Below are positions 1-64,000 of a stretch of DNA of 64,000 nucleotides, piece by piece; positions within the stretch are counted from its first letter, which is position 1, and each line of letters starts with the position of its first letter. Below the pieces are notes generated by a model, which saw nothing but the letters and a program-made list of their open reading frames with translations, did not search any database and was not told where the DNA came from. A program made the translations under genes and the position numbers. Source of the DNA: an uncultured Dokdonia sp. (lineage in GTDB: Bacteria > Bacteroidota > Bacteroidia > Flavobacteriales > Flavobacteriaceae); contig CANNDF010000002.1 in NCBI GenBank assembly GCA_947503305.1, positions 1 to 64,000 on the forward strand, in the 5' to 3' direction.

Positions 1-1230
1 TATGGAGATTTAGACTGTGATGATGATGGGCTTACCAATGATGAAGAGACTACTGGTGTAGATGATCCATCGACTCCTGCAGATCCAGATGGTAATATGA
101 CCGATCCACAAGATCCAGATACAGATGGAGATGGAGTAACTGATGGTGATGAGGCCAATGATGGAACAGATCCTAATGATCCTTGTAGTTTACAAGTTTC
201 TAGTCAAACAGTAACACCTTCATTAGAGTGGAATGATCTAGATTGTGATAATGATGGTCTGAATAATGGAGAAGAAACCACAGGTGTGGATGATCCAGAT
301 ACTCCTGCAGATCCAGATGGTAATATGACGGATCCATTAGATCCCGATAGTGATGATGATGGAGTAACAGATGGTGATGAAGCCAATGATGGTACCGATC
401 CTAATGACCCTTGTGACTTGATTTTAGCTAGTCAGACCCTTCCAACAGGAGATATGTATGATAATACAGACTGTGATGGTGATGGAGTTACAAACGGTGA
501 TGAAATAGCAGACGGAACAGATCCTGATGACTTCTGTGATTTTGTAGTGACAAGTCAAACCGTAGAAACCTCTTTAGAGTTTGATAATGCCGATTGTGAC
601 AACGATGGCTTAACCAATGAAGAAGAGACGACGGGAGATGATAATCCAAGTACCGATAATGATCCAGATGGAAGTATAACCGATCCATTAGATCCAGATA
701 CAGATGGAGATGGTGTGATAGACGGGGATGAAGCGGGTGATGAAACCGATCCAAATGATCCATGTGATTTAATAGTGGCCAGTCAAACAGTATCTGTAAG
801 TATAGAATTTTTAGAAGCAGACTGTGATGGCGATGGGATTGTAAATGGTGATGAGCAAGACGACAATGATGATGATGGTATTCCTGACTTTTTAGAAGAA
901 AATAACGGAGATACAACCGCCGAGGATGATCTGGAAGTCTTTGATATTATGACGCCTAATAGTGATGGTCTTAATGATGTATTTGTAATAAGAGGAATTG
1001 AGAAATTCCCAAATAATACACTTCGTATATATAATAGATGGGGAGTTGAAGTATTTGATACAAAAGGATATGGAATCAATAGTAACTTCTTTAGAGGAGA
1101 ATCAACAGGAAGAGCTACGATTCAAGAAGAACGATTACTGCCAGTAGGGACATACTACTACATTTTAGAATATACAAATGCAGAAGGTGTCTTAAAACAA
1201 TTAGCAGGACCATTATACATTAATAGATAA
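1..1230 (+). CDS. T9SS adhesin/surface protein, C-terminal part, with TSP type 3 repeats and type B sorting domain (5' partial)
   Basis: Frame 1 is open from the first base, so the ATG at 97 in the ORF track is internal and the gene begins outside the window. The visible part is built of very Asp-rich calcium-binding thrombospondin type 3-like repeats (DPDTDGDGVTDGDEANDGTD), each long block ending in a CDLIVASQTV-like sentence. The last ~95 residues (FDIMTPNSDGLNDVF, YNRWGVEVFD, GTYYYILEY) match the gliding-motility-associated/T9SS type B C-terminal domain. The product should therefore cross the outer membrane by T9SS and be surface-attached or released. The PorP/SprF gene immediately downstream fits the known pairing of type B cargo with SprF-like partners. 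Its ligand cannot be inferred. Confidence 0.88.
   Translation, partial: YGDLDCDDDGLTNDEETTGVDDPSTPADPDGNMTDPQDPDTDGDGVTDGDEANDGTDPNDPCSLQVSSQTVTPSLEWNDLDCDNDGLNNGEETTGVDDPDTPADPDGNMTDPLDPDSDDDGVTDGDEANDGTDPNDPCDLILASQTLPTGDMYDNTDCDGDGVTNGDEIADGTDPDDFCDFVVTSQTVETSLEFDNADCDNDGLTNEEETTGDDNPSTDNDPDGSITDPLDPDTDGDGVIDGDEAGDETDPNDPCDLIVASQTVSVSIEFLEADCDGDGIVNGDEQDDNDDDGIPDFLEENNGDTTAEDDLEVFDIMTPNSDGLNDVFVIRGIEKFPNNTLRIYNRWGVEVFDTKGYGINSNFFRGESTGRATIQEERLLPVGTYYYILEYTNAEGVLKQLAGPLYINR
13..890 (+). repeat. Asp-rich TSP3-like tandem repeats in the adhesin
   Basis: Long units of about 76 codons recur (DCDDDGL near base 13 returns as DCDNDGL near base 240), with shorter variants further on. Internal DxDxDG calcium-binding steps give strong nucleotide similarity (repeated gatccagatg, gatggtgatg). 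Such near-identical DNA can vary in copy number and can be collapsed in assemblies. Confidence 0.75.
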
Positions 1231-1245
1231 TTAATTAAATCATTT

Positions 1246-1268
1246 CTGATGGGCTTTATGCCCATCAG
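1246..1268 (+). other. intercistronic hairpin
   Basis: CTGATGGGC-tttat-GCCCATCAG is a perfect 9-bp stem in the 54-base gap between the adhesin stop and the PorP/SprF start. There is no T-run after it, so it looks like an mRNA processing or stabilising hairpin rather than a strong terminator. Confidence 0.5.
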
Positions 1269-1284
1269 ATTAAAATAAACACCT

Positions 1285-2247
1285 ATGAGAAAAAGGTACA
1301 TTGCCATATTTATCTTGGCCTTAGTAGTTTTAGGTTTGCGTACAGAAAATGCTGTAGCTCAACAAGACGCACAGTACACGCAATACATGTATAATACACT
1401 TAGTATTAATCCCGCATATGCAGGATCAAGAGGAGGTGTTAGTATTTTGGGCTTACATCGAAGTCAATGGGTAGGTCTGGATGGAGCTCCCAGAACCCAA
1501 ACCATATCAATACATTCACCAGTAGGAGAATCTAGACGAGTAGGTCTGGGTCTTAATATAGTAAATGACGAGATATTTATTACAAATGAGACCTATATAG
1601 ATATAGATTTTAGCTATACAATTCCTACAAGTGATCGAGGGAAATTAGCTTTTGGTTTAAAAGGAGGGGTACACCTATTAGATGTTAATTACAGTGAAAC
1701 AAATCCTTTTCAAAATGGAGATGCGTTAGCAACTGATCAAGCCAATATTGACAATAGATTTTCACCACAAGTAGGAGTAGGATTGTTTTATTATACAGAT
1801 AAATATTATTTAGGTCTTAGTGCACCTAATCTATTGCGTACAGAACATTTTGATGATAGCGATAATAGCAATAATCAGAATACTACATTCCTGGCAAGAG
1901 AACGAGTAAATTACTATTTGACATCAGGATATGTGTTTGATATCACTCAAGATTTTAAATTCAAACCTGCAGGATTAGTGAAGCTCGTCTCAGGAGCTCC
2001 GCTACAAGTAGATATTACAGCCAATGCATTACTCTATGACAAACTTACTCTGGGTCTCGCGTATCGATGGAGTGCTGCACTAAGTGGTTTGGTAGGTTTT
2101 CAAGTTACAGACGGATTAATGTTAGGCTTTGCATATGATAGAGATACAACAGATTTGGACCAATTTAATGATGGAAGTTACGAAGTGTTTTTAAGGTTTG
2201 AGATCTTTAAAAATCCTAAACGTCTTTTGTCACCAAGATTTTTCTAA
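1285..2247 (+). CDS. PorP/SprF family type IX secretion system membrane protein
   Basis: The 320-residue protein opens with a signal peptide (cleavage likely after VAQQ) followed by DAQYTQYMYNTLSINPAYAGSR. That is the hallmark N-terminus of the PorP/SprF family, including the conserved NPAYAG. The remainder is a predicted outer-membrane beta-barrel of the usual length. In Flavobacterium, SprF is needed for secretion of the type B cargo SprB. The gene lies directly behind a type B cargo gene and ahead of an OmpA/PD40 gene, so it is most likely the dedicated partner of the upstream adhesin. It is one of many paralogues usual in these genomes, so no specific symbol is given. Confidence 0.9.
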   Translation: MRKRYIAIFILALVVLGLRTENAVAQQDAQYTQYMYNTLSINPAYAGSRGGVSILGLHRSQWVGLDGAPRTQTISIHSPVGESRRVGLGLNIVNDEIFITNETYIDIDFSYTIPTSDRGKLAFGLKGGVHLLDVNYSETNPFQNGDALATDQANIDNRFSPQVGVGLFYYTDKYYLGLSAPNLLRTEHFDDSDNSNNQNTTFLARERVNYYLTSGYVFDITQDFKFKPAGLVKLVSGAPLQVDITANALLYDKLTLGLAYRWSAALSGLVGFQVTDGLMLGFAYDRDTTDLDQFNDGSYEVFLRFEIFKNPKRLLSPRFF

Positions 2248-2284
2248 AATCAATTAATTAAGGATATCATAAAATTTATTTCAG

Positions 2285-4234
2285 ATGAAAAAAACACTAC
2301 TATATAACCTTATACTTATCCTTTCCATAGGAATGATACATACTTCATACGGGCAAGAAGGAACAACTAAAAAAGCAGAAAAAAGATTTGGAAATTATGC
2401 CTATGTAGATGCTCGCAATTTATATGAACGTGTAGCAAAAAATGGATTTACATCTCCAGAAGTACTTAAGCATCTGGGGGATTCCTATTATTTTACATCT
2501 GAGTATCGCAATGCAGTACAATGGTATGGAAAATTAATTGCTACAGATAGCATAGAAGTAGCGCCTGAGTATTATTTCAGGTATGCCCAGGCTTTAAAAA
2601 GTGTAGAGCGGTATGAAGAAGCAGATCAAATGATGGATCTTTTTGAAAACGCAAATACCAATGATAGTCGAGGTAAGATGTATACCAAAGAGAGGGATTA
2701 TCTTGCAGAAATTGAGAAACAATCAGGACGGTTTTCTATAAAAACGACCCATTTTAATTCAGAACTACAAGATTTTAGCCCTAGTTTTTATGGAGATAGA
2801 TTGGTGTTTTCTTCAAATAGGGAGGATCGCACAGGAGGCCTTATACATGACTGGAACGAGCAACCTTTTTTAGATTTATATATAGTCGATGATCCAGAAG
2901 GTGATACAAATACAGTACATAAACTTGAAGGTGATGTAAATACAAAATACCATGAAAGTAGCTCAGCATTTAATAGTAATGGAGATATTATGTACTTCAC
3001 CCGTAATAACTATGCCAGTAAAAAATTGAAACGTGATAATGCGGGAACGAGCAAACTTAAATTATATAGAAGCTTTCGCGAAAACGGAAAATGGGCTACT
3101 GCAGAAGAATTACCTTTTAATAGTGATGAGTATTCTGTAGCACATCCAGCATTAAGTCCAGATGGTGAAACATTATATTTTGCGTCTGATATGCCGGGTA
3201 CAGTAGGATTATCAGATATATGGAAAGTTGCTATAAACACCGACGGATCGTTTGGGACACCAGAAAATCTAGGTACTACAATAAATACAGAAGGAAGAGA
3301 AACATTTCCTTTTATAAGTAGTGAAGGACAGTTGTTTTTTGCTACAGACGGACATATAGGTCTTGGAGGTCTGGACGTCTTTGTTACTCAAATAGAAGAA
3401 GATGACACTATAGGAGACGTCTATAACGTAGGGCGCCCAGTAAATAGTAGTGCAGATGATTTTGGATTGATATTACATGCAGAAAAGGGAGTAGGTTATT
3501 TTTCTTCAAGTCGTGCTACGGGAATAGGGAATGATGATATTTATACGATTCAGCGACTTGAAAAACTCATTGTTGCCTGTAAACAATCTATAGTAGGAGT
3601 TACTAAAAACACAAAAACAAATGCAATTATACCAAATGCCCAAGTAGTAGTAAGAGACACAAATGGAGCTATTCTAGCAGAAACAGTATCTGATAGAAAC
3701 GGCGCCTATCAATTTGAAAATCAAAACTGTAATACATTAGTATCTGTACGGGCGCAAAAAGAAGGCTATGAGCCAGCAGAAGTAACCATTCAGACCGACG
3801 GAGAATTAGATCGTGTGATAGAGAGAGATCTTTATTTAGAACCTAAAGCTGTGATTTCTGTAGGGTCAGACTTAACTAAAGTTCTCAACCTCAACCCCAT
3901 TTATTTTGACTTGGATAAGTCATTTATTCGCCCTGATGCAGCAGCCGAATTGGAAAAAGTAGTGGCTGTAATGCAACAAAACCCAAACCTTAAAATAGAT
4001 GTCCGTTCGCATACAGATAGTCGTGGAAGGGATGGTTACAACTTATCGCTATCACAACGTAGAAATCTATCTACCAAAGAATACATTATAAGCAGAGGCA
4101 TTTCTTCAAGCAGAATTACTGGAAATGGATATGGAGAAACACAGCTGATCAATCAATGTTCAAATGGAGTACAATGTTCTGAAGAAGAACATCAACTTAA
4201 TAGAAGAAGTGAGTTTATCGTTGTGGCTAATTGA
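2285..4234 (+). CDS. OmpA family protein with PD40 propeller (PorE-like)
   Basis: This 649-residue exported protein has a signal peptide ending near SYGQE, then a TPR-like helical region (~30-135). PD40/WD40-like propeller repeats follow (~150-425; LSPDGETLYFASDMPG, FSSSRATGIGNDDIY), then a carboxypeptidase-regulatory-like beta domain (~440-515; RDTNGAILAETVSDRNGAYQF). It ends in an OmpA peptidoglycan-binding domain (~540-649; YFDLDKSFIRPDAA, RSHTDSRG). This order matches PorE of T9SS, which anchors the machinery to peptidoglycan, but paralogues with the same architecture commonly accompany PorP/SprF genes. It is the last gene of the three-gene run and is followed by a terminator. Confidence 0.87.
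   Translation: MKKTLLYNLILILSIGMIHTSYGQEGTTKKAEKRFGNYAYVDARNLYERVAKNGFTSPEVLKHLGDSYYFTSEYRNAVQWYGKLIATDSIEVAPEYYFRYAQALKSVERYEEADQMMDLFENANTNDSRGKMYTKERDYLAEIEKQSGRFSIKTTHFNSELQDFSPSFYGDRLVFSSNREDRTGGLIHDWNEQPFLDLYIVDDPEGDTNTVHKLEGDVNTKYHESSSAFNSNGDIMYFTRNNYASKKLKRDNAGTSKLKLYRSFRENGKWATAEELPFNSDEYSVAHPALSPDGETLYFASDMPGTVGLSDIWKVAINTDGSFGTPENLGTTINTEGRETFPFISSEGQLFFATDGHIGLGGLDVFVTQIEEDDTIGDVYNVGRPVNSSADDFGLILHAEKGVGYFSSSRATGIGNDDIYTIQRLEKLIVACKQSIVGVTKNTKTNAIIPNAQVVVRDTNGAILAETVSDRNGAYQFENQNCNTLVSVRAQKEGYEPAEVTIQTDGELDRVIERDLYLEPKAVISVGSDLTKVLNLNPIYFDLDKSFIRPDAAAELEKVVAVMQQNPNLKIDVRSHTDSRGRDGYNLSLSQRRNLSTKEYIISRGISSSRITGNGYGETQLINQCSNGVQCSEEEHQLNRRSEFIVVAN
3072..3085. repeat. near copy of the GCTTTCGCGAAAGC palindrome (1 mismatch)
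   Basis: gctttcgcgaaaac, inside the OmpA/PD40 gene, differs from the recurrent 14-bp palindrome by one base. Confidence 0.4.
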
Positions 4235-4251
4235 CTTTCTTACCCAACTTT

Positions 4252-4293
4252 AAAAAAAGCCCGCTCTTAGTATCATTCTAAAAGTGGGCTTTT
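4252..4293. terminator. bidirectional terminator between convergent genes
   Basis: AAAAAAAGCCCGCTCTTAG pairs imperfectly with CTAAAAGTGGGCTTTT. An A-run on one side and a T-run on the other allow it to serve both the OmpA gene (+) and the amidohydrolase gene (-). Confidence 0.7.
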
Positions 4294-4309
4294 AAATACT
4301 TAGAAGTAC

Positions 4310-4323
4310 GCTTTCGCGAAAGC
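4310..4323. repeat. perfect palindrome GCTTTCGCGAAAGC (copy 1)
   Basis: Here the symmetry extends to 20 bp (tacgctttcgcgaaagcgta, 4307-4326). It is intergenic, between two convergent genes and just behind a terminator. Confidence 0.95.
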
Positions 4324-4330
4324 GTATATA

Positions 4331-5617
4331 CTATTTTTTATAAATCGTACCGTTTTTCATCACAAAAGTAACATTCTCCATCGTAGCTATATTTTTTGTA
4401 GGGTCTTGATCTACGGCAATAATATCGGCCAGAGCACCTTCAGAAAGAACCCCTAATTTCCCTTCCATATCCAGTACTTTTGCATTGGTAATAGTAGCCG
4501 ATTGTAGCGAGAACATCTCAGACCAACCGGTTTCAACCATGTAAGCAAATTCTTTTGCATTTTCTCCATGTGGAAATACACCCGCATCTGTTCCAAAGGC
4601 AATGTTGACACCTTCTTCTGCAACCATTTTCATAGTTTGACGTATACCTGCATCTACTTTCATTATTTTAGGGATAATAATATCTGGGTAATATCCAGGA
4701 ATATCTGCTTGTTGTCTTACATATCGCCCAGCAGATAGTGTTGGAACAAGATAAGTATTGTATTGCTTCATTAAGTTTGCGGTTTCTTTATCCATTAAAG
4801 AACCATGCTCAATTGTAGTTACCCCTGCTTTAATAGCTCGTTGCATGCCTTCTATCCCATGAGCGTGAGCAGCAACACTCATTCCATATTCTTTGGCAGT
4901 TTTTACAATCTCGTTTACTTCCTCTTGCGTAAATTGAGGATTAACACCATTTTTACTTACACTCAATACGCCTCCTGTAGCTGTAATTTTTATTAAATCT
5001 GCCCCGTTCTTATAACGTTGTCTTACTGCTTTTCTAGCATCTTCAGGACTATTTATAACACCTTCTGCTGGTCCTGGATCTCCCATGAGGGATTTTTTAT
5101 AACCATTGGTAGGATCTGCATGACCTCCTGTTGTTCCTATTGCTTTTTCGGCAGTAAAAATTCTAGGTCCATGTATAGTTCCTTTATTAATAGCATTGCG
5201 TAAAGATACATTGACACCACTACCTCCTAAATCGCGTACTGTTGTAAAACCAGCCATTAATGTTCGGTTAGCAATTTCAGAAGCAGTATAGGCAACATCG
5301 GCTTCATTTTTGGTAAAAGGCTCAATATAGCGTTTTGGACTTGTCTCTCCTTCTAGATGTACATGCATATCGATAAGCCCTGGCATCACAGTCTTTGAAG
5401 TAAGGTCTATTACTATTTGATCTCCTTTTGCTTGTGTATACCCTTTTTTTACAGACATAATTTTACTCCCTTGAACAGTGATTGTTTGTTCATTAAGGAT
5501 AGTTCCTTTCTGAGTGTCGATGAGTTTGCCACAATGTAATAGGGTAGTCTCTTGAGCCATAGAAGCTATACTCAAAGTTAGTACTACAAGTAGAAATGCT
5601 ATATTTTTCTTTTTCAT
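4331..5617 (-). CDS. secreted amidohydrolase family protein (imidazolonepropionase/prolidase-like)
   Basis: The 428-residue protein has a signal peptide (KKKNIAFLLVVLTLSIASMAQE), so it acts in the periplasm or outside. The metal-dependent hydrolase core shows the HVH pair (MPGLIDMHVHLEGE), a Lys in DLIKITATGGV, His ligands in VAAHAHG and IEHGSLMD, and the catalytic Asp in FGTDAGVFPHG. This set is typical of amidohydrolases annotated as Xaa-Pro dipeptidase-like. The substrate is unknown; a cyclic or acyl-amino acid, or peptide, is likely. It ends 6 bases before the DegT aminotransferase start on the same strand, so the two are probably cotranscribed. Confidence 0.85.
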   Translation of the reverse strand: MKKKNIAFLLVVLTLSIASMAQETTLLHCGKLIDTQKGTILNEQTITVQGSKIMSVKKGYTQAKGDQIVIDLTSKTVMPGLIDMHVHLEGETSPKRYIEPFTKNEADVAYTASEIANRTLMAGFTTVRDLGGSGVNVSLRNAINKGTIHGPRIFTAEKAIGTTGGHADPTNGYKKSLMGDPGPAEGVINSPEDARKAVRQRYKNGADLIKITATGGVLSVSKNGVNPQFTQEEVNEIVKTAKEYGMSVAAHAHGIEGMQRAIKAGVTTIEHGSLMDKETANLMKQYNTYLVPTLSAGRYVRQQADIPGYYPDIIIPKIMKVDAGIRQTMKMVAEEGVNIAFGTDAGVFPHGENAKEFAYMVETGWSEMFSLQSATITNAKVLDMEGKLGVLSEGALADIIAVDQDPTKNIATMENVTFVMKNGTIYKK

Positions 5618-5623
5618 AATGGG

Positions 5624-6757
5624 TTATTTATTTACAAAATCAATAAGTGTTTGTGTGATAAAATCGATTTGATCATCATCAAGTTCGGTATGCATAGGTA
5701 ATGAAATTACATCTTTGGCGAGTTGATTTGTAACTGGAAAATCCTCTTCATTATAACGCTCATCTGCATAGGCTTTTTGACTATGTAATGGGATGGGGTA
5801 GTAAACTCCACAAGGGATTCCTTGTGCGTTTAAGTGAGCTGCAAGAGCATCACGATCTGTATCTTTTACACGCAATGTATATTGATGAAAAACGTGACAA
5901 TCACAGCTATCACATATTGTAGGTGTAATGATCTTTTCATGTGTTGAAAATGCTTTGGAGTATTTGCGAGCTGCATCGCGACGAGCCGAGTTATAGGAGT
6001 CTAGATGTGGAAGTTTTGCTCTAAGAACTGTCGCTTGAATAGAATCTAAACGGCTATTGACACCTACTACATCATGATGGTATCGTTTGTACATCCCGTG
6101 ATTTACAATACCTCGTATAGTATGAGCTAGCCCATCATCATTTGTAAAAATAGCTCCTCCGTCACCATAACACCCCAAATTCTTTGAGGGGAAGAAAGAA
6201 GTTGTCCCTACATCACCTATACCACCGGTTTTAATTTTTTGCCCGTTGCGAGAAGTGTAATCAGACCCGATGCCTTGCGCATTATCTTCAATCACATATA
6301 GATTGTGTTCTTTTGCAAGATCCATAATCGCATCCATATCTGCTGCCATTCCAAAAAGATGTACTGGAACAATCGCTTTGGTTTTTGGGGTAATTGCATT
6401 TTTGATAGCTTCAATATCAATATTAAAATTTACAGGATCTACATCTACTAACACAGGCGTTAACCTCAATAATGCAATCACTTCTACAGTGGCAGCAAAG
6501 GTAAAATCGGCAGTAATGACTTCATCTCCGGGTTCTAGACCTAACCCCATCATAGCAATTTGTAAGGCATCTGTACCATTTGCACAAGGAATCACATGCT
6601 TCACACCTAAGTAATCTTCAAGTTCTTTTTGAAATGCATGAACCTCCGGACCATTAATAAATGCGCTAGATTCTACAACTTCTAATATAGAAGCATCTAC
6701 ACGTTCTTTAATTTTTAGATATTGACCTTTTAGGTCGACCATTTGTATTTTTTTCAT
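5624..6757 (-). CDS. DegT/DnrJ/EryC1/StrS family PLP-dependent sugar aminotransferase
   Basis: The 377-residue product has the full fold of the family that aminates UDP- or dTDP-keto-sugars. Visible motifs are PCANGTDALQIAMMGLGL near residue 60, DADFTFAA, IEDNAQGIGS and the PLP lysine motif TTSFFPSKNLGCYGDGGA. The C-terminal half has NSRLDSIQATVLRAKL and GVYYPIPLHSQ. The closest role would be a WbpE/perosamine-synthase type step in lipopolysaccharide or glycoconjugate sugar synthesis. That fits the divergent neighbour waaA (Kdo transferase). The exact nucleotide sugar cannot be told from sequence. Confidence 0.88.
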   Translation of the reverse strand: MKKIQMVDLKGQYLKIKERVDASILEVVESSAFINGPEVHAFQKELEDYLGVKHVIPCANGTDALQIAMMGLGLEPGDEVITADFTFAATVEVIALLRLTPVLVDVDPVNFNIDIEAIKNAITPKTKAIVPVHLFGMAADMDAIMDLAKEHNLYVIEDNAQGIGSDYTSRNGQKIKTGGIGDVGTTSFFPSKNLGCYGDGGAIFTNDDGLAHTIRGIVNHGMYKRYHHDVVGVNSRLDSIQATVLRAKLPHLDSYNSARRDAARKYSKAFSTHEKIITPTICDSCDCHVFHQYTLRVKDTDRDALAAHLNAQGIPCGVYYPIPLHSQKAYADERYNEEDFPVTNQLAKDVISLPMHTELDDDQIDFITQTLIDFVNK

Positions 6758-6893
6758 AGGTAAATATGCAAAGGCATTTGCCAGTTATTAAGATGAGATC
6801 TTTTAAAACCCTTCTTTTGAAGTTGTAACGAAAATACAAAAACTCCCATCTTTCGACAATCTATTTTAGTACAAAGCGCTATTTTAGCATAGT

Positions 6894-8141
6894 ATGCGTA
6901 GGATCTACACTTTTTTTATATCTCTCGTGGAAGCAGTGTTGCCTCTTGTAGGCATGTTTAGCTCTAAAATGAAGCAATTTGTGATAGGCAGGAAAAACGT
7001 ATATGCCCAGTTACGTGCTATAATTCAACCTACAGACCGTGTGATATGGTTTCATGCAGCCTCTTTAGGAGAATATGAACAGGGAGTACCGGTTATGGAA
7101 GCTATCCAAAAACAATATCCAGCTTATAAAATAGTACTCACTTTTTTTTCACCATCAGGATATGAAGTAAAGAAGAATAACGCTTTCGCGAAAGCAACCG
7201 TATACCTCCCATTAGACACTCCTTCTAATGCTCGACAATTTTTAGATTGTATTCATCCAGAAATAGTGGTTTTTATTAAATATGAATTCTGGCCTAATTA
7301 TCTCACAGAACTTAAACGCAGAAATATTAAAACACTATTACTTTCAGGAGTTTTTAGTGAACGTCAATTGTTCTTTAAGCCCTATGGGAAATGGATGCTG
7401 AAAAGTCTAAAAGCCTTTGATCATTTTTTTGTTCAAGATCAATCATCATTGATAGCAGCTCAAAAACTAAACCTACAGAATGTAACGGTGAGTGGCGATA
7501 CACGATTTGATCGAGTTTCACATCAAATAGAGATGGATAATACCTTGGAATTTGTAGATGATTTTGTAGACAATACTCTATGTATTGTATGTGGTAGTAC
7601 ATGGCCTGAAGACGATAAAATCTTAGTTCCTTTTATTAATCAATCCAATGAAAAAGTTAAATATATCATTGCACCACATCAAATAAAACAAGAAAAGATA
7701 AAAGCACTTCAAGAGCAATTGCAGGTCAGAACAGTACTATTTTCTGAAAAGGCCACCAAAGCTCTTTCTGAATATGATGTGCTTATTATAGATACCATAG
7801 GTCTACTAACCAAAATATATAGCTATGCCTCTATTGCTTATGTAGGGGGTGCTATGGGAGGTACTGGACTACATAATATCTTAGAGCCCGCTACTTTTGG
7901 AGTTCCTATAGTGATAGGAAATATCTTTGAAAAATTTCCTGAAGCTAACCGTTTACAACAATTGGCAGGATTATATGCTGTAAAAAATGAAGATGAATTT
8001 GCAAAAATTTTAAGCAAACTGATTACCGATTCTAAATTTCGTTCACAAACAGGAATGATTGCTGGGCATTTTGTGAACAGCAATACGGGAGCTACACGTA
8101 CCGTTATGGATTATATAAAAGAGATGCATGAAATGGGGTAA
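6894..8141 (+). CDS. waaA: 3-deoxy-D-manno-octulosonic acid (Kdo) transferase, GT30
   Basis: WaaA transfers Kdo from CMP-Kdo to lipid A precursor at the inner membrane. The 415-residue product has the expected N-terminal membrane anchor (IYTFFISLVEAVLPLVGMF) and the acceptor-side motif VIWFHAASLGEYEQG. KYEFWPNYL is conserved, and the donor-side region has VCGSTWPEDD, YVGGAMGGTGLHNILEPATFGVPIVIG. Length is normal. It overlaps the next gene by 14 bases (ATG at 8128, stop at 8139-8141), implying translational coupling. The gene contains one copy of the chromosomal palindrome, read as AFAKA. Confidence 0.93.
   Translation: MRRIYTFFISLVEAVLPLVGMFSSKMKQFVIGRKNVYAQLRAIIQPTDRVIWFHAASLGEYEQGVPVMEAIQKQYPAYKIVLTFFSPSGYEVKKNNAFAKATVYLPLDTPSNARQFLDCIHPEIVVFIKYEFWPNYLTELKRRNIKTLLLSGVFSERQLFFKPYGKWMLKSLKAFDHFFVQDQSSLIAAQKLNLQNVTVSGDTRFDRVSHQIEMDNTLEFVDDFVDNTLCIVCGSTWPEDDKILVPFINQSNEKVKYIIAPHQIKQEKIKALQEQLQVRTVLFSEKATKALSEYDVLIIDTIGLLTKIYSYASIAYVGGAMGGTGLHNILEPATFGVPIVIGNIFEKFPEANRLQQLAGLYAVKNEDEFAKILSKLITDSKFRSQTGMIAGHFVNSNTGATRTVMDYIKEMHEMG
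7182..7195. repeat. perfect palindrome GCTTTCGCGAAAGC (copy 2, inside waaA)
   Basis: It lies within the waaA coding sequence and is read as AFAKA in frame. Confidence 0.95.
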
Positions 8142-8919
8142 ATGGTTTTTTAATCTATTGTGGATTGTAGTTCTTACAATACTTACACAAGTAGGAGGTA
8201 TTTTGTATGCCATCACATTCTTAATTTACAGACGACAACTTATAAAAAGATGGCTGGTATTTACAGGACTATATCTTATATGTACGTTTGTTTTGATTCC
8301 ATATATAGCACCAATTTTTGGAAGAGAAAAGATTAAAACCAACAAGACGATTAAAGTACACATGCTGTTGACGTCTCTTACCAACAGGAATTATGTGGTT
8401 CCAGAGGTAAATAACGTACTCACAAATGTTTCTATTGAGCTTAAGGATAAATACCCAGATCTAGAAATCCATTGTCTTGATGCAAATTTCCCTTTTCTCA
8501 ATAGGTTTCCATTACTACCACACTTAAGTCATGACGATGGGAAAAAACTAGACCTTTCCTTAATCTATAAAAATGAAGAAGAGATTATTACAAATGATAA
8601 ACCATCGGTGAGTGGGTATGGTATTTTTGAAGAACCAAGAACAAAAGAGTATGATCAAATAGAAATTTGTAAATCAAAAGGATATTGGCAGTATGATATA
8701 TCTAAGTATATGACTTTAGGTAAAACAAATACGTCAATTACATTATCTGAAAAAGGGACAACGTTGTTACTAGAGGCTATTCTTACACAATCGTCTATTT
8801 CAAAAGTATTTATAGAGCCTCATGTACGTACGCGATTAGGGATTACTCATGCAAAACTTCGCTATCATGGATGCCAAGCAGTACGACATGATGATCATAT
8901 TCATTTACAAGTAGAATAA
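8128..8919 (+). CDS. membrane-anchored protein with MepA/LAS-type metallopeptidase motifs
   Basis: The 263-residue protein has two N-terminal membrane segments (~7-35 and ~42-63), then a soluble domain. That domain contains H135-x2-G-x3-D142 (HDDGKKLD) and a C-terminal H254-DDHIH259 (VRHDDHIHLQVE). These two motifs match the zinc-binding HxxGxxxD and RHDDHFH of the penicillin-insensitive murein endopeptidase MepA (LAS fold). I infer a membrane-bound, periplasm-facing peptidoglycan DD- or LD-endopeptidase; overall similarity to MepA is otherwise weak, so it may be filed as hypothetical. It overlaps waaA by 14 bases and is presumably coexpressed with this envelope gene. Confidence 0.6.
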   Translation: MKWGKWFFNLLWIVVLTILTQVGGILYAITFLIYRRQLIKRWLVFTGLYLICTFVLIPYIAPIFGREKIKTNKTIKVHMLLTSLTNRNYVVPEVNNVLTNVSIELKDKYPDLEIHCLDANFPFLNRFPLLPHLSHDDGKKLDLSLIYKNEEEIITNDKPSVSGYGIFEEPRTKEYDQIEICKSKGYWQYDISKYMTLGKTNTSITLSEKGTTLLLEAILTQSSISKVFIEPHVRTRLGITHAKLRYHGCQAVRHDDHIHLQVE

Positions 8920-8929
8920 AGAAACCTAA

Positions 8930-9412
8930 TTAAGCAGTAATTTCTTCTTTAGATGCTATAGGAGTCGTTTTCGATTTTTTAAGATTCCAACTAGGTTTAA
9001 AGAGTTGCATAAACGATAAAGTAAGAACCATGGTTGTAGCAAATCCACCAATAGCTACAGAAAAAAGAACAACACCTAAGGTTGTCGTACCTCTCCAAGG
9101 GCCAATTAAATTACCAAGAAACTCAGGAGCAATATTACCCGCATAAATCCCAAAGAATACAGTAAAAATAAGTGTCGCTACAAATCCAGTAACTACTCCT
9201 ATAGAAAAGCCATCTCCATAGGAAAAGGTGTCTCCTTTACGTAATTTATATCCTTTTATAGCCTCATAAATTCCAAAGCCTGTAATAACTCCATTAAATA
9301 AACTGAATAGGGGATTAGTGTGCCATCCTAGCAGTGCAATGACCAAAAAATAACCAATGAGTAACCCGCTAATGGCTATTGCATAGCGGATGGGAAGTGC
9401 AAATTTTGACAT
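8930..9412 (-). CDS. DUF4199-like integral membrane protein
   Basis: The 160-residue protein has about four hydrophobic segments (~9-29, ~35-50, ~70-95, ~108-133) with short loops and a polar C-terminus (KKSKTTPIASKEEITA). The layout, with YKLRKGDTFSYGDGF between helices 2 and 3, resembles the small Bacteroidota DUF4199 family. Its function is unknown. It is convergent with the MepA-like gene, with only 10 bases between the two stops. Confidence 0.6.
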   Translation of the reverse strand: MSKFALPIRYAIAISGLLIGYFLVIALLGWHTNPLFSLFNGVITGFGIYEAIKGYKLRKGDTFSYGDGFSIGVVTGFVATLIFTVFFGIYAGNIAPEFLGNLIGPWRGTTTLGVVLFSVAIGGFATTMVLTLSFMQLFKPSWNLKKSKTTPIASKEEITA

Positions 9413-9488
9413 AACTTTTGAGTTTTAGATATATAAGTTAATTAAAATCAGCGAATTGTATGGTGCTCCCGTTGTTAAATTTTAATAT

Positions 9489-9502
9489 GCTTTCGCGAAA
9501 GC
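9489..9502. repeat. perfect palindrome GCTTTCGCGAAAGC (copy 3)
   Basis: Intergenic, between the DUF4199 gene start and the terminator of the RND efflux operon. Confidence 0.95.
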
Positions 9503-9547
9503 GTTCAAAACTGCATACCTTATTCTATCGTTACACCTTGTAGTAAA

Positions 9548-9577
9548 TTAAAAACGCTGACCCTATAGCCAGCGTTT
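9548..9577 (-). terminator. terminator of the RND efflux operon
   Basis: On the minus strand AAACGCTG-gctataggg-TCAGCGTTTTTAATTT forms an 8-bp stem followed by a T-run, 24 bases past the permease stop. Confidence 0.7.
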
Positions 9578-9600
9578 CTGAATGTATATAATAAAGCTAT

Positions 9601-12600
9601 TTATTCTCCTTCGGGGATAGGATAATTGATAGATTCGTTATCTAATAAATTATTCTCGATAGCATTTGTTAACTCTTCATCATCAACAGGAGTTGCTCCT
9701 TCTTGACTTGGATCTGTAACAGCTGCACCTCTAAAATAAAGCTTAATACGGTATACCATATAGAATAACAATGGCACAATGATTAATGTTAAGAATGTTG
9801 CTATGATCAGTCCGTAGATAACGGCCCAGGCAAGAGGGCCCCAGAAAATCACATTGTCTCCTCCTATATAGATCCCAGGATCAAAACTTTGAAATAAACC
9901 AAAGAAATCAATATTAATACCCACAGCCAGAGGGATTAATCCTAATACGGTGGTAATAGCAGTTAGAATTACAGGACGTAAACGTGCACGCCCTCCTTGA
10001 ACGATTAGTTTGGTTACCTCTTCTTTAGGGAGTAATGCATTGTCTGGTAAATCTAACTCTACAAGTCTTCTGTCTATAAGAAGTTGTGTATAGTCTAGTA
10101 GTACCACTCCGTTATTAACAACAATTCCTGCAAGAGAGATAATTCCCATCATCGTCATCATAATTACAAAAGGAGCTCCCGTGATTAGGATTCCTCCAAA
10201 CACACCTATAAAACTCAGGAAAATAGCAATCATAATGATCATAGGTTTTGAGATAGAACTAAACTGAAAAATAAGTAAGAAGAAAATCAAACCTAAACCA
10301 GCAAAGAAAGCGCCCATTAAGAAGGCCATTTGTTTGTTTTGTTCTTCTATCTGTCCTGTATAATTTACTTTGATTGTTTCTGGAACAAGATCAGCTGCTT
10401 CGCCAGATTCCATTTCTGCTTGCACTTGACTGACCACAGCCCCTGCATCTGTGTAACCAGGCGCTAAAGCAGAGTATACAGTTACCACACGTCTTGTGTC
10501 ACGATGCTTGATTGCACTAAAAGACGATGTGTTTTTTGTTTTAGTAACAGCGGCTACAGGAATTTCTTTAATCTGCCCAGAAGCCTGATCTCTAAAGGTA
10601 ATATTCTGATTAAATAGTGCAGAGTTATCATAACGTTGCTCTTCATTAAAACGGACATAGATATCGTAATCTTCTCCATCTTTTTTATAGACACCTGCTT
10701 TATCTCCAAAAATAGAACGACGCAATTGATTTCCGACCATACCCGCTGCAACACCAAGTTCCCCTGCTTTTTGACGATCTACGACAACTTGTGTTCCAGG
10801 TTTTCCTTTGTTTACATCTATCTTAAGCTCATCAATACCGGCAATATTTTTGGTGTTGATATAGTTACGCATAGCCTCTGCAGCAGTAATAAGCTCATCG
10901 TAGTCTTTTCCTTCTAATTCAATATTGATGGGATATCCAGCAGGAGGGCCTACGGCATCTTTTTCTACAGAAATAGCAATACCGGGATAGATTCCTTTGA
11001 TCGCTTCTTGTACTTTAGATCGTAGCTCTTCACTATCGGCGCCATTACGGAATTTATATTCTCGCATGGTGGCTGTAATCTTAGATCGGTGTGGCATTTC
11101 GGCACTACTACCTCCATCCGTTTGAGGATTTCCAGCGCCTTCTCCTACCTGAGATACAGAAGTTTCAACTAAGAAGTTATAATCTTGTCCTTCCAGATAG
11201 GAAGCATCGTTAAAGACTTTAAAAACACGACGTTCTATCTCCTTAGTAATTTCATTTGTTTTATTAATAGCAGTACCTTCTGGATACTCTACATATACAA
11301 TAATCTGATTAGGAGTATTGTCTGGGAAAAATTCTATTTTGGTACGTTGTGCCCCTACAGAAGCTCCAAAAGCCATAAACGTTAGTATAAGCATTAAGAA
11401 AATCCCACCTACAAACAAACCTGGTTTCCAGCCACGTATAGCCCAACTCAAGAACCCCTGGTATTTACGTTCTAACCATGTCAAGAATCTGCGTTGGAAG
11501 GTCTCTGTAGCACCCATTAATACATAACGATAGATCCACATAAATACAATCGTTACAAGGACTAAGGCTCCTAAACCACTCACGGCTCCTCCTGTAAGTA
11601 AAATAAGGATTCCTATAGGAAGCATTACAAGTGATGTTCTGATTAAAAATTTACGGGTAAGAGGTGTCTCTGTTACTTTCATAAACTTAGATACCAACAT
11701 TGAGTTGATAAAAATGGCTACAAATAGAGAAGATCCTAATACGACAGAAAGTGTGATTGGGAAGTAAATCATAAACTGTCCCATAACTCCAGGCCATGTT
11801 CCTAAAGGAACAAACGCTGCTACTGTTGTTAATGTAGAAATGATAATAGGGAATGCAATTTCGCCTATTCCTTTTTTTGCAGCCTGAATACGAGACATAC
11901 CCTCTTCATCCATCAAACGGTATACATTCTCTACGACCACAATTCCATTATCTACCAGCATTCCAAGTCCCATAATTAAAGCAAAAAGGATCATGGTATT
12001 CATGGTGTATCCTAGTAGATTAAGAATCATAAAACTCATAAACATAGACATAGGAATAGCAAACCCTACAAAAAGCGCATTTCTAAATCCTAAGAAAAAC
12101 ATCAATACACCTACAACGAGAATGATTCCGAAGATAATGTTGTTTACAAGATCATTTACTTGGTTTACTGTTTTTTGACTTTGATCATTTGCTACAGAAA
12201 TTTTTAAATCCGGAGGGAATACATTCTCTTTTGCATCGGCTATGAGAAGGTTTATTTTATCAACAGCTTCAATCATATTTTTCCCAGAACGTTTTTTTAC
12301 GTCCAGCATCACAACACTTTGACTTACTTCTTCGTCATCGACACTTTCCCCCTTCTCTAACGTAAGATCTCTTGCATATGTAGTTTTATCTTCTTCTCCA
12401 AAACTCACTACGGCAATATCCTTTAGATATACAGCGCCATTTTCAGACTTTACAACAAAATCATTAAGGTCCTTAGGGTCTTCTATCTCTCCAGTAATAC
12501 GTATGGTACGACGCTGTCCACTGGTAACGAGATTTCCAGCAGAAAGGGTCAAGTTTTCATTGCGAATGGTATTTAAGATGTCATCAAAACTGATTTTTGC

Positions 12601-13230
12601 AGCCATCATTTTATATACATCCACGGCAACTTGAATCTCCTTCTCTTGAGCACCACGAATATCTGCAGCCTTGATCTCTTTAAGCGCTTCTATCTCATCT
12701 TGCAAATACTCTGCATACTCTTTAAGTTGTTCTACTTTGTAATCTCCAGAGATGTTTACATTAAGAATAGGTGTTTCTTCAGAAATACTTAAATCAAAAA
12801 CATTAGGTTCTACTTTAGCACCATTAAAGGTAGGCCAGTCTTCATTAGAAGTTTCGCTATCTACTTCGTCTTTGACTTTTTGCTTTGCTGCAGCAACAGT
12901 AAAAGATTCTTCAAACTCTACGGTGATAATGGCATAATCTTCTTGTGCAGTAGAGATAATTTCTACTACGCCTGAGATATTTTGTAGTTTATCTTCCAGA
13001 GGATCTACAATAAGACGTTCTATGTCTTCTGCTGTATTTCCAGGATATGGAGTAGAGATATAGATTTTAGTCTCATTAATTTCTGGAAAATTCTCTCTCG
13101 GCATCCCAAAATAGGCACCTAGTCCTAGCACAAGAAAGAGTGCCATGAGTACATAAATAATCGTTGGATTATCTATTGCCCAACTAGATAGGGCAAATTC
13201 CTTATCGACTTTTTTCTTCTTGGCGTTCAT
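9601..13230 (-). CDS. RND efflux transporter permease subunit (AcrB/HAE1-like)
   Basis: The 1209-residue inner-membrane pump has the RND layout: N-terminal helix (NPTIIYVLMALFLVLGLGAYF), PN/PC porter repeats, and a membrane block around 365-580 with GLGMLVDNGIVVVENVYRLMDE. A second periplasmic domain (YPINIELEGKDYDELI) precedes a second block with IISLAGIVVNNGVVLLDYTQLL. It carries an extra central membrane stretch and an acidic cytosolic tail of ~50 residues, making it longer than AcrB. It should export drugs, detergents or metabolites by proton antiport with the adaptor gene 4 bases upstream and the TolC gene of the same operon. Confidence 0.93.
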   Translation of the reverse strand: MNAKKKKVDKEFALSSWAIDNPTIIYVLMALFLVLGLGAYFGMPRENFPEINETKIYISTPYPGNTAEDIERLIVDPLEDKLQNISGVVEIISTAQEDYAIITVEFEESFTVAAAKQKVKDEVDSETSNEDWPTFNGAKVEPNVFDLSISEETPILNVNISGDYKVEQLKEYAEYLQDEIEALKEIKAADIRGAQEKEIQVAVDVYKMMAAKISFDDILNTIRNENLTLSAGNLVTSGQRRTIRITGEIEDPKDLNDFVVKSENGAVYLKDIAVVSFGEEDKTTYARDLTLEKGESVDDEEVSQSVVMLDVKKRSGKNMIEAVDKINLLIADAKENVFPPDLKISVANDQSQKTVNQVNDLVNNIIFGIILVVGVLMFFLGFRNALFVGFAIPMSMFMSFMILNLLGYTMNTMILFALIMGLGMLVDNGIVVVENVYRLMDEEGMSRIQAAKKGIGEIAFPIIISTLTTVAAFVPLGTWPGVMGQFMIYFPITLSVVLGSSLFVAIFINSMLVSKFMKVTETPLTRKFLIRTSLVMLPIGILILLTGGAVSGLGALVLVTIVFMWIYRYVLMGATETFQRRFLTWLERKYQGFLSWAIRGWKPGLFVGGIFLMLILTFMAFGASVGAQRTKIEFFPDNTPNQIIVYVEYPEGTAINKTNEITKEIERRVFKVFNDASYLEGQDYNFLVETSVSQVGEGAGNPQTDGGSSAEMPHRSKITATMREYKFRNGADSEELRSKVQEAIKGIYPGIAISVEKDAVGPPAGYPINIELEGKDYDELITAAEAMRNYINTKNIAGIDELKIDVNKGKPGTQVVVDRQKAGELGVAAGMVGNQLRRSIFGDKAGVYKKDGEDYDIYVRFNEEQRYDNSALFNQNITFRDQASGQIKEIPVAAVTKTKNTSSFSAIKHRDTRRVVTVYSALAPGYTDAGAVVSQVQAEMESGEAADLVPETIKVNYTGQIEEQNKQMAFLMGAFFAGLGLIFFLLIFQFSSISKPMIIMIAIFLSFIGVFGGILITGAPFVIMMTMMGIISLAGIVVNNGVVLLDYTQLLIDRRLVELDLPDNALLPKEEVTKLIVQGGRARLRPVILTAITTVLGLIPLAVGINIDFFGLFQSFDPGIYIGGDNVIFWGPLAWAVIYGLIIATFLTLIIVPLLFYMVYRIKLYFRGAAVTDPSQEGATPVDDEELTNAIENNLLDNESINYPIPEGE

Positions 13231-13234
13231 ATGA

Positions 13235-14410
13235 TTAGTAATTTAAAATTTTTACTTCTTGATCATTTTTTACACTTCTTGCTCCTTCAATAATAATGCG
13301 ATCTCCATTGCTAAGCCCTTCTAAGATTTCGATCATATCTCCTTGTGATTTTCCTGTCTTAACAACCTGACGTTTGGCAATAGCGATATTTTTTTCGGCA
13401 TCCGCTTTCGCGAAAGCGGTATATACATACTGATCTCCTGTTGAATTTTCATTAATAACATTAAGTGGAATCATAATCGCATTTTCTGCTGTATAGTCAT
13501 TTATAGAAAGTCGTGCTGTAAGATTAGGTTTTACTTTTCCACCTTGACTGGGTACATCTACCTCTACTGTAAAGCTACGATTGGAAGGATTGATGTAATT
13601 TCCTGTCTGACGTACTTTTGAGTCTATAGTTTCTCCAAGTACAGGAAGTTCTACACTTACCTTTTTTCCAGGGACCACACTCGTGAGGTAGCTTTCTGGC
13701 ACCTCTGCAGATACGTACATATTGCTGAGGTTTACAATCCTAAAAACGGCTTGCCCTGGAGAGACAACAGTCCCTTGGTCTGTAATGACATCATCGATGA
13801 CTCCTGAAAAAGGAGCACGTATCGTTGTTTTTCCTAATTGGCTTTTTAATTGTTTTACTGCATTTTCTGACGATTCGTACTGGGACTTGGTCTGTAAATA
13901 CTGGATCTCAGAACCTATATTCTGTTCCCACAAACGTTTTTGACGCTCAAAAGTCGTTTTGGCTAGTGCAGCTTGAGATTCCAGCTGAGCTACTTGACTA
14001 CTTAAGCCTCCATCATCTATACGTGCTAAGGTCTGCCCTTTGGAAACACGTTGCCCTTCTTTTACATATACGTTAGTAAGGGTACCTTGATATTCAGGAT
14101 AGATGACTACATTTTGTTTAGTCTCAACATTTCCTTGGACCTCTATATAATGTTTAAATAGAGTGTCTTTTACGGTCATAGCGGTTACTAAAGTTTCATT
14201 TTTAGTACTGTCATTTTTCTTAAGAACTTCATCTAGTTGCGCTACTTGTGCATTAAGGGCAGTAATTTCTGCTTTAATTGCAGTTTTTTTAGCTTTAAGT
14301 TCGTCAATATTTCCTTTTTCAATAATACTTTCAACAGATTGAGATCCTTTATCTCCACCACAGGAGGCAAATAGAATGGCTGTGAATACGATGTAAATTG
14401 TGTGTCTCAT
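13235..14410 (-). CDS. RND efflux periplasmic adaptor subunit (membrane fusion protein)
   Basis: The 391-residue lipoprotein has a lipobox near residue 17 (FTAILFASCGG). A long coiled-coil hairpin (~30-65 and ~135-190) and a lipoyl/barrel-sandwich domain split around it follow (EGQRVSKGQTLARIDDGG, GKTTIRAPFSGVIDDVI). Beta-barrel and membrane-proximal domains complete it. It bridges the permease encoded downstream and the TolC protein encoded upstream. A copy of the chromosomal palindrome encodes AFAKA in the C-terminal domain (TAFAKADAEK). Confidence 0.92.
   Translation of the reverse strand: MRHTIYIVFTAILFASCGGDKGSQSVESIIEKGNIDELKAKKTAIKAEITALNAQVAQLDEVLKKNDSTKNETLVTAMTVKDTLFKHYIEVQGNVETKQNVVIYPEYQGTLTNVYVKEGQRVSKGQTLARIDDGGLSSQVAQLESQAALAKTTFERQKRLWEQNIGSEIQYLQTKSQYESSENAVKQLKSQLGKTTIRAPFSGVIDDVITDQGTVVSPGQAVFRIVNLSNMYVSAEVPESYLTSVVPGKKVSVELPVLGETIDSKVRQTGNYINPSNRSFTVEVDVPSQGGKVKPNLTARLSINDYTAENAIMIPLNVINENSTGDQYVYTAFAKADAEKNIAIAKRQVVKTGKSQGDMIEILEGLSNGDRIIIEGARSVKNDQEVKILNY
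13404..13417. repeat. perfect palindrome GCTTTCGCGAAAGC (copy 4, in efflux adaptor gene)
   Basis: The symmetry extends to 18 bp (ccgctttcgcgaaagcgg). It is read on the minus strand as AFAKA. Confidence 0.95.
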
Positions 14411-14437
14411 TTCTTTTTGTTTATGCGGTTGTGTTAT

Positions 14438-15787
14438 TTAGTTTCGTGTATTTCTGTAATCGGGTGTATTTAAAATAGTTTCCAGCTCGGCTTTAGTGGT
14501 AATCATATTTAGCATTGCCTGGAGTAATTGATCTTGTGTCGTATAGAGTTGTGTCTGTGCTTGACGCAACTCAAAACTTGTTGCAATTCCTTCACGGAAT
14601 TTCACTTGATTTTTTTGCTCTATACGCTTTGCAAGGTCTAGATTGCTTTGACTTGTATTGTAAGTGTCTATAGCAAGTTCATGATCGCTTTTGGCGCGTT
14701 CAAAATCTAATGTAATTTGCTGCTGTGTTTCTTCCATTTGAGTTTCGGCTTGATCTAGAGCTATTTTTGCCTGCTGAGTTCTGGCACTTCGCGCTCCTGA
14801 ACTAAAAATTGGAACATCTAGCGTAAAACCTAATATTGAAGAGGCAAACCATTGTTGATCACTATCAAAAAAGTCAAACCGATCTCGTCCTGCCGATGTT
14901 CCAAAGTTGATAAAGCCTCGTAAGCTTGGTAAAGCACGGCTTCGTTCTAGTTTTAATTCTAGACTGCGTTGCTCTATAAGATTGGATGCAATTTTATAAT
15001 CTATATTTTGCTCGACATTTGGGGTTGTATCTACAAGTCCTAACCCTGGTATGGCAAGAGATTCTAATGTGTCCGTAAGTACTATATCTGTATTGACATC
15101 TATGCCTATCGCAAGGTTAAGTAATTGAATTGCGATCTTTTCTAAGCGAACAGCATTTTCTTTTTGATTAAGTAATTGACTGTATGTGATTTGGAGTTGT
15201 TCTGCATCTTCTTCTTCTCCTAATCCGTTTTCTACAATGATTTTTGTTTCATCCAGATTTTTCTTTACAGTAACAAGATTACTATCCACAATAGCGATAC
15301 TTTCTTGTGCAACAAGGACTCCTCCATAGGCATTTATAACACCTTTTCGTACTTCTAATTGTGTTTTTTCATTAGCGTTTTCTGAAAAGTCCAGGAAAGC
15401 TTTTGCCGCTTGAAGACCTACTAAATAAGAGCCGTCAAATATAAGCTGGTTAAGGGTTGCTGTGGCAGAAGCATTCTGAGCAGTTCCAAAAACAACAGGG
15501 GCGAAAGTCCCAGGCTCTCCTCCGAAAAATTCGGCAGGAATAAAGGATGTCGGTTGTCGTAGTTGGTTTTGATAATCTACAACAGCACTAATTTGAGGTA
15601 AACCAGAGGCTGTAGTCTCCCATTTTTGTTTAATGGCCTTTGCAATATCGCGACGGGCATTGATAGCAGTATAATTGCTATCTATTGCAAAACTTATTGC
15701 CTCTTCTAAAGAGAAGCTTTGCTTTTCTTGTGCTTGACTCAACATGCTAGATACAAGTAGTATGAGTATACTAAGTTTTTTGATCAT
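14438..15787 (-). CDS. TolC family outer-membrane efflux protein
   Basis: The 449-residue exported protein has a signal peptide (LSILILLVSSMLSQAQE) and two homologous halves rich in long helices, as in TolC. Typical features are SFSLEEAISFAIDSNYTAINARRDI at the start and the repeat KFREGIATSFELRQAQTQLY near the end. It forms the outer-membrane channel of the RND pump encoded downstream. Its ATG shares one base with the tetR stop (TAATG), indicating translational coupling. Confidence 0.92.
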   Translation of the reverse strand: MIKKLSILILLVSSMLSQAQEKQSFSLEEAISFAIDSNYTAINARRDIAKAIKQKWETTASGLPQISAVVDYQNQLRQPTSFIPAEFFGGEPGTFAPVVFGTAQNASATATLNQLIFDGSYLVGLQAAKAFLDFSENANEKTQLEVRKGVINAYGGVLVAQESIAIVDSNLVTVKKNLDETKIIVENGLGEEEDAEQLQITYSQLLNQKENAVRLEKIAIQLLNLAIGIDVNTDIVLTDTLESLAIPGLGLVDTTPNVEQNIDYKIASNLIEQRSLELKLERSRALPSLRGFINFGTSAGRDRFDFFDSDQQWFASSILGFTLDVPIFSSGARSARTQQAKIALDQAETQMEETQQQITLDFERAKSDHELAIDTYNTSQSNLDLAKRIEQKNQVKFREGIATSFELRQAQTQLYTTQDQLLQAMLNMITTKAELETILNTPDYRNTRN

Positions 15788-16392
15788 TAGTCTTGATTTG
15801 ATTGGATAAGGTTATTTAATATTTTTCTTCCTTTAGGGGTTACAATACCGCGTAGATGATATTCTAAGTACATATCTTGTAATTCACTGGGGTTAAAAAT
15901 ATCTGATGGAAATATATCTGCGTCTTTAATTCCTGTAATTCCTTTAAAATAAATACGTGATATAAATTGAATATTAATGTTGTTTCTAAAAAGGCCTTCT
16001 TCTAATCCACGACTTATATTAACTAGCATACAATCTTGCATGTAATCATACTGCTGTTTACGAAGATGGTTATGTACTTTTGGATAGTATTTTTGTAATT
16101 GATACATAGGAGAAGATTGTTCTCCTTTAAGGTGTTCTATTACATAACGTTTAATATCATAAAGTTCTTCGATAGGATTTTTTTCTAGTGAACAGATTTG
16201 ATCTACTCCTTTACTTATATTATCAAATAAATTTTTTGCAGTAGCTTCTACGATAGCTTCTTTTGTACTATAATGCGTATATATGGTTTTTTTTGATATC
16301 GTCATTTCTTTGGCGATATCATCCATAGTAATACTTTTAAATCCTTGACTTAAAAATAATTCTGTAGCGGTTTTTAATATTTTATTCTTCAT
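15787..16392 (-). CDS. TetR/AcrR family transcriptional regulator
   Basis: I start the gene at the ATG giving MKNKILKTATELFLSQGFKS (201 residues); the longer track ORF begins at a TTG inside the promoter region. Residues ~1-50 are a TetR helix-turn-helix (SITMDDIAKEMTISKKTIYTHYSTKEAIVE), and the rest is a divergent ligand/dimer domain. It is the first gene of the TetR-TolC-adaptor-permease operon, so it very likely autoregulates and represses the pump. An inverted repeat just upstream (16415-16444) is a candidate operator. Confidence 0.9.
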   Translation of the reverse strand: MKNKILKTATELFLSQGFKSITMDDIAKEMTISKKTIYTHYSTKEAIVEATAKNLFDNISKGVDQICSLEKNPIEELYDIKRYVIEHLKGEQSSPMYQLQKYYPKVHNHLRKQQYDYMQDCMLVNISRGLEEGLFRNNINIQFISRIYFKGITGIKDADIFPSDIFNPSELQDMYLEYHLRGIVTPKGRKILNNLIQSNQD

Positions 16393-16402
16393 AAAAGTTT
16401 GG

Positions 16403-16410
16403 CAAAAATA
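16403..16410 (-). promoter_or_regulatory. putative -7 promoter box for the tetR efflux operon
   Basis: TATTTTTG on the minus strand fits the Bacteroidota TAnnTTTG box. It lies 11 bases before the tetR ATG, so the leader would be only a few bases long. Confidence 0.6.
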
Positions 16411-16414
16411 CAAA

Positions 16415-16444
16415 TGGAAACTCTAAAAACGTTTGTAGTTTCCA
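16415..16444. promoter_or_regulatory. candidate TetR operator (inverted repeat)
   Basis: TGGAAACT-N14-AGTTTCCA has perfect 8-bp arms. It lies directly upstream of the tetR -7 box, between the expected -7 and -33 positions. The placement suggests autorepression; binding is inferred. Confidence 0.5.
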
Positions 16445-16529
16445 AAGTTTTTTAAATATTTAACATTTTATTAAACTTTCATTAAAGCGTTATTATGCGC
16501 TCTGAACTTTTTAAAGTGATGGAAAACCT

Positions 16530-16537
16530 TATTTTTG
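16530..16537 (+). promoter_or_regulatory. putative -7 promoter box for the polyprenyl synthetase gene
   Basis: TATTTTTG fits TAnnTTTG and lies 18 bases before the chosen ATG. The longer track ORF would start with the TTG inside this box. Confidence 0.55.
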
Positions 16538-16555
16538 CCATCTAAAATTTGCTAC

Positions 16556-17530
16556 ATGCTATCTGTACTTGAATACTCTTCTATCTTTAGTGATTATTTA
16601 CGTAAATATTCATTAGAAAAAGATCCTCAGCATTTATATGTTCCTATAGACTATATTCTAGGACTGGGAGGAAAGCGATTACGTCCAGTACTAACACTTA
16701 TGGCTTCAGAACTTTTTGATCAACCCCATGAAAAAGCTTTAGATGCTGCCTTGGCTATTGAAATGTTTCATAATTTTTCATTGGTACATGATGATATTAT
16801 GGATGACGCTCCTTTAAGACGTGGAGAACAGACAGTACATGAAAAATGGGATATCAATACAGGAATACTATCTGGAGATGCGATGTTAATTCTTGCTTAC
16901 CAATTATTTGAAAATTATGAAGGAGAGGTATTTCGCGAGTTGGCTAAGCTTTTTTCAAAGACAGCTATAGAAGTTTGTGAAGGACAACAATATGATGTTG
17001 ATTTTGAGACAAGAGATGATGTTACGATTCCTGAATATCTTAAAATGATTGAGTACAAGACTGCAGTTTTGGTTGGAGCTGCACTTAAAATGGGTGCTAT
17101 TATAGCTGGAGCATCCGAAGCATGTCAAGTCTCTATATATAATTATGGAAGGGATTTAGGAATTGCTTTCCAATTACAAGATGATTATCTGGATGCTTTT
17201 GGAGATCCTGAGACTTTTGGGAAACAAGTTGGGGGCGATATAATAGAAAATAAAAAAACATTTTTATACTTAACAGCCTTAGAAAATTCTTCTAAGGATG
17301 ACGTACAGCTATTAGAACACTTATTCTCAATAGCACCTGCAGATCCCACAGAAAAAATCACAACGGTAAAACAACAATTTATAGATAGTGGTGCTGCAAA
17401 AGCAACACAATCGGAGATAGAAAGGTACACACAACTTGCGTTTAAATCATTAGATGCTATCGATATATCTGATGATAAAAAACAATTGTTACGTGACTTT
17501 GGAAATGGATTAATGAATCGTACAGTGTAA
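16556..17530 (+). CDS. polyprenyl (geranylgeranyl/octaprenyl-type) diphosphate synthase
   Basis: I start at the ATG giving MLSVLEYSSIFSDYLRKY (324 residues) rather than the TTG in the track. The enzyme condenses isopentenyl diphosphate onto allylic diphosphates for quinone or carrier-lipid side chains. It shows both Asp-rich motifs, LVHDDIMDDA and FQLQDDYLDAFGD, plus GGKRLRPVL and HEKWDINTGILSGDAM. The trans-prenyltransferase fold and length are normal; product chain length cannot be read reliably. It is transcribed divergently from the tetR efflux operon. Confidence 0.92.
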   Translation: MLSVLEYSSIFSDYLRKYSLEKDPQHLYVPIDYILGLGGKRLRPVLTLMASELFDQPHEKALDAALAIEMFHNFSLVHDDIMDDAPLRRGEQTVHEKWDINTGILSGDAMLILAYQLFENYEGEVFRELAKLFSKTAIEVCEGQQYDVDFETRDDVTIPEYLKMIEYKTAVLVGAALKMGAIIAGASEACQVSIYNYGRDLGIAFQLQDDYLDAFGDPETFGKQVGGDIIENKKTFLYLTALENSSKDDVQLLEHLFSIAPADPTEKITTVKQQFIDSGAAKATQSEIERYTQLAFKSLDAIDISDDKKQLLRDFGNGLMNRTV

Positions 17531-17540
17531 GTGTCGTTTA

Positions 17541-18074
17541 TTAGAAATATACTCTAACAAAAGGTTGCCAAGCTTCTGCATATACGCCATCATTGTCATC
17601 AAAAAGGACATTATAACGTGCTCCTATCGTTACCCCACCTACACGATATCCAGCACCTAAGAAAATTGCTGTATTCCAAAAATTATCACTAATTTCCTGA
17701 CCAGTAATCGTATCAAAATTTTGATTGACACGTAGTTGTTCAACTTCTGCAGATACTTGAATTTCTGGAATGGGATTGCCCAATACAATACCACTTATCC
17801 CATAGAGTGTGGTTTCAAAATCTCCAAATTTTTGATAATTAAAATTTAATCCAGGACCAAAAGCGATATATTCATTAGGTTGATATAAAGCACTAGGAGC
17901 AATAGTAATTTGAGTATTATTATTTCCAAAACTTAATCCCAGCCCTCCTCCAAAACTTACTTTTTTCCAGAATTCACTCTTAGATTTTTGTAAGGGTGCA
18001 TCTTGAGCATAGCAATTAAAAGAAAAAATAAGAAGCCCTATAAAGCCTATTTTAATGAAAGATTTAATATTCAT
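17541..18074 (-). CDS. outer-membrane beta-barrel protein, unknown function
   Basis: The 177-residue protein has a signal peptide (KIGFIGLLIFSFNCYAQ), then alternating hydrophobic/polar strands. These include glycine-rich turns (FGGGLGLSFGNNNTQI, AIFLGAGYRVGGVTIGARYN), and it ends in Phe (FVRVYF). This is the pattern of a small eight-stranded outer-membrane barrel. No specific family is recognised. It is convergent with the polyprenyl synthetase gene, 10 bases apart, and divergent from sucA. Confidence 0.7.
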   Translation of the reverse strand: MNIKSFIKIGFIGLLIFSFNCYAQDAPLQKSKSEFWKKVSFGGGLGLSFGNNNTQITIAPSALYQPNEYIAFGPGLNFNYQKFGDFETTLYGISGIVLGNPIPEIQVSAEVEQLRVNQNFDTITGQEISDNFWNTAIFLGAGYRVGGVTIGARYNVLFDDNDGVYAEAWQPFVRVYF

Positions 18075-18139
18075 TCAGTATTTATTATAATTATCTGTTA
18101 TAAATATAGGAATTATATACCCCAAAATGTTAAATATTG

Positions 18140-18147
18140 TATTTTTG
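18140..18147 (+). promoter_or_regulatory. putative -7 promoter box for sucA
   Basis: TATTTTTG (TAnnTTTG) lies 40 bases before the sucA ATG, in the 112-base divergent intergenic region. Confidence 0.55.
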
Positions 18148-18186
18148 TACGTCTATATGTTAGCAAGACATAGAATATAACTACCA

Positions 18187-20934
18187 ATGGATAGATTTTC
18201 ATTTCTAAATGCCGCACATACAGCTTATTTTGCTGAGCTTTACGATCAATATTTACAGAACCCAGATAGCGTAGAACCTAGTTGGCGTGCTTTTTTCCAA
18301 GGTTTTGATTTTGGACTTGAGAGTAGTGAAGCTGTTTCACATGAAATTGGTGCTTCACCTGAAGCGATTCCAGAAAATGTTCGAAAAGAGTTTCAAGTAG
18401 TAAAACTTATTGATGGATATCGTACAAGAGGACATTTGTTTACAAAAACAAACCCAGTGCGTGAGCGCCGTAAATATGCTCCTACACTGGCTATAGAAAA
18501 TTTTGGACTTTCTCAAAATGATTTTGATACTGAGTTTGAAGCTGGTTCCATTTTAGGACTAGGTAAGAGAAGTTTACGTGATATTGTACGTCATCTGGAA
18601 GCTATTTATTGTGATGCGATAGGCGTAGAGTACATGTATATCCGTAACCCGGAAGAACGTGAATGGATTCAGAACTGGCTTAACAAAAATGATAATCACC
18701 CTACATATACCTCTGAGGAAAAGAAACACATTTTAGGAAAATTAAACGAAGCCCTTTCTTTTGAGAGCTTTCTACATTCTAAATATGTAGGGCAAAAACG
18801 ATTCTCTATTGAAGGAGTAGATGCCCTTATCCCAGGATTAGATACACTCATAGAACGAGGGGCCGAAAAAGGGATTCAACAGTTTGTTGTTGGAATGGCA
18901 CATCGTGGACGTTTAAATGTGCTGGCAAATATTTTTGGAAAATCTGCTGAAAATATTTTTTCAGAATTTGATAGTAAAGAATACGATGAAGAAGAATTAT
19001 TTGATGGAGATGTAAAATACCATATGGGTTGGACTAGTTTCCGCGAGACTAATGGCGGTAAAATGGTCCGTATGGACTTAGCGCCTAACCCTTCTCATCT
19101 GGAAACGGTTAATGCTGTCGTAGAAGGGATATCCAGAGCTAAAATAGACAATAAACTAGAAGGTGATGAGAAAGCTATTCTCCCTATACTTATCCATGGA
19201 GATGCTGCTGTAGCTGGACAAGGAGTTGTATACGAAGTAATCCAAATGGCTCAGTTAGATGGATATCGTACAGGAGGAACCATACATGTAGTAGCAAATA
19301 ACCAGGTAGGATTTACAACCAATTATCTTGATGCCCGTTCATCTACCTATTGTACAGATATAGGAAAAGTAACACTTTCTCCAGTACTTCATGTAAATGC
19401 AGATGATGCCGAAGCTGTATGTCATGCTTTTACATTTGCATTAGAATTTAGAATGGCATTTGGTCGTGATGTATTTATAGATGTACTTGGTTATCGTAAA
19501 TATGGACATAATGAGGGCGATGAACCTCGCTTTACACAGCCTTTATTATACAAAGCAATATCAAAACATAAGACTCCAAGAGATATCTATGCTGCGCGTT
19601 TAAAAAGTGAAGGCGTTATCGATGACGCTTATGTAAAAAAATTAGAGACTAGCTATAAAGGAGATCTGGAAGAAGATCTAGAGGCTTCTCGTAAAAAAGA
19701 GAAAACAGTCATTACAGAAATACTTGCCGATGATTGGGAGGCCTATGAACTTGGTGATCTTACGGATATTCTTTCTAAGGTAGATACTAGTTTTGATCAA
19801 AAGAAATTAGATGCCCTTGCAGATGGAATTACAAAATTACCAGAGGACAAAAAATTCATTCGTAAGATAGAGCGTATTATTGCAGATCGCAACAAACAAT
19901 ATACAGAAAGAAATGCATTGGATTGGGGAATGGGTGAATTATTGGCCTATGCCAGTTTAATGGAAGAAGGATATAATATACGTATCTCTGGACAAGATGT
20001 AGAACGAGGAACTTTCTCTCACCGACATGCGATAATTAAGACTGAAGATGATGTTGAAGAGGTAAACCTTCATAATACAATAGGTCTTAAAGGAAAGATG
20101 GACATCTATAATTCATTGCTTTCTGAGTATGGAGTTGTAGGTTTTGACTATGGATATGCTATGGCAGCTCCAGAAACTTTGACCATATGGGAGGCACAGT
20201 TTGGAGATTTTTCTAATGGCGCTCAGATTATGTTAGATCAGTACATATCTGCAGCAGAGTCAAAATGGAAAATTCAGAATGGTCTTGTCATGCTATTACC
20301 ACATGGATATGAAGCCCAAGGATCCGAACATTCCAGTGCACGTATGGAACGATACTTACAGTTATGCTCTCGGGATAATATGATCATGGCAGATGTAACG
20401 ACACCTGCAAACTTTTTTCACTTACTACGTAGACAGATGAAGTGGGGCTTTAGAAAACCATTGGTAGTATTTACACCCAAAAGTTTATTGCGTCATCCTA
20501 AAGTAATTTCTACGAAAGAAGAGTTGGCAACAGGAAGTTTTCAAGAGATTATAGATGATGCACAAGTAGATAAAAGTAAAGTAACATCAGTTGTATTTTG
20601 TACAGGTAAGTTTTATTACGATCTTTTAGAGCGTAGAGAACAGAATGGAAGAGATGATGTAGCTTTAGTTCGTATTGAGCAGTTATTTCCATTACCACAT
20701 GATCAAATTAAAGAAGTTATTGCAGGATACCCAAAAGCTACAGATTATGTATGGGCACAAGAAGAGCCTCGTAATATGGGAGCATGGGGCTATATGCTTA
20801 TGAATTTTGATCATGTAAAATTACGTATAGCATCACGACATGTATATAGTTCTCCTGCAGCAGGGAGTAGTACACGTTCCAAAGCAAGACATAAAAAAGT
20901 AATAGATAGCGTTTTTGAGGCGCCTCATAAATAG
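18187..20934 (+). CDS. sucA: 2-oxoglutarate dehydrogenase E1 component
   Basis: The 915-residue thiamine-diphosphate enzyme decarboxylates 2-oxoglutarate in the TCA cycle. It carries the E1o N-terminal segment (NAAHTAYFAELYDQYLQNPDSV), VVGMAHRGRLNVLANIFGK and the ThDP/Mg region GDAAVAGQGVVYE. YRKYGHNEGDEPRFTQP and the C-terminal HGYEAQGSEHSSARMERYLQL are also present. Length and motif order are normal. The E2 gene follows 60 bases downstream with one palindrome copy between them. E3 is not in the window, as is common. Confidence 0.95.
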   Translation: MDRFSFLNAAHTAYFAELYDQYLQNPDSVEPSWRAFFQGFDFGLESSEAVSHEIGASPEAIPENVRKEFQVVKLIDGYRTRGHLFTKTNPVRERRKYAPTLAIENFGLSQNDFDTEFEAGSILGLGKRSLRDIVRHLEAIYCDAIGVEYMYIRNPEEREWIQNWLNKNDNHPTYTSEEKKHILGKLNEALSFESFLHSKYVGQKRFSIEGVDALIPGLDTLIERGAEKGIQQFVVGMAHRGRLNVLANIFGKSAENIFSEFDSKEYDEEELFDGDVKYHMGWTSFRETNGGKMVRMDLAPNPSHLETVNAVVEGISRAKIDNKLEGDEKAILPILIHGDAAVAGQGVVYEVIQMAQLDGYRTGGTIHVVANNQVGFTTNYLDARSSTYCTDIGKVTLSPVLHVNADDAEAVCHAFTFALEFRMAFGRDVFIDVLGYRKYGHNEGDEPRFTQPLLYKAISKHKTPRDIYAARLKSEGVIDDAYVKKLETSYKGDLEEDLEASRKKEKTVITEILADDWEAYELGDLTDILSKVDTSFDQKKLDALADGITKLPEDKKFIRKIERIIADRNKQYTERNALDWGMGELLAYASLMEEGYNIRISGQDVERGTFSHRHAIIKTEDDVEEVNLHNTIGLKGKMDIYNSLLSEYGVVGFDYGYAMAAPETLTIWEAQFGDFSNGAQIMLDQYISAAESKWKIQNGLVMLLPHGYEAQGSEHSSARMERYLQLCSRDNMIMADVTTPANFFHLLRRQMKWGFRKPLVVFTPKSLLRHPKVISTKEELATGSFQEIIDDAQVDKSKVTSVVFCTGKFYYDLLERREQNGRDDVALVRIEQLFPLPHDQIKEVIAGYPKATDYVWAQEEPRNMGAWGYMLMNFDHVKLRIASRHVYSSPAAGSSTRSKARHKKVIDSVFEAPHK

Positions 20935-20959
20935 TTAAAGAATCCATTATAGTAATTAC

Positions 20960-20973
20960 GCTTTCGCGAAAGC
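20960..20973. repeat. perfect palindrome GCTTTCGCGAAAGC (copy 5, sucA-odhB gap)
   Basis: It sits between the sucA stop and the E2 ATG, within a presumed operon. In the mRNA it could fold as a short hairpin. Confidence 0.95.
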
Positions 20974-20994
20974 AAACACAATTAAAAAATCATT

Positions 20995-22203
20995 ATGGTT
21001 TTAGAAATGAAAGTCCCTTCTCCGGGAGAATCCATCACCGAAGTAGAAATTGCACAATGGCTCGTTGAAGACGGGGATTATGTAGAAAAAGATCAGGCTA
21101 TCGCCGAAGTAGATAGTGATAAGGCAACCCTTGAACTTCCTGCAGAAGCTAGTGGTGTTATTACACTAAAAGCAGAAGAAGGAGATGCTGTAGAAGTAGG
21201 CGCTGTTGTATGCTTGATTGATACCGCTGCCGAAGCTCCAGCTGGAGGCATAAAAGAAGAGGCTCCTGTTGAGAAAAAAGAAGAGGCTCCAGCACCCAAA
21301 GTAGAAGCTCCTGTAGCTAAAACGTATGCGTCTGGTACTCCCAGTCCTGCAGCAAAAAAGATCCTTGATGAAAAAGGAATAGATGCCAGTCAAGTATCTG
21401 GATCGGGACGTGATGGTCGTATTACAAAAGAAGATGCAGTCCAAGCAACCCCTTCTATGGGAACACCAGGACCTGGTGCCCGAGGAGAAAGCCGTACAAA
21501 ATTATCTATGTTACGACGTAAAGTAGCAGAACGTCTTGTAGAAGCAAAAAATACAACGGCTATGCTTACCACTTTTAATGAGGTAAACATGCAACCTATT
21601 TTTGATATTCGTAAAGAGTACAAAGAAGCGTTTAAAGCAAAACATGGCGTAAGTCTTGGGTTTATGTCTTTCTTCACACTTGCTGTGGTACGTGCTTTAG
21701 AATTATATCCTGCTGTCAATAGTATGATTGATGGAAAGGAGATGCTTACTTTCGACTATAAAGACATTTCGATTGCTGTGTCAGGTCCTAAAGGACTGAT
21801 GGTGCCTGTGATTCGAAATGCAGAAAACCTATCGTTTAGAGGGGTAGAAAGTGAAGTGAAGCGTCTGGCAATTCGCGCACGTGATGGTCAAATTACCGTG
21901 GATGAAATGACGGGAGGTACCTTTACCATTTCCAATGGAGGTGTTTTTGGATCGATGCTATCGACACCTATTATCAATCCTCCTCAATCCGGGATTTTAG
22001 GAATGCATAATATCGTAGAGCGTCCTATTGTAAAAGACGGTCAGATTATTATTGCACCGATCATGTTTGTAGCACTATCATACGACCACCGTATTATTGA
22101 TGGAAAAGAATCTGTAGGATTCTTAGTCGCTGTAAAAGAAGCCCTAGAAGATCCTATCAATCTATTGATGAATGGAGATATAAAGAAAGCGTTGGAAATG
22201 TAA
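20995..22203 (+). CDS. odhB: 2-oxoglutarate dehydrogenase E2 (dihydrolipoyl succinyltransferase)
   Basis: The 402-residue protein has an N-terminal lipoyl domain with the lipoylated lysine in VDSDKATLELPAE and an Ala/Pro/Lys/Glu linker (~80-110). A peripheral-subunit-binding domain (SPAAKKILDEKGIDASQVSG) and a catalytic acyltransferase domain ending in SYDHRIIDGKESVGFLV follow. It transfers the succinyl group to CoA using E1o from the gene just upstream. The gene ends in a clear terminator. Confidence 0.95.
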   Translation: MVLEMKVPSPGESITEVEIAQWLVEDGDYVEKDQAIAEVDSDKATLELPAEASGVITLKAEEGDAVEVGAVVCLIDTAAEAPAGGIKEEAPVEKKEEAPAPKVEAPVAKTYASGTPSPAAKKILDEKGIDASQVSGSGRDGRITKEDAVQATPSMGTPGPGARGESRTKLSMLRRKVAERLVEAKNTTAMLTTFNEVNMQPIFDIRKEYKEAFKAKHGVSLGFMSFFTLAVVRALELYPAVNSMIDGKEMLTFDYKDISIAVSGPKGLMVPVIRNAENLSFRGVESEVKRLAIRARDGQITVDEMTGGTFTISNGGVFGSMLSTPIINPPQSGILGMHNIVERPIVKDGQIIIAPIMFVALSYDHRIIDGKESVGFLVAVKEALEDPINLLMNGDIKKALEM

Positions 22204-22230
22204 ATGGATAGAATATCATTACCATACAAA

Positions 22231-22260
22231 AAAGACCGAACATCATTGTTCGGTTTTTTT
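22231..22260 (+). terminator. terminator of sucA-odhB
   Basis: ACCGAACA-tcat-TGTTCGGT followed by a seven-base T-run, about 30 bases after the E2 stop. Confidence 0.85.
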
Positions 22261-22337
22261 GCAAATGACTTCAAGACCCCCAACCCATAAGTCATTCTAA
22301 AGGATACATGTGTAAATACAAATAAACTTAGTTCTGG

Positions 22338-22415
22338 TTATTGTCGTAGTATCTTTTTGAGGATTGTATTTTCCTGAGAATAACTCACAAAGAATAATAG
22401 CGTGATAATTTTCAT
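22338..22415 (-). other. possible 25-codon ORF or signal-peptide remnant
   Basis: In the 260-base gap behind odhB the minus strand reads MKIITLLFFVSYSQENTILK, then five more residues and a stop. The hydrophobic start and SYSQEN end resemble a flavobacterial signal peptide and cleavage site. It may be the 5' scar of a lost secreted-protein gene or a chance ORF. Nothing else is recognisable in this gap. Confidence 0.25.
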
Positions 22416-22465
22416 TAGGAGCGACTCTTGTATTGATATACGTGATGTACAAGATACATTATACT

Positions 22466-22906
22466 TTATTTTTTAAGATATAAGCAAGTATACTGATAAT
22501 CAATGATTCCTTTTCCTAGGTTGAGAATATCTGCTCCTAAAATCCCATGAACGGGGGTTGCGTTATGATTTTCTAAGGCTGTATTTACATGAGAAAGATC
22601 AAAGAGGACGAGATTGATGTCTTGTCGTTTCCAAGTACCTATTTTAATCGTATTTTCTTTAGAAATTTCGGTACGCATATCAGTAGCACCAGCACCTGCA
22701 GCTAAGACTTCACTTTCTTCACTGATCAATTTAAAATGAGTTGCAGACTCAAAATCGATACAAGAACTAGATGCTCCTGTATCCAGAATAAAAGATCCTT
22801 CGACACCATTTATTTTGGCAGTAATTTCAAGATGATGTGTGAGTGTTGGAAATAATCGAGTGCGTGTATACCCTTTTTCTAATAGAAACTCACGTAGTGA
22901 TGCCAT
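22466..22906 (-). CDS. retropepsin-like aspartic protease family protein
   Basis: I prefer the ATG giving MASLREFLLEKGYTRTRLF (146 residues). The track ORF begins at a TTG and would translate the chromosomal palindrome as AFAKA. The core shows the single aspartic-protease motif SFILDTGASSSCIDF and the later GILGADILNLG, as in retropepsin-like/clan AA single-domain proteases, which act as dimers. No signal peptide is evident with this start. The role is unknown. It is divergent from tatD, with about 100 bases between the starts. Confidence 0.75.
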   Translation of the reverse strand: MASLREFLLEKGYTRTRLFPTLTHHLEITAKINGVEGSFILDTGASSSCIDFESATHFKLISEESEVLAAGAGATDMRTEISKENTIKIGTWKRQDINLVLFDLSHVNTALENHNATPVHGILGADILNLGKGIIDYQYTCLYLKK

Positions 22907-22964
22907 ATTTTTTACATAATTAAGAGGTGTCAAAAATACTATAAATGGATGAGAGAATATATAC

Positions 22965-22978
22965 GCTTTCGCGAAAGC
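22965..22978. repeat. perfect palindrome GCTTTCGCGAAAGC (copy 6)
   Basis: It lies in the divergent gap between the retropepsin-like gene and tatD, about 18 bases upstream of the tatD -7 box. Confidence 0.95.
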
Positions 22979-22995
22979 ATACAAAGATCATTTAC

Positions 22996-23003
22996 TATTT
23001 TTG
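22996..23003 (+). promoter_or_regulatory. putative -7 promoter box for tatD
   Basis: TATTTTTG ends only 4 bases before the tatD ATG (23008), which would place transcription start at or next to the start codon, giving a leaderless mRNA. Confidence 0.6.
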
Positions 23004-23007
23004 CGCC

Positions 23008-23784
23008 ATGTTTACAGATACACATACACATTTATATAGTGAAGCCTTTGATGAAGATCAAGCAGTAATGATACAACGGGCAATAGACGCCGGTGTATCT
23101 CGATTTTTTATTCCAGCCATAGATTCTGAATATACAGAGCGTATGTATGCACTCGAACGTAAATATCCAGAACAGGTATTTCTTATGATGGGTTTACATC
23201 CTACACATGTTAAAGAAAATTATAAAGATGAGTTAGCACATGTAGAAACTCAGTTTGCCTCTCGTTCTTTTTATGCAGTAGGTGAAATAGGAATTGATTT
23301 ATATTGGGATAGAACCACATTAGAGATACAACAAGATGCTTTTAGAAGGCAAATTCAACTGGCAAAAAAATATAAGCTACCTATTGTTATTCATTGTAGA
23401 GAAGCATTTGATGAAGTTTTTGAAGTCTTAGAAAGTGAGAAAAGTGAGGATCTTTTTGGAATTTTTCATTGCTTTACAGGAACAAAAGAGCATGCATTAA
23501 AAGCTATAGGGCATAACATGAAGCTTGGTATAGGAGGTGTAGTGACATTTAAGAATGGAAAAATAGATCAATTTTTATCAGAAATATCGTTAGAACATAT
23601 TGTCCTTGAAACCGATGCTCCCTATTTGAGCCCCGTACCTTTTCGAGGAAAACGTAACGAAAGTAGTTATGTAAAGTTGGTTGCAGAAAAGCTGGCTCAT
23701 ATATATCAATTACCTGTTGAAGAAATTGCTTTAATAACCTCACAAAATGCAGATACAATATTCCTTAATAAAAAGAAAATCTAA
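23008..23784 (+). CDS. tatD: TatD family metal-dependent hydrolase (DNase)
   Basis: The start chosen is the ATG giving MFTDTHTHLYSEAF (258 residues), because all TatD proteins begin just before the DTHTH metal motif; the track start lies upstream of the promoter box. Other metal and catalytic motifs are GLHPTH, AVGEIGIDLYWD, LPIVIHCREAFDE, GIFHCFTGT and LETDAPYLSPVPFRG. The enzyme is a cytosolic 3'-5' nuclease-type hydrolase linked to DNA repair and turnover. The acyltransferase gene follows after 71 bases. Confidence 0.93.
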   Translation: MFTDTHTHLYSEAFDEDQAVMIQRAIDAGVSRFFIPAIDSEYTERMYALERKYPEQVFLMMGLHPTHVKENYKDELAHVETQFASRSFYAVGEIGIDLYWDRTTLEIQQDAFRRQIQLAKKYKLPIVIHCREAFDEVFEVLESEKSEDLFGIFHCFTGTKEHALKAIGHNMKLGIGGVVTFKNGKIDQFLSEISLEHIVLETDAPYLSPVPFRGKRNESSYVKLVAEKLAHIYQLPVEEIALITSQNADTIFLNKKKI

Positions 23785-23855
23785 ACTTCATTAGAGAAGT
23801 GTAGTTATGGGAAAATTATTTCGTTCTTTTGTGACAAATTATCTAAGGTATTTAC

Positions 23856-24974
23856 GTGGAATTATTTGACCGCATTAGACCATATCATGATTCTGAAGTG
23901 AATCACGCTTTAAAAGAAGCCATAAAACATCCTATGTTCAAGGTGTTGATGCAGTTTACTTTTCCGGAGGCGTCATTGAACGATATCAATACTATCTTAA
24001 AAGAATGCCACTCTATACGTGATTTTCAGACAAACGTAATTTATAAATCTGTTCAGAATTTACTTGCCAAAAGTTCTGAAGGATTTACAACTTCTGGATT
24101 TAAAAATTTAAACCCTAATACCCCATATCTATATATATCTAATCATAGAGATATAGTATTAGACACATCATTGCTCAATGTAGGGCTTATTGATAACGGT
24201 TTAATAACAACAGCTTCTGCTATAGGAGATAATCTAGTTCAGAAAGATTTTTTGATGGCACTTTCTCGATTGAACCGCAACTTTCTAGTCCTTAGAGATC
24301 AATCCCCGAGAGAATTATTAAAAAGTTCTAAAACCCTTTCTGAGTATATAAAACTTCTACTTTCTAAAAACAGATCAGTCTGGATGGCGCAACGAGAAGG
24401 GCGTACTAAAGATGGAATGGATAAAACGCAACAAGGGGTTCTTAAAATGATTACCATGGCAAAAGGGGAATCATCATTAGTAGATTATATAAAAGGGTTG
24501 CATATAGTTCCAGTAGCTATATCGTATGAATATGACCCTACAGATATTCTGAAAGTTCCAGAAATAGTAGCAAAACAAGGTAATATGCCTTATGTAAAGA
24601 CAAGTAATGAAGACTTTAATAGTATTCTTAAAGGAGCACTAGGTTTTAAAAAGCGTATTCATATAGAAGCAGCTCCACTAGACCCTATGGTCTATGATCA
24701 CATAGGAGAGCAGCAAAGTGATAACGAGAAGTTGCAGCAGTTAGCTTTAGAAATAGACAAAAAAATCTATAGCCACTATAAATTATGGCCTTCTAACTAT
24801 ATCGCATATGATTTATACCATAAAACAAATATGTATAAGGAGTTTTATGATGAAAAAGAATTGCGTCATTTTGAACGTCGTTTAGAACGTCGGGTAAATA
24901 AAGGAAATCAATTAGAAGTAGATAGTTTTTTATTAATGTATGCAAATCCTGTAATAAATGTAAAAGACAGATGA
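23856..24974 (+). CDS. 1-acyl-sn-glycerol-3-phosphate acyltransferase-like protein
   Basis: The 372-residue protein starts at GTG (MELFDRIRPYHDSEVN); no in-frame ATG lies nearby. The PlsC-type catalytic signature is YLYISNHRDIVLD, followed by the acceptor-binding block VWMAQREGRTKDGMDKT and a VPVAISYEYDP segment. This supports a phospholipid acyltransferase, possibly of a divergent Bacteroidota group, since it is longer than PlsC and lacks an obvious membrane helix. Its stop overlaps the asparaginase start by ATGA, so the two are coupled. Confidence 0.78.
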   Translation: MELFDRIRPYHDSEVNHALKEAIKHPMFKVLMQFTFPEASLNDINTILKECHSIRDFQTNVIYKSVQNLLAKSSEGFTTSGFKNLNPNTPYLYISNHRDIVLDTSLLNVGLIDNGLITTASAIGDNLVQKDFLMALSRLNRNFLVLRDQSPRELLKSSKTLSEYIKLLLSKNRSVWMAQREGRTKDGMDKTQQGVLKMITMAKGESSLVDYIKGLHIVPVAISYEYDPTDILKVPEIVAKQGNMPYVKTSNEDFNSILKGALGFKKRIHIEAAPLDPMVYDHIGEQQSDNEKLQQLALEIDKKIYSHYKLWPSNYIAYDLYHKTNMYKEFYDEKELRHFERRLERRVNKGNQLEVDSFLLMYANPVINVKDR

Positions 24975-25996
24975 GTTCAAAACCAAATATCTTATTGATA
25001 TATACTGGAGGTACCATAGGTATGATTAAAGATTATGAAACAGGAGCACTTAAAGCTTTTGACTTTGATCAATTATTACAAAACATTCCTGAGCTCAGAT
25101 TATTAGATTGTGATATTACAACGTCTTCTTTTAAAAATCCAATAGATTCCTCAAATATGAATCTTTCTTATTGGGCAGAACTTTGTGATATTATAGAAAC
25201 AAATTATGAAGCTTATCAAGGGTTTGTAATACTCCACGGGAGTGATACAATGAGCTATACAGCATCGGCTATTAGTTTTATGCTTGAGAATCTTGGGAAG
25301 CCTGTTATTTTTACAGGCTCTCAACTACCGATAGGAGATTTACGTACAGATGCAAAGGAAAATTTAATTACTGCCGTTCAGATTGCCGCATTATGTAGGC
25401 GTAGTAGGCCTATGGTTCAAGAAGTATGTTTGTATTTTGAATATAAATTGTATAGAGCAAACAGAACGACAAAAGTTAGTGCAGAACAATTTGAAGCTTT
25501 TGATTCTCCTAATTATCCAGATTTAATAACATCAGGAGTTCATCTTACAGTTAATGAAGAAGCACTATTAAGACCTGGGCGTAAAGTATTTAAGGTTCAT
25601 AAAAATATGGTCACTGATATTTTACTACTTAAAATATATCCAGGTATTACAGAAGATATGGTTCGTGCTATGCTTTCGATAGATATAGTACGAGGAGTGA
25701 TTATAGAAACCTATGGAGCTGGGAATACAACTACCGAAACTTGGTTTATTGATATATTGCGAAACGTTATAAAACAAGGTATACCTGTTGTTAATGTATC
25801 ACAATGTATAGGAGGTAGTGTTCAAATGGGAAACTATGAAACAAGTGTAGAGTTAAAAAAGATAGGAGTAATTAGTGGTAAAGATATTACCCTTGAAGCA
25901 GCAATAGCAAAAATGATGTACTTACTAGGACAACAGCTAGGACCTAAAGTATTTAAATCTATTTATGAGACATCTCTCCGAGGTGAGCTTACTTAA
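24971..25996 (+). CDS. ansA: type I L-asparaginase
   Basis: The 341-residue enzyme hydrolyses L-asparagine to aspartate and ammonia. Both catalytic Thr motifs are present: LLIYTGGTIGM at the N-terminus and FVILHGSDTMSYTASA near residue 90. TGSQLPIGDLRTDAKENL and IETYGAGNTTTE follow. There is no signal peptide, so it is the cytosolic type I form. It overlaps the acyltransferase stop by 4 bases and is followed by a hairpin terminator. Confidence 0.93.
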   Translation: MSSKPNILLIYTGGTIGMIKDYETGALKAFDFDQLLQNIPELRLLDCDITTSSFKNPIDSSNMNLSYWAELCDIIETNYEAYQGFVILHGSDTMSYTASAISFMLENLGKPVIFTGSQLPIGDLRTDAKENLITAVQIAALCRRSRPMVQEVCLYFEYKLYRANRTTKVSAEQFEAFDSPNYPDLITSGVHLTVNEEALLRPGRKVFKVHKNMVTDILLLKIYPGITEDMVRAMLSIDIVRGVIIETYGAGNTTTETWFIDILRNVIKQGIPVVNVSQCIGGSVQMGNYETSVELKKIGVISGKDITLEAAIAKMMYLLGQQLGPKVFKSIYETSLRGELT

Positions 25997-26002
25997 ATAT
26001 AC

Positions 26003-26035
26003 AAAGGAGCCCTTTTATACTAAAAGGACTCCTTT
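26003..26035. terminator. terminator after ansA
   Basis: AAAGGAG-cccttttatactaaaagga-CTCCTTT with an inner CCTTTT/AAAAGG pairing forms a long hairpin just past the asparaginase stop. Confidence 0.65.
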
Positions 26036-26081
26036 CTCCAAAAATTAAACGATCAATCTCTAACTTGTAAAAGGGAGATAC

Positions 26082-26475
26082 TTATCTCACTAAAAACTTC
26101 TTTACAATTACATTTGTATCTGAGTTGATCTTAATAAAATACATCCCCTTCGCTAGCTTGTTGATATCAATTGTTTTTGAGTTATTAAACTCTCTTAGAT
26201 TTAAAGACATTAATATTTTTCCATTAACATCAGTGATCACAGCTTATTCTGACGTATTTGATCCTAGACACGAAAGTGTTACCTGATCTGTTGCTGGGTT
26301 AGGGTATAGGGTTATGCTTTCGCTAAAGCTTTCTTCTCCTGAGGAATTAGAACTCATACTAGAGCAGGTGATCCAGCTTTTCTCTCTAGGAATTACTCCT
26401 AATGTTTCGTTTCGAGTCTTTTTTTAATGCTATCCTATCTGAAGAATACTTAATGATAGGTATTAAAAATGTTTG
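26082..26475 (-). pseudogene. remnant of a secreted protein with T9SS type A sorting domain
   Basis: No intact ORF covers this stretch, but the minus strand conceptually reads ETLGVIPREKSW, then SITLYPNPATDQVTLS. A TAA stop (26244-26246) follows, then AVITDVNGKILMSLNL, DINKLAKGMYFIKI and VIVKKFLVR before the final stop. This is an unmistakable T9SS type A C-terminal domain (YPNPA, GxY, VKKFLV). Upstream, the coding frame seems to jump at a seven-base homopolymer (26419-26425), giving PIIKYSSDRIALKK in another frame. Everything further 5' is lost, so the gene is a truncated, decayed T9SS cargo. Confidence 0.82.
26316..26329. repeat. near copy of the palindrome (1 mismatch) in the pseudogene
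   Basis: gctttcgctaaagc differs by one base from GCTTTCGCGAAAGC. It could be an old copy decaying together with its host gene. Confidence 0.5.
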
Positions 26476-26654
26476 CTAGTTTGCTGTGGTCAAAAGAAAT
26501 AACTAATTAATTATAGCGCGTTTTTTAGACAAATAAAAAGCTAAGTTTTTGGCATTTCTCTATTTTTTTAAATTTTAGGAAATGTTTATTTTTTTATTCC
26601 TAACTATTTTGGTTCTTTTGTCGAAGTCTATGATTTCGATTATTGATAAAATAG

Positions 26655-26742
26655 AGAGAGGTGGCCGAGTGGTCGAAGGCGCACGCCTGGAAAGTGTGTA
26701 TACGCCAAAAGCGTATCGAGGGTTCGAATCCCTTCCTCTCTG
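26655..26742 (+). tRNA. tRNA-Ser (anticodon GGA)
   Basis: The class II cloverleaf is complete: acceptor agagagg/cctctct, D-arm ggccgagtggtcgaaggc and anticodon stem CACGC/GTGTG around CTGGAAA. A long variable arm (tatacgccaaaagcgtat) and a T-arm GGTTCGAATC complete it. Discriminator is G; CCA is not encoded. It reads UCC and UCU codons. Confidence 0.95.
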
Positions 26743-26764
26743 CAATTATAACTTACTATAAAAT

Positions 26765-26786
26765 AAATAAAACACATGTTTTATTT
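26765..26786 (+). terminator. AT-rich hairpin behind tRNA-Ser
   Basis: AAATAAAAC-acat-GTTTTATTT is a perfect 9-bp stem 22 bases after the tRNA and is probably its transcription end. The rest of the gap up to 27037 shows no further feature I can support; the exbB promoter must lie there. Confidence 0.4.
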
Positions 26787-27037
26787 ACAGAGAAGTAAGA
26801 AAAAGGCGCGTGTAATACTCAGGTGTTGCTATATGTTAATAGAGTAATACTGCGTTTATTATATAAAAAATGTGAATGATGTTTGAATTATTACAGTATT
26901 CGCAACAAAATAATAAAGATGCCTTTGATTTTCTATGAACTAGAAAACCTTGGTATTCTGTTTGGCAATTTTTAAGAATTAATCTAATTAATTACTATAT
27001 TTAACCCTTTACTAATTTAAATTTAAGATCAAGAGCA

Positions 27038-27832
27038 ATGAAAAAATTATTCTCTATTATGGCAATCGCAGCTGTTGTAGCTATAGGTACTTTTACCGCA
27101 AAAGCAAACAATGCGCAGACTACTACCCTTCCAGTTCAAATACAACAAATAGTTGCTAATGTTGATTCAGGAACAACTTTTCAAGATACCGGAGCTGAAG
27201 AACCGTCTTTTACACAAGGCTTAAAGAAACGTTTTATAGAAGGAGGTCCTGGCTTTATGGGGATTGTACTACTTTGTTTAATACTTGGTCTTGCAATTTC
27301 AATAGAAAGAATTATCTACTTAAACTTAGCATCTACAAACAGTAAGAAACTTGCTCAAAGTGTAGAAGATGCACTAAGTAGTGGTGGTGTAGAAGCTGCA
27401 AAAGAAGTATGTCGTAACACAAAAGGACCTGTTGCTTCTATTTACTATCAAGGACTTGATAGAATGGGAGAAGGTACAGAAGCTGCTGAGAAAGCTGTTG
27501 TAGCATATGGCGGTGTTCAAATGGGACAACTCGAAAAGAATGTGTCTTGGATATCATTGTTTATTGCACTAGCTCCAATGCTTGGATTCATGGGTACAGT
27601 AATTGGTATGATTAAGGCCTTTGATAAAATTGAAGCAGCAGGAGATATGAATCCGGCACTTGTGGCAGGAGGTATTAAAGTAGCACTTCTTACAACGGTA
27701 TTTGGTCTTGTAGTGGCTATTATTCTTCAAATTTTTTATAACTATATTATTGCAAAAATCGATAGTATCGTAAATGATATGGAAGATTCTTCTATTACAC
27801 TTATCGATATGCTAGTGAAGCATAAAAAATAA
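27038..27832 (+). CDS. exbB: MotA/TolQ/ExbB proton channel family protein
   Basis: The 264-residue inner-membrane protein has a signal-like N-terminus (MKKLFSIMAIAAVVAIGTF...AKANNA), common in Bacteroidota ExbB, then three membrane helices (~70-90, ~168-190, ~205-235). The conserved ExbB/TolQ core is visible as ALAPMLGFMGTVIGMIKAFD. It should form the proton channel that energises outer-membrane transport together with the two ExbD proteins encoded in the same operon. TonB itself is not in the window. Confidence 0.9.
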   Translation: MKKLFSIMAIAAVVAIGTFTAKANNAQTTTLPVQIQQIVANVDSGTTFQDTGAEEPSFTQGLKKRFIEGGPGFMGIVLLCLILGLAISIERIIYLNLASTNSKKLAQSVEDALSSGGVEAAKEVCRNTKGPVASIYYQGLDRMGEGTEAAEKAVVAYGGVQMGQLEKNVSWISLFIALAPMLGFMGTVIGMIKAFDKIEAAGDMNPALVAGGIKVALLTTVFGLVVAIILQIFYNYIIAKIDSIVNDMEDSSITLIDMLVKHKK

Positions 27833-27862
27833 TAATAGTAATACCTAAAACGAAGATATATT

Positions 27863-28327
27863 ATGGGATTACATAAAATAATAAAAATAGTAGTGGCCTT
27901 GCTGGCTATAGCTGGAGCGGCTATGACAGCATATATATGGACACTAGACGAAGAAGCGCTTCAAGCTGATTTAAAACTGAATGGAATACAGGAAATAGAA
28001 GTTCCTTCTATGATCAGTAATATCATGCTTATTTCATGGATTATTCTTGGCATAATATTAGTAGCAGTATTGATATTTGTAATCAAAGGATTATTTAGTG
28101 GTAATGCAAAGAAAACTCTGATTAGTATTGGTGCATTTTTGGCAGTAATAGCAGTTTCATTTTTTACTGCATCTTCAGAATTTCCAGCTGATGCACTTAA
28201 AGATGGAGAAGTACTTTCAGATTATGGTGCAAAATGGGTAGGAGCAGGAATCAATGCCTTTTTCATACTAGCCGTTATTGCTATAGGATTGATGCTATTC
28301 TCAGGAGTTAAGAAACTTGTAAAATAA
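27863..28327 (+). CDS. small integral membrane protein of the ExbB/ExbD operon
   Basis: The 154-residue protein has about four hydrophobic segments (~5-27, ~50-72, ~82-102, ~128-150) and the periplasmic-looking loop SSEFPADALKDGEVLSDYGAKWVGAG. It has no recognisable enzymatic motif. It lies between exbB and the first exbD with 30- and 7-base gaps, so it is cotranscribed and probably an accessory subunit of the energiser complex. This position is conserved in related genomes as far as I recall; its function is unknown. Confidence 0.75.
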   Translation: MGLHKIIKIVVALLAIAGAAMTAYIWTLDEEALQADLKLNGIQEIEVPSMISNIMLISWIILGIILVAVLIFVIKGLFSGNAKKTLISIGAFLAVIAVSFFTASSEFPADALKDGEVLSDYGAKWVGAGINAFFILAVIAIGLMLFSGVKKLVK

Positions 28328-28334
28328 AAACACT

Positions 28335-28964
28335 ATGGCAAAACGATCAGCACCCGAAATTAATGCAGGATCAATGGCAGACATTGCGTTCCTACTTCTT
28401 ATCTTTTTTCTGGTAACTACTACTATTGAAAAAGATAAAGGTTTGATACGTCAATTGCCACCGCCATTAGATGAGAATCAACCACCACCACCTATAATCA
28501 AAGAGAAAAATCTTTTTGTGGTTTTGGTGAATAATAATAATGATCTTCTTGTAGAAAACGAGCCAATGGAGCTTAAGGATTTAAGAGAAGCTGCTATTGA
28601 GTTTTTAGATAATGGAGGAACGCCTAATGGTCAAGAAGGATATTGTTCTTTTTGTCAAGGAAAGCGTAGTCCAAGTTCCTCTGATAATCCAGAGAAAGCT
28701 ATTATATCTATGAGTAGTTCTCGTAAAACAAGTTATTTGACGTATGCTGCCGTTCAAAATGAATTAGGAGCTGCCTATAATTTCTTGAGGGATCGAGAGT
28801 CTCAACGTCTTTTTGGATGGAAGTTTACAGAAAAGAAAGCTGAAATAGACGCGGGAAGATATAAAGATGATATAAAAACAGAAGATAAGCTGAAAGAACA
28901 ATTAAAAGAAGTTAGAGCTCTAATTCCTTTTAAATTATCAGAGGCAGAATCTAAAAAGAACTAA
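28335..28964 (+). CDS. exbD: ExbD/TolR family biopolymer transport protein, CxxC-containing
   Basis: The 209-residue protein has the single N-terminal helix with the key Asp (NAGSMADIAFLLLIFFLVTTT), then a periplasmic domain. That domain is longer than E. coli ExbD (141 residues) because of inserts around 95-125 (GYCSFCQGKRSPSSSDNPEKA) and ~150-190. The CSFC pair could form a disulfide or bind metal. It is the first of two different ExbD genes in tandem, suggesting a heteromeric ExbD complex. Confidence 0.9.
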   Translation: MAKRSAPEINAGSMADIAFLLLIFFLVTTTIEKDKGLIRQLPPPLDENQPPPPIIKEKNLFVVLVNNNNDLLVENEPMELKDLREAAIEFLDNGGTPNGQEGYCSFCQGKRSPSSSDNPEKAIISMSSSRKTSYLTYAAVQNELGAAYNFLRDRESQRLFGWKFTEKKAEIDAGRYKDDIKTEDKLKEQLKEVRALIPFKLSEAESKKN

Positions 28965-28968
28965 TACT

Positions 28969-29439
28969 ATGTCAAAATTTAAAAAGAAAAAAGGAGGAGA
29001 ACTCCCGCCAGTAAATACGGCGTCACTGCCTGATATTGTTTTTATGTTACTATTCTTTTTTATGGTGGCAACAGTACTTAGAAAAAACGATTTGAAAGTT
29101 TTAAATCAACTTCCTCCTGCAGATCAGGTAGAAAAATTAGATAAAACTAAAACTGTATATGTTTATATCGGAAAACCTGGTGAAGGATATAAAGGAAAGA
29201 GCACAGAATCTATCATTCAAATCGGAGAGAAAATTGTAAGTGTAGAAGAAGTAAAATCTGCAGTATTAGAAGAGCGAGAGCTTAAAATACGCGATGAACT
29301 TAAAGACTACGTTACAGTGGCATTAAAAATAGATGAGAATGCAGAATATGGTCTTGTTTACGATGTGAAACAAGAACTTAGAGAAGCAAACCTACCTAAG
29401 ATTATTTATATTACTACACCGAGTAGTGCAGTAGAATAA
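28969..29439 (+). CDS. exbD: ExbD/TolR family biopolymer transport protein (second copy)
   Basis: The 156-residue protein has the N-terminal transmembrane segment with the proton-relay Asp (NTASLPDIVFMLLFFFMVAT) and a compact periplasmic domain. It is shorter than the first copy, without the CxxC insert. It starts 4 bases after the first exbD and ends the energiser operon before a strong terminator. Confidence 0.9.
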   Translation: MSKFKKKKGGELPPVNTASLPDIVFMLLFFFMVATVLRKNDLKVLNQLPPADQVEKLDKTKTVYVYIGKPGEGYKGKSTESIIQIGEKIVSVEEVKSAVLEERELKIRDELKDYVTVALKIDENAEYGLVYDVKQELREANLPKIIYITTPSSAVE

Positions 29440-29460
29440 ATCTAAAAATTATAATTAGTA

Positions 29461-29497
29461 AAAAAGCGCCTTGATATATATCGAGGCGTTTTTTTAT
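29461..29497 (+). terminator. terminator of the ExbB/ExbD operon
   Basis: CGCCTTGATA-ta-TATCGAGGCG (one G-T wobble) followed by seven T. The TTG used as start of the track ORF 29471-30250 lies inside this terminator. Confidence 0.85.
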
Positions 29498-29523
29498 ATC
29501 TTATTTATAGGGTTGATTTCTCG

Positions 29524-29531
29524 TATCTTTG
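29524..29531 (+). promoter_or_regulatory. putative -7 promoter box for the PorT-like gene
   Basis: TATCTTTG (TAnnTTTG) lies 12 bases before the chosen ATG (29543), giving a very short leader. Confidence 0.55.
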
Positions 29532-29542
29532 TAATAAACTCA

Positions 29543-30250
29543 ATGCTTGTGAAGTATATCATCATTTTTGTAGTACTTATCCCTTTCATCCAGCATATAG
29601 ATGCACAAGAATTATTAGAAGATATTTCTAGTATAGATTCTTTATACAGGGAAGATCAGGTATATCTAGGGGTTACTTTTAATCTTTTGGCAAATACATC
29701 TAATGGTTTATCTCAAAATGGATTGAGTGGTGGGTTTCAAATAGGTTTTATAAGAGATATGCCTATTAATAAAAGACGTAATAAAGCGATAGGAATAGGG
29801 CTAGGCGTAGGATTAGATACATTTAATCATAATTTGTTTATTGGAGAAGAGGAAGATGGAGAAACTTCTATTTTTTCAATAATCCCAAGTGATATAAATG
29901 AAGATGAAAATAGATTTACTTTTTATACATTACAAATGCCTATACAATATAGGTGGAGAACTTCTACCCCTACAAAGTATGCCTTTTGGAGAATACATAC
30001 AGGTGTTCAATTAGGGTATGTCTTTAGATTTAAATCTACTTTTCAACAAACAAATAACACAGTAATTCAAACGGATGTTCCAGAACTTAATAAATTACGG
30101 TATGGACTTACTTTTGCTTTTGGGTATGGAGCATTTAATTTTCAAGCATATTATGGGTTAAATCCACTTTTTGATAGTGGTGCTACTATAAATAGAGAGA
30201 CCATAGATATACAAGTGATTCGTCTGGGCTTACAATTTTATTTTTTATAA
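29543..30250 (+). CDS. PorT family outer-membrane beta-barrel protein
   Basis: The start chosen is the ATG giving MLVKYIIIFVVLIPFIQHIDAQ, a good signal peptide; the track start lies inside the preceding terminator. The 235-residue product shows barrel strands with GIGIGLGVGLDTFNH, YTLQMPIQYRWRT, WRIHTGVQLGYVFRFKS and a terminal aromatic LGLQFYF. This matches the PorT family barrels often found behind ExbB/ExbD genes in Flavobacteriaceae. PorT itself is linked to T9SS, but the family is broad, so a T9SS role is uncertain. Confidence 0.78.
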   Translation: MLVKYIIIFVVLIPFIQHIDAQELLEDISSIDSLYREDQVYLGVTFNLLANTSNGLSQNGLSGGFQIGFIRDMPINKRRNKAIGIGLGVGLDTFNHNLFIGEEEDGETSIFSIIPSDINEDENRFTFYTLQMPIQYRWRTSTPTKYAFWRIHTGVQLGYVFRFKSTFQQTNNTVIQTDVPELNKLRYGLTFAFGYGAFNFQAYYGLNPLFDSGATINRETIDIQVIRLGLQFYFL

Positions 30251-30261
30251 GACTTCTATAA

Positions 30262-30867
30262 TTATAACCAATAATTAAAGGCCATTAACTGTGGAATGGC
30301 CCCTATAAAAAAACCAACAATAAGTTCTGGATATGTATGGGCTTTTGCATCTAGTCTTGATGTTGCAGTGCCACCACAACCTATTATAAATAATGCAATT
30401 AATGGCAGTAGATTTTTTCCAAAGTGCAAGCTTACTCCCATAATAAATGTAAGTATTCCAGCGACTCCTACCATATGTAAACTGGTCTTAAATTTAAATA
30501 AGACAAGTATAAATGTAGCAAGACTAGATCCTAGTATAGCTACAAAGAAGAAAAATAATTCTGGGATTTCATAACCTTTAAATACAATATTAATAAGCAA
30601 AATTGTAAAAAGCATTTGCATTAATAAAGGATATTTGCGCTCTTTTACATTTTTTAAATGTATCTCTGTAACTAATCCTAAATTTTTAAGCATATAATAA
30701 CTTAGTATAGGTATAATTATAGTCATTATTGTCGTTGCAAATAACTTTGAATATAGGAAGGGTGGGTTAAAATATCTAGGAGAGATAATGAAGTATAAAG
30801 CAACTCCTGCAAATGGCATAAACAGAGGGTGAAAGATATAGGAGAAGCTTTTGATGAGGTATTTCAT
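30262..30867 (-). CDS. PAP2-like integral membrane protein with altered catalytic motifs
   Basis: The 201-residue protein has about six membrane helices. It retains a layout resembling PAP2 phosphatases: a basic VKERKYPLL, SLHMVG where PSGH is expected, and SRLDAKAHTYPELIVG resembling SRxxxxxHxxxD with Glu in place of Asp. It may act on lipid or undecaprenyl phosphates, or it may have lost classical activity. Its ATG shares one base with the rpoN stop (TAATG), so it is translated with rpoN. Confidence 0.65.
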   Translation of the reverse strand: MKYLIKSFSYIFHPLFMPFAGVALYFIISPRYFNPPFLYSKLFATTIMTIIIPILSYYMLKNLGLVTEIHLKNVKERKYPLLMQMLFTILLINIVFKGYEIPELFFFFVAILGSSLATFILVLFKFKTSLHMVGVAGILTFIMGVSLHFGKNLLPLIALFIIGCGGTATSRLDAKAHTYPELIVGFFIGAIPQLMAFNYWL

Positions 30868-32318
30868 TAGATCTGTTTACGTAGCCTTGCGACCGGAAGG
30901 TCTAATTGTTCTCTATATTTTGCAACTGTACGTCGAGCGATAGGGTATCCTTTCTCTTTTAAAATACCTGCAAGTTTATCATCAGTAAGTGGTTTCTTTT
31001 TATCTTCTTCTTGTATTACAGTTTCAAGTATTTTTTTGATTTCTCTGGTAGATACTTCCTCTCCTTGGTCATTAGTCATACTTTCACTGAAAAACTCTTT
31101 AATAAGTTTAGTGCCATAGGGGGTATCTACATATTTACTATTTGCAACTCGCGATACAGTAGATACGTCCATGCCTATCTCATTTGCAATATCTTTTAAT
31201 ATCATAGGGCGTAAAGTACGCTCATCTCCTGTAAGGAAGTATTCTTTTTGATAGTACATAATTGAACTCATCGTTACAAAAAGCGTCTGTTGTCTTTGTA
31301 AGATAGCTTCAATAAACCATTTGGCTGCATCTAGTTTTTGTTTTATAAATAGTACAGCGTCTTTCTGGGCTTTCGTTTTTTCTTTAGACGATTTATACCC
31401 TTTAAGCATATTACTGTAATCTCTGGATACTTTAAGTTCTGGAGCATTGCGACCATTTAATGTAAGCTCAAGCTCTCCTTCTACAATTCGAATGGTAAAA
31501 TCTGGTACTACATGCTCTACAATTTTTGTATTACTAGCATAAGAACCTCCAGGTTTGGGATTAAGATGCTCTATTTCTTGAATAGCATCTTTAAGTTCTT
31601 CTTCAGTAATACTGAATTTTGACATTAATTTTTTATAATGCTTTTTACTAAAATGATCAAAAGATTTTTCTAAAATTGCAATAGCAAGCTCTATAGATTT
31701 TGTAGGACGTTTACGAGATAATTGTAGTATAAGACATTCCTCTAAATTACGTGCAGCTACCCCAGAAGGATCTAATTCTTGTACGGTAAGCAGGACTTCT
31801 TCTATTTTTTCTTCTGTTGTATAGACATTCTGTGTAAACGCAAGGTCATCCATGAGATCCTCAATAGATCTTCTTAAGTATCCACTTTCATCGAGACTCC
31901 CAATAATGAACTCGGCAATATCACGTTCTTCATTAGAGAGTCTAAAAGTATTAAGTTGAGTCTTTAAGTATTGATTAAAAGAAGTTCCAGATGCATATGG
32001 GACTTGCTTGTCTTCATCATCTATACTGTAGTTATTTGCACTTAGGCGATAGTCAGGAATCTCATCATCGCTAAGATATTCATCAACATTTATTTCTGTC
32101 TCAATAGTGTCATTTTCATACTCATCATCACTATTATTAAACTCTTCAAATTCATCTTTTATTTCATCTTTCCCACTATCTAATGCAGGATTTTCTTCAA
32201 GTTCTTGTTTTACTTTTTGTTCAAAGGCTTGTGTAGGCAATTGGATAAGCTTCATCAACTGTATTTGTTGTGGAGAAAGCTTTTGTGAGAGTTTAAAATT
32301 GAGTTGTTGTTTTAACAT
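30867..32318 (-). CDS. rpoN: RNA polymerase sigma-54 factor
   Basis: The 483-residue sigma-54 shows the Gln-rich activator-interacting region I (LNFKLSQKLSPQQIQLMKLIQLP), an acidic region II (~50-95) and the core-binding domain (~110-250). A helix-turn-helix (DVSTVSRVANSKYVDTPYGT) is followed by the RpoN box ARRTVAKYREQL near the end. It directs transcription from -24/-12 promoters with enhancer-binding activators. No activator gene is recognisable in the window. It is likely cotranscribed with the PAP2-like gene. Confidence 0.95.
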   Translation of the reverse strand: MLKQQLNFKLSQKLSPQQIQLMKLIQLPTQAFEQKVKQELEENPALDSGKDEIKDEFEEFNNSDDEYENDTIETEINVDEYLSDDEIPDYRLSANNYSIDDEDKQVPYASGTSFNQYLKTQLNTFRLSNEERDIAEFIIGSLDESGYLRRSIEDLMDDLAFTQNVYTTEEKIEEVLLTVQELDPSGVAARNLEECLILQLSRKRPTKSIELAIAILEKSFDHFSKKHYKKLMSKFSITEEELKDAIQEIEHLNPKPGGSYASNTKIVEHVVPDFTIRIVEGELELTLNGRNAPELKVSRDYSNMLKGYKSSKEKTKAQKDAVLFIKQKLDAAKWFIEAILQRQQTLFVTMSSIMYYQKEYFLTGDERTLRPMILKDIANEIGMDVSTVSRVANSKYVDTPYGTKLIKEFFSESMTNDQGEEVSTREIKKILETVIQEEDKKKPLTDDKLAGILKEKGYPIARRTVAKYREQLDLPVARLRKQI

Positions 32319-32322
32319 AAAA

Positions 32323-32330
32323 CAAAAATA
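32323..32330 (-). promoter_or_regulatory. putative -7 promoter box for rpoN
   Basis: TATTTTTG on the minus strand ends 4 bases before the rpoN ATG, predicting a leaderless or nearly leaderless transcript. Confidence 0.6.
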
Positions 32331-32413
32331 AGCAAAACCAAGTATATGCCAGCATCAAAGTACTGTTAAGGCTGTCATATTATTATGCTTTTTTATAGTC
32401 TCCCAGTAGCATG

Positions 32414-33043
32414 TCAAGGTTTAAAAAGGCCATTTTTTATAGCGTATATGACAAGGCCTGTACGGTTTTTTAAATTTAGTTTTGAGAAAACACTATCTCT
32501 ATATCCTTGTACAGTTTTTGGACTAAGGAACATTCTATCAGCAATCTCATTGTATGTCATTTCTGTACATGCATGTTTAATAAACTCTATTTCACGTTCT
32601 TTTAATGTAAGAGTGTGTTCGTCATCAAGACTTTTGACGAGGAGTCGTGTAACTGTATTTGTATGGTAATATCCTTGCGTGACAAGTTCTTTTAATGCAT
32701 TTTCTAACACTGTTTTTTCAGTATCTTTAAGTAGGTAGCCTCGAGCACCTGCTCGTAACATTTTTAAAATAGTGCGTTCATCTTCTTCTACAGAGAGAGC
32801 GAGCACTTTAATATCTGGATATAATTCTTTAAGATGTGTGGTGGTTTCTATACCATCCATTATAGGCATATTGACATCCATTAAAACAATATCTGGTTGC
32901 TTATCTTTAAAGACAAGTTGGTCTAATAATTCCTGTCCGTTTTTACAGGTGTATAAAACATCAAAATTTTCAAAAGACCCTACAAGTCCGCTGATGGCTT
33001 GAGATAGCAGGGTGTGATCATCTACAACTACGAGTTTATTCAT
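32414..33043 (-). CDS. LuxR/NarL-type response regulator
   Basis: The 209-residue regulator has a receiver domain (KLVVVDDHTLLSQAI; phospho-acceptor Asp in DIVLMDVNMPIMDG; Lys in YLLKDTEK). A C-terminal LuxR helix-turn-helix follows (LTLKEREIEFIKHACTEMTY, FLSPKTVQGYRDSVFSKL). It should be phosphorylated by the histidine kinase encoded 5 bases upstream in the same operon. The regulon is unknown. Confidence 0.92.
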   Translation of the reverse strand: MNKLVVVDDHTLLSQAISGLVGSFENFDVLYTCKNGQELLDQLVFKDKQPDIVLMDVNMPIMDGIETTTHLKELYPDIKVLALSVEEDERTILKMLRAGARGYLLKDTEKTVLENALKELVTQGYYHTNTVTRLLVKSLDDEHTLTLKEREIEFIKHACTEMTYNEIADRMFLSPKTVQGYRDSVFSKLNLKNRTGLVIYAIKNGLFKP

Positions 33044-33048
33044 GATAT

Positions 33049-33843
33049 TTAGGGTTTGTATATGAGGTGTATTTGTGTACCTATTCCTTCTTCAGAAGAA
33101 ATAGTAATGGTTGCTCCTATAAGTTTGGCTCTAGATTCTATATTTGAAAGGCCTATTCCGTTTTTCGCTTTCGCGAAAGCATAATCAAAACCCACCCCAT
33201 TGTCTTTTGCATCTATAGTTAAAATCTCATTTTTATATATGACATTTACATCCAGTCGAGAAGCTTTAGAATGTTTAATAGTATTTGTAAAAAATTCTTG
33301 AAGTACTCTAAAAATAATAGTCTCTACTTTTTTATCGATATAAAAAGGGACGCCAGTTACATTTAATTCTGGTTTGAGATAGGCCATACGATTAAAACGT
33401 TCTAGTTCCATCTCAAGAGCTTCTGTAAGACTCATATTTTTAAGCGCCTCAGGGTTGATGAGTTTTGATAATGTGCGTATTTCTTTAAGTCCTTTTCCTA
33501 TGGTTGCAGCAGCCTCATCAAGATCTTTTTGATTACTACCCGCATTTTGTGTTTGTATTTTTGCAAGTGTGAGTAACTGGCCGATATTATCATGTAACTC
33601 CCAGCTGATATTCCGTAAGGTTTCTTCACGTATTTCTATTTGTGTTTCTGCAATCTCTTGTTCAAAACGCTTTTGAGCTTCTTGTTGTTCTATAACTAAG
33701 GTGTTTTTACGTTTCATAAACACAGAAAACAATACAGCAACTACTATTAACAATAATAAAACAATGGTAATAGTAACTAAAATTAGAAGCAGTGTGCTAT
33801 TTTCTGGGTTTTGTTGCATTGATGCCAGAATTATAATATGCAT
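33049..33843 (-). CDS. NarL-family sensor histidine kinase (HisKA_3)
   Basis: The protein has 264 residues from the ATG at 33843, or 256 from an ATG at 33819 (MQQNPENSTLLL). It has one N-terminal membrane helix (LLLILVTITIVLLLLIVVAVLF), a short coiled coil, the HisKA_3 motif (NISWELHDNIGQLLTLAKIQ) and an ATPase domain (DNGVGFDYAF, NGIGLSNIESRAKLIGA). There is no periplasmic sensor domain, so the signal is probably membrane or cytosolic. Its partner regulator follows 5 bases later. A copy of the palindrome encodes AFAKA between the N and G boxes of the ATPase. Confidence 0.9.
   Translation of the reverse strand: MHIIILASMQQNPENSTLLLILVTITIVLLLLIVVAVLFSVFMKRKNTLVIEQQEAQKRFEQEIAETQIEIREETLRNISWELHDNIGQLLTLAKIQTQNAGSNQKDLDEAAATIGKGLKEIRTLSKLINPEALKNMSLTEALEMELERFNRMAYLKPELNVTGVPFYIDKKVETIIFRVLQEFFTNTIKHSKASRLDVNVIYKNEILTIDAKDNGVGFDYAFAKAKNGIGLSNIESRAKLIGATITISSEEGIGTQIHLIYKP
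33167..33180. repeat. perfect palindrome GCTTTCGCGAAAGC (copy 7, in histidine kinase gene)
   Basis: Read on the minus strand as AFAKA within the ATP-binding domain (FDYAFAKAKNG), in the ATP-lid region where length varies between kinases. Confidence 0.95.
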
Positions 33844-33866
33844 GTAAGATACTTATTTCTATAAGG

Positions 33867-33896
33867 ATACTAAAGGGGTAAATGCCCCTTTAGTAT
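33867..33896. terminator. perfect hairpin behind the 7-TM gene
   Basis: ATACTAAAGGGG-taaatg-CCCCTTTAGTAT is a 12-bp perfect stem between the histidine kinase start and the end of the upstream membrane-protein gene. It lacks a T-run. Confidence 0.55.
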
Positions 33897-33921
33897 TGTC
33901 TATAAATACCTAATAATACTA

Positions 33922-34557
33922 TTAATTCCTTTTTTCTGACCATATGAAACCTAAAATGAAGATGCTGTTTTGTAGGATTATGAAAATAAATTTTATAATT
34001 CTCAAATCGTCTATTAAATCATTACTTAGATTTTCGGAAAAATTAAAAATAATATAGATTGGAAGATAACCTATCCAGAAAATAAGATTCCCCATTAAAT
34101 ACCAAACAGTGAGATCTTTTCGAAGCGGTATTACATCTTGACTTTTTAAAAGTTCGATAGCGTAATACATAATACCTAATAAGGATACGAACCCACCTGT
34201 AAAATAGGATAATGGTAAGTAATCTGTTATAAAGTTTTTTGTGAATATATCTATAAGTTGGGCTATGACATAGACAGAAAATAAGGCTTTTATGATTTGT
34301 AACCTCTTGCTGTTATTGATACAATTAATAAGTATCCAATAGATTAAAGAAAAGCTAATGATCTGATGGATATTGTATAAATAATCTGTCTCTTTAAGAA
34401 TCTTATCTAAGTATAGTAATACAAGTAAGTCATTGAGTGCGTTATACCATAAAAAGGCACAAATGTATTTTAAAAAACTATTCTTGTATTTGTATAGATA
34501 AATAGATGACGCTATAGCAGAGAGAACTTGGAATATGTCAATGATATAAGGCGACAT
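33922..34557 (-). CDS. integral membrane protein, unknown function (about 7 TM)
   Basis: The 211-residue protein is almost entirely hydrophobic helices with short aromatic-rich loops (IFQVLSAIASSIYLYKYKN, YNIHQIISFSLIYWILINC, NSIFILGFIWSEKRN). No motif of a known family is evident. It lies upstream of the two-component pair on the same strand but is separated from it by a hairpin, so cotranscription is uncertain. A sensory membrane role is possible but not shown. Confidence 0.6.
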   Translation of the reverse strand: MSPYIIDIFQVLSAIASSIYLYKYKNSFLKYICAFLWYNALNDLLVLLYLDKILKETDYLYNIHQIISFSLIYWILINCINNSKRLQIIKALFSVYVIAQLIDIFTKNFITDYLPLSYFTGGFVSLLGIMYYAIELLKSQDVIPLRKDLTVWYLMGNLIFWIGYLPIYIIFNFSENLSNDLIDDLRIIKFIFIILQNSIFILGFIWSEKRN

Positions 34558-34583
34558 CTATTTACTATACTAAATATGTTGTC

Positions 34584-35198
34584 TTAATAATCGTTATCGT
34601 CATTTACGGGTGGAGGTCTTCTATGTCCTTGATTAAGAGCAAGACTCGTAATATCTCCTTGCAGGGTCATAATTAGATTTGCTTTTCCGCTAGGTTTTTG
34701 ATTTGCTGTTACAGTTCCTACAGGAATAGCAGTAGCGGTGTTGTTTACGTTTTGAATGGCAAAAGAGACTTCTTGACCCGATGGAAGGATCATTGTAGGA
34801 TTAAAAAATACAGTTTCTGCACTAGGGTGTTTGGTTGTTTCTGTATTAGGATATTGCCCAAGATATACACGTAATCCTTTTATTTCAGTATCTGTTGTAT
34901 GTGCCTCTTGCTCTATATACTCCATATACTTTTTTAACATGTCAAAATCAAAGGTAATTGATCGGGTTGCTCTATAAGGGTCTGTTCCTTCAGGGAGCTC
35001 TTGATTTTCAAATTCTTCAATTAATCCTACTCTATTTTCACCATAATTAGTGAATAGTGTTTTTGCTGTTTGAAGAGAAATAATATTTTCGGGAGCCTCA
35101 ACTGTTGGTGGCTCTGCATGGGTATTTGGTTTTTGCGTACAACCACTTATTATAAGCAAACCTACTAGGAGAATTCCTAAACGGGGACTAGTTTTCAT
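34584..35198 (-). CDS. lipoprotein, unknown function
   Basis: The 204-residue protein has a type II signal peptide with lipobox (LLVGLLIISGCTQ), a Pro/Glu-rich linker and a compact domain. That domain contains YGENRVGLIEEFEN, SITFDFDMLKKYMEYIE and LRVYLGQYPN. The last segment is a candidate binding motif, but I know no family with certainty. The C-terminus HRRPPPVNDDNDY is polar. It starts upstream of the 7-TM gene with a 26-base gap, so the two probably form an operon. Confidence 0.65.
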   Translation of the reverse strand: MKTSPRLGILLVGLLIISGCTQKPNTHAEPPTVEAPENIISLQTAKTLFTNYGENRVGLIEEFENQELPEGTDPYRATRSITFDFDMLKKYMEYIEQEAHTTDTEIKGLRVYLGQYPNTETTKHPSAETVFFNPTMILPSGQEVSFAIQNVNNTATAIPVGTVTANQKPSGKANLIMTLQGDITSLALNQGHRRPPPVNDDNDY

Positions 35199-35269
35199 TC
35201 GATAAAGTTTTGATTAGTATTCTTTAAATTTACGAGAATACAATGATAAATGAACTATCCCTATAAAGA

Positions 35270-35290
35270 AAGGGGCAAAAGCCCCTTTTA
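35270..35290 (-). terminator. terminator of asnS
   Basis: AAAGGGGC-aaaa-GCCCCTTTT lies 31 bases beyond the asnS stop. Confidence 0.7.
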
Positions 35291-35320
35291 TTTATTACAG
35301 TATGTTAGTATGTATATATC

Positions 35321-36763
35321 TTAAAATTCAGCGTGTCCAGGAAATCTAGGATAAGGTATAACATCACGTATGTTTGTCATTCCTGTAGCAAATAGAACCA
35401 AACGTTCAAACCCTAGTCCAAAACCACTATGGATACATGTGCCAAACTTACGTGTATCTAGATACCACCATAGTTCTTCTTCTGGAATATCTAGTTCAGC
35501 CATTTTGTCTTTAAGAACATCAAGTCGTTCTTCACGTTGTGAACCTCCTACAATTTCTCCAATTCCAGGAAATAATATATCCATAGCGCGCACTGTTTTT
35601 CCATCTTCATTTAAGCGCATATAAAATGCCTTTATATTTGCTGGATAATCAAAAAGAATAACTGGACACTCAAAATGCTTTTCTACTAAATAGCGTTCAT
35701 GTTCACTTTGTAAATCTGCTCCCCATTGATCTATTGGAAATTTGAATTTCTTCTTTTTATTAGGTTTGCTGTTACGTAAAATATCAATGGCTTCAGTATA
35801 ACTTACTCGTTTGAAGTTGTTTTCTACAACAAACTTTAATTTATCACGTAGAAGCATTGTAGCTCTTTCTGCTTGTGGCTTACTTTTATCTTCTTGAACC
35901 AATCTGTTTTCAAGAAATTCAAGATCATCTTGACAGTTTTCTAGCGCATAATTGATAACATATTTTATGAAGTCTTCTGCTAAGTCCATATTACCATCAA
36001 GATCACAAAAAGCAACCTCGGGCTCTATCATCCAGAATTCTGCAAGGTGACGAGAAGTATTACTGTTTTCTGCTCTAAAAGTTGGTCCAAATGTATATAC
36101 TTTGCCAAGTCCTAATGCATAAGTCTCGGCTTCCAGTTGTCCAGATACAGTAAGGTTGGTCTCCTTGTCAAAAAAGTCTTGACTATAATCTATGGACCCA
36201 TCTTCATTCTTTGGTGGGTTTTCAGGATCAAGAGCACTTATGCGAAACATTTCTCCTGCACCTTCGGCATCACTACCTGTAATAATAGGAGTGTGCGCAT
36301 GATAGAATCCATTTTTATTAAAGTACTCATGTACAGCAAATGCCAGTTTGGAACGTAAGCGCATAATAGCACCAAAGGTATTTGTACGTACTCTTAAATG
36401 AGCTTGTTCACGTAATTTTTCTAGAGAATGTCGTTTAGGTGACAGGATCGTAAGTTTTACTTCTTCCGGATCTGCATCACCAGCAATTTCAATAGTTTTT
36501 ACTTTAATCTCTACGCGTTGACCCGCACCTTGACTTTCTTCAAGCATCCCTGTGATACTCACAGCAGCCCCTACTGTAATTCGTTTTAATAACGCGGGGT
36601 CTGTGTTCTCAAAATCAACGACACATTGTATATTTTTAATTGTAGAACCATCATTAAGGGCTACAAATTGATTTGCTCTAAAAGAGCGTACCCATCCTTT
36701 TACGGTAAATTCTTGATGTATAGCTGTACTAGCTAAAAGATCGATAACAGATATGTGTTTCAT
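35321..36763 (-). CDS. asnS: asparaginyl-tRNA synthetase
   Basis: I start at the ATG giving MKHISVIDLLAS (480 residues); the track start is a TTG overlapping the -7 box. The enzyme charges tRNA-Asn. It has the N-terminal OB-fold (FTVKGWVRSFRANQFVALNDGS) and the class II core with RTNTFGAIMRLRSKLA, the FGPTFRAENSNTSRHLAEFWMIEPE motif and the motif 3 region GFGLGFERLVLFATGMTNIRD. It ends YPRFPGHAEF. Length is normal. Confidence 0.96.
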   Translation of the reverse strand: MKHISVIDLLASTAIHQEFTVKGWVRSFRANQFVALNDGSTIKNIQCVVDFENTDPALLKRITVGAAVSITGMLEESQGAGQRVEIKVKTIEIAGDADPEEVKLTILSPKRHSLEKLREQAHLRVRTNTFGAIMRLRSKLAFAVHEYFNKNGFYHAHTPIITGSDAEGAGEMFRISALDPENPPKNEDGSIDYSQDFFDKETNLTVSGQLEAETYALGLGKVYTFGPTFRAENSNTSRHLAEFWMIEPEVAFCDLDGNMDLAEDFIKYVINYALENCQDDLEFLENRLVQEDKSKPQAERATMLLRDKLKFVVENNFKRVSYTEAIDILRNSKPNKKKKFKFPIDQWGADLQSEHERYLVEKHFECPVILFDYPANIKAFYMRLNEDGKTVRAMDILFPGIGEIVGGSQREERLDVLKDKMAELDIPEEELWWYLDTRKFGTCIHSGFGLGFERLVLFATGMTNIRDVIPYPRFPGHAEF

Positions 36764-36787
36764 GATTTTGAATTTTTTATCGAAGGG

Positions 36788-36795
36788 CAAAGATA
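36788..36795 (-). promoter_or_regulatory. putative -7 promoter box for asnS
   Basis: TATCTTTG on the minus strand fits TAnnTTTG and ends 24 bases before the asnS ATG. Confidence 0.55.
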
Positions 36796-36849
36796 ATTTT
36801 TGTTTTTAAACTAGCAGATAAATTTTAAGACGAAGATTAGGAAATATAT

Positions 36850-36863
36850 GCTTTCGCGAAAGC
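36850..36863. repeat. perfect palindrome GCTTTCGCGAAAGC (copy 8)
   Basis: The symmetry extends to 18 bp (atgctttcgcgaaagcat). It is intergenic, upstream of the asnS promoter box. The rest of the 36864-37010 gap shows nothing else recognisable. Confidence 0.95.
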
Positions 36864-37010
36864 ATTCTTATATCGAATCAAATAATTTGCATAAATACCT
36901 AGTACTGGGTATTTCTTAAGAGTAAGTAATCTACTATTTTTAACCTATGAATTGTTTGCTCATAAAAGAGTTTCTTGAGACAAATTGGGGGATTTGTTTT
37001 TAGAATAAAG

Positions 37011-37034
37011 ATTCCTGTCTGTTAAGACAGGAAT
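37011..37034 (-). terminator. terminator of the MMPL exporter gene
   Basis: ATTCCTGTCT-gtta-AGACAGGAAT is a perfect 10-bp stem directly after the exporter stop on the minus strand. Confidence 0.75.
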
Positions 37035-37037
37035 TTC

Positions 37038-39449
37038 TTATTTAGATTCTGTTTGATCTTCACTTTTATTTTCAGATTCTGTAGTGATGATTTGTAAAGA
37101 GGGTTCTTTGAGAACTTTTTGGTTTGCAATATTACGCTCAAGAGATAGTAATAGGGAAGGGAGGAGTAGTAAGTTTGCAAGCATAGCAAATAACAAGGTA
37201 GCGCTCACTAACCCTCCTAATGCTACAGTACCTCCAAAACTACTTATCATAAATACAGAAAATCCAAAAAACAGGACAATAGAAGTATAAAACATACTCA
37301 CACCAGTTTCTCTTAATGATGCATATACAGATTTTTTTATACGCCATTTGCTTGCTCTTAGTTCCTGACGATATTTTGCCAAGAAATGTATTGTATCGTC
37401 TACAGATATTCCAAAAGCAATACTAAATACAAGAATAGTAGAAGGTTTAATAGGAATGCCTATAAAGCCCATCATACCGGCAGTAACTAATAAAGGGAGA
37501 AGGTTAGGTATAAGTGATACTAATATCATTTTAAACGATCTAAACATCCACGCCATAAATAAAGCTATTAACAGTATAGCCAAGGATAAACTTATGACTA
37601 AGTTGGATACAAGATAATTTGTTCCTTTTTGAAACACTAATGCTTTTCCTGTTAAGGTAACTTCATATCTGTCTTCTGGAAATAGCGTGCTTATTTTGGT
37701 GCGTAAATTCTCTTCAGCACGTTCCATTTTATCAGTACCTATGTCTTTCATAAATGTAGTAATACGGGCATATTGTCCTGTGCTATCTACATAAGCTCCC
37801 ATTAGATTTGTTTGTTCAGAAAAACTATTGGCGTATGGGAGTATGAAATTACGCTCATTACTACTAGGGAGTTGATAATATTTTGGAGAACCATTATAAT
37901 AGGCTTGCTTTGCATATTTGACAAGGTTAACTACAGACACAGGTTTTGATAATTCTGGTTGTTCTTCGATAACTTGACTAAGTTCTTCCATACGCTTTAA
38001 AGTAGCCAGTTTCATAACTCCTTTTTTACGTTTTGTATCGATAAGAATTTCTAAGGGCATAATACCATCAAACTCTTGTTCAAAAAACTTAATATCCTTA
38101 TAGAATTCTGCGTTTTTAGGCATATCTTCTATAAGGCTACCAGAAACTCGTATTTGATTAATACCTATCATACTCGCAGTAAGTAACAGAATACTTACGA
38201 CATAAATACCTATACGGTGGTGACGTACCATACGCTCCATCCAGTCTACAAAACCTTCAATCCATTTTTTCCCTAAGTGTTTTAAATGTTTATCTTTAGG
38301 AGGAGGCATATAACTATAAATGATAGGTACAATTAATAATGATAAAAGAAATATGCCTATAATATTTATACTCGCAACAACACCAAACTCTTTAAGTAAG
38401 GAACTTTCTGTAAGAATAAATGTTGCAAAACCAGATGCTGTAGTAATGTTTGTCATTAAAGTAGCATTACCTACTTTAGTGATCACACGTTGAAGCGCTT
38501 TGGCTTTATTTCCATGTTGTTTATATTCATGTTGGTACTTGTTAATTAAAAAGATACAGTTAGGAATACCTATGACAATAATTAACGGCGGAATAAGTGC
38601 GGTAAGTACAGTAATTTCATATTTGAGGAGGCCTAGTGACCCAAAAGCCCACATTACTCCTACAATTACTGTAATCATGGATATAAAAGTAGCTCGATAA
38701 GAACGGAAGAAGAAAAAGAAAATTAACGAGGTTACTAATAATGCTGCACCTACAAAAAGACCTATTTCATCTATAATATTTTGTGAATTAAGTGTCCTAA
38801 TATATGGCATGCCACTGGTGCGAACTTTTACTCCAGAATCTTCTTCAAATTTTGAAATTAGAGGAATAAGATCATTTACTATGAAATCTCTTCGGGTTGC
38901 AGTATTTACAATACTTTTATCTAGATAGATAGCCGAACGAACCGTTCCCGTCTCTTTATTATAAATTAAATTTTCATAAAAGGGGAGGTTATTAAAAAGC
39001 TGTTTTTTATAATCTGTAGCTTGCTTTTCTGTAACAATACTATCATTAATAAAAGATTTTAAATCAAATCTGGGAGGATTTTCCTTCTTGTCTAATAACT
39101 TTAAATCTTTTAAAGAAATAGAAAGAGTAACTTCAGAATATTTGTTTATTTTTTCTGATAGGTCATTCCAAGCATTTAAAATAGTAGGAGTAAAAAGGCT
39201 ATCATTTTTAATCCCTAAAACAATAAGATTTCCTTCCTCTCCAAATTTTTCTAAAAACGTATTATACTCAAGGTTTACTTCATGATCATCCGGTAGAAGA
39301 TTTGCTTCTGTATATGTAAAACGCATATGTTGCCACTGAAATCCTAAAAAAACAGTAGCTCCTATGATGAGTATAAGAATGAAGAGTCTATTGCGTAGAA
39401 TGATGCTGGCAATACTTTCCCAAAACCCCGAACTTAAAAATTTTGCCAT
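37038..39449 (-). CDS. RND superfamily exporter (MMPL/SSD type)
   Basis: The 803-residue membrane protein has the two-fold RND layout: helix ~20-40, periplasmic loop, a five-helix block (~225-380), a second loop (~430-620) and a second block (~630-780). The diagnostic GISVDDTIHFLAKYRQELR is in helix 10, with LIPPLIIVIGIPNCIFLINKYQHE in the first half. It lacks the porter docking features of AcrB. It belongs with MMPL-like lipid or hydrophobic-compound exporters; the substrate is unknown. It may be cotranscribed with no other gene: its own -7 box lies just upstream. Confidence 0.88.
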   Translation of the reverse strand: MAKFLSSGFWESIASIILRNRLFILILIIGATVFLGFQWQHMRFTYTEANLLPDDHEVNLEYNTFLEKFGEEGNLIVLGIKNDSLFTPTILNAWNDLSEKINKYSEVTLSISLKDLKLLDKKENPPRFDLKSFINDSIVTEKQATDYKKQLFNNLPFYENLIYNKETGTVRSAIYLDKSIVNTATRRDFIVNDLIPLISKFEEDSGVKVRTSGMPYIRTLNSQNIIDEIGLFVGAALLVTSLIFFFFFRSYRATFISMITVIVGVMWAFGSLGLLKYEITVLTALIPPLIIVIGIPNCIFLINKYQHEYKQHGNKAKALQRVITKVGNATLMTNITTASGFATFILTESSLLKEFGVVASINIIGIFLLSLLIVPIIYSYMPPPKDKHLKHLGKKWIEGFVDWMERMVRHHRIGIYVVSILLLTASMIGINQIRVSGSLIEDMPKNAEFYKDIKFFEQEFDGIMPLEILIDTKRKKGVMKLATLKRMEELSQVIEEQPELSKPVSVVNLVKYAKQAYYNGSPKYYQLPSSNERNFILPYANSFSEQTNLMGAYVDSTGQYARITTFMKDIGTDKMERAEENLRTKISTLFPEDRYEVTLTGKALVFQKGTNYLVSNLVISLSLAILLIALFMAWMFRSFKMILVSLIPNLLPLLVTAGMMGFIGIPIKPSTILVFSIAFGISVDDTIHFLAKYRQELRASKWRIKKSVYASLRETGVSMFYTSIVLFFGFSVFMISSFGGTVALGGLVSATLLFAMLANLLLLPSLLLSLERNIANQKVLKEPSLQIITTESENKSEDQTESK

Positions 39450-39468
39450 TACCTTTATTTACGCATAA

Positions 39469-39476
39469 CAAAGGTA
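39469..39476 (-). promoter_or_regulatory. putative -7 promoter box for the MMPL exporter gene
   Basis: TACCTTTG on the minus strand, 19 bases before the ATG. Confidence 0.55.
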
Positions 39477-39517
39477 TTCTTTTATTCAGGAAAAATCGAT
39501 GTGTTTATGGCACTTTT

Positions 39518-41635
39518 CTACAGTTGTAGGTTGAAAGTGAATTTAAAAGCGATATTATCTTCAAAATTAGGGAGGTGATATGCCCCATACCGATATGTAA
39601 AACTGGTCCCGAAACCAAATAAGAGCTTGTTTATTTCAAATCCAGATTCTGTAAAACCATCACTCAAGGAACCAAAATTAATATCTAAATGATCTTGAGG
39701 GTTTCTAATGTCACCTATAGCAAATCGAGTGATTAAAACCATTTCTGGTTTGAAGTGTTTTCCTATGTTAAAAGGGGCAAGCCTATGCTTAAGCTGTGCA
39801 GTAAAGAGCCTGTCTGAGAAAAATTCACTAAAAAACATAGTCTCAAAACTATTAACCCCAGCGACTGAAAATCGTTGTAAAACAGTTTCTTTTGTAGGAG
39901 CATTTGGGTATGCTTGAAATAGATGCGTAATGGGCAAATCTCCAAAACCTACATTACCTTCTATTAGTAATTCTGTTGCAGATTTGTTTAATCTATCTAG
40001 TCTGTAAAAAACTTTTGAACCTATTTTTGTAAATCCAAAATCCCCACCTAAACCATTAATTCCTTGAGATACTTGTGCAGTAACTTTTGGATATCCATCA
40101 TATACTTCAGAAATACCATTATCTGCATTCATAAATTTACTTCCCGGACTCCATCGTACTCCTACAGTAGCTTCCGTAATATTATAATCAGTTACCTCTG
40201 TACCATCATTTAAAAAACGATAAGGGGTTGTTTGTTCAATACGCCTATGTGCGATTTGAAGCTCTGAAAGAAGTTTTGGGGCAATACGGTATTCAAGATT
40301 TGTTCGTGTTGTACGATGCTTATAAAATAAATTAATATTTACCAATCGTGGTTCAAATAAAGAATATACTCTTCTATCTGTAAGATAAGCGTAATTACCT
40401 ACTTCTTCAAGATCACTATTATATGTGAGGCTAATCCAAGCATCTTTTTTAGGGTTTATTAAATATCCGCCTCCAATACCATATTTTATTTCCTTGTCTT
40501 TAAAACCATAAGCTCCATATCCTTCTATTCTAAAACGTTTAGAAAAATCAGAATTAGTTACTCCCCCAAGTCCTAAGCGAAGGCCTTCAAAATTGTTGAA
40601 TTTAACTGGGTAAGTAAGATCAAAATCAAAAAAATTGACACTATAATAGCCAACACTAAAATTATTAATTGTTCCTAATCTACGTTCAATGTTTTCGGCA
40701 TCTATAATTCTTTCTATTTCAGAAAAGCTACGTTTGTCCTTTTCAGAAAGCTCTTCCAAACGATAATTTTGCCAAAAGCTTGGAGGCTGTTTAATAGCGT
40801 CTGTACTTACTGTAATAGCAAAAGGTTGCACTTTTTTTTCTTTCGCTTTAAGCGAAAAATCACTATTCCTTGTTGTAGAGACAAGGTATTTTTTAGTGAT
40901 CATCTTCTCTAGATTTTCATTTTGTAATGTACCTATAGAAATACGCCCTCCAAAAAAGGATAACCTACGATCACTATCCCCTTTATCTATAAAGAGTTCT
41001 CTATTTTCAGGAAGATAGATGTTTGCTTCTGTATTGAAAATGTATGTTTGATTGAGTTTGATTTTAATTTTATCATCTAGGCTTACCTCTACGTTCTTAA
41101 TTGCTAATGTCTCTTTATCGAGGATCATAAATCCAGAAAGGCCAGGAATTGCCTTTGGTCGTTTAGGAGTAAAACCTATTCGAATTTCATCTTCTATCGT
41201 AGTGGGAATAATTACATAATTGTAATTTTTAAGACCTCTGCGAGATAAAATACCAGCATATCTAGTGTTGAAGATTATAAAATCTTCATCATAAAATGAT
41301 CTAGATTGTAGATTAACCGCTAAAACTTCATAGCGTATTTTTGTAAAACCAGCCAGTTGAAATCCTATAACATCTTCTGTGAATCCTTGTGAAGTTGTAT
41401 AAGTAGTGTTACTTACTTTTTCTGAAAGATAACTATGCGTACTAGTACCTAGACTATCTGTAATAACCGTTTTTTCATAAGTTGTAAAACCATAAGTATT
41501 GAGAACAGATCTTGGATCATTCTTATGTCTTAATGCAATGGATTCTTCTATAATTGTCTCTACTTTAGAATTTTGAAGCCCTTGCCCCAAAGCAGTATAT
41601 TGGATACAAAAAAGAAAAATAAGTATGCGATACAT
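39518..41635 (-). CDS. DUF5686 family outer-membrane protein
   Basis: I use the ATG giving MYRILIFLFCIQYTALGQ, a clean signal peptide (705 residues); the track start is a TTG inside the -7 box. The middle (~60-220) carries the beta-rich DUF5686 domain (YSYLSEKVS-like segments, GLKNYNYVIIPTTIEDEIRIGFTPK). The C-terminal half is a long outer-membrane barrel with FEGLRLGLGGV, YGIGGGYLINPKKDAWISL and a terminal FKFTFNLQL. The family often sits with TonB-dependent systems, but its role is not established. No carboxypeptidase-like plug is obvious. Confidence 0.8.
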   Translation of the reverse strand: MYRILIFLFCIQYTALGQGLQNSKVETIIEESIALRHKNDPRSVLNTYGFTTYEKTVITDSLGTSTHSYLSEKVSNTTYTTSQGFTEDVIGFQLAGFTKIRYEVLAVNLQSRSFYDEDFIIFNTRYAGILSRRGLKNYNYVIIPTTIEDEIRIGFTPKRPKAIPGLSGFMILDKETLAIKNVEVSLDDKIKIKLNQTYIFNTEANIYLPENRELFIDKGDSDRRLSFFGGRISIGTLQNENLEKMITKKYLVSTTRNSDFSLKAKEKKVQPFAITVSTDAIKQPPSFWQNYRLEELSEKDKRSFSEIERIIDAENIERRLGTINNFSVGYYSVNFFDFDLTYPVKFNNFEGLRLGLGGVTNSDFSKRFRIEGYGAYGFKDKEIKYGIGGGYLINPKKDAWISLTYNSDLEEVGNYAYLTDRRVYSLFEPRLVNINLFYKHRTTRTNLEYRIAPKLLSELQIAHRRIEQTTPYRFLNDGTEVTDYNITEATVGVRWSPGSKFMNADNGISEVYDGYPKVTAQVSQGINGLGGDFGFTKIGSKVFYRLDRLNKSATELLIEGNVGFGDLPITHLFQAYPNAPTKETVLQRFSVAGVNSFETMFFSEFFSDRLFTAQLKHRLAPFNIGKHFKPEMVLITRFAIGDIRNPQDHLDINFGSLSDGFTESGFEINKLLFGFGTSFTYRYGAYHLPNFEDNIAFKFTFNLQL
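40841..40857. repeat. unrelated short palindrome TTTCGCTT-t-AAGCGAAA
   Basis: It lies inside the DUF5686 gene, read in frame as a Lys/Ala/Ser-rich stretch (SLKAKEKK). It shares the TTTCGC words but not the core order of the recurrent palindrome. Confidence 0.4.
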
Positions 41636-41656
41636 AAAGTTGGAGTGGTAGATATT

Positions 41657-41664
41657 CAAATGTA
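41657..41664 (-). promoter_or_regulatory. putative -7 promoter box for the DUF5686 gene
   Basis: TACATTTG on the minus strand, 21 bases before the chosen ATG and immediately behind the frr terminator. Confidence 0.55.
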
Positions 41665-41666
41665 TT

Positions 41667-41697
41667 AAAAAAAGCGACCTTATAGGATCGCTTTTTG
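41667..41697 (-). terminator. terminator of pyrH-frr
   Basis: AAAAAGCGA..TCGCTTTTT hairpin with a T-run on the minus strand, 20 bases past the frr stop. Confidence 0.85.
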
Positions 41698-41717
41698 TTA
41701 TGTTTAACGACTATATT

Positions 41718-42275
41718 TTAAACGGTCATTATCTCTTTTTCTTTTGTAGATAATATTTCATCTATTTTATTAATATGATTATCGGTAAGTTTTTGAACGT
41801 CTATCTCTGCATTTTTAATAACATCTTCAGATACGTCTTCAAGTTTTTTAAGATCGTTATTAGCACTTTTTCTGTCATTGCGAACCCCAATTCTAGAATC
41901 TTCAGCTTCAGAACGTGCTTGTTTTACAAGCTCTTTTCTACGTTCTTCGGTAAGAGGAGGAACATTTATGATAATACTTTCTCCATTATTCATTGGGTTA
42001 AATCCGAGGTTCGAATTAATAATGGCTCTTTCAATGTCGGGAATAATATTTTTTTCCCATGGCTGAACTGAGATTGTTCTGCCATCTGGAGTATTTATAT
42101 TTGCAACTTGTCCTATTGGAGTAGCACTACCATAATAGTCTACCATAACTCCTTGTAACATAGAAGGAGTTGCTTTTCCAGCACGTATAGTAAGTAATCT
42201 TTTTTGAAGATGGACAAGTGCATTATCCATAGATTCTTTTGTGCTGTCTAATATAAATTCAATGTCTTCATTCAT
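41718..42275 (-). CDS. frr: ribosome recycling factor
   Basis: The ATG giving MNEDIEFILDSTKESMDNAL yields 185 residues, the standard RRF length; the track start is an upstream TTG. Conserved segments are RLLTIRAGKATPSMLQGVMVDYYG, TPIGQVANINTPDGRTISVQPWEK and LTEERRKELVKQARSEAEDSRIGVRNDR. It splits post-termination ribosomes with EF-G. It follows pyrH by 53 bases and they probably share one transcript. Confidence 0.96.
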   Translation of the reverse strand: MNEDIEFILDSTKESMDNALVHLQKRLLTIRAGKATPSMLQGVMVDYYGSATPIGQVANINTPDGRTISVQPWEKNIIPDIERAIINSNLGFNPMNNGESIIINVPPLTEERRKELVKQARSEAEDSRIGVRNDRKSANNDLKKLEDVSEDVIKNAEIDVQKLTDNHINKIDEILSTKEKEIMTV

Positions 42276-42328
42276 GACGAATCGAGTTTTTCTACGCAAG
42301 TTTACAAAAACTGCGCCATATAATTAAG

Positions 42329-43036
42329 TTATAAGTTTACTGTAGTTCCAATTTGCTCTCCAGTAACTACCTTTAGAAGGTTTCCAGATTTATTCATATC
42401 AAATACAATAATAGGAAGTTCATTTTCCTGACTTAGTGTAAATGCAGTGGTGTCCATAACCTTTAGGCCTTTTTGTAATACATCATCAAAAGATATGTGA
42501 TCGTATTTAACAGCAGCACTATCTTTTTCTGGATCTGCGGTATAAATACCATCTACGCGTGTTCCTTTAAGAATAACATCGGCTTCAATTTCTATTGCTC
42601 TAAGGACAGCTGCAGAATCTGTAGTAAAATATGGATTTCCTGTACCTCCACCAAAAATTACAACACGTCCTTTTTCAAGGTGACGCATCGCTTTACGGCG
42701 TATAAAAGGCTCTGCTACTTCATTGATTTTAATAGCTGTTTGTAGTCTGGTAGGAATGCCAGCATCTTCTAAAGCATCTTGTAATGCCAGTCCGTTGATA
42801 ACAGTAGCAAGCATACCCATATGATCACTTTGTACGCGATCCATTCCTTTACTAGCTCCTGCTACTCCTCTAAAGATATTACCACCGCCTATAACAATAG
42901 CAACCTGTACACCTTTATCGGTGACAGTTTTAATATCTGATGCATACTCGGCCAGACGCTTAGGGTCTATACCGTATTGACGTTCACCCATTAAAGCTTC
43001 GCCTGATAACTTAAGTAAAATTCTTGTGTACTTCAT
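42329..43036 (-). CDS. pyrH: UMP kinase
   Basis: The 235-residue amino acid kinase phosphorylates UMP to UDP. Motifs are [62 protein letters not shown] and [13 protein letters not shown]. Length and layout are standard for bacterial hexameric UMP kinase. The pyrH-frr pair lies on the same strand as the rpsB-tsf block, from which the spondin-domain lipoprotein gene separates it. Confidence 0.96.
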
Positions 43037-43055
43037 TAGTCAAAAAATGATTACG

Positions 43056-43063
43056 CAAATATA
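43056..43063 (-). promoter_or_regulatory. putative -7 promoter box for pyrH-frr
   Basis: TATATTTG on the minus strand, 19 bases before the pyrH ATG. The remaining 43064-43303 gap is AT-rich without other recognisable elements. Confidence 0.55.
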
Positions 43064-43303
43064 GGGTTTATACCACTTTTAAAATAAATTCTTTAAGTAA
43101 TAGATTATTCGGGGATAATGATTTTTTTTAAGCATAAATCTTATTTTGATCTATAAATTCTTATAAAGTAAGCGCTTTTTTGTAAACTATTATAAAGTCT
43201 TACCCTTGTAAAATGACAAGTTTATTATATTTATCAAATATTAGATATTGAGATACTAAACAATCATATTTCAATTATAAAAAATAAAATCAAAAATTTA
43301 ATT

Positions 43304-44017
43304 ATGAAGAATTTTTTTAAAATAAGTTCTATTGTTCTTGTGTTGGCTTTTTTTAGCTGTGGGAGTGATGACGGAGGTAATACTACACCTACACCACCTG
43401 ATACAGGAGGACCACCTTTAGAGGCAAGTGCTTCGGCTGATTATACACTTACATTTACTGGTAATTTTTTAGAAGAAAATAACCCTAGTGATTATCCTGA
43501 TAATCCTACTTTTGGGACGTTGGTTGCAATTGTACACTCGCCAGAACTTTCCATATTTGATATAGGTCAATTAGCTACAGAAGGTTTTGCAAGCTATGCA
43601 GATTCTGGAGACGTAGAGGCGTTAGCTTCATTTCTTTCTACTTCTTTAGGAGAACAAGGAGATGGGTTATTTAGTATCACTACCGGGGGCATAACTGGAC
43701 CAACAGATTCAGTAGATATTTCTGTGACAGCAACTCCTACTCGAACGAGAATCACGTTCATAGCTAGACTGAATCCAAGTCCAGATTGGTTTGTAGGGGT
43801 GAGTTCATTTGATATCGTAGATGGTAATACCTTGATTGAAATAGCAGATTTTGGTTTAAGTCCTATAGATGCAGGAATAAATGCAGGAATGACGTATGAG
43901 GCCGATGAAGGACCTCAAAGTGGATTTATAGAAAATTATCAAGGCCTTCCATTTGGAGTTGAAAACTCTTTATCAGAGCCTATTGCCTTTCTAACTATAG
44001 ATAGAACAGATACATAA
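43304..44017 (+). CDS. spondin domain-containing lipoprotein
   Basis: The 237-residue lipoprotein has a lipobox (VLVLAFFSCGSDD) and a Pro/Gly/Thr linker. Its single domain matches Spondin_N: YTLTFTGNFLEENNPSDYPDN at its start, GQLATEGFASYADSGDVEAL in the middle, and LNPSPDWFVGVSSFDI with SPIDAGINAGMTYEADEGPQ near the end. In animals such domains bind matrix or adhesion partners; in bacteria the role is unknown, presumably on the cell surface. It interrupts the translation block on the opposite strand and is convergent with tsf. Confidence 0.82.
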   Translation: MKNFFKISSIVLVLAFFSCGSDDGGNTTPTPPDTGGPPLEASASADYTLTFTGNFLEENNPSDYPDNPTFGTLVAIVHSPELSIFDIGQLATEGFASYADSGDVEALASFLSTSLGEQGDGLFSITTGGITGPTDSVDISVTATPTRTRITFIARLNPSPDWFVGVSSFDIVDGNTLIEIADFGLSPIDAGINAGMTYEADEGPQSGFIENYQGLPFGVENSLSEPIAFLTIDRTDT

Positions 44018-44040
44018 AAACAAATCAATAAGGCACATAA

Positions 44041-44074
44041 AAAAACGCTCCTAAATTTTAGGAGCGTTTTTTTT
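44041..44074. terminator. bidirectional terminator between the spondin lipoprotein gene and tsf
   Basis: AAAACGCTCCTAAA-tt-TTTAGGAGCGTTTT with flanking A- and T-runs works in both directions. Confidence 0.88.
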
Positions 44075-44091
44075 ATCTACAATGTTGTTTA

Positions 44092-45057
44092 TTATACTAG
44101 AGAAACTCTTTCAAAATTTACAACAGTAACATCACCTTTACTTGCGACATATTCAGCAACATTTACACTTTCATCCATAATAAATCTCTGGTCTAACAGA
44201 CATTTTTCATGATCTAATGTAGTATTGTCTGAAATAAAACGCTCAATTTTTCCAGGAACAATTTTGTCCCAAATTTGTTCAGGTTTTCCTTCAGCCTTTA
44301 ACTGGGCTTTAATGTTTTCTTCAGCTTCGGCCATTACTTCAGGAGTCAGTTGAGACATTGAGATATATTTAGGAACATTCTTCAATGTTTTTCCTAAACG
44401 TCCAAGTTCTATATTTTCCTTTTCGATAGCTGCAATTCTTGCTTCAGTTTCAGAGGCTACAAATGCTGGGTCAAAATCTTTATAAGATAATGTTGTGGCA
44501 CCCATAGAGGCAACTTGCATAGAAATGTTTTTAGCAAGTTCTGCTGCATTATCTATAGCATTAGAAAGTCCTACTAAAGCACCTATTTTATTTCCATGTA
44601 CATAAGAACCTACAAAAGGAGCTTCTAATGTTTTGAAACCACCTATCTCTATTTTTTCACCGATGACCCCAGTTTGCTCAATAAGTTTTTCTGCAACAGT
44701 CATACCTTCATAATCTGCAGCAAGAAATTCTTCTTTAGAGTTCGTGTTTAAAGCAATGTCTGCCATTTGACGTGCAATAGCAATAAATGAATCATTTTTT
44801 GCAACAAAGTCAGTTTCACAGTTTAGTGAGATAACAACACCTCTGTTTGATGCGTCATTTATTTTTGCAACGACAGCACCTTCACTAGAATCTCTGTCTG
44901 CTCTTTTTTCTGCAATTTTTTGTCCTTTCTTACGAAGAATAGCAATTGCTTTGTCAAAATCACCTTCGGCTTCTACAAGTGCTTTTTTGCAATCCATCAT
45001 ACCGGCTCCGGTTGATTTTCTAAGCTTGTTTACGTCTGCGGCTGTAATCTTTACCAT
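44092..45057 (-). CDS. tsf: translation elongation factor Ts
   Basis: The 321-residue nucleotide-exchange factor for EF-Tu shows the N-terminal UBA-like segment (ITAADVNKLRKSTGAGMMDCKKALVEAEGD) and NCETDFVAKNDSF. The duplicated dimerisation domain follows, with VASMGATTLSYKDFDPAFV, PEQIWDKIVPGKIERF and LLDQRFIMDES. It lies 94 bases behind rpsB, the usual partner. The gap holds a terminator-like stem-loop that may set the S2:EF-Ts ratio. Confidence 0.96.
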   Translation of the reverse strand: MVKITAADVNKLRKSTGAGMMDCKKALVEAEGDFDKAIAILRKKGQKIAEKRADRDSSEGAVVAKINDASNRGVVISLNCETDFVAKNDSFIAIARQMADIALNTNSKEEFLAADYEGMTVAEKLIEQTGVIGEKIEIGGFKTLEAPFVGSYVHGNKIGALVGLSNAIDNAAELAKNISMQVASMGATTLSYKDFDPAFVASETEARIAAIEKENIELGRLGKTLKNVPKYISMSQLTPEVMAEAEENIKAQLKAEGKPEQIWDKIVPGKIERFISDNTTLDHEKCLLDQRFIMDESVNVAEYVASKGDVTVVNFERVSLV

Positions 45058-45082
45058 TTTTTTTAGGTATTTTAAAAATTTA

Positions 45083-45131
45083 AAAAGTCGTTCAGTCTAT
45101 TTTCTGCAAAGAAAGCAACTAAACGACTTTT
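45083..45131 (-). promoter_or_regulatory. rpsB-tsf intergenic stem-loop (possible attenuator)
   Basis: AAAAGTCGTTTAGT pairs with ACTGAACGACTTTT (13 of 14 bp) around a 21-base loop and is followed by T-rich sequence, between the rpsB stop and the tsf ATG. It looks like an intrinsic terminator placed inside an operon. Confidence 0.65.
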
Positions 45132-45151
45132 ATATATTATGAAATTGTTAT

Positions 45152-45997
45152 TTACTCTTCTTCTTCGCTTGCTGTAGCTTCTACTTTTGCAGGTTCTGGA
45201 GTCTCTACAGGTGCAGGAGCAGCTTTAGCTTTTGGTTCTTGAGTTGCCTTTGCTTTAGGAGCAGGTGCGGGTGCATCTTTTCCTTCGGCTTGTGCTTCTT
45301 TTCCAGATTTGCGCTCTGCAAGTCCTTCAATAACAGCATTAGAAACATATCCTACGATTTTATCGATAGATTTAGAAGCATCATCATTTGATGGAATAAG
45401 ATAGTCTACTTGACGTGGGTCAGAGTTTGTATCTACCATCGCAAATATTGGAATATTTAATTTTTGTGCTTCTTTAATAGCGATATGCTCACGTTTAATA
45501 TCTACAACAAATAATGCACCTGGAAGACGTGTCATATCTGCAATAGATCCTAAGTTTTTCTCAAGCTTTTCACGAAGACGATTCATTTGTAACTTTTCTT
45601 TCTTAGAAAGTGTATCAAAACGTCCATCTTGCTTCATACGGTCGATGGTTTGCATTTTTTTGATAGCTTTTCTAATGGTAACAAAGTTTGTAAGCATACC
45701 TCCTGGCCATCTTTCTGTGATGTAAGGCATGTTTGCTTGTTTCGCTTTTTCAGCTACAATGTCTTTTGCTTGTTTTTTGGTAGCTACGAAAAGTATTTTT
45801 CTACCGGATGCTGCTATTTTTTTAAGAGCTTCTGAAGCTTCGTCTATTTTTGCAGCTGTTTTGTATAAATTAATGATATGAATACCATTGCGCTCCATAT
45901 AAATATATGGTGCCATATTTGGATCCCATCTTCTTGTGAGGTGTCCAAAGTGTACACCTGCATCAAGTAATTCTTTTACTTCTATGTTGTTTGCCAT
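45152..45997 (-). CDS. rpsB: 30S ribosomal protein S2
   Basis: The 281-residue protein shows VKELLDAGVHFGHLTRRWDPNMAPYI, NLYKTAAKIDEA, FVATKKQAKDIV, RWPGGMLTNFVTI and PIFAMVDTNSDPRQVDYLIPSNDDA. The C-terminus carries an Ala/Lys/Pro/Glu-rich extension of about 50 residues (APAPKAKATQEPKAK), a tail common in Flavobacteriaceae S2. It precedes tsf and follows rpsI after a 141-base gap that contains a hairpin and one copy of the palindrome. Confidence 0.97.
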   Translation of the reverse strand: MANNIEVKELLDAGVHFGHLTRRWDPNMAPYIYMERNGIHIINLYKTAAKIDEASEALKKIAASGRKILFVATKKQAKDIVAEKAKQANMPYITERWPGGMLTNFVTIRKAIKKMQTIDRMKQDGRFDTLSKKEKLQMNRLREKLEKNLGSIADMTRLPGALFVVDIKREHIAIKEAQKLNIPIFAMVDTNSDPRQVDYLIPSNDDASKSIDKIVGYVSNAVIEGLAERKSGKEAQAEGKDAPAPAPKAKATQEPKAKAAPAPVETPEPAKVEATASEEEE

Positions 45998-46030
45998 TTT
46001 TGTAATAGTTTACGTTCCGTTGGACTTAAA

Positions 46031-46064
46031 TTAGCAACTTCGAATATCGAAGTTTAGATGCTAA
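46031..46064 (-). promoter_or_regulatory. structured element in the rpsB 5' region
   Basis: TTAGCA-acttcga-ata-tcgaagt-ttaga-TGCTAA folds as an inner perfect stem inside an outer 6-bp stem, 34 bases upstream of rpsB. It could be the target of S2 autoregulation; this is inference. Confidence 0.45.
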
Positions 46065-46085
46065 ACTAACTTTGATTCATTGTAC

Positions 46086-46099
46086 GCTTTCGCGAAAGC
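46086..46099. repeat. perfect palindrome GCTTTCGCGAAAGC (copy 9)
   Basis: It lies in the rpsI-rpsB gap, with outer C/G extending the symmetry to 16 bp. Confidence 0.95.
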
Positions 46100-46138
46100 G
46101 AACCAAACAACGACAACATTTGATAATTAATAAATTGA

Positions 46139-46525
46139 TTAACGTTTAGAGAACTGGAATTTCTTACGCGCTTTCTTCTGTCCGAATTTCTTACGCTCTA
46201 CCATTCTTGGATCTCTAGTCAATAAGCCTTCTGGCTTAAGGATGCTACGGTTCTCAGCATCAAGCTCACACATTGCTCTTGAAAGTGCAAGACGAATAGC
46301 TTCTGCCTGACCAGTAATACCACCTCCGTATACGTTTACTTTTATATCAAAGTTACCTTCATTGCTAGTCATAGCAAGTGGCTGGTTAACTTTGTATTGT
46401 AACGTAGCGGTAGGGAAGTATGTAGCGATGTCTTTTTTGTTAACGGTAATGTTTCCTTTTCCTTCAGAAACATATACACGTGCTACAGCAGTCTTACGAC
46501 GACCGATTTTGTGAATTACTTCCAT
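46139..46525 (-). CDS. rpsI: 30S ribosomal protein S9
   Basis: The 128-residue protein has the S9 signature: IGRRKTAVARVYVSEGKGNITVNKK, NVYGGGITGQAEAIRLALSRA, LLTRDPRMVERKKFGQKKARKKFQFSKR. The C-terminal SKR tail reaches the P site. Its ATG shares one base with the rplM stop (TAATG), the usual L13-S9 coupling. Confidence 0.97.
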   Translation of the reverse strand: MEVIHKIGRRKTAVARVYVSEGKGNITVNKKDIATYFPTATLQYKVNQPLAMTSNEGNFDIKVNVYGGGITGQAEAIRLALSRAMCELDAENRSILKPEGLLTRDPRMVERKKFGQKKARKKFQFSKR

Positions 46526-46980
46526 TACTTAATTTCGTTAAGATTAATTGTTCTAGGCTTTTGTGCTTCTTGTCCATGCTCTGCTCCAGAGTACACTTTA
46601 AGATTGCGAAATAAAGCACTACCCAATTTGTTTTTAGGTAACATACCTTTTACTGCATTTTCAATAATGCGCGTAGGGTCTTTATCGAAAAGTTCTGTTG
46701 CAGTAAGGCTACGTTGACCACCAGGATATCCTGTATGACGGATATATGATTTGTCAGTCCATTTACTACCTGTCAAATTGATCTTTGATGCGTTGATAAC
46801 AATTACGTTATCCCCACAATCAACATGAGGTGTAAAGTCAGTCTTGTACTTACCGCGTAAAAACTTAGCTACGATAGAAGACATACGTCCAAGCGTTTGT
46901 CCGTCAGCATCTATCAAAACCCACTCCTTGTTTACGGTAGCTTTGTTTGCTGATACTGTTTTGTAACTTAATGTGTCCAC
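46525..46980 (-). CDS. rplM: 50S ribosomal protein L13
   Basis: The 151-residue protein starts at a GTG codon (decoded MDTLSYKTVSANKATV). L13 motifs are EWVLIDADGQTLGRMSSIVAKFLRGK, DNVIVINASKINLTGSKWTDKSY and GYPGGQRSLTATELFDKDPTRIIENAVKGMLPKN. No in-frame ATG is close, and the alignment with L13 proteins begins right at this codon, so GTG is probably genuine. It heads the rplM-rpsI unit and is preceded by a strong consensus promoter and a leader hairpin. Confidence 0.96.
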   Translation of the reverse strand: MDTLSYKTVSANKATVNKEWVLIDADGQTLGRMSSIVAKFLRGKYKTDFTPHVDCGDNVIVINASKINLTGSKWTDKSYIRHTGYPGGQRSLTATELFDKDPTRIIENAVKGMLPKNKLGSALFRNLKVYSGAEHGQEAQKPRTINLNEIK

Positions 46981-47013
46981 ACTAAATAATTTAAATTAAA
47001 CATTCCAATTTTT

Positions 47014-47029
47014 CCTGTTCATAAACAGG
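47014..47029 (-). promoter_or_regulatory. hairpin at the start of the rplM leader
   Basis: CCTGTT-cata-AACAGG lies about where the rplM transcript begins, 34 bases before the GTG start. It is a candidate L13 autoregulatory leader. Confidence 0.45.
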
Positions 47030-47033
47030 CCTG

Positions 47034-47063
47034 CAAAGGTACAATTTATTTTAGGTTAGACAA
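47034..47063 (-). promoter_or_regulatory. consensus Bacteroidota promoter of rplM-rpsI
   Basis: On the minus strand TTG-N19-TACCTTTG matches both the -33 and -7 elements with good spacing. This is the best full promoter seen in the window. The 47064-47244 gap upstream shows nothing else recognisable. Confidence 0.75.
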
Positions 47064-47244
47064 TACAGGTTGAGTAATATTTTTAGGATACTAAATACTT
47101 ATGTCTAAGGAATATAAATACACACGCAAAAAATGAGCAATAATGTAGTCTGTCAAGTGTTAAAAAAGTTAAGATACTCTTAAATAAGTGGTCGATCTGT
47201 CACATTGGAAATACTTTCAAGTCTATTACAGCACATTCTAACCA

Positions 47245-49920
47245 ATGACTATGCAATCAATCAATCAACGAACAGTTATTTTTCTTTTTCTTATCTGTGT
47301 ATCCACTTTTGTAAAAGCTCAACAAGATTCTACTAAAATTTATGAAAAACGTATTTATACCACTCAGAAATTAGTGGGCGAAGCCCCTTCTATAGATGGT
47401 GTCATAGATGATAAAGCATGGGACGTTGTCGAATGGACAACAGATTATGTAGAGTTTGAGCCCGATGTTGGTACTGCCCCTTCACAGCAAACGAAAATGA
47501 AAATCATGTATGATGATAAAAACCTCTATGTAGCTTTTAGGTGTTATGAGAGTGATCTATCTAAAATTGAAAAACGTTTAGGGAGACGTGATGATTTTCC
47601 AGGAGATTGGGTAGAGATTAATATAGATAGTTATAATGATGATCGGTCAGGTTTTTCTTTTACAGCATCTGCCTCGGGAGTAAAAGGGGATGAATTTATA
47701 TCTAATAACGGTAATTTTGATAGTAGTTGGAATCCTATTTGGTATTTAGGAACAGCAGAGGATGCAGAAGGATGGACTGCCGAGATGCGTATCCCTTTAA
47801 GTCAGTTGCGTTTTGGAAATGCCGAAGAACAAATATGGGGAATACAATCAACACGTCGTTATTTTGCAAATGAAGAGCGATCACTTTGGCAACCTGTGGC
47901 GGCAAATCCTCCAGGATGGGTAAGTGAGTTTGGAGAACTAAGAGGACTTATAGGGTTAAAACCACAAAAGCAATTAGAAATTCAACCCTATGTTTTAGGA
48001 CAGTTAGATACTTTTGAAGCCGAACCTGGAAATCCTTTTAGAGATGGAACGTCTACAAAACTTACAGGAGGACTGGATGCTAAAATCGGAATTACAAATG
48101 ATCTTACTCTAGATCTTACCATAAACCCAGATTTTGGACAGGTAGATGCAGATCCAGGAGCTATTGCTTTGGATGGGTTTGAGATTTTCTTTCAGGAAAG
48201 ACGTCCATTCTTTGTTGAGAATAAAAATGTGTTTGATTTTCGTGTAGGAGGAGGGGCTGATAACTTGTTTTTTTCAAGACGTATTGGAAGGACACCTCAA
48301 GGTTTTAGTACGGCAGATGGTAGTAAAGGTGAGTTTGAAGATTTTCCGACAAATACTACAATTCTTGGGGCAGCAAAATTTAGTGGTAAGACTAAAGATG
48401 GGTGGTCTATTGGAGTTCTTGAGAGTATAACTGCAAATGAATTTGCAGAGATAGAGCTAGATGAACGTCAAGACGTATTAGATGGGCTTTCAGAAATAGG
48501 TGAAAAAAGGGAAGAACTTGTAGAACCACTTTCAAACTATTTTGTGGGGCGTGTTCAAAAAGACTTTAATGATCGTAATTCATTTATAGGTGGTATTATT
48601 ACGGCCACTCATAGGGATATGGACGAACGTGTTTCTTTTTTACATACACAAGCATATTCAGGAGGGATAGATTTTCAACACAATTGGAAAGATAGAAAGT
48701 ACTATGTAGAAGGGAGTGCTCTTTTTAGTAATGTGCGTGGAAGCACAGAGGCTATAACCCGTACACAACGATCATTAACTCATTTATTTCAAAGAGTAGA
48801 TGCTGGACATGTAGAGGTAGATGAAAACAGGAATGAGCTTACGGGTACAGGAGGGCGTTTTGAAATAGGTCGTGGTAGTGGAGACTGGCGTTATAATATA
48901 GGAGGTAACTGGCGCTCTCCAGAATTAGAATTAAATGATATCGGGTTTTTACGTCAGGCAGATGATATACGACAATATGCAAACCTTAGACGATTCTGGA
49001 ATAAACCTTCAAGTTGGTTTCGTAGAGCAAATCTGGGGATAAACCAGTTCAGCTCATATGATTTTGATGGAAACTACAATAGAATCCAGTACGAGTTACA
49101 AGGCTTCGTAAATTGGAAAAACAATTGGTGGAGTGAAGCAGGAATTGGCCATAAGCCACGTATTTTTAGTAACACAGTACTTAGAGGTGGTCCTAGATGG
49201 CGATGGGGAGATGAAAACTTTGTATTCTTATTTTCAGGAACTGACAACAGAAAAAAGTTTTCAATGCATGCAGGATATGTGTTTTCTGAAGCACAGCAAA
49301 ATAACTTTTCTTTTAGAAGATATGTATTGCGTTTCTTTTACCAACCCATAAATTCGTTAAGTCTATCATTAATAAATGAATTTGAACAAAACCCTAATAA
49401 AACACAATACGTAACTGAAAGTGATTTTAATGGAACTCCTAGATATATTTTAGGCGGGATAGATAATGAGTCTTTGAGTATGACTTTACGTGTAAATTAT
49501 AATATCAACCCTAATTTAACAATACAATATTATGGACAGCCTTTCTTCTTTAAGGCGAGGTATAATAATTTTAATTATGTCAATAATCCTGTAGCAAGAG
49601 ATCTTAATGAAAGAGTAACAACCTATTCAAATAGTCAAATCTCTTTTGCAGATGGTACCTATTCTGTTGATGAAAATAGTGATGGTACTACAGATTATTC
49701 TTTCGGAAATCCAGATTTTAACTTTGTACAATTTCGATCTAATCTAGTATTGCGTTGGGAATACATTCCTGGATCCGAATTGTTCTTTGTATGGTCTCAA
49801 GGGATTGAAGGGGTAAGTGATATAGATGATGGTTTTGGAGAAGTTGCAGAAAATGTAATTTTTGATCAACAGATACGGAATACATTTTTGGTCAAGTGGA
49901 CTTATCGCTTTGTCTTATAA
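47245..49920 (+). CDS. DUF5916 outer-membrane protein with CBM9-like domain
   Basis: The 891-residue protein has a signal peptide (TVIFLFLICVSTFVKAQQ). A CBM9-like beta-sandwich follows (~40-230; APSIDGVIDDKAWDVVEW, MKIMYDDKNLYVAFRCYES). The DUF5916 domain comes next (TNDLTLDLTINPDFGQVDADP, FEIFFQERRPFFVENKNVFDF), and the C-terminal half is a long barrel ending VKWTYRFVL. Such proteins are common in Bacteroidota and presumed outer-membrane, sometimes linked to carbohydrate or peptide use; the substrate here is unknown. It stands alone, with no SusCD pair nearby. Confidence 0.85.
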   Translation: MTMQSINQRTVIFLFLICVSTFVKAQQDSTKIYEKRIYTTQKLVGEAPSIDGVIDDKAWDVVEWTTDYVEFEPDVGTAPSQQTKMKIMYDDKNLYVAFRCYESDLSKIEKRLGRRDDFPGDWVEINIDSYNDDRSGFSFTASASGVKGDEFISNNGNFDSSWNPIWYLGTAEDAEGWTAEMRIPLSQLRFGNAEEQIWGIQSTRRYFANEERSLWQPVAANPPGWVSEFGELRGLIGLKPQKQLEIQPYVLGQLDTFEAEPGNPFRDGTSTKLTGGLDAKIGITNDLTLDLTINPDFGQVDADPGAIALDGFEIFFQERRPFFVENKNVFDFRVGGGADNLFFSRRIGRTPQGFSTADGSKGEFEDFPTNTTILGAAKFSGKTKDGWSIGVLESITANEFAEIELDERQDVLDGLSEIGEKREELVEPLSNYFVGRVQKDFNDRNSFIGGIITATHRDMDERVSFLHTQAYSGGIDFQHNWKDRKYYVEGSALFSNVRGSTEAITRTQRSLTHLFQRVDAGHVEVDENRNELTGTGGRFEIGRGSGDWRYNIGGNWRSPELELNDIGFLRQADDIRQYANLRRFWNKPSSWFRRANLGINQFSSYDFDGNYNRIQYELQGFVNWKNNWWSEAGIGHKPRIFSNTVLRGGPRWRWGDENFVFLFSGTDNRKKFSMHAGYVFSEAQQNNFSFRRYVLRFFYQPINSLSLSLINEFEQNPNKTQYVTESDFNGTPRYILGGIDNESLSMTLRVNYNINPNLTIQYYGQPFFFKARYNNFNYVNNPVARDLNERVTTYSNSQISFADGTYSVDENSDGTTDYSFGNPDFNFVQFRSNLVLRWEYIPGSELFFVWSQGIEGVSDIDDGFGEVAENVIFDQQIRNTFLVKWTYRFVL

Positions 49921-49999
49921 TTTTTTAGTTAAAGTCTGGGCTTGATACAATAGAATCGTTTCTTTTACAGTTTTACAATTTTTAACCCTAATTGATATT

Positions 50000-50518
50000 A
50001 TGAAAAACCTATTTAAATTTCTTCTAATTGTCCTTGTGGTGAGTGCATGTTCAAGCGATGATGATGCTTCATCTTCTAGTAATTCAGTAGAAGGGACTTT
50101 TAGATTGAGCTCTTTAACTACAGAGACAAGTTTTGATCTTGATGGAGACGGGGATTCGTCTACAAATTTACTTGAAGAAACTGGTTGTTTGCAAAATGAG
50201 ACACTGGTTTTCTTAGCAGGTAATACAGGAAGTGCAATATCGACTACATTTTTAGATGTTTTTGTAGATGTTGATGGCGAAGGAAATATTTCTCAAGTTG
50301 TAGATTGTGTTCCTGAGGATTTTACAACTAATTTTACTTGGACTCAAAATGGGAGTGTTGTTAGTTTCTTAGATGAAGACGGATTCTCCGTAGATGCCAC
50401 TTTGTCTGGTGATGAGTTGGTTTTTGTGCTGGGCGATGGTTTTGAGCTTGAAGTAATCGATGGAGTCGATACTGCCGAACTTCTAGAAACCGTTACGTTT
50501 GTATATACGAGACAATAA
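50000..50518 (+). CDS. lipocalin-like lipoprotein, unknown function
   Basis: The 172-residue lipoprotein has a lipobox (FLLIVLVVSACSSDDD) and a Ser-rich linker. Its small beta-rich domain contains VEGTFRLSSLTTET, the acidic DLDGDGDSSTNLLEETGCL, and DEDGFSVDATLSGDELVFVL. The layout resembles the lipocalin-like lipoproteins common in flavobacteria. The DLDGDGD stretch may bind calcium. It is followed by a bidirectional terminator. Confidence 0.65.
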   Translation: MKNLFKFLLIVLVVSACSSDDDASSSSNSVEGTFRLSSLTTETSFDLDGDGDSSTNLLEETGCLQNETLVFLAGNTGSAISTTFLDVFVDVDGEGNISQVVDCVPEDFTTNFTWTQNGSVVSFLDEDGFSVDATLSGDELVFVLGDGFELEVIDGVDTAELLETVTFVYTRQ

Positions 50519-50540
50519 ATAGTCCTGTTGTTTAAAACAC

Positions 50541-50580
50541 AAAAAAGGCTAGGCGATATTAAAATGCCTAGCCTTTTTTT
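50541..50580. terminator. bidirectional terminator between the lipoprotein gene and terC
   Basis: AAAAAAGGCTAGGC-gatattaaaat-GCCTAGCCTTTTTT, a perfect 14-bp stem with A- and T-runs. Confidence 0.9.
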
Positions 50581-50587
50581 GTCTTCC

Positions 50588-50601
50588 GCTTTCGCGAAAG
50601 C
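50588..50601. repeat. perfect palindrome GCTTTCGCGAAAGC (copy 10)
   Basis: It lies between convergent genes directly after the bidirectional terminator, like copy 1. Confidence 0.95.
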
Positions 50602-50604
50602 ATA

Positions 50605-51417
50605 TTATGAATGCTGATTTTCGTCCTTACGTGCTTTGGCTTTGAGTAAGTTTTTTTGATACCTTCCTTGTACAATATCTATAAGTACAAGAACGATAAT
50701 AACAAAATAAAATGTAGTCTTACTCATAGGTGTGACTTTATTTCCAAAAAATGATAGATGCGCCAGATGTCCACCTTCAGATAAAAGCATAATCCCTACA
50801 ATAAGAAGAATAAAAAGCCCAAGCACTTCATACATTCTGTTTTTCTGAAGAAAGCTAGAAACTTTATCTGCCATTACGATCATAAGGATTCCTCCAGCGA
50901 TGATTGCTACAGACATTAAAATCATTTGAGCTTTAAATTGCATACCGCTAGTTAATGCCATCGCACTTAGGATAGAATCAAAAGAGAATACAAGATTCAT
51001 TAGTACGATCCAGAAAATAATTTTTCCTACAGAACTACGTCTTACTTCTGTTTCCTCGTGTTCTTTGATAAGCATCATATGCCATATTTCTTTGATAGCA
51101 GTATAGATAATAAATATACCTCCTGCGAGTACAATGACACTATGTACATTAAAAGAAAATTCTATGATGTTATTGTCATGTAAACTGGCAAAGGGTTCCT
51201 GGAAATATTGAATAAGTGACATCAATACAAAAAGTAACACAATACGTAATACAATTGCCATTCCTACTCCCAACCTACGAACATAACTTTGTTTTTCTTG
51301 AGGTGCTTTTTTAGATTCTAAAGAAATGTACAAGAGATTATCAAAGCCCAGGACAACCTGAAGCAATACAAGCATTAATAATGTAAATAAACTGTCTAAG
51401 GTTAATAGTCCTTCCAT
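50605..51417 (-). CDS. TerC family integral membrane protein
   Basis: The 270-residue protein has about seven membrane helices and the acidic intramembrane motifs of the TerC family (LGFDNLLYISLES near the start, LVFSFDSILSAMALT in the middle). TerC-like proteins are associated with tellurite resistance and, in some bacteria, with manganese export or metal loading of exported enzymes. There is no tellurite operon around it, so a metal-export role is the more likely inference. Confidence 0.87.
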   Translation of the reverse strand: MEGLLTLDSLFTLLMLVLLQVVLGFDNLLYISLESKKAPQEKQSYVRRLGVGMAIVLRIVLLFVLMSLIQYFQEPFASLHDNNIIEFSFNVHSVIVLAGGIFIIYTAIKEIWHMMLIKEHEETEVRRSSVGKIIFWIVLMNLVFSFDSILSAMALTSGMQFKAQMILMSVAIIAGGILMIVMADKVSSFLQKNRMYEVLGLFILLIVGIMLLSEGGHLAHLSFFGNKVTPMSKTTFYFVIIVLVLIDIVQGRYQKNLLKAKARKDENQHS

Positions 51418-51551
51418 AATTTTATATATGCTTAGTTAAAATCAAAGGTAGCTATTATATCAAAGAGCTTTTAATATTTAGAAAGAATGCCTGAGAATAA
51501 TTATCTTTTATTATGATTCTATTAAAGTAGTTATATCTTATAACTCTCTAT

Positions 51552-52592
51552 TTAATTCTCTTCGAAAGAACTAATACACATAATCGTGTCATCTATATTT
51601 ACAGGAGGTGTTGCTAATTTATACAATATAATACCTTCTTTTGTCGCCTTATATTCCTCTAAAACTTTTCCAAATTCATCTGTTGTGTATCCTACAATAT
51701 CATCTTTAGCAACAAAATCACCTGCTTTATATGAACTATAGAAAATTCCTTGAACATTGGAATTAATATAATCTTGACTATTTCTATATATTATATTTTC
51801 ATGAGGCTCGGATGCTTTAGGATACATGTTCATAGTAAATAGCATGTTATATATCCCATTTTTGATTAATTCCACATTGTCTTTTTGTACATTACCTAAT
51901 TTGCCACATTCAATACTCAAAGCGGTTTTTCCGTCTTGTGCAGCTTGTTTAAATACATATTTTGCTGGATCTGTATCTGAAATATTGTAAGGGTATGAAA
52001 CCACATATTGGAATCCACTATTTTCAGATAGTTTTTTTGCCAACGCCGTTTGTTGCTGTTTTTTTTCATTATTGTAATAGCAAACAAAAGGGAGTAAGTC
52101 TTCACAAGCATCTCCTCCATGAACATCAAGAAAGACATCACTAACAGCGATAAGATTATGAGTTATAAAATGAGCTATTTGTTCTGTGATGCTACCATTC
52201 TTATTACCCGGAAAAGCATTATTTAAATTTTTTTGATCCTGAGGATTGATAAATGGTGTTCGTGTAAAAAAAGAAGCCCTATTGGCGATAGGAACAATCA
52301 CCAAGGTACCTTTTAGTTTTTTAATGTCAACTTCATTTAAAACTTTCTGTACGGCAATAATAGGAGGGTATTCATAACCATGAACACCAGCTGTGATAGT
52401 AAAAACAGGTCCTTTGCTTTTTCCTTTGATAATTGAAATAGGTAAAACCCCTTCATTACCATAATTATCTTTAAAGTCAACCTTCATATACTCCTTTAAC
52501 GATCTAGTTTCATTGCTAAAGATTTCGTTGAATTTATTTTGAGAAATAGTGGTGTTTACTGTCAGAATGATAAATAAAAAGATTCTTAACAT
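51552..52592 (-). CDS. secreted succinylglutamate desuccinylase/aspartoacylase family protein
   Basis: The 346-residue protein has a signal peptide (LRIFLFIILTVNTTISQ). Its zinc-carboxypeptidase-like fold includes metal ligands in ITAGVHGYEYPPI (HxxE), the substrate Arg region IANRASFFTRTPFINPQD, and the third ligand in VFLDVHGGDACEDLLPF. The C-terminal beta domain has GDFVAKDDIVGYTTDEFGK, a barrel-sandwich element. It probably deacylates N-acyl amino acids or related molecules outside the cytoplasm. It is separate from, but about 3 kb from, the aspartate-polymer genes. Confidence 0.83.
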   Translation of the reverse strand: MLRIFLFIILTVNTTISQNKFNEIFSNETRSLKEYMKVDFKDNYGNEGVLPISIIKGKSKGPVFTITAGVHGYEYPPIIAVQKVLNEVDIKKLKGTLVIVPIANRASFFTRTPFINPQDQKNLNNAFPGNKNGSITEQIAHFITHNLIAVSDVFLDVHGGDACEDLLPFVCYYNNEKKQQQTALAKKLSENSGFQYVVSYPYNISDTDPAKYVFKQAAQDGKTALSIECGKLGNVQKDNVELIKNGIYNMLFTMNMYPKASEPHENIIYRNSQDYINSNVQGIFYSSYKAGDFVAKDDIVGYTTDEFGKVLEEYKATKEGIILYKLATPPVNIDDTIMCISSFEEN

Positions 52593-52689
52593 ATTGTTGT
52601 AAAATTAGAGTTGGGATTTTTGCTAATATTCTGTATGTGATGCATAAACATTATTTTTATGCATTTCTACTTTTTTAATATAATCAATG

Positions 52690-55536
52690 TCAATGCGCTT
52701 CTAGCCAGTTTTCTCCTAGTCCCACCTCAACATCTAGTGGTACTTTCATCGTAAATGCATTTTCCATTTCAGATTTAATAAGACCCTTTACTTTGTCAAG
52801 TTCATGTCGAGGGACATCAAAAACCAATTCATCATGTACTTGTAGTAGCATTTTTGTTTGATAGTTTCCAGTAGATAGTTTGTCATAAATATTAATCATT
52901 GCAATTTTGATAATATCAGCAGCACTTCCTTGAATAGGGGCATTTACAGCATTACGCTCTGCAGCTCCACGCACTATTGCATTTCCAGAATTGATATTCT
53001 TTAAATAACGGCGTCTGTCTAAAACTGTTTTTACATACCCATTATCCCTAGCAAAATCTACTTGTTCGCTCATATAGTTGCGTAACTTAGGATATGTTTT
53101 ATAATAAGTCTCTATAAGCTCTTTGGCTTCACTGCGCGATAAATCTGTCTGATTGCTTAATCCAAAAGCAGAAACCCCGTATATGATTCCAAAATTTACT
53201 GTCTTTGCATTGCTTCGCTGTTCCCTTGTGACTTCTTCTATAGGAACATTAAATACTTTTGCAGCGGTAGAAGCGTGAATGTCTTCACCATCTTGAAATG
53301 CTTTAATCATTGTCTCTTCCTCACTTAAGGCAGCAATAATACGAAGCTCAATTTGTGAGTAATCGGCAGCTAGTAGTGTATGATTTTTATCTCGGGGAAT
53401 AAATGCTTTCCGTACCTCTCGTCCTCGTTCCGTACGAATAGGAATATTCTGAAGGTTAGGATTATTAGAACTCAAGCGACCGGTAGCAGCAACAGTTTGC
53501 ATATAGTCTGTATGGACACGATGATCTGAGGCTACTTGAGAGGGCAATGCATCTACATACGTAGATTTAAGCTTTGTAAGACCTCTATAATCTAGTATTT
53601 TTTGAATAATAGCATGGTCTTTTGCTAGATAGGATAGTACATCTTCTGCCGTAGAGTATTGACCTGTTTTTGTTTTCTTTGGTTTATCAACAAGTTTCAT
53701 CTTGTCAAAAAGGATTTCTCCAAGTTGTTTGGGAGATCCTATATTAAATTCTTCTCCAGCTTCTGCATAAATTTCTGAAGTCAATCTAGTAATATCTTGG
53801 TCTAGAGTATCGGATAGGTTTTTTAGAAACGCAACATTTAAATTAATGCCCTCTAGCTCCATGGCTGCTAGCACTCTGAGTAATGGAACTTCGATCTCAT
53901 CAAATAATTTACGAGTCCCTGCATCCTTTAATTCTTTAGAAAAATGTTCTTTAAGTTGCCATGTAATATCTGCATCTTCTACGGCATATTCTGTTTGTTT
54001 TTCAAGAGATACATCTCTCATTGAAAGTTGATTTTTCCCTTTTTTACCGATAAGTTCTGTAATAGAAATAGGGGTGTAGTTTAAATAAGTTTCGGCCAGG
54101 ACATCCATATTATGGCGCATATCTGGATTAATGAGATAGTGCGCAAGCATGGTGTCAAAGAGCTTTCCATGCACGTTTAAATTGTATTTTGCCAATACTT
54201 TGATATCATATTTTAAATTTTGGCCTACCTTTTCAATAGTCTCAGATTCAAAAAATGGACGTAATTCTTCTATGATTGTTTGAGCGTCTTCTTTGTTGTC
54301 AGGAAAGGGGATATAAAACCCTTTCCCAGTTTCCCAAGAAAATGCAATCCCAACAAGTTCTGCGATAAGTGGGTCAATACTTGTTGTTTCTGTATCAAAG
54401 CATACAGAAGGTTGTTTCATAAGATTTTTAATAAATAGCTTTCGCGAAAGCGGACTATCTACAAATTGATAAAAATGCGAAGTATCTTTAATGGTCTTTC
54501 TTCCAGATCCAGCTTGCATAGCCTCTGCTGTAACTTCACTATCTCCCCCAAAAAGAGAAAACTGTCCAGCTCCTGCTGCAGGTGGTTTTTTAGCGCTTTT
54601 AGTAGGAGTAGTAGCAGTTTGTGTTATAGTGGATTCTCCAGAAAAAATCTTTATAAATTGCTCTTTTGTACGTCTAAATTCTAACTCGTCAAATACTTTG
54701 CCGACAGCCACAGCATCAGGATCTGATAATTCATAATCTGAGGCATTAAATGTGACATCGCAGTCTAGCATAATTGTAGCGAGTTGTTTAGATAATAGCC
54801 CTAGTTCAGCATTTGCTTCTACTTTTTCTTTCATCTTTCCCTTTAACTCATCGGTGTGAGCTAAGAGTCCTTCCATAGATCCATAGGCAGCAATAAATTT
54901 CTTTGCTGTTTTGTCTCCTACTCCTGGAAGTCCAGGGATATTATCTACACTATCTCCCATCATTCCCAGGTAATCAATTACTTGTTCTGGACGTTCTACT
55001 TCAAATCGTTTTTGAACCTCAGGAATTCCCCATATTTCAATACCATTACCCATACGGGCAGGTTTGTACATAAAGATATTTTCGGATACCAACTGTGCAT
55101 AATCCTTGTCAGGAGTTACCATGTATACTTTAAAACCTTCTTTTTCGGCTTGTTTTGATAAGGTGCCTATGAGGTCATCTGCTTCCACACCTGTACGTTC
55201 TATAATAGGAATGTGCATGGCTTTAAGAATTTGCTGTATATAAGGGACTGCAATTTTTATAGCTTCTGGAGTCTCATCTCTATTTGCTTTATATTCAGGA
55301 AAAACCTCAACACGTGCACTGCTTCCTCCTTTATCAAAGGCAACGGCCAAATGATCTGGTCGTTCTCTTTTTATTACATCGAGTAAAGAATTTGTAAATC
55401 CCATAATAGCAGATACATCCATCCCAGTACTGGTGATTCTTGGGTTTTTAATAAGGGCATAATATCCTCTAAATATCAAGGCAAAGGCATCGAGGAGGAA
55501 AAGTCGTTTTTGTGTATTGTCGTCGGTATTGGTCAC
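52690..55536 (-). CDS. polA: DNA polymerase I
   Basis: The 948-residue protein starts at GTG (MTNTDDNTQKRLFLLDAFALIFRG); no in-frame ATG lies between the preceding stop and this codon. The 5'-3' exonuclease domain (~1-300) has VEADDLIGTLS and GDSVDNIPGLPGVGDKTAKK. The 3'-5' exonuclease has CFDTETTSIDP and YAVEDADITWQLKE, so it looks active. The polymerase domain has LLAADYSQIELR, RSNAKTVNFGIIYG and LLQVHDELVFDVP. A palindrome copy encodes LSRK between the exonuclease domains, and another lies in the 5' leader. Confidence 0.96.
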   Translation of the reverse strand: MTNTDDNTQKRLFLLDAFALIFRGYYALIKNPRITSTGMDVSAIMGFTNSLLDVIKRERPDHLAVAFDKGGSSARVEVFPEYKANRDETPEAIKIAVPYIQQILKAMHIPIIERTGVEADDLIGTLSKQAEKEGFKVYMVTPDKDYAQLVSENIFMYKPARMGNGIEIWGIPEVQKRFEVERPEQVIDYLGMMGDSVDNIPGLPGVGDKTAKKFIAAYGSMEGLLAHTDELKGKMKEKVEANAELGLLSKQLATIMLDCDVTFNASDYELSDPDAVAVGKVFDELEFRRTKEQFIKIFSGESTITQTATTPTKSAKKPPAAGAGQFSLFGGDSEVTAEAMQAGSGRKTIKDTSHFYQFVDSPLSRKLFIKNLMKQPSVCFDTETTSIDPLIAELVGIAFSWETGKGFYIPFPDNKEDAQTIIEELRPFFESETIEKVGQNLKYDIKVLAKYNLNVHGKLFDTMLAHYLINPDMRHNMDVLAETYLNYTPISITELIGKKGKNQLSMRDVSLEKQTEYAVEDADITWQLKEHFSKELKDAGTRKLFDEIEVPLLRVLAAMELEGINLNVAFLKNLSDTLDQDITRLTSEIYAEAGEEFNIGSPKQLGEILFDKMKLVDKPKKTKTGQYSTAEDVLSYLAKDHAIIQKILDYRGLTKLKSTYVDALPSQVASDHRVHTDYMQTVAATGRLSSNNPNLQNIPIRTERGREVRKAFIPRDKNHTLLAADYSQIELRIIAALSEEETMIKAFQDGEDIHASTAAKVFNVPIEEVTREQRSNAKTVNFGIIYGVSAFGLSNQTDLSRSEAKELIETYYKTYPKLRNYMSEQVDFARDNGYVKTVLDRRRYLKNINSGNAIVRGAAERNAVNAPIQGSAADIIKIAMINIYDKLSTGNYQTKMLLQVHDELVFDVPRHELDKVKGLIKSEMENAFTMKVPLDVEVGLGENWLEAH
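54438..54451. repeat. perfect palindrome GCTTTCGCGAAAGC (copy 11, inside polA)
   Basis: It is read in a different frame from the other genic copies, as LSRK (SPLSRKLFIKN), in the linker before the 3'-5' exonuclease core. Confidence 0.95.
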
Positions 55537-55551
55537 TATGGTTGTTTTTAC

Positions 55552-55565
55552 GCTTTCGCGAAAGC
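55552..55565. repeat. perfect palindrome GCTTTCGCGAAAGC (copy 12, polA leader)
   Basis: It ends 15 bases before the polA GTG, between the -7 box and the start codon, so it would be in the 5' untranslated region. Confidence 0.95.
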
Positions 55566-55582
55566 GGAATTTTTAAGTAACC

Positions 55583-55590
55583 CAAATGTA
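55583..55590 (-). promoter_or_regulatory. putative -7 promoter box for polA
   Basis: TACATTTG on the minus strand, 46 bases before the polA start. Confidence 0.5.
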
Positions 55591-55713
55591 AGAAGTTGAA
55601 GGCAGAAAAGGGAGTAGTGTTAATAAGTTGAAAAACTTCGTGAACATTCTTATACCTACGCCTAATAATAATCAAAAAGCTATTTGTATTTTTCGCCATA
55701 CAAACTAAAGACG

Positions 55714-56643
55714 ATGAGACCAATTACTCTTGCTATACATGGAGGTGCCGGAACACTGCTTAAAGGTAATATGACTTCTGAAAAAGAAAAAGCATATAAA
55801 GATGCGCTTGCGCTTGCATTAGAAAAAGGATATGCTATTCTTGAAGAAAATGGTACTGCCGTAGATGCTGTAGAGGTTGCAGTAAAGTCTTTAGAAGATT
55901 CTCCATTATTCAACGCAGGAAAAGGAAGTGTTTTTACAGCAGAAGGAACCCATGAAATGGATGCTGCTATTATGGATGGCAATACATTAAATGCAGGAGC
56001 TGTATCATTAATAACGGGAATTAAAAACCCTGTTTCTTTAGCTAGAGATGTCATGGAGAAAAGTGAGCATGTATTTCTTGCGGGTGATGGTGCTATGCGA
56101 TTTGCAAATGACCAAGGGTTTTCTGTTGAAAGTGAAACCTATTTTCATGATGATTTAAGACATAAGCAATGGCTGGAGATAAAAGATAGTGATCATTTCC
56201 AATTAGATCACAGTGATAAAAAAGATCATAAGTTTGGGACTGTAGGTGCTGTGGCTCTTGACTATCATGGTGATATTGCAGCGGCAACTTCTACTGGGGG
56301 AATGACAAATAAAAAATGGGGTAGAGTAGGAGACAGCCCTATGATAGGTGCTGGGAATTATGCAAATAATATGACATGTGCTGTAAGTTGCACTGGAAGT
56401 GGAGAGTTTTTTATCCGTGGTGTAGTAGCATATGATGTTTCTTGTCTTATGGAATATAAAGGAATGACACTACAGGAAGCTGCCGATGAAGTTATTCAAA
56501 AAAGAGTATTAGCTATAGGAGGTGATGGTGGATTAATTGCTGTAGATATTCATGGTAATATCGCAATGCCTTTTAATACAGAAGGAATGTATAGGGCAAA
56601 AAAAGATTCGTTTGGTACTCAGGAAATAGCTATTTATAAATAG
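55714..56643 (+). CDS. iaaA: isoaspartyl peptidase/L-asparaginase (plant-type, Ntn hydrolase)
   Basis: I start at the ATG giving MRPITLAIHGGAGTLLKG (309 residues); the track start is a TTG. The enzyme self-cleaves and removes beta-aspartyl residues from dipeptides. Motifs are the N-terminal IHGGAG, LFNAGKGSVFTAEGTHEMDAAIMDG, the autocleavage/catalytic site GTVGAVALD, and GDSPMIGAGNYA and GSGEFFIR of the beta subunit. There is no signal peptide, so it is cytosolic. It lies with cyanophycinase and cyanophycin synthetase genes, whose breakdown product beta-Asp-Arg is a known IaaA-type substrate. Confidence 0.92.
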   Translation: MRPITLAIHGGAGTLLKGNMTSEKEKAYKDALALALEKGYAILEENGTAVDAVEVAVKSLEDSPLFNAGKGSVFTAEGTHEMDAAIMDGNTLNAGAVSLITGIKNPVSLARDVMEKSEHVFLAGDGAMRFANDQGFSVESETYFHDDLRHKQWLEIKDSDHFQLDHSDKKDHKFGTVGAVALDYHGDIAAATSTGGMTNKKWGRVGDSPMIGAGNYANNMTCAVSCTGSGEFFIRGVVAYDVSCLMEYKGMTLQEAADEVIQKRVLAIGGDGGLIAVDIHGNIAMPFNTEGMYRAKKDSFGTQEIAIYK

Positions 56644-56648
56644 CAATA

Positions 56649-56978
56649 CTATTTAGGATCTAATGACATCACATAGTCATAACTCTTATTAAGATAAAGA
56701 GCTAATGTATTAAGATCTTCTAACATTCTTTCTGGGATTAACGCATACCCTCTCATAGTTGCTCCATGAGATTTGAATAATGTTGTTTGGTGTTCCTTGA
56801 TAAATTTTTCTTGGTCTTCTTTGGAAAATCGTATTCCTAGTTCGCCATCTTTATTGAGTAAAGAAAACATATATCCATTTGCAGATGTATAGGGTACTGT
56901 TTTTCCTTTCCTTTCAAATCTTGAGCACTTACTAACTAGAGTGTCATAAGTTTTTAATTTTTCTTTCCACATAGTCAT
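56649..56978 (-). CDS. TfoX/Sxy N-terminal-like domain protein
   Basis: The 109-residue protein resembles the TfoX N-terminal domain family: ANGYMFSLLNKDGELGIRFSKED (the MFGG-like sheet), then KSHGATMRGYALIPERMLEDLNTLALYLNKSYDYVM. Only this domain is present; the TfoX C-terminal HhH domain is missing. In Proteobacteria TfoX/Sxy induces competence with CRP, but most single-domain homologues have no known role. It is convergent with iaaA, 5 bases between the stops, and 9 bases behind the SRPBCC gene. Confidence 0.65.
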   Translation of the reverse strand: MTMWKEKLKTYDTLVSKCSRFERKGKTVPYTSANGYMFSLLNKDGELGIRFSKEDQEKFIKEHQTTLFKSHGATMRGYALIPERMLEDLNTLALYLNKSYDYVMSLDPK

Positions 56979-56987
56979 TGAAGTGCG

Positions 56988-57440
56988 TTAAATAGTAGGG
57001 GTATCTTTTTCAGCAAAAGCTTTAAAATTATCTAGCCATTTTTGAGCTTGTTTCTCAAACATTTTAGGAAAAAAGAATGCCATCATTTTGGGTATAAATC
57101 CTCTGAATGCAGTGTATTCTCCATTGGTCTCATAGCGGGTTTGATGATCATTAAGAGCTGTAAAGGTACTTTTTAAAGTATTGTCCATATGCTTATGGTG
57201 GTAATGAGCTTCAAAAGAAACAGGCAGGTGGTTTGCAATGATCGTCTCTGTAAGCTCCATTTCTCCCTTCCCCATTTTGTAATACATTTTTGATATAGTG
57301 CCATCTTTTCCTTCAGTTCCACTTATAAGTTCTTTTCTTAAAAACCCGTCCTGATACTCTTTGAGGTATTTTGGATTTTCAAATAAACTCACGACCCTTT
57401 CTAAGGGTTGGTCAATATCAATACGTCCTTTAAATTTCAT
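56988..57440 (-). CDS. SRPBCC (START/Bet v 1-like) family protein
   Basis: The 150-residue protein shows the helix-grip start (MKFKGRIDIDQPLERVVSLFENPKYLKEYQDGFL). Antiparallel strands follow (GTISKMYYKMGKGEMELTETII, RYETNGEYTAF), and a long amphipathic C-terminal helix (FFPKMFEKQAQKWLDNFKAFAEK) ends it. This fold binds hydrophobic ligands; no substrate can be named. It is probably cotranscribed with the TfoX-like gene that follows 9 bases later. Confidence 0.75.
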   Translation of the reverse strand: MKFKGRIDIDQPLERVVSLFENPKYLKEYQDGFLRKELISGTEGKDGTISKMYYKMGKGEMELTETIIANHLPVSFEAHYHHKHMDNTLKSTFTALNDHQTRYETNGEYTAFRGFIPKMMAFFFPKMFEKQAQKWLDNFKAFAEKDTPTI

Positions 57441-57454
57441 GCTATCTGCTTTAT

Positions 57455-57474
57455 AAAAACTCTGAAAGAGTTTC
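57455..57474. other. short hairpin upstream of the SRPBCC gene
   Basis: AAACTCT-gaa-AGAGTTT lies in the 134-base gap between the SRPBCC start and the cyanophycinase stop. It may end the cyanophycinase transcript; no clear T-run. Confidence 0.35.
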
Positions 57475-57574
57475 TATAAATATACAAGTAATTCAATTTA
57501 TAGTAAAATAGAGATATCTAAACTAGTAGATATACGATAAATCAAACAGCGAGTGCTTAAAAGAAGAGAAGTAG

Positions 57575-58429
57575 CTATACAAAAGGAGCATCAATAGGTA
57601 ATACCTTGATCTTCTTTTTCTTAATATTAAAGCGATCCCCATTTGCAAGTACGTGTGTCTTTAAATTGACAAGCGACATAGGCGTACCTTTCTGAAGGAC
57701 TTTTTCATTATTATGCTTTAATTTTGTAGCATCAAAAAGGATAACCATTCCAGAGCCTATAACTTCAAATGTGTTACAGTCTTTAATGACAAGCCCAGTG
57801 TCTTCGGCAAGACCTACGCCAAAATGTTTTGGATATTTTGCTACAGCTTCTGCGAGCCTTCCAAAACGTCCTCTTTTAATAAAATGCGAGTCTATAATAA
57901 GGTTAGGAATAAAATTCATGCCGTCAGCCATTCCTACCGCACCTTTAATAAAAGACTCTGTACTACTTCCTCCGGTAATCATTTCTTTAGACATACACAT
58001 TGCGCCAGCACTGGTACCAGCGATCACAAGATTATCATTAGTATAACGATCTGAAATAATATCATGAATAGAAGTATTACCTATCTTTCTTGTGATCTTA
58101 GATTGATTTCCACCACTAAACATAAGACAATCGGCTTTTTTTATCAATGCTATATTTTCTGGTAATTCTGAATCTTCCCGTTCTCGTATGTCCATTACAT
58201 GTACATTAGTACACCCCAATTTGTCAAAAGCACTTAAGTAATTTTCACCTACTTCTTCAGGAATACTAGACGCAGTAGGAATTACAATAATCAATGCCTT
58301 AGGACCACCGCTTTCTTTGACAACTCTAGAAAGAATACCATCTTCAACATATTCTAGAGTATATTGTTCGTGTTCCGAATTTCCTTTGTCTTCATTACCT
58401 CCAATAGGTATTAGTATTCCTGTAGCCAT
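57575..58429 (-). CDS. cphB: cyanophycinase
   Basis: I start at the ATG giving MATGILIPIGGNEDKG (284 residues); the track start lies in the promoter. CphB is a serine exopeptidase that cuts cyanophycin (poly-Asp backbone with Arg side groups) into beta-Asp-Arg dipeptides. Visible are the family start IGGNEDK, IVIPTASSIPEEVG, the CLMFSGGNQSKI region, the nucleophile motif AGTSAGAMCMS and the substrate motif DSHFIKRGRFGRLAEAV. There is no signal peptide, so it is the intracellular form. It is divergent from cphA with 100 bases between the two starts. Confidence 0.93.
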   Translation of the reverse strand: MATGILIPIGGNEDKGNSEHEQYTLEYVEDGILSRVVKESGGPKALIIVIPTASSIPEEVGENYLSAFDKLGCTNVHVMDIREREDSELPENIALIKKADCLMFSGGNQSKITRKIGNTSIHDIISDRYTNDNLVIAGTSAGAMCMSKEMITGGSSTESFIKGAVGMADGMNFIPNLIIDSHFIKRGRFGRLAEAVAKYPKHFGVGLAEDTGLVIKDCNTFEVIGSGMVILFDATKLKHNNEKVLQKGTPMSLVNLKTHVLANGDRFNIKKKKIKVLPIDAPFV

Positions 58430-58451
58430 TATTATTGTTTTTAACAGTTTG

Positions 58452-58459
58452 CAAAAATA
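58452..58459 (-). promoter_or_regulatory. putative -7 promoter box for cphB
   Basis: TATTTTTG on the minus strand, 23 bases before the cphB ATG, in the cphB-cphA divergent region. No obvious operator repeat is visible there. Confidence 0.55.
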
Positions 58460-58529
58460 CACCAATTGTTCTATAAAAATGATATATTTATAGGATACGA
58501 ATATTAATTATCAACCTAATCTTCTAAAT

Positions 58530-61166
58530 ATGAAAATAAGAGAAATCAACGCTATGCGTGGACCTAATTATTGGTCAGTGAGACGCCATAAATTAATTGT
58601 AATGGTATTGGATCTAGAAGATATGGAACAACGACCATCAAATAAAATTGATGGGTTCTTGGAGCGTTTAAAAACGATGTTTCCAACGATGTATTCTCAT
58701 CGCTGTTCTGTAGGTGAGCCTGGAGGTTTTTTTCAACGAGTAGAAGAAGGGACATGGATGGGTCATATTATAGAGCATATTGCATTAGAGATTCAAACTC
58801 TAGCAGATATGGATACTGGTTTTGGGAGAACCAGAGATTATGGTGAAGAAGGGGTTTATAATGTTGTGTTCTCTTATATAGAAGAGAGCGTAGGACGTTA
58901 TGCAGCACGTGCTTCAGTACGTATATGTGAGGCACTTATAGAAGGAGAAGATTATGATCTTGAGGATGATATACAAGAAATGCGAGAATTACGAGAACGA
59001 GATAGATTAGGTCCAAGTACAGGCTCTATCGTGGAAGAGGCGGCCAGTAGAGGAATTCCTTGGATACGATTAAATAAATATTCACTCTGTCAATTAGGGT
59101 ATGGTGCAAATCAAAAAAGGATTCAAGCAACAGTAACTAGTGAGACAAGTAGTATAGGTGTAGAACTTGCATGTGATAAAGAGGACACAAAATACTTACT
59201 TGAACAGGCGGAGGTAGAAGTGCCTAGGGGAGATATCATTAGTAAGGAACGTAGCTTAGAAGAAGCCTGTCGCTATGTAGGATATCCACTTGTTATAAAA
59301 CCTATTGATGGAAATCATGGAAGAGGAATTACTGTAGATATTCAAAATTATGAGGATGCGCTTGTAGCATTTCATGCTGCAAAAGAAGTATCAAGAAGAG
59401 TTATTGTAGAGAAATATATTACAGGAGAAGATTACAGATTGCTAGTAATAAATCATACGCTAGTGGCAGCGGCTATTCGTACACCTGCACATGTAATAGG
59501 TGATGGGACTTCGTCAATAAAAGAACTTGTAGATAAAGTCAATGAAGATCCGCGAAGAGGGTTTGGACATGAAAATGTACTTACGATGATTACATTAAAT
59601 GACCTTACTAAAACGATTATTGCTGCTTCGGGATATACTGAAGATTCTGTATTGAAAGAAGGGGAGCGATTGGTTTTAAAAGATACTGCAAACTTAAGCA
59701 CAGGAGGGACTGCAGAAGATGTAACAGATATTGTTCATCCTGCTAATGTCTCTATGGTTGAACGTATTTCTAAAATCATTGATCTTGATATCTGTGGTAT
59801 TGATATTATGACTGATGATATCACAAAGCCTTTGTCAGAAACAGGAGGAGCCGTACTTGAAGTAAATGCTGGCCCTGGTTTTAGAATGCATTTAGCACCT
59901 ACAACAGGATTGCCACGTAATGTAGCAGCGCCAGTTATAGATAAATTATTTCCTATACAAGGAGATACGGGTAGAATCCCTATTGTTGCTATAAGTGGTA
60001 CTAATGGGAAAACAACAACAACTCGATTGATAGCTCATATGGCAAAAATGAGCGGATATAGAGTTGGATATACTACCAGTGATGGAGTATATATTCAAAA
60101 TAGATTATTAATGAAAGGTGATTGTACAGGTCCTGCAAGTGCAGAATTTGTATTAAAAGACCCAACAGTAAACTTTGCGGTATTGGAATCTGCAAGAGGA
60201 GGATTATTAAGAGCTGGATTAGGTTTTAAAAATTGTGATATAGGTATTGTGACCAATGTTGCAGCCGACCATTTAGGTCTTAAAGGAATACATACAATTG
60301 ATCAATTAGCACGAGTAAAAGGTGTAATTCCTGAGACGGTCTTACCAGACGGATATGCTATATTAAATGCAGATGATGATCTGGTATACGATATGCGTAG
60401 GAATATAGATTGTAATCTTGCTTTGTTTTCTATGGACGAAAATAATCCTAGGATTCAGGCATTACAACGTAAAGGAGGAATTACTGCTGTTTTTGAGAAT
60501 GGATATGTGACGATATGTAGAGGAACATGGAAAATGCGGATTATGAAAGTAGAAGACATTCCTCTTACTTATGGAGGTAAAGCTACATTTATGATTCAAA
60601 ATGTACTACCAGCTATTCTCACAGCAAATATCAGAGGGATTAGTATAGAAGATATGAAAGCAGCATTAGAAACATTTATTCCATCTGCCTCTCAAACACC
60701 TGGTCGTTTGAATTTGTTTGAATTTGAGAACTTCACGATCCTTCTTGATTATGCGCATAACCCAGCAGGGATGAGAGCATTGCATAAGTTTACAGAAAAT
60801 CTTGATCACCCCTATAAAGTAGGTATTATTGCAGGGATAGGTGATCGTCGAGTAGAAGACAATAATGAGATGGGAATGATCGCAGCAGAGATGTTTGATG
60901 AAGTAATTATTCGTCAGGATAAACGCCTTAGAGGGAAGACAGAAGAAGAATTAATCAAAATGTTAAATGATGGGATTATGGCAAAAGATCCTAATAAGAA
61001 AACAACTGTAATTCCCTCAGAAAAAGAAGCAATTACATATGCTGTAAATAATGCAAAGAAAGGCTCTCTGATTATCCTATGTAGTGATGTCATTCCAGAT
61101 GCGTTAGATCTAGTAGTAAAGTTCAAAGAACAAGAGGCTAGAGGAGAAGTTGTTTTCTCTCAGTAA
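58530..61166 (+). CDS. cphA: cyanophycin synthetase
   Basis: The 878-residue protein is normal in length for CphA1. The N domain (~1-160) contains GEPGGFFQRVEEGTWMGHIIEHIALEIQ. The ATP-grasp domain that adds Asp shows YPLVIKPIDGNHGRGITVDI and EVNAGPGFRMHLAPTTG. The Mur-ligase-like domain that adds Arg shows the P-loop VAISGTNGKTTTTRLIAHM, LESARGGLLRAGL, VTNVAADHLG and LLDYAHNPAGMRAL. All catalytic segments look intact, so cyanophycin-type polymer synthesis is expected. A terminator follows. Confidence 0.95.
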   Translation: MKIREINAMRGPNYWSVRRHKLIVMVLDLEDMEQRPSNKIDGFLERLKTMFPTMYSHRCSVGEPGGFFQRVEEGTWMGHIIEHIALEIQTLADMDTGFGRTRDYGEEGVYNVVFSYIEESVGRYAARASVRICEALIEGEDYDLEDDIQEMRELRERDRLGPSTGSIVEEAASRGIPWIRLNKYSLCQLGYGANQKRIQATVTSETSSIGVELACDKEDTKYLLEQAEVEVPRGDIISKERSLEEACRYVGYPLVIKPIDGNHGRGITVDIQNYEDALVAFHAAKEVSRRVIVEKYITGEDYRLLVINHTLVAAAIRTPAHVIGDGTSSIKELVDKVNEDPRRGFGHENVLTMITLNDLTKTIIAASGYTEDSVLKEGERLVLKDTANLSTGGTAEDVTDIVHPANVSMVERISKIIDLDICGIDIMTDDITKPLSETGGAVLEVNAGPGFRMHLAPTTGLPRNVAAPVIDKLFPIQGDTGRIPIVAISGTNGKTTTTRLIAHMAKMSGYRVGYTTSDGVYIQNRLLMKGDCTGPASAEFVLKDPTVNFAVLESARGGLLRAGLGFKNCDIGIVTNVAADHLGLKGIHTIDQLARVKGVIPETVLPDGYAILNADDDLVYDMRRNIDCNLALFSMDENNPRIQALQRKGGITAVFENGYVTICRGTWKMRIMKVEDIPLTYGGKATFMIQNVLPAILTANIRGISIEDMKAALETFIPSASQTPGRLNLFEFENFTILLDYAHNPAGMRALHKFTENLDHPYKVGIIAGIGDRRVEDNNEMGMIAAEMFDEVIIRQDKRLRGKTEEELIKMLNDGIMAKDPNKKTTVIPSEKEAITYAVNNAKKGSLIILCSDVIPDALDLVVKFKEQEARGEVVFSQ

Positions 61167-61186
61167 AACATAATAGTACAATACAT

Positions 61187-61217
61187 AAAAAAGTGCACGT
61201 AAAACTGCACTTTTTTT
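61187..61217 (+). terminator. terminator of cphA
   Basis: AAAAAAGTGCA-cgtaaaac-TGCACTTTTTTT, about 20 bases after the cphA stop. Confidence 0.88.
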
Positions 61218-61255
61218 ATTGTATGTCTTTTAAATTAGAGATTAGGAAGAATAAA

Positions 61256-61282
61256 GAAAGCCAAGCAAGATGCTTGGCTTTC
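61256..61282. other. perfect 12-bp hairpin in the cphA-hydrolase gap
   Basis: GAAAGCCAAGCA-aga-TGCTTGGCTTTC is a second hairpin 40 bases after the cphA terminator. It could terminate the minus-strand hydrolase gene or form a small RNA. The other bases of the 309-base gap (61283-61475) hold nothing I recognise. Confidence 0.5.
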
Positions 61283-61475
61283 ACCCCAAATCATAATTGA
61301 TTATTTAAAGTCAATTACAACAGTCTTAAATATTTTTTGCCCGAGAGCGTATGCAAATATAATAGATTTTTACAAAATACTGTATGACAACATATTATTT
61401 TCAATGGATCTACTACAAACTGTATAACGTTTATTCCAGTATGCTAGTATACTAGAATTATAGTTAGTACAAATT

Positions 61476-62480
61476 CTAGATCTTATTATAGTAGTCAGAA
61501 ACTATAACTTCAGGTTTGCCATCTTGATGTTTCATCATAGTAAAACCATCATGAATAGCATAACTTCCTGTTTCACCAGCTTTATTTATAGCAATATAGG
61601 CTACTTGAAAATTTTTATATCGATCTCCTTTTTTTATAATACGATGTATGGCTTCTTCGCAAGCCTCTTGAGGGTTCATACCATTACGCATTAATTCTAC
61701 AACCAGAAAACTGCCTACGGTTTTTAATACTTCTTCTCCCATTCCAGTAGCTACAGCAGCGCCTACTTCATTATCTACAAATAAACCAGAACCTATAATA
61801 GGGGAGTCACCTACACGTCCTTTCATTTTATAACCTAAACCTGAAGTAGTACAGACTCCAGCAATATCACCTTTATCGTCAATAGCAAGCATTCCGATAG
61901 TATCATGATTTTCGATATTAATTTCAGGTTTATAATCACTAGTTTTAAGCCACTCTTTCCATGCCTTTTCAGAAGCAGGAGTAAGTAATTTTTCTTTTTT
62001 AAACCCTTGTGAATAGGCAAATTCTTCGGCACCTTTACTTGCCATAATTACATGAGGTGTTTCCTCCATAACTTTTCGAGCAAGGGCAGCAACATGTACA
62101 ATGTTTTCAACAGCAAGCACAGCCCCATAATCTCCATCTGGAGACATCACGCAAGCGTCAAGAGTTACATTACCTTCACGATCGGGTGTAGCCCCTATAC
62201 CTACTGTAGTATTTTCTTCATTTGCTTCTTCTACAGCGACTCCAGAAATAATAGCATCTAGTGCAGAATTCCCCTGTTCAAGTAATTTTCCTGATGCATT
62301 ATTTGCCGAAGAGGTATTCCAAGTGCTTATAGATATAGGAGATGGTTTTATGAGTGGTTGCGTTTTCGCGAAAGCATCATTAGAGCCTTCCTTACCTCCT
62401 TCACAACCTAACGCTACCGTTCCAGCGACAATACCAGTTCCCGTAAGTACTGTGTTCTGTATAAATTTTCTTCTATTCAT
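61476..62480 (-). CDS. exported N4-(beta-N-acetylglucosaminyl)-L-asparaginase-type Ntn hydrolase
   Basis: The 334-residue protein begins with a Tat-type signal (MNRRKFIQNTVLTGTGIVAG), perhaps lipid-modified at the Cys in VALGCEGG. The hydrolase core resembles glycosylasparaginase: GNSALDAIISGVAVEEANEENTTVG, DACVMSPDGDYGAVLAVENI and the catalytic Thr in ENHDTIGMLAID. VGDSPIIGSGLFVDNEVGAAVATGMGEE follows. It should act in the periplasm on beta-aspartyl-linked substrates such as GlcNAc-Asn. Placement next to cphA suggests possible use of beta-aspartyl dipeptides, which is inference. Confidence 0.88.
   Translation of the reverse strand: MNRRKFIQNTVLTGTGIVAGTVALGCEGGKEGSNDAFAKTQPLIKPSPISISTWNTSSANNASGKLLEQGNSALDAIISGVAVEEANEENTTVGIGATPDREGNVTLDACVMSPDGDYGAVLAVENIVHVAALARKVMEETPHVIMASKGAEEFAYSQGFKKEKLLTPASEKAWKEWLKTSDYKPEINIENHDTIGMLAIDDKGDIAGVCTTSGLGYKMKGRVGDSPIIGSGLFVDNEVGAAVATGMGEEVLKTVGSFLVVELMRNGMNPQEACEEAIHRIIKKGDRYKNFQVAYIAINKAGETGSYAIHDGFTMMKHQDGKPEVIVSDYYNKI
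62362..62375. repeat. near copy of the palindrome (1 mismatch)
   Basis: gttttcgcgaaagc inside the Tat hydrolase gene, read as AFAKT in the linker just after the signal sequence, in the same frame as the AFAKA copies. Confidence 0.6.
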
Positions 62481-62576
62481 GAAGCTATAGTTTTTTAAAA
62501 CCCTTCATCGAAGATACAGAAAAGATTTCTCCCTTTATGGGGAGTTATTTTAAATTAGTTTGTATGAAATTACTTA

Positions 62577-62584
62577 TAAATTTG
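62577..62584 (+). promoter_or_regulatory. putative -7 promoter box for cutC
   Basis: TAAATTTG (TAnnTTTG) lies 15 bases before the chosen ATG (62599). Confidence 0.5.
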
Positions 62585-62598
62585 TGTACTTTAGAGAT

Positions 62599-63321
62599 AT
62601 GATATTAGAGATATGTGCAAATTCGTATCAATCTGCTATTGTTGCTCAAAATGCAGGAGCACAACGCATAGAATTATGCAGTGAGCTGGCCTTGGGGGGG
62701 ATTACCCCAAGTCATGGTCTTATAGAAAAAGTAGTTTCTGAAGTAGATATTCCAGTGTATGTCTTGATTCGACCCCGAAGTGGAGATTTTACATATTATG
62801 ATGATGAGTTTGATGTGATGCTTCGTGATATTGCTTTTTGTAGAAATATGAAGGTTGCGGGTATTGTTTCTGGAGTATTGCATTCTGATCTTACGATTGA
62901 TGTAGAACGCACTCAACTGTTAGTTGATGCATCTGGAGGGATGACATTTACTTTTCATCGTGCTTTTGACTGGACTCCCAATGCTATGGATTCCCTTAGT
63001 CAATTACAAAAAATAGGTGTGGATAGGATTTTAACATCTGGACAATCGCAAACCGCTCAAGCGGGTCTTTTTTTATTAAAGGCGTTATTGAAAAAAGCAA
63101 AAAATAAACCTATTATTCTCCCAGGTGGAGGAATAAGACCTATAAATATTGGGCAATTTATTGAGGCTGGTTTTAAAGAAATACATGCTTCTGCGAGTAA
63201 TACAATTTCTAGTCTTGAAGGTACCTTTCCTATGCATAATCTACAAGCAATACAACAAAATTTGCAAACTTATTCTGACTCAGAAAAAATTAAACAATTG
63301 TTAGACGCCATGTATAGCTAG
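62599..63321 (+). CDS. cutC: CutC family protein
   Basis: I start at the ATG giving [20 protein letters not shown] (240 residues), where CutC proteins normally begin; the track start is a TTG further up. The TIM-barrel family motifs are [56 protein letters not shown] and [10 protein letters not shown]. CutC was named for copper homeostasis in E. coli, but its direct role in copper binding is disputed. No copper genes are nearby. Its stop overlaps the lepA stop on the opposite strand. Confidence 0.92.
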
Positions 63322-64000
63322 TCATTTAATTTAAGAACTGCCATAAATGCCTCTTGAGGGATTTCTACATTACCTACTGCCCGCATACGTTTCTTTCCTT
63401 TTTTCTGTTTTTCTAGAAGTTTTCGCTTTCGCGAAATATCTCCCCCATAACATTTTGCGGTAACATCTTTACGAAGTGCTTTTACAGTCTCTCTAGAAAT
63501 GATTTTTGCACCAATAGCAGCTTGTATAGGAATGTCAAATTGTTGTCTTGGAATCAATTGCCTTAATTTTTCACACATCTTCTTGCCAATGTCATAGGCA
63601 TTATCTTGATGTAATAATGCCGAAAGAGCATCAACCGGTTGACTATTGAGTAATACATCTACTTTGACAAGCTTAGAAGCTCTCATCCCAATAGGTGAAT
63701 AATCAAAAGAGGCATATCCTTTTGATACTGTTTTTAATCTATCATAAAAATCAAAAACAATTTCGGCTAGAGGCATATCAAATGTTAATTCAACACGCTG
63801 AGGTGTCAAATACGTTTGATTTGTAATTTGCCCACGTTTTTCAATACAGAGGGACATTACAGGTCCTACAAAATCTGCTTTTGTAATGATAGATGCCTTG
63901 ATATAAGGTTCTTCTACACGATTTAGTTTTGAGGGATCGGGAAGATCTGATGGGTTGTTGACCAGAATGGTATCATCTGGATTTTTATGAATATAAGCAT
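63318..64000 (-). CDS. lepA: elongation factor 4 (LepA), C-terminal part (5' end outside window)
   Basis: The reading frame continues through the track's ATG at 63857 to the window edge ([16 protein letters not shown], then [20 protein letters not shown]), so about 227 C-terminal residues of LepA are present. Domain V shows [18 protein letters not shown] and [20 protein letters not shown]. The LepA-specific C-terminal domain shows [42 protein letters not shown] and the basic [24 protein letters not shown]. It is a ribosomal back-translocase GTPase; the GTPase domain is outside the window. Confidence 0.95.
63425..63438. repeat. degenerate copy of the palindrome (2 mismatches) in lepA
   Basis: gctttcgcgaaata, read as ISRKRK in the highly conserved [14 protein letters not shown] motif of LepA. 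The match is therefore probably imposed by protein conservation rather than by the repeat. Confidence 0.3.

Follow-up and report, generated by a model that had tools for sequence, protein, structure and literature searches.

We found that a 64,000-nucleotide stretch of DNA (the window) from a 4.26 Mb genome of an uncultured Dokdonia sp. carries a gene, which we name lasM, for a predicted membrane-anchored peptidase with the LAS zinc fold; the nearest named relatives of its product also come from Dokdonia. The best explanation, which we consider likely, is that LasM is an accessory, MepA-like peptidoglycan endopeptidase of the inner membrane, and that its gene has spread horizontally and is not a lipopolysaccharide gene. 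The M74-related LAS fold is practically certain. An active zinc peptidase is very probable from the sequence, and a peptidoglycan cross-link endopeptidase, by analogy with MepA, is a reasonably probable reading. Computation shows the fold and the homology, the conservation of the active site, purifying selection, the distribution and the structure of the cassettes; the zinc, the periplasmic side and the substrate are inferred. The features are listed in Table 1.

Table 1. Position of lasM, its neighbour waaA and the predicted protein features in the window
Feature	Position	Strand	Evidence
waaA, Kdo transferase; upstream of lasM, lineage-specific neighbour	6894..8141	+	Pfam PF04413, E=2.6e-46
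waaA/lasM overlap, 14 bases	8128..8141	+	
lasM (name coined here), predicted membrane-anchored M74/MepA-like LAS zinc peptidase, 263 aa, ATG start	8128..8919	+	
Transmembrane segment 1, residues ~6-34; Q21 and G24 invariant, T20 and G23 near-invariant	8143..8229	+	hydrophobicity, model, alignment
K/R-rich loop joining the helices, predicted cytoplasmic	8230..8241	+	charge distribution
Transmembrane segment 2, residues ~38-64; F45 and Y49 invariant	8239..8319	+	model, alignment
Zinc motif 1, H132-x2-H135-x2-G138-x3-D142 (MepA H110, H113, G116, D120)	8521..8553	+	
C181, invariant; proposed disulfide partner C249	8668..8670	+	alignment
E230-P231 in the 'F-[IL]-E-P-H' strand-turn, collinear with MepA 'IFVNP'	8815..8820	+	
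C249, invariant; proposed disulfide partner C181	8872..8874	+	alignment
Zinc motif 2, R253-H254-D-D-H257-I-H259 (MepA H206, H209, H211)	8884..8904	+	

The homology of LasM is seen by profile and fold methods only, since searches of Pfam, NCBIfam and the PDB and with phmmer, each using the single sequence, gave no significant match. The gene had been expected to escape annotation pipelines, which agrees with this result and with the label 'hypothetical protein' on three plasmid homologues. Pfam M74 (PF03411, gathering cut-off 25 bits) did not match the window protein; scanned singly, 18 of 23 homologues matched it weakly (best E 1.9e-5). Where bit scores of matching homologues were read they were 14-23 (L010, 23.4 bits), under the cut-off. 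A family profile searched against the PDB found MepA (1TZP) at E ~2, collinear around the motifs. Profile matches to the staphylococcal surface protein G/E-domain (E 0.03) were judged spurious, being unsupported by the fold search. By hhalign the family matched MepA alone weakly, and an alignment of eight M74 proteins with E=3.3e-7 and a probability of 93%, collinear across both zinc motifs.

This was further supported by structure prediction. An AlphaFold2 model from 67 sequences reached pLDDT 94.5 and pTM 0.89 with no residue below 70; a first AlphaFold model, from 23 sequences, had pLDDT 85 and a weak stretch at 124-131, and with both models MepA was the top fold match in the PDB. Foldseek listed the MepA structures 1TZP/1U10 at E 8e-7 to 6e-6 (prob 1.00) and nothing else below 0.001, the next being Hedgehog, another LAS member, at E ~0.02. 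Together with the hhalign result and six shared active-site positions, this makes the MepA/LAS reading of the initial annotation stronger than it was originally stated. The structural match is partial (TM 0.44-0.52, 13-15% identity). In the model the moderate TM-score probably comes in part from the membrane hairpin and from a stretch (145-205) without a good partner in MepA, and the substrate pocket may be unlike that of MepA. We regard the family as a divergent, membrane-anchored branch related to M74 and do not file it as an M74 member, because it falls below the Pfam cut-off and is not soluble, and judging by the catalytic features that can be computed LasM looks as if it works like M74.

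The two zinc motifs proposed initially, HDDGKKLD and RHDDHIH, were located at H135-D142 and R253-H259, and MepA H110 and H209, absent from that proposal, likewise have counterparts in H132 and H257. All eight aligned M74 proteins keep H110, H113, G116, D120, H206, H209 and H211 (MepA numbering). The equivalent LasM residues H132, H135, G138, D142, H254, H257 and H259 are invariant, with no loss of a ligand residue, in 106 distinct homologues, a set gathered mostly by patterns including part of motif 2, so that this invariance is partly built in. The unbiased figure comes from whole-protein searches of 151 genomes of the family and 18 of the genus, where every full-length relative keeps both motifs, which are therefore not due to chance. 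The general LAS superfamily features, H-x6-D and H-x-H on the LAS core, are also present. The waaA-linked lasM copies are under purifying selection, with pairwise dN/dS well below 1 (e.g. dN 0.11/dS 0.85).

The two N-terminal membrane helices suggested at the outset correspond to hydrophobic segments at residues ~6-34 and ~38-66 that are helical in the AlphaFold model (H2-20/H23-33 and H38-64), and the hairpin residues Q21, G24, F45 and Y49 are kept by all 106 aligned homologues. The inter-helix loop region has on average 5.6 K+R vs. 1.8 before the first segment and is the higher of the two in 105 of the 106. By the positive-inside rule this K+R-rich loop would be cytoplasmic and the catalytic domain periplasmic. 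The charge distribution and the conserved cysteine pair thus point to inner-membrane anchoring with the catalytic domain on the periplasmic side. A C181-C249 disulfide would be the natural reading of the invariant pair, and in 73 of the 106 homologues the catalytic domain has no further cysteines. Other invariant residues specific to the family are R87, Y89, L117-D118, F121-P122-F123 and R245.

Like LasM, E. coli MepA (penicillin-insensitive murein endopeptidase, M74) has the LAS fold with H-x2-H-x2-G-x3-D and H-x2-H-x-H, in a collinear order that also takes in the strand leading into the 'h-h-[NDE]-P' turn, although the two proteins share only ~19% identity. MepA is a soluble protein made with a signal peptide, whereas LasM and its aligned homologues have a two-helix membrane hairpin, and the cysteine-rich C-terminal tail of MepA is missing from LasM, which has its one invariant pair elsewhere. 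Two M74-like proteins from other genomes of the phylum (L122 and L123) form a bridge between MepA and the LasM family, because both pass the Pfam M74 cut-off and share the motifs. They resemble LasM in an N-terminal hydrophobic segment, in H-x2-H-x2-G-x3-D and in RHDEHYH at motif 2, but apparently have a single N-terminal helix, lack the TQxGG hairpin and are distinct in sequence. The Sonic Hedgehog N-domain and the bacterial Hedgehogs (bacHh) also share the LAS zinc fold, H-x6-D and H-x-H with LasM, but the E-value of the Hedgehog fold match is worse than that of MepA by about four orders of magnitude, and the context of motif 2 differs. Another membrane-bound comparison is E. coli MepM, whose family is M23/LytM and not M74. 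MepM is anchored in the inner membrane, as predicted for LasM, without the two-helix hairpin. It is a peptidoglycan endopeptidase with an N-terminus predicted to be transmembrane (PMC7516022), and N-terminal transmembrane segments are also carried by some bacHh of Rhizobium and Bradyrhizobium (PMC6027127).

The initial annotation had tied lasM to lipopolysaccharide synthesis through its upstream neighbour waaA. NCBIfam Kdo transferase models matched the WaaA protein, all under the model cut-offs, and the 14-base overlap between the genes is exact by coordinates. Overlaps of 4-14 bases are found in five other linked genomes, so that co-expression is likely in the lineage of the window, where lasM is probably co-transcribed with waaA. 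The functional tie itself was not supported as a general one. In 14 genomes of the genus the waaA locus was read, and waaA always follows the same divergent aminotransferase-like gene; lasM lies directly behind it in six of them, forming one subclade, and in the remaining eight it is either elsewhere (three) or absent (five). No waaA was found at the loci examined outside the linked subclade, and lasM has no conserved neighbour, as its neighbours differ from clade to clade, nor is any toxin, immunity, defence or peptidoglycan gene conservedly linked to its homologues. The survey of waaA neighbourhoods therefore indicates a local arrangement of one subclade, and waaA coupling as a conserved trait is ruled out by genomes that have waaA without lasM or with lasM elsewhere. 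We consider it very improbable that co-transcription reflects a functional coupling of LasM to lipopolysaccharide synthesis; linkage of the two genes was seen in no other lineage examined. At L017-L022, in one clade, the reading frame upstream of the homologue has a C-terminus like what is presumably an M3 peptidyl-dipeptidase (Dcp-like).

Whole-genome searches found lasM homologues in 23 of the 151 genomes of the family, including that of the window, and, within the genus, in 11 of the 18; a weak match (L024, E 7e-4) was discarded as an unrelated protein. At L079 the homologue seems to lack an intact reading frame, as a piece of just 93 aa was called; this may be a pseudogene or reflect an assembly error. 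The lasM tree, with bootstrap support that is not fully settled, mixes genera: the genus of the window appears in at least three places, and copies of Leeuwenhoekiella, Hanstruepera and Aestuariivivens lie close to each other, with short branches between them. Horizontal transfer is indicated by this tree together with the patchy distribution. Homologues with 34-38% identity, annotated 'hypothetical protein', are present on plasmids of the Alphaproteobacteria Rhodovulum, Rhodobacter and Agrobacterium. A phage collection gave no match; on one IMG/VR contig (L125) the homologue lies ~3 kb from a phage-integrase-like reading frame, and the frames read there include no obvious structural genes of a phage.

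Many flavobacterial copies of lasM sit in rows of short reading frames on the same strand, and at L045 and L104 the frames are separated by imperfect palindromic repeats. At L045, lasM is bounded by GTTAGCCAC before it and by GTGGCTAAC just past its stop codon, where an attC-like element begins. These ends fit the integron rule, by which the start of a cassette and the outer arm of its attC are complementary. A GTT core together with such an attC was found at L045, L004/L056, L047, L059, L066 and L112, and at L103/L104 the cassette ends were recognised by pattern and by eye. Complementary 9-base ends occur at 7 of 119 loci (L004 and L056 being one genome that is present twice), vs. 1.2 expected from shuffles. 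A 22-base half of attC (≤4 mismatches) occurs 43 times on the lasM strand in 80 loci, and not once on the opposite strand of the loci listed or in shuffled sequence. Two attC-like elements give good folds as single strands (z -5.7 and -6.7), and an Rfam scan of five cassette loci gave no match. Taken together, lasM homologues are integron-type cassettes with attC-like ends in at least seven flavobacteria. Beside the lasM of the window there is no attC-like site; the window has no more matches to the attC half than expected by chance, and they all lie away from the gene.

At L059:539-1669 and L104:2733-3950 the array is preceded by an integron-integrase-like tyrosine recombinase of 376-405 aa with an N-terminal extension. 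Both pass or nearly pass NCBIfam NF040815 and are below TIGR02249, so that the name integron integrase is likely, not proven, from the sequence. Integron finders may overlook recombinases below the TIGR02249 cut-off. A further recombinase of this kind, with an N-terminal extension, lies by an attC-like array at G458:C3:716756-717547; L059, L104 and G458 represent the Flavobacteriaceae Aestuariivivens, Lacinutrix and Aestuariibaculum. Elsewhere in the genome of the window (L159 ~4600-15200, G000:C5 ~362,100-372,700) there are about ten short same-strand reading frames with attC-like repeats between them, a 203-bp stretch that recurs near both sides, and a nearest recombinase like an ordinary XerD. 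This row is probably an integrase-less cassette cluster. Integrons in Bacteroidota are known but rarely reported (PMC9024848, PMC8618304), and we found no published report of an M74-like peptidase as an integron cassette in a literature search covering mostly papers outside subscription.

In the mechanism we propose, the two N-terminal helices would anchor LasM in the inner membrane with its catalytic domain in the periplasm. A zinc ion would be held by H135, D142 and H259, in the positions of H113, D120 and H211, the metal ligands of MepA, with H132, H254 and H257 around it, and the zinc-activated water would cut meso-diaminopimelate peptidoglycan cross-links beside the membrane, as in MepA. 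A peptidoglycan role is supported by an Agrobacterium plasmid (L142:6004-7543), where the homologue has type I secretion genes on one side and on the other a lytic transglycosylase gene, which lies directly downstream of it. Against the endopeptidase reading count the lack of a conserved peptidoglycan neighbourhood and the partial structural match to MepA. Elsewhere in the genome of the window, eight reading frames carry an M23 peptidase domain, and because such peptidase genes are already there the role of lasM is not obviously needed, which suggests that it is accessory rather than housekeeping.

The LAS fold is also that of VanY- and LdcB-type carboxypeptidases, and LasM might instead be a membrane-bound, VanY-like D,D- or L,D-carboxypeptidase that trims stem peptides or lipid-linked precursors and not cross-links, a function for which anchoring beside precursor synthesis would be fitting. 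A VanY-like protein (4JID/4MPH) did appear in the fold search, although weakly (E ~0.3), and the fold and profile matches to MepA are far stronger. In addition, the catalytic Glu motif of M15 (E-x2-H or related, before the last His ligand) is absent, and LasM has H254-D-D-H257-I-H259 in its place, the M74 form H-x2-H-x-H, and we regard a carboxypeptidase as unlikely. LAS enzymes of bacteria act mostly on peptidoglycan, which argues against a different substrate, a peptide or protein of the periplasm or membrane that LasM would process or degrade, e.g. in competition or defence. This reading is suited by the patchy distribution, the horizontal transfer and the plasmid and cassette locations, the conserved polar residues T20 and Q21 in the first helix suggest a membrane partner, and the family-specific invariant residues may shape another pocket. 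However, no toxin, immunity or defence gene is consistently linked to lasM, and we find a non-peptidoglycan substrate improbable as well. The preferred reading is the MepA-like endopeptidase.

Our results correct the attractive but unsupported idea that lasM is tied to lipopolysaccharide synthesis, and show a protein in the window that is invisible to Pfam and NCBIfam. With LasM, a peptidase family of which mainly the soluble proteobacterial MepA is known gains a branch that is bound to the membrane and horizontally mobile. We offer as a speculative idea that this unnamed family of inner-membrane M74-like peptidases owes its spread among marine Flavobacteriia as integron cassettes, and on plasmids of Alphaproteobacteria, to a selectable advantage that it confers, e.g. 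tolerance to cell-wall-directed antagonists, through local cutting of cross-links steered by the conserved membrane hairpin. The findings suggest that integrons of marine flavobacteria exchange cell-wall cutting among other traits.
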